The notes under the pieces were generated by a model. It saw only the letters and a program-made list of their open reading frames with translations. It made no database searches and had not been told where the DNA came from. This document shows, in pieces, positions 1 to 9,849 of a stretch of DNA of 9,849 nt. The translations under genes and the position numbers were made by a program. Each line of letters begins with the position of its first letter. Within the stretch, counting starts at the first letter, position 1. The stretch comes from Sporomusaceae bacterium (lineage in GTDB: Bacteria; Bacillota_C; Negativicutes; Sporomusales_B; UBA7701), in assembly GCA_022839045.1 (NCBI GenBank), contig JALHDI010000102.1:1-9849 (forward strand), in the 5' to 3' direction.

Positions 1-78
1 GCCCCGGGCAACATCATCCCGGATTTCCCGCTGATCAACAAGAGCTTCGAGCTCTGCTACGCCTGCCTGGACCGTTAG
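1..78 (+). CDS. Group 4 [NiFe]-hydrogenase large subunit, C-terminal fragment
   Basis: Only the last 25 residues are present; the gene enters from the left edge. The visible tail ends in Glu-Leu-Cys-Tyr-Ala-Cys-Leu-Asp-Arg followed directly by TAG. A CxxCxxR motif at the extreme C-terminus is the second nickel-binding cysteine pair of [NiFe]-hydrogenase large subunits (HycE/EchE/CooH-like), and the next gene is a matching small subunit, which supports the call. The usual Asp-Pro before the first Cys is Glu-Leu here. The protein stops exactly where other large subunits are cut by a maturation protease, so no C-terminal extension is removed. As both cysteines are present, this is more likely a real hydrogenase than one of the cysteine-less hydrogenase-related (Ehr) or NuoD proteins. 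Only a short tail is seen, so the subgroup is open. Confidence 0.7.
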   Translation, partial: APGNIIPDFPLINKSFELCYACLDR

Positions 79-90
79 GGGGACGACGAT

Positions 91-822
91 ATGCTGAAGA
101 TATTGCAGAAGATAATGGCTGTGGGCACGGTGACGGAGGCGTGGGACGCCGGCCAGACGCCGGAGCGCTTCCGCGGCCGGGTGGAGGCGGCGGGCGGGTC
201 GTGCGCCGCCTGCGGGGCGTGCATCGCCGCCTGCCCGGTCGGGGCGATCGAGGCTGACGGCGATTCGATAAAGGTGAATCAGCGGGCGTGCATTTTCTGC
301 GGCCGCTGCGTGGAGCGGTGCGAACGGGGGCTGCTGACCCAAACGGGCGACTATAAGCTGGCCGAGCTGGGCGGGCAGCTGCTGGGCGAGGCGGTGCGGA
401 CGGAGATCGTCCGGACGCTGGGCCGGTCGCTGCATGTCCGCCACCTGGACGTGGGGTCGTGCAACGCGTGCGATTTCGAGCTGAACCAGCTCTTAGGCCC
501 GGTATACGATCTGCAGCAGTACGGGGTGGATTTCGTGGCGTCGCCGCGTCACGCCGACCTACTGATGGTGACGGGTGTGGTGACGCGCAACCTGACCCAG
601 GCGCTGCTGATGACGTATGAGGCGACGCCGGCGCCGCGGCTGGTGATGGCGGTGGGGGCATGCGCGGCGTCGGGCCGGACGTTCGGCGCGAAGAATTACG
701 CGGTGCGGGGCGGGGCGGACGCGCTGGTGCCGGTGGACGTGTACGTGCCGGGCTGCCCGCCTAGACCGCAGGCGCTGCTGTACGGAATCCTGCTGGCGCT
801 GGGGAGAATCGAAAAGGCATAG
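91..822 (+). CDS. Ferredoxin-fused [NiFe]-hydrogenase small subunit (HycG/NuoB 20-kDa family)
   Basis: This 243-aa protein should carry electrons between a ferredoxin-type module and the active site of a membrane-associated group 4 hydrogenase. Residues about 35-85 hold two [4Fe-4S] motifs: C38, C41, C44, C48 and C67, C70, C73, C77, each CxxCxxCxxxC. Residues about 115-240 form the NuoB/HycG domain, with proximal-cluster cysteines C124 and C127 (Gly-Ser-Cys-Asn-Ala-Cys), C191 (Gly-Ala-Cys) and C222 (Pro-Gly-Cys-Pro-Pro-Arg-Pro). The CxxC spacing is that of hydrogenases rather than the adjacent Cys-Cys of complex I NuoB. The residue after the CxxC is Asp, where HycG-type proteins have Glu. In HycF/HycG or EchF/EchC systems the ferredoxin and 20-kDa domains are separate proteins; here they are fused. 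A GGGGGA ribosome binding site starts at the upstream stop codon, 7 nt before this ATG, so the two genes are coupled. It is the last gene of its operon. Confidence 0.9.
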   Translation: MLKILQKIMAVGTVTEAWDAGQTPERFRGRVEAAGGSCAACGACIAACPVGAIEADGDSIKVNQRACIFCGRCVERCERGLLTQTGDYKLAELGGQLLGEAVRTEIVRTLGRSLHVRHLDVGSCNACDFELNQLLGPVYDLQQYGVDFVASPRHADLLMVTGVVTRNLTQALLMTYEATPAPRLVMAVGACAASGRTFGAKNYAVRGGADALVPVDVYVPGCPPRPQALLYGILLALGRIEKA

Positions 823-823
823 G

Positions 824-858
824 AAAAAGTCTCCGGGAGGTAATCCCGGAGACTTTTT
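824..858. terminator. Bidirectional intrinsic terminator
   Basis: A perfect 15-bp inverted repeat (arms 824-838 and 844-858, 5-nt loop) begins with AAAAA and ends with TTTTT. Read rightward it is a GC-rich stem followed by a U run, just after the hydrogenase small-subunit stop codon. Read leftward it has the same form, so it can also stop transcripts of the convergent transporter operon, for which I see no other clear terminator. Confidence 0.92.
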
Positions 859-880
859 GGTTTGTTGTAGGGTTTGAGCA

Positions 881-1005
881 GCGGCTGTTCAGAAGCCCCC
901 AGATACTAGGCGGCTCTGCCGGGCGCGCCGCGACGCGTACTCGGCACGTACGCTAGCAAGCGCCTGGCAGAACAACAACGCAGATGGGGGCTTATCAACA
1001 GCCGC
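881..1005. repeat. 125-bp nested palindromic element, probably a dispersed repeat
   Basis: The ends form a 21-bp inverted repeat with one 3-bp mismatch block: GCGGCTGTT (881-889) plus AAGCCCCC (893-900) pair with GGGGGCTT (986-993) plus AACAGCCGC (997-1005). Inside it are two further arm pairs: 915-926 with 960-971 (11 of 12 positions pair) and GCGTAC 935-940 with GTACGC 948-953 around a 7-nt loop. The whole unit can therefore fold into one long interrupted hairpin on either strand. It holds no credible reading frame. It sits between convergent genes and ends 5 bp from the dehydrogenase stop codon. From memory, its style resembles palindromic repeats dispersed in intergenic spacers of some anaerobic bacteria, but copy number cannot be seen from one window. 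It could also simply serve as an extra termination or mRNA 3'-end structure. Confidence 0.75.
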
Positions 1006-1010
1006 CTACT

Positions 1011-1994
1011 TCAAGGGCGCAGGACGACTTTGACGGCGGCGTCGTCTTTGTCCACGAATTCGAACGCTTTGTCGATGGCGTCGAGGGGAAATTGGTGGGT
1101 TATGAGGGATTTGACGTCGATCAGCCACTGGACGACCGGCCTGAGGGCCTGTGGGGTCCATACCTGCCGTTCCTGGCGGGTATGATGGACGAGGCAGGTG
1201 TTCCTGAATTCGATGCCGTCGTCGTGCCAACGGCTGATGTCGAGCCGGACGGGGCGCGTGATCCAGCTGTACCATACGAAGATGCCGTTGTGTTTCAGGA
1301 GGGCGGTGGCCGCGTTGATCGACTGTTCGCTGCCGGCCGCTTCGACGACGACATCGGCCCCGATGCCGCCGGTGATGTCGAGGACGGCCTGGACGGGATC
1401 GGCGGCGGTGGCGTTGATGACGATGTCGGCGCCGAGTTTCTTGGCGAGCTGGAGCTTGCCGTCGAGGACGTCGATGACGATGACTTTGGCGGCGCCTTTC
1501 TGTTTGGCGCACTGGGCGATGATCTGCCCGGCGAAGCCGCCGCCCATGACGGCGACGGTGTCGCCGAGCTGGACGCCGGAGTGGAGCCCGGAGAACATGG
1601 CGCAGGCGACAGGTTCGCCGAGGGAGGCGATGTCCATGTCAAGCCCTGCGGGAACGGGTTCGAGTTCAAACACTTTCGCTTTGAAGTAGGCGGCGAAGTT
1701 GTTGTTCCAGCCGAAGGCCATGACTTTGTCGCCGGGCTTGAATTCCCTGACTTGGCGGCCGACTTCGACGACTTCGCCGCCGCTTTCGTGGCCGAGATAG
1801 AAGGGGAATTGGGGCTCCTGGCGGAACTCGGCCGTCTTGGGCGGCAGTTGGCCGCGGTAGAAGGATTTGTCGGAGCCGCAGATGCCCATGAGGTGGTTTT
1901 TGACGATCACTTCGTCGTCGCCGCATTCGAGCTGCCGGTCGACGAGGCCGATGGCGTATTCCCTGGTTAGCAGGGCCGCTTTGGTGGCTTGCAT
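1011..1994 (-). CDS. Medium-chain zinc-dependent alcohol/polyol dehydrogenase
   Basis: This 327-aa cytoplasmic protein belongs to the MDR superfamily (threonine/sorbitol dehydrogenase-like) and should oxidise a secondary alcohol or hydroxy-acid carbon with NAD(P). The GroES-like domain spans about residues 5-120 with probable catalytic zinc ligands C39 (Gly-Ile-Cys-Gly-Ser-Asp), H69-E70 (Gly-His-Glu) and E127 (Gly-Glu-Pro). The Rossmann fold starts at the Gly-Gly-Gly-Phe-Ala-Gly loop (151-156). An Asp at about 175, at the end of the second strand, favours NAD over NADP. The four-cysteine structural zinc lobe typical of many family members is missing: the stretch around 90-110 has no cysteines. 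The start has a GGGAGG site 8 nt upstream in the 15-bp gap after tctA. As last gene of the transporter operon it probably acts on the imported compound or a product of it. The substrate is unknown. Confidence 0.88.
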   Translation of the reverse strand: MQATKAALLTREYAIGLVDRQLECGDDEVIVKNHLMGICGSDKSFYRGQLPPKTAEFRQEPQFPFYLGHESGGEVVEVGRQVREFKPGDKVMAFGWNNNFAAYFKAKVFELEPVPAGLDMDIASLGEPVACAMFSGLHSGVQLGDTVAVMGGGFAGQIIAQCAKQKGAAKVIVIDVLDGKLQLAKKLGADIVINATAADPVQAVLDITGGIGADVVVEAAGSEQSINAATALLKHNGIFVWYSWITRPVRLDISRWHDDGIEFRNTCLVHHTRQERQVWTPQALRPVVQWLIDVKSLITHQFPLDAIDKAFEFVDKDDAAVKVVLRP

Positions 1995-2009
1995 GGTTTC
2001 TTCCTCCCG

Positions 2010-3509
2010 CTATGCGCCGGTGGACGCAGCGTTCGCTTTCCGCTTTTTGTAGAAGTTGATCGCAATCGGGGCGATGAAGGACAGGCACGATACGCCGAGC
2101 AGCACGGCGGCGATGGGGCTGTTGAAGAAGATGGCGTAGTCGCCCTGCGACATGATGAGCGAGCGCCGGAATTCCTGCTCCGCGAGCCCGCCGAGGACGA
2201 TGCCCAGGATGATGGGCGAGAGGGGGAACCCGTATTTTTCGAGCACGTAGCCGAGTACGCCGAAGCCGAGCGTCAGCCAGACATCCATCATGTTGTTGCG
2301 GATGGCGTACGAGCCGACGATGCAGAGGACGAGGATGACGGGCCCCAGCACGGGGTAGGGGATGCGGATGATGTTGGCGAAGCCCCTGATGAAGATGGGG
2401 GCTACGAGCAGGATGATCGCGTTGGCGATCATCCTGCCGAGGAAGATTGTGTTGATGAATTCGGCTTGTTCGGTGAACAGCAGCGGCCCCGGTTTGAGGC
2501 CGTGGAGGATGAACGCCCCCAGCATTACCGCCGTGGTCGCGCTGCCCGGTATCCCCAGCGCGAGCAGGGGAACCATGGCGCCGTTGGCGGCGGCGTTGTT
2601 GGAGGATTCGGGCGCGGCGATGCCTTCCGGATGTCCGGTGCCGAATTTCTCGGGCGTTTTGGACCAGCGGACGGCTTCGCTGTAGCTGACCATGGCGGCG
2701 GTGGTGGCGCCGATGCCCGGGAGGATGCCGATTACCGTCCCGAGGGCCGAGCCGCCGAATATCGTCGGCATGAGCCGTTTCTGCAGGGTGAAGCTGGGCA
2801 GCGATGTCCTGATTTTTCCCAGCTTGACTTTGACGGTGGTGTCTTCCATGACCTGGCGGAGGATTTCCGATATGGCGAACAGGCCGATGAGCACGGGGAT
2901 GAAGTCGATGCCGCTCATCAGGCTGGGCAGCCCGAAGGTGAAGCGGGGGATGCCCGCCATGGGGTCGATGCCGACGGTCGCCAGAAATAGGCCGAGCAAA
3001 GCAGCGAGGAAGGCTTTCACCATGTTTTTCGCCCCCAGGGTGGTCACCACGCTGAGGCCCATGATGGCCATGCCGAAGTATTCCGGCGGGCCGAAGGCCA
3101 GGGCGATTTTGGCCAGTTGGGGAGCCACGAGGATGAGAGCCGCGCCGCCGAGCAGCCCGCCGACCGCCGAGGAGTAGACGGAAATCCCCAGAGCTTCGTG
3201 GGGTTTGCCCTGTTTGGTCAGCTCGTAGCCGTCGAGGGTGGTGGCCACCGCCTCGGGGGCGCCGGGGGTGCGGAAGAGGATGGCGCTGATGGAACCGGAG
3301 AATACGGACGAACAGTAGACGGAGATGAGGAGCAGGAAGGCGGTGTCGGGCTCGAGGGTGTAGGTGAGCGGGATGAGGAGCACGACCATCATCGTGCCGC
3401 TCACCCCCGGCGTGGCGCCGCTGAGCATGCCCAGCAGGGCGCCGCCGAAGACGGCGATGAGGTTCGAGGGTTGTATGATGTGGAGCAGGGCTGCCAGAAA
3501 GCTGTCCAT
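2010..3509 (-). CDS. tctA: Tripartite tricarboxylate transporter, large permease subunit TctA
   Basis: This 499-aa polytopic membrane protein is the transport channel of a TTT importer, which is generally regarded as ion-gradient driven and takes substrate from the TctC binding protein. It matches the TctA family in length and in two sets of conserved motifs. The first is a Gly-rich segment at 22-35 (Gly-Ala-Thr-Pro-Gly) followed by a Thr-Pro-Gly-Ala-Pro motif at 81-85. The second is the equivalent segment at 253-267 (Leu-Pro-Gly-Ile-Gly), then Glu-Gly-Ile-Ala-Ala-Pro-Glu (295-301), Asn-Asn-Ala and Gly-Ile-Pro-Gly (319-322). The two sets are the visible sign of the family's internal duplication. 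The rest is mostly hydrophobic helices, with a basic C-terminal tail. The AGGAGG site overlaps the tctB stop codon, giving a 12-bp gap and likely translational coupling. The substrate is not readable; citrate, other carboxylates and aromatic acids are all known for the family. Confidence 0.95.
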   Translation of the reverse strand: MDSFLAALLHIIQPSNLIAVFGGALLGMLSGATPGVSGTMMVVLLIPLTYTLEPDTAFLLLISVYCSSVFSGSISAILFRTPGAPEAVATTLDGYELTKQGKPHEALGISVYSSAVGGLLGGAALILVAPQLAKIALAFGPPEYFGMAIMGLSVVTTLGAKNMVKAFLAALLGLFLATVGIDPMAGIPRFTFGLPSLMSGIDFIPVLIGLFAISEILRQVMEDTTVKVKLGKIRTSLPSFTLQKRLMPTIFGGSALGTVIGILPGIGATTAAMVSYSEAVRWSKTPEKFGTGHPEGIAAPESSNNAAANGAMVPLLALGIPGSATTAVMLGAFILHGLKPGPLLFTEQAEFINTIFLGRMIANAIILLVAPIFIRGFANIIRIPYPVLGPVILVLCIVGSYAIRNNMMDVWLTLGFGVLGYVLEKYGFPLSPIILGIVLGGLAEQEFRRSLIMSQGDYAIFFNSPIAAVLLGVSCLSFIAPIAINFYKKRKANAASTGA

Positions 3510-3521
3510 TCCCCAGGCCTC

Positions 3522-4007
3522 CTAATAGAAAAATAGGCTTATCATCCTGAAGACGCCTACGCCCCTAGGCATGGGAACAGCCATGATTTTGGGGAAAAGC
3601 GCTACGAAGAGGATGGTAGCCCCGGTCGCTGTCAGCAGCAGGTTTTTCACGGACCTGACGCCCAGAACGGACATGATGGCCAGACAGAACAGCAGGGTGC
3701 CGACCGCAAAGCCGAGAAAGGGCATGACGAGGGTGTAGGCGACAGCGAGGGCGAGCGTGTACCAGAAGCGAAGCGGGTAGGGCTTTTTTTCTTCCTCCGC
3801 GGCGACCAGAGCCTTGCGACGCTGATATATGTCGACGAGGAGCGCCGCGGACAGGACGACCATGCCGGCGAGCAGCAGCTGCGGCCAGTATTCGGGGCCG
3901 ATATCGCTTATCCGCGTTTTGGGGAAGAAGAAGGTCTGGTAGTAAAGGACGCAGGAGGAGATGAGGAATACTGCGGCGATCAAGGATTCGGTCAGCAACA
4001 CCGACAT
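3522..4007 (-). CDS. tctB: Tripartite tricarboxylate transporter, small membrane subunit TctB
   Basis: This 161-aa membrane protein is the poorly conserved small subunit of the TTT importer. It has a hydrophobic segment at about 7-26, a Gly-Pro-Glu-Tyr-Trp-Pro motif (37-42) leading into a second helix (about 43-60), a charged cytoplasmic-type linker (62-80), and helices at about 82-98, 99-116 and 121-139. It ends with a Pro-Met-Pro-Arg-Gly motif (145-149) like the Pro-x-Pro-Arg-Gly seen near the C-terminus of many TctB proteins. Size, helix pattern and position just upstream of tctA make the call firm even though the sequence family is loose. The start has AAGGAGG 7 nt upstream of ATG. The gap to tctC contains a strong hairpin, described separately. 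Confidence 0.9.
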   Translation of the reverse strand: MSVLLTESLIAAVFLISSCVLYYQTFFFPKTRISDIGPEYWPQLLLAGMVVLSAALLVDIYQRRKALVAAEEEKKPYPLRFWYTLALAVAYTLVMPFLGFAVGTLLFCLAIMSVLGVRSVKNLLLTATGATILFVALFPKIMAVPMPRGVGVFRMISLFFY

Positions 4008-4036
4008 TTCTTGGCCTCCTTTTTCGCGAAGCTAGG

Positions 4037-4076
4037 GAAGAGCTGGGGGGGAGGGGAGGGTTGCCCCCAGCTCTTC
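4037..4076 (-). promoter_or_regulatory. Intercistronic stem-loop between tctC and tctB
   Basis: A perfect 13-bp inverted repeat (arms 4037-4049 and 4064-4076, 14-nt loop) lies 11 nt past the tctC stop codon in the leftward transcript. No U run follows, so it is not a full intrinsic terminator. A second small palindrome, TTCGCGAA (4023-4030), lies just before the tctB ribosome binding site. By analogy with other binding-protein operons, the hairpin probably protects the upstream mRNA from 3' exonucleases or partly terminates, so that more binding protein than permease is made. That role is inferred. Confidence 0.7.
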
Positions 4077-4087
4077 GGAGATTGTTG

Positions 4088-5080
4088 CTATTTGATGTAG
4101 CCGAGTTTGGTGAGGGCTTTTTTGTAGACGTCGATGTCTTTCTGGATGGCGGCGCCGTAGTCTTTGCCGTTCAGGTAGCCGGGCCTGAGGTCAAGGTAGG
4201 TGTCTTTCTCCACTTTTTTGTAGGAGGGAGTGTCCTTGGCTTTGGTGAAGGTTTCTTCGAGTTTTTTCACGACGGCCGGGTCGGTGCCTTTTTTGACCAT
4301 TACGCCGCGCCAGTTGCCGAGGGTGATATTCCAGCCCTTGTCGGGCGCGACCGGCAGGTTGGGGAATTTTTCAAGCTTTTTCTCGCTGAAGGCCAGTACG
4401 GGAACGAGGCTGCCGTCGGCTACCCGGCCGGCGACCGGGCCGAGCTCCTCGAACATGACGTCGAGGTGTCCGCCGAGCAGGGCGGCCTGCATCTGTCCGC
4501 CGTTCTCGTAGGGCACGTAGTTGACTTTAATGCCGGCGGCGTCTTCCCAGAGGGCGATTACGACTTCGTCGAAGCTGGCGGCACCGGTGCCGCCGACTTT
4601 GAGTTTGCCGGGGTTGGCTTTGGCGTAGGCGACGATGTCGTCGACGGTTTTGAACTTGCTGGTTTTGGTGACTTGCAGCATGGCGGTGTCATGCTGGATG
4701 CGGGCTACCGGGATGTATTGGTCGAGGTTGTGGGGGGTGCGTCCCAGGGCGACGTTGACGGCGTAGTTGGAGCCCATGAACCAGAGGGTGTAGCCGTCGG
4801 CCGGCTGCTGGGTGACATAGTCGCCGGCGATGGCCCCGGACGAGCCGGGCATGTTTTTGACGGCAATCGGTTGGCCGAGTATTTCGCCGGCGGGTTTAGC
4901 GATGGCCCGCGCGAATACGTCGGTGCCGCCGCCCGCACCCCAGCCGACGATCCCTTCGATCGGCCGTTCGGGATATTTGGCTTTTCCGTCGGTGGCGGAA
5001 CCGCCGCCGCAGCCGCCGAGCACGAGGACGGCGACGAGCAGCAGGGCACAAATCAGGCTTGTTCTCGATTTGGTTGTCAT
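4088..5080 (-). CDS. tctC: Tripartite tricarboxylate transporter substrate-binding lipoprotein TctC
   Basis: This 330-aa extracytoplasmic solute-binding protein (TctC/Bug family) captures the substrate and delivers it to TctAB. It opens with Lys/Arg, a hydrophobic stretch (9-21) and a lipobox Leu-Gly-Gly-Cys with C24 as the likely lipidated residue, then a Gly/Ser linker. The mature part begins with Tyr-Pro-Glu-Arg-Pro (36-40) and the ligand-loop motif Gly-Ala-Gly-Gly-Gly-Thr-Asp (48-54). It goes on to Asn-Met-Pro-Gly-Ser-Ser-Gly-Ala (76-83), Ala-Asp-Gly-Tyr (94-97) and Ala-Leu-Leu-Gly-Gly-His-Leu-Asp (200-207), all typical of the family. I chose the second ATG of an ATGATG pair because it lies 6 nt from GGAGGG; the first is only 3 nt away. 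The frame stays open 29 more codons upstream, but that extension overlaps the previous gene and lacks signal-peptide character. The asparagine, glutamate and aromatic residues of the pocket cannot be assigned to a ligand by eye. Confidence 0.94.
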   Translation of the reverse strand: MTTKSRTSLICALLLVAVLVLGGCGGGSATDGKAKYPERPIEGIVGWGAGGGTDVFARAIAKPAGEILGQPIAVKNMPGSSGAIAGDYVTQQPADGYTLWFMGSNYAVNVALGRTPHNLDQYIPVARIQHDTAMLQVTKTSKFKTVDDIVAYAKANPGKLKVGGTGAASFDEVVIALWEDAAGIKVNYVPYENGGQMQAALLGGHLDVMFEELGPVAGRVADGSLVPVLAFSEKKLEKFPNLPVAPDKGWNITLGNWRGVMVKKGTDPAVVKKLEETFTKAKDTPSYKKVEKDTYLDLRPGYLNGKDYGAAIQKDIDVYKKALTKLGYIK

Positions 5081-5106
5081 CATTATCCCTCCAGTCTTTT
5101 TGCCTG

Positions 5107-5727
5107 TCAGCCAGCCATGAGCTTCAGCAGCGCGGCCGCCCTGACGGGGTTGACTATACCGCAGTGGCACTGGGAGGCAAGTTCGTCGGCCGCTTGTTCG
5201 GGGGTTTTCCTGCCGGCTTTGATTTCATCGACCATGTGGTTGATGAGGTTGAAGGCGACCATGCCGTGGCCGCACATGGTGCTTATTTCGAGCACCTGGC
5301 CTTTCGGCAGGCGTTTGGTATTTCCGTGGATGCCGAGGGAGTGTTCGATGGTATGCCGCTCGATGCCGGCTTTGCCACAGCAGGCGTCGACATGGTCGAG
5401 GAGGCCGGAGACGACGATGGACAGCCCCAGGTCGGCATCCTTCAGTTCTTTGAGGACTTTGGCGACGACTTCTTTGTCGGTATAGACGGCGTGGACGATG
5501 GAGTTGTCCTGATGCCCGTTGGCGATGGCCTCGAGGCCCACGGCCAGGATGTTGCCGGTTTTCATGTCGCCGCTGAATACCGGGTTGTATTTGTTGACTA
5601 TTTTGTAGAACTCGCCGAAAACCGGGGCTTTGCCTTTGGCGTTGACGGTCTGGGCGGCGATCGCGAATACGACGTAGTCTTCCTGCAGGTTTTCCTGCGT
5701 GCCGTGGCGGTGCAGCGAATGCGTCAT
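5107..5727 (-). CDS. Cys/His-rich protein of unknown function, coupled to a ferredoxin fusion
   Basis: I do not recognise the family. The protein has 206 aa, no signal peptide and no membrane helix, so it should be cytoplasmic. It is rich in potential metal ligands in its second half: H112, the adjacent pair C116-C117, H125, H129, H134, a Met-Cys-Gly-His-Gly motif (C152, H154), H164, and Cys-His-Cys near the end (C187, H188, C189). Three more histidines sit in the first eight residues. None of these is a standard CxxCxxCxxxC ferredoxin motif, so a mononuclear or unusual cluster site, or a catalytic cysteine, is possible. Its GAAGGAGG site lies within the last codons of the upstream ferredoxin-fusion gene, with a 4-bp gap, so the two are translationally coupled and probably act together. 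tctC follows after 26 bp. The operon context suggests a part in handling the imported substrate. Confidence 0.85.
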   Translation of the reverse strand: MTHSLHRHGTQENLQEDYVVFAIAAQTVNAKGKAPVFGEFYKIVNKYNPVFSGDMKTGNILAVGLEAIANGHQDNSIVHAVYTDKEVVAKVLKELKDADLGLSIVVSGLLDHVDACCGKAGIERHTIEHSLGIHGNTKRLPKGQVLEISTMCGHGMVAFNLINHMVDEIKAGRKTPEQAADELASQCHCGIVNPVRAAALLKLMAG

Positions 5728-5731
5728 TTAT

Positions 5732-6457
5732 TTATGCCTCCTTCGCCAGCGGTCTTCCCAGACCGACGTTTGTTTTTCCGTTGAGCGACGGTTCGAAGCC
5801 GACTGTGCGCGCGATTTCCGCGGTGGGCACGGTGTTGTCTGCGGACATGCGGCTGGCAAGGTCAAGGCTGAAGACGGTGTCCAGCTTGGGGGCGACCTGC
5901 TTGATCGCGGTCAGGGTGGTCGCCAGTTTTTCGATGGCGACGTCGAATTCGACGATGGCTGACAGCACTTTTTCGCCGAGTATTCCGTCCTGCATTTTGC
6001 CGGTGGCGGTGTCGACCATCAGCGCGGTGACGGGGTTTTGCGGTTCAAAGACTACGCCGATGGGGGCGACCGCCATGGCGACTTTTTCGACGTCGCGGAA
6101 TCTGGTGCCCGTACCCGGCCTGCCGAGTTCGACGGCAACGCCGGCGTGCCCGCGCTTGAAGCGGCCGGTGACGTCGTTGGTTTTCATTTCTTCGGTGCCG
6201 CGCCCGGGAACAGAGGTGGTCTTGTGGGGAACGAGCGGGTTGGAGAAGGTCCGGCGGAGGTTGCGCATTTCGTCCAGTTCTTGTTGCTGAAGGGCGCCGG
6301 TGGGACATACTTTCGGCCTTTGGCATATGCCGCATTCGACGCATTCGTCGAGGTCGATCGTGCATTTCCCTTCGCTTTCCCGGTAAGCGATGCACCCCAT
6401 CGGGCAGTAGGGCTGGCACAGTTGACAGCCGATACAGGTCTCCTTGTCAATAATCAT
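5732..6457 (-). CDS. 2x[4Fe-4S] ferredoxin fused to an unrecognised C-terminal domain
   Basis: This 241-aa cytoplasmic protein is the first gene of the transporter operon. Residues 1-55 are a ferredoxin domain with C8, C11, C14, C18 (CxxCxxCxxxC followed by Pro) and C39, C42, C45, C51 (CxxCxxC then five residues to Cys-Pro). The last spacing is longer than the usual three. Two extra cysteines, C22 and C32, lie between the motifs. After a linker (about 60-95) comes a domain of about 145 aa without cysteines. It holds a Gly-rich stretch with Gly-His-Ala-Gly (103-106) and Gly-Arg-Pro-Gly-Thr-Gly (112-117), then alternating strand/helix-like segments. I do not recognise this domain. The ferredoxin part implies electron transfer, perhaps to a reductase formed with the adjacent 206-aa protein, but no catalytic motif shows. 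AAAGGAG lies 8 nt before the ATG. Confidence 0.88.
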   Translation of the reverse strand: MIIDKETCIGCQLCQPYCPMGCIAYRESEGKCTIDLDECVECGICQRPKVCPTGALQQQELDEMRNLRRTFSNPLVPHKTTSVPGRGTEEMKTNDVTGRFKRGHAGVAVELGRPGTGTRFRDVEKVAMAVAPIGVVFEPQNPVTALMVDTATGKMQDGILGEKVLSAIVEFDVAIEKLATTLTAIKQVAPKLDTVFSLDLASRMSADNTVPTAEIARTVGFEPSLNGKTNVGLGRPLAKEA

Positions 6458-6545
6458 AGGCTGTTCTCCTTTCGTTTTGGGCGTGGTTGCTTATGCCGTT
6501 TCTCCGCCTGTGACTTTCGCCGCGCGTTAAGGAGACGCCTATTTT

Positions 6546-6585
6546 ATTGCTTAAGTGCGGCTGATAATTGTCTTAATTGCTTTTA
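6546..6585. promoter_or_regulatory. Candidate operator: three ATTGYYTT-like repeats
   Basis: Three similar words lie in the AT-rich part of the divergent region: ATTGCTTAA (6546-6554), ATTGTCTTAA (6567-6576) and ATTGCTTTTA (6576-6585). They start 21 and 9 bp apart, so the outer two are 30 bp apart, and they overlap the weak leftward promoter. The middle copy lies beside a near-palindrome, GATAATTGTC (6563-6572). CitB/DcuR-type regulators bind AT-rich sites near their target promoters, so these are plausible regulator sites. The match is by eye only, and chance repeats are possible in AT-rich DNA. Confidence 0.35.
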
Positions 6586-6643
6586 TTTTTCGTTTATTTC
6601 ATTTATTTACAGCCCGTTTAGTGTTTTTATTTCGCGGCATCCG

Positions 6644-6652
6644 TGTTAAAAT
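6644..6652 (+). promoter_or_regulatory. Candidate extended -10 promoter for the two-component genes
   Basis: TG-T-TAAAAT fits an extended -10 element (TGn followed by a 5/6 match to TATAAT). The -35 region at the proper distance is poor (TTTTTA at 6624-6629), which is common for extended -10 promoters. It would start transcription near 6659, about 55 nt before the kinase start codon. Confidence 0.4.
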
Positions 6653-6714
6653 TTTGGTGATAAAGAAACCCTGGCTAAGGGGGGGGCGGTAGTATAAATT
6701 TCTCCGAGTCTTCC

Positions 6715-8292
6715 TTGCAGAAAAAGGTTTTTTTGTTGAATCTGCTCAGCGGCATGATAGTGTTGGCAATCATCATTTCGCTGTTTTATCTGTCGCTTGT
6801 CGATAATACCGAGAAGCAAATAGCCATCCAGGCGCGGAGCGTCGCTAATCTGGCGGCCGCGCGGGTGGATGTCGTCCAGGCTTATCTGACCAATGACCCG
6901 CCGAAGAATCTGGGCGGGATAGCGTACGAGGTCGAAAGAAAAACGAACGCCGCTTTTGTCGTGTTTCTGGACAAGAACGGCATCCGTTACACCCATCCGA
7001 ACCCGGAGCTGATCGGCAAGCCTTTTACTGGCAACGACGAGCTGCCGGCGTTGCGTGAGGGCAGGTCGTACATTTCGAAGGCGGTCGGCATTTCCGGCCC
7101 GTCGATCCGCGCCTTCGCTCCGGTGTTCGATTATACCGGCAACCAACTGGGCGCGGTGGCGGTGGGCTTCTGGGAACCCGATATCGCCAATATCATCTGG
7201 GGCGTTTTCCGTATCTTGTATATCATCATCCCGGTCAGCCTCGTTTCGGTCGCGCTGTTTTCTTTTCTGCTGGCCGGCAATGTGAAAAGGACGCTGTTCG
7301 GCATGGAGCCGGCGGAAATCGCCACGCAGCTCAAGGAACGGGAGACGATGCTGGAATCCGTCCGGGAGGGTATCATCGCGATCGACGCCGATTGCAAGGT
7401 GACGGTAGCCAACAGCGCCGCCCGCAGAATCCTGGCGCCGGAAGAAAATATCCTCGGCAACGATGTGGCTAAGTTGATCCCCAATACCAGGCTGCCGATC
7501 GTGATGGCGAACAAGACGGCCGAGCTGGACGAGCCGATGCTCCTGAACGGCCACGTGGTGCTGGTGAACCGCATCCCGCTTATGGTCGGCAACAGCGCGG
7601 TGGGCGCGATCTCGACTTTCCGCGATATGACGGAAATCAATAATCTGGCCGAAGAGCTGACGGGAGCGAGGCAGCTTGTGGATTCGCTGCGGGCGCGAAG
7701 CCATGAGTTCATGAACAAGCTGCAGGCCGTTTCGGGCCTTATCCAGCTCGGTTCGTACGCGGAGGCCCGCAAGTATATAACCAGGCTGACGGCGAAGGAG
7801 CAGTCGTTTATCGAGTTTTTGCTGAAGAATATCGCCAATCCGGCGGCCGCCGGGCTGTTGGAGGGCAAGTCGGCCGAGGCGCAGGAGCGGGGGATTGCGT
7901 TGTCGATCGACCCGAGCAGCAGGCTCTCCGTTCTGCCGCCTTATTTCGACGAGAACGCGCTGATCATCGTGCTGGGCAACCTGATCGAGAACGCGATGGA
8001 CGCCGTCCAGGACCTCCCCCCGGGAAGAAGGAGGGTGAGCGTGCTGGTAGCGCAGGACGACGACGGGATATTCATCAGGGTTGTCGATAACGGCTGCGGT
8101 GTCCCGGGTCATCTGCTGACCCAGATTTTCGAGAAGGGTTTTTCGACCAAGGAGCTGGGGCGGGGGTACGGGCTGGCGAATGTCAAAGCCAGGGTGGAGC
8201 TGGCGTCCGGTTCGATCGATGTAAAAAGCGATGCTTCGGGAACGGAGGTATCGGTCAGGATACCGGTCGGGCCGGCCTGTTCGCAGGAATAG
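6715..8292 (+). CDS. CitA/DcuS-type membrane sensor histidine kinase
   Basis: This 525-aa inner-membrane kinase senses an external ligand, probably a di- or tricarboxylate, and phosphorylates the adjacent regulator. Order of parts: TM helix (about 8-28); extracytoplasmic PDC/Cache domain (about 30-160) with Arg-Tyr-Thr-His-Pro-Asn-Pro at 91-97, a motif typical of citrate and C4-dicarboxylate sensors; TM helix (about 165-187); PAS domain (about 210-305); SpoB-type dimerisation segment with phospho-acceptor H330 (Ser-His-Glu-Phe-Met-Asn-Lys-Leu); HATPase with N box (N422, N426), Asp-Asn-Gly (458-460), a Phe-Ser-Thr-Lys stretch (476-479) and Gly-Arg-Gly-Tyr-Gly-Leu (482-487). The start is doubtful: TTG is the first usual start codon in frame after the stop at 6676, but it lacks a good ribosome binding site. 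An AAGGGGGGGG run lies 28 nt or more upstream. Ligand identity is inferred from family, not seen. Confidence 0.93.
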   Translation: MQKKVFLLNLLSGMIVLAIIISLFYLSLVDNTEKQIAIQARSVANLAAARVDVVQAYLTNDPPKNLGGIAYEVERKTNAAFVVFLDKNGIRYTHPNPELIGKPFTGNDELPALREGRSYISKAVGISGPSIRAFAPVFDYTGNQLGAVAVGFWEPDIANIIWGVFRILYIIIPVSLVSVALFSFLLAGNVKRTLFGMEPAEIATQLKERETMLESVREGIIAIDADCKVTVANSAARRILAPEENILGNDVAKLIPNTRLPIVMANKTAELDEPMLLNGHVVLVNRIPLMVGNSAVGAISTFRDMTEINNLAEELTGARQLVDSLRARSHEFMNKLQAVSGLIQLGSYAEARKYITRLTAKEQSFIEFLLKNIANPAAAGLLEGKSAEAQERGIALSIDPSSRLSVLPPYFDENALIIVLGNLIENAMDAVQDLPPGRRRVSVLVAQDDDGIFIRVVDNGCGVPGHLLTQIFEKGFSTKELGRGYGLANVKARVELASGSIDVKSDASGTEVSVRIPVGPACSQE

Positions 8293-8319
8293 ACGTTGAT
8301 GCTATTGCGGGGTGACAAG

Positions 8320-9057
8320 ATGCCTTTTTCGGTGCTGATTGTGGAAGACGACCCGATGGTATCGGATATTCTTCGGCGGGTTATCGAACGGATGAGCGGT
8401 TTTAAGGTGGCAGGTATAAGCGCTACGGAAAACGACGCGCTCAACAGCATCGCCAGGTTATCGCCCGATTTGATCCTTCTGGATATTTATCTGCCGACCG
8501 GCAACGGGCTGAATATTCTCAAGCATGTCCGGCACAAGGAGCTGGCGACCGATGTCATCCTTGTCACCGCCGCCAAGGATGTGCAGACGATTTATGCGAC
8601 GCTGCGGTTCGGTGCGATTGATTATATCATCAAGCCTTTCGATCTGGATCGTCTCAAGGCCGCGCTGAAGAATTACGCCCGGATGCGCAAGGTGTTCCAC
8701 AAGAAGGAGGAGATCCGCCAGGACGATCTCGATAAGATCGCCAAGCGGGCCGACGCGGACGCCGAGGAGGCGAAGGAGCCCCTCCAGGAGGATTTGCCTA
8801 AGGGGGTGCATCAGCTGACGCTGGAGCAGTTGCTGACGATCCTCCTGCGGGAGAAGAAGCCGATGACTTGTCAGGAGATCGCGACGGTGATGGCGATGTC
8901 GAAAATTACCGTTTGGCGCTATCTGGAGTATCTCGTGGAGACGAAGAAGATCAAGTATTCGTTGTTGTACGGCGGTACCGGCAGGCCTTCGAAGCTGTAT
9001 TTATCGAGGGCTGAGACGCCGGGACGCGAACGGGCAATTTTTAGGCCTCCGGGATGA
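8320..9057 (+). CDS. CitB/DcuR-type response regulator
   Basis: This 245-aa DNA-binding protein is the partner of the kinase 27 bp upstream and probably activates the divergent transporter operon. The receiver domain (1-120) has the acidic pair D10-D11, phospho-acceptor D55 (Leu-Leu-Asp-Ile), T83 and K105 (Lys-Pro-Phe). A charged linker (about 130-165) leads to a winged-helix-like output domain (about 168-235). That domain has the Gln-Glu-Ile-Ala helix, Thr-Val-Trp-Arg-Tyr-Leu recognition helix and a Gly-Arg-Pro-x-x-x-Tyr ending typical of the CitB family. I start at ATG 8320 because GGGGTGA lies 4 nt upstream. The frame also has TTG 8296 and ATG 8299, which would add up to eight residues before the receiver fold. 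The last codons and the stop lie inside the terminator hairpin, so the tail after the Leu-Tyr-Leu end of the fold is partly encoded by the hairpin arm. Confidence 0.93.
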   Translation: MPFSVLIVEDDPMVSDILRRVIERMSGFKVAGISATENDALNSIARLSPDLILLDIYLPTGNGLNILKHVRHKELATDVILVTAAKDVQTIYATLRFGAIDYIIKPFDLDRLKAALKNYARMRKVFHKKEEIRQDDLDKIAKRADADAEEAKEPLQEDLPKGVHQLTLEQLLTILLREKKPMTCQEIATVMAMSKITVWRYLEYLVETKKIKYSLLYGGTGRPSKLYLSRAETPGRERAIFRPPG

Positions 9058-9072
9058 TGATCCCGGAGGCCT
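9043..9072 (+). terminator. Terminator hairpin overlapping the regulator stop codon
   Basis: A perfect 13-bp stem (9043-9055 with 9060-9072) with a 4-nt loop contains the TGA stop of the response regulator (9055-9057). The following U tract is short and broken (TTTGGGTTT), so termination may be partial. A TTTTT run lies directly before the stem rather than after it. The core CTCCGGGA/TCCCGGAG is the same as in the terminator at 824-858. Confidence 0.75.
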
Positions 9073-9122
9073 TTGGGTTTAGGGGCGGATTGGGAGAAGG
9101 CGGCAAGGGTGCGCCTGATGCC

Positions 9123-9849
9123 TTATTCGCGCTCCAGCAGTTTGGGGACGCGCGGCGCACGGAGCTGGGACGGCGAGGGCAGGCCGGAGCCCATGAGGGG
9201 CCGGACGTAGAATTTGAAGGCGTCGGTGATGTGGTTGCCCTCGGCGTTGATGAATTCGTCGGGCATGGTGCGGGTTTTGCCGGCGACGTCGATAAGGGGC
9301 TGGAGGCGGTAGTCGACCGAGTAGTAGCCGGTGCGACGGATGGCGATCGAGCCGTCGACGTTGTTCCAGACGGCCATCTGCACCGCCCGTTCGCCTACTT
9401 CGCGGGCCTCGTGCTGGTCGACGTCGGAGACGCAGCCGAGGAAGGAGCGCTGGAGGTAGCCGAAGGTGTCGCTGCGGACGCGGGAGATGCCGAGCTTGTC
9501 TTTGATCAACTGGCTCAAGAGGTCGCCGACGACCCAGCTGCCGGAGAGGGAGACGTTGCCGTGGGCGTCGACTTCGGTGTCTTTGCGGAGGGAGACGACG
9601 ATGGGGTCGCCGGAACGGTCGCAGATGCCTTCGGAGAGGGCGACGACGCACATGCGGTGGCGGTCGTAGGTCTTTTTGACGGCGGCGAGGAATTCGTCGA
9701 CGTCGAAGACGCGCTCGGGCAGGTAGATGAGGTGGGGGCCGTCTTCGGGGTATTTCTGGGCGATGGCGGAGGAGGCGGCGAGGAAGCCGGCGTGCCGCCC
9801 CATGACGATGCCGAGGTAGACGCCCGGCAGGGCGCGGACGTCGAGGTTG
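9123..9849 (-). CDS. 6-phosphofructokinase, C-terminal two thirds (PPi-type features)
   Basis: The gene enters from the right edge, so its N-terminus is missing; 241 codons are visible. The enzyme phosphorylates fructose 6-phosphate to fructose 1,6-bisphosphate in glycolysis. Met-Gly-Arg-His-Ala-Gly (codons at 9803-9786) is the sugar-phosphate-binding MGR motif. It is followed by Tyr-Leu-Pro-Glu, Ser-Glu-Gly-Ile, and Gly-Tyr-Leu-Gln-Arg-Ser in place of the His-x-Gln-Arg seen in classical ATP-PfkA. Tyr-x-Gln-Arg is more common in the PPi-dependent and mixed-substrate groups. The residues that decide between ATP and PPi (near the N-terminal phosphate-donor loops) lie outside the window, so the donor is unresolved. 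The first ATG visible in this frame (9801-9803) is internal, not the start, because the frame stays open and conserved to the edge. It is convergent with the response-regulator gene and seems unrelated to the transporter operon. Confidence 0.88.
   Translation of the reverse strand, partial: NLDVRALPGVYLGIVMGRHAGFLAASSAIAQKYPEDGPHLIYLPERVFDVDEFLAAVKKTYDRHRMCVVALSEGICDRSGDPIVVSLRKDTEVDAHGNVSLSGSWVVGDLLSQLIKDKLGISRVRSDTFGYLQRSFLGCVSDVDQHEAREVGERAVQMAVWNNVDGSIAIRRTGYYSVDYRLQPLIDVAGKTRTMPDEFINAEGNHITDAFKFYVRPLMGSGLPSPSQLRAPRVPKLLERE

Follow-up and report, generated by a model that had tools for sequence, protein, structure and literature searches.

A near-obligate gene pair encoding a ferredoxin-fusion protein and a Cys/His protein, often near TTT transporter and redox genes

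What do two tightly coupled genes of no recognised family contribute to a TTT transporter operon? The question is raised by the window, the whole 9,849-nt stretch of a Sporomusaceae bacterium contig that was analysed (JALHDI010000102.1). It shares with known TTT operons the order tctC-tctB-tctA and a two-component system opposite, but differs from them in carrying a gene pair, here called A and B (together AB), at its head and a Zn-dependent dehydrogenase (Zn-ADH) at its end. This layout, described in the original prediction, was confirmed (Table 1).

The operon and its two leading genes

The six genes A, B, tctC, tctB, tctA and Zn-ADH run leftward with gaps of 4, 23, 80, 12 and 15 nt. Each is preceded by a purine-rich ribosome site, and that of B (GAAGGAGG) falls within the 3' end of A. 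TctA, TctB and TctC all scored above the Pfam gathering scores in one gene run, which identifies the transporter as TTT. The divergent regulators reached 460 bits with the NCBIfam DcuS/MalK family (cut-off 520) and 165 bits with DcuR (cut-off 262). A simple scan of positions 6400-6800 found no sigma-70-like promoter, and nothing in the whole window was recognised as a tRNA or tmRNA or reached the gathering score of an Rfam family. The flanks encode a ferredoxin domain fused to a NuoB/hydrogenase-small-subunit-like protein (91-822, + strand), convergent with the AB operon, and a diphosphate-dependent phosphofructokinase-like protein of which the window edge leaves just the C-terminal part (9123-9848, - strand). 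The nearest named relative was Anaeroselena agilis, whose A (P0122) was 96% identical to that of the window; in a further genome (G095), B was 95% identical and the gene order matched (L146), with TctC unlabelled there. Relatives of the window Zn-ADH at 51-88% identity occurred in 13 other AB loci, a count that leaves out two further ORFs at 26%.

Table 1 Features of the AB operon and the divergent regulatory genes in the window
Feature	Coordinates	Strand	Basis
Zn-dependent medium-chain dehydrogenase, last in run	1011..1994	-	Pfam/NCBIfam
tctA, TTT large membrane subunit	2010..3509	-	Pfam TctA, 512 bits
tctB, TTT small membrane subunit	3522..4007	-	Pfam TctB
tctC, TTT solute-binding lipoprotein (lipobox LVLGGC, ATG at 5083)	4088..5083	-	Pfam TctC
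Protein B, 206 aa, Cys/His protein, uncharacterised	5107..5727	-	ORF list
Protein A, 241 aa	5732..6457	-	ORF list
Divergent intergenic region, A to kinase gene	6458..6714	.	
DcuS/MalK-like sensor kinase, divergent	6715..8292	+	Pfam/NCBIfam
DcuR-like response regulator, divergent	8296..9057	+	Pfam/NCBIfam

Residues 1-55 of A form a 2[4Fe-4S] ferredoxin domain, identified by Pfam and by the motifs CxxCxxCxxxC (C8-C11-C14-C18) and CxxCxxC...C (C39-C42-C45-C51). Among 78 relatives of A the C39-C51 motif was kept in all, and the C8-C18 motif in 72 or 73, with gaps in five of the others. The following ~180 residues constitute an uncharacterised domain that matched no listed Pfam or NCBIfam family and is marked by a strongly conserved GRGTEEMKTND stretch and by basic residues; the predicted structure of A had a model pLDDT of 90. 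Protein B combines an alpha-beta half with a helical C-terminal half. It matched nothing above gathering score in Pfam (only Astacin, E 0.33), and neither NCBIfam nor the PDB sequences searched by phmmer gave a match at E ≤ 1. The original prediction that the two proteins belong to no recognised family was thus upheld for B and the second part of A, which stayed under all Pfam and NCBIfam cut-offs. Foldseek gave no match at E ≤ 1e-3 for either protein and no significant solved-structure match for B; in a further structure comparison, no clear match stood among those listed for either B or the second part of A (within the whole-A model). Homologues at E ≤ 1e-3 were numerous, 1367 among 1974 candidates for B and 6767 among 7089 for A, some of the latter possibly matching by the ferredoxin part alone, indicating that the ORFs did not arise by chance.

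Could the pair serve in maturation, redox sensing or regulation? In its N-terminal half B may resemble PII-like proteins, which would speak for such a role; a comparison of B residues 12-110 with the PII-like or ferredoxin-like fold gave no clear match among the structure matches listed. This is the reading to which we give the least weight, and we regard it as quite improbable. A weak profile similarity (NPV ... D-TG ... SIV; P 0.064) was also seen between A residues 137-222 and B residues 45-124, a possible trace of an ancient duplication. At an hhalign probability of 0.9% (P 0.064), we did not take B and the second half of A to be copies of a single domain.

In B, residues R7, C152, H154, C187, C189, N193 and R196 were invariant in 84 of 84 aligned relatives, as were H6, H125 and S130. 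The conservation of C152 and H154 in this first set is partly a matter of selection, because the peptide TMCGHGM, which holds both, was one of two patterns that retrieved loci L001-L079 and was present in 74 of the 84 alignment rows. The residues were therefore recounted on 64 B proteins found by profile. The first seven remained identical in 64/64, whereas H6, H125 and S130 were replaced in 2, 2 and 3 sequences, respectively.

Pairing of A and B across genomes

To what extent A and B belong together was examined in two taxon samples and in the individual loci. In the class sample of 200 genomes, B was found in 17 (E ≤ 1e-3) and A in 16 (E ≤ 1e-20), all among the 17; in the phylum sample of 148 genomes, B (E ≤ 1e-15) and A (E ≤ 1e-20) occurred in the same 18. 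The first set comprised the window and 79 loci of the genome collection, 80 in all, with 93 B ORFs between them, and A lay directly 5' of B on the same strand in 85 of the 93, or in 87 when L014 and L078, where A abuts the true B start, are included. Tandem copies (L051, L056 and the second B of L064) were preceded by another B, and the first B of L064 and one B of L071 were cut by the contig start. This left L076 as the one true exception, with A ~6 kb from B on the other strand. In the second set, 59 regions from the two taxon samples, A was next to B for 65 of 66 called B; the two were adjacent in L158 as well, where B is outside the 66, and a 3.4-kb contig (L107, G111:C79) carried B, tctC and tctB without A. 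The A-B pairing is close to obligate, which bears out the expectation that the two proteins travel together.

Natural fusions were found in both orders, A-B (P0244) and B-A (P0251), and B was also fused to a CooF-like four-cluster ferredoxin (P0242 and P0243), with one member sequence each. Three further proteins, in which B is joined to a shortened A (P0070), a TRAP binding protein (P0085) or a membrane protein (P0241), may be assembly joins. Judged by record titles, the AB loci span ten phyla. Several loci held more than one AB pair close together (L029, L051, L054, L056, L064, L120, L132, L161 and L162). In one draft genome (G233), eight B copies were distributed over seven contigs with differing neighbours (L111, L126, L127, L128, L131, L132 and L135). 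Neither B nor A had a match in plasmid searches. No paper was recognisable as describing the pair in the open-access literature, a weak negative for a collection that is not sequence-searchable and excludes most subscription papers.

Gene neighbourhoods and the CODH-like partner

For a census of neighbours, 153 B rows were reduced to 142 without near-identical sequences and to 94 with flanks of 4 kb or more on each side. Genes within 8 kb either way of AB took their labels from BLAST matches to members of clusters, each cluster being named after the Pfam or NCBIfam family of its representative. As the best matches to the window B, the first 79 loci are biased towards the window type, unlike the 59-region set. 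A TTT gene was near 34 of the 94 loci, and 60 had none within 8 kb. The 59 regions included 25 with TTT genes, 18 with CODH-like genes and 7 with both. TctA was seen 23 times in these regions versus 1.15 expected from 223 matches in 141 Mb of 35 genomes, the AB regions totalling 0.727 Mb; the Poisson value of 3e-22 is rough, since the genes cluster, many genomes are drafts and the AB loci of G002 and G004 lie outside the regions. TRAP DctM, with a genome total of at least 460 matches, was seen twice in the same regions versus 2.37 expected, so that region choice alone does not produce the TctA enrichment. TRAP, near 11 of 94 loci in the first count, was therefore not retained as a general partner. 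The predicted tie to TTT genes accordingly holds as an enrichment but not as a constant presence. On the B tree, a quick tree in which 37 of 139 inner branches are weakly supported, a minimum of 16 changes was counted for the TTT state and of 10 for the CODH-like state, indicating that both links were gained or lost repeatedly.

Redox genes were frequent among the other neighbours of the 94 loci: CODH-like proteins near 31, FNOR near 34 and a CooF-like ferredoxin near 34. Any of six dehydrogenase types was near 43 loci as a raw count (Zn-ADH 18, PdxA 10, Ldh_2 6, HIBADH 6, the rest SDR or GlcD). Regulators were DcuSR (18), GntR (17) and PrpR (15), followed by AFOR (13) and, at 4 loci each, glycerate kinase, FdrA/AllG and LarA. 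Besides AFOR, the settings included FdrA-AllG-hydantoinase, a TPP enzyme with CoA-transferases, and LarA/GlcD/GlcF. One locus (L004) carried genes for an Asp-glyoxylate aminotransferase-like protein, a GntG-like aldolase, Ldh_2, an aconitase-like protein and GntP, the last named via a cluster mate in L042. A ketol-acid reductoisomerase gene directly followed the TTT genes of the AB operon in L003 (14181-15179), with an ORF-cluster mate in L030. In a Gemmatimonadota locus (L019, 3-12705), AB was flanked by long ORFs (450-1336 aa) that are related to one another, a setting absent from the other mapped loci.

Two pathway candidates were considered. The glycerate kinase of the first set hinted at a glycerate-producing pathway; none of 15 glycerate kinase genes across the 35 AB genomes was near AB, and LarA, glycerate kinase and FdrA/AllG each stood beside AB in 0 of 59 regions of the second set. 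Two loci (L109:4628-10748 and L112:2688-10491, the latter with an AFOR-like gene) placed AB beside a TPP enzyme of the oxalyl-CoA decarboxylase/2-hydroxyacyl-CoA lyase superfamily and formyl-CoA-transferase-like CoA-transferases. Oxalate metabolism is a tentative candidate at most. Among the best 25 families listed, the L109 TPP enzyme stayed below every cut-off, scoring highest with acetolactate synthase (307 bits against a cut-off of 587) and reaching 210 bits with oxalyl-CoA decarboxylase (cut-off 557); the two CoA-transferases scanned were likewise under all cut-offs.

The FdrA-AllG setting resembles oxamate carbamoyltransferase (FdrA-AllG-AllH, AllFGH) in that FdrA and AllG are encoded near AB in four loci (L007, L008, L038 and L048), one of which (L008) also has AllH and a hydantoinase gene. 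It differs in that the E. coli enzyme is reported as three genes, allFGH (PMC11326118), and in that the association with AB amounts to 4/94 and 0/59. The 6-hydroxynicotinate reductase (Hnr) of Eubacterium barkeri is an Fe-S enzyme that depends on ferredoxin and has an amidohydrolase gene nearby, and hydantoinase-type amidohydrolases likewise occur in some AB loci. The idea that A and B are a split Hnr found no support, nor was it refuted; none of 14 long B-containing proteins was so named.

The CODH-like neighbour usually occurs with a CooF-type ferredoxin and FNOR. Apart from the contig-cut L143 protein, these neighbours are 391-573 aa long. The 36 sequences analysed came from L023-L075 (18, including L037:7859-9229) and L110-L160 (18), and a profile of 18 of them matched CODH-II chains at E about 1e-95. 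Four B-cluster Cys were kept in 36/36, and beyond these no Cys or His reached 50%. In CODH-II we take the C-cluster ligands to be H261, C295, C333, C446, C476 and C526, and the D-cluster Cys to be C39 and C47. All six C-cluster ligand positions were replaced in the profile alignment with CODH-II and likewise in L037, as were the D-cluster Cys in both. CO chemistry by a mini-CODH was consequently set aside, the neighbour being without C-cluster ligands. FNOR and CooF are reported CODH neighbours (PMC8776680, PMC6344411), and about a third of AB loci share with such Ni-CODH operons a CODH-fold protein, a CooF-like ferredoxin and FNOR. The mini-CooS of Thermosinus is reported with a complete motif (PMC8776680) and is therefore something other than the AB partner, which is without conserved C- or D-cluster ligands.

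How specific is this short CODH-like form to AB? Among the matches listed from 348 genomes, the class sample contributed 8 full-span single-frame forms of 450-620 aa and the phylum sample another 10, and all 18 lay within ~6 kb of AB. One of the ten (G264:C328) was listed by its first part only and is 489 aa as a full ORF; a contig-cut protein of G041 also adjoins AB. The 620-aa limit was chosen after inspection, the next longer frames starting from 627 aa, and those of 627 aa or more were taken as ordinary CODH by length alone. Away from AB, among the matches listed, were second-half-only matches of 450-560 aa (for example G099:C34, G139:C37, G148:C183, G112 and G063), frame-split matches (G256:C356 and G180:C5) and fragments (G300:C105, G273:C3 and G315:C159). 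The window has no CODH-like gene, and its close relative G095 has two CODH-like matches (best E 1.7e-21), the one listed being 716 aa.

A possible ferredoxin-linked oxidoreductase

Which function would fit these findings? Several features point towards a redox enzyme: the ferredoxin domain carried by A, the redox proteins encoded nearby, a transporter and a sensor for carboxylates, and dehydrogenases of hydroxyacid or alcohol type that recur beside AB. The explanation that we favour, tentatively and at somewhat under an even chance, is that AB is an Fe-S oxidoreductase of two subunits, linked to ferredoxin and acting on small hydroxy- or oxo-carboxylates, with B as the catalytic and A as the electron-transfer subunit. 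A and B would form one enzyme, in which the two [4Fe-4S] clusters of A exchange electrons with the ferredoxin pool and the second A domain docks B. A metal or Fe-S site of B may be built from C152, H154, C187 and C189, possibly joined by H125 and H6, and B would carry out a redox step on the carboxylate. Gene order, pairing, conserved residues, neighbours and TctA enrichment were observed directly, and from them we infer the complex, its catalysis, the metal site, the substrate class and the direction of the step. In the window operon, carboxylate sensing by the DcuSR-like system would bring about substrate import through the TTT transporter, with the Zn-dehydrogenase taking on an adjacent step that uses NAD(P). 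In about one-third of the relatives, electrons may also pass via the CooF-like ferredoxin, the CODH-derived one-[4Fe-4S] protein and FNOR, a route that would link the AB step to NAD(P)H. In favour of this oxidoreductase stand the near-constant pairing and the natural fusions, the seven invariant residues of B, the enrichment of TctA but not of TRAP DctM, the dehydrogenases near 43 of 94 loci, the eight B copies of G233 and the repeated changes of the TTT state. A single substrate class is a broad reading, given that the neighbours are highly varied. Counted against this oxidoreductase were the glycerate kinase link that did not recur, the TRAP genes that were not enriched, B having no significant Foldseek match, the 0/59 for LarA, glycerate kinase and FdrA-AllG contexts, and the replacement of H6, H125 and S130 in some of the 64 profile-found B.

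The variety of partners also fits a module without catalysis of its own, serving electron transfer or as an adaptor, that would couple local dehydrogenases (Zn-ADH, PdxA, AFOR, GlcD/F, CODH-like/FNOR) with ferredoxin. So do the ferredoxin domain of A, the presence of FNOR, and likewise of a CooF-like ferredoxin, at 34 of the 94 loci, and the fusions of B to a CooF-like ferredoxin. However, the eight B copies with different neighbours in a single draft genome favour substrate-specific enzymes over one shared electron carrier, and the invariant R and N besides the Cys/His of B resemble a substrate or metal site. We consider this module unlikely. A non-redox Fe-S lyase or dehydratase of the aconitase type, with the ferredoxin clusters of A structural or regulatory, would answer to the fact that hydroxyacid operons often need a dehydratase, and none was found among the ten window proteins scanned; with both ferredoxin motifs kept in nearly all A relatives and redox partners recurring near AB, it appears improbable.

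A bolder form of the favoured oxidoreductase would make AB the first member of a new class of ferredoxin-driven metalloenzymes of anaerobes, in which the B site (C152/H154/C187/C189) does low-potential hydroxycarboxylate chemistry. One-third of the operons would then have recruited a CODH scaffold that lost its nickel cluster and now serves, with one cluster left, to relay electrons or to hold the substrate. It is possible, though on balance we doubt it. The earlier interpretation was partly supported overall: a low-potential or metal-cofactor step is reasonable in view of the A ferredoxin and the invariant Cys/His of B, whereas the reduction, dehydration or ring chemistry offered as examples received no direct support.

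AB is present in about one in ten genomes sampled (17/200 and 18/148) and is without an assigned function in the libraries searched. If it is indeed a hydroxycarboxylate oxidoreductase, anaerobic acid catabolism would gain an enzyme for a step so far unassigned, and many TTT transporters a candidate substrate class. The CODH-like partner without a C-cluster would, in turn, represent a nickel-enzyme scaffold put to another use.
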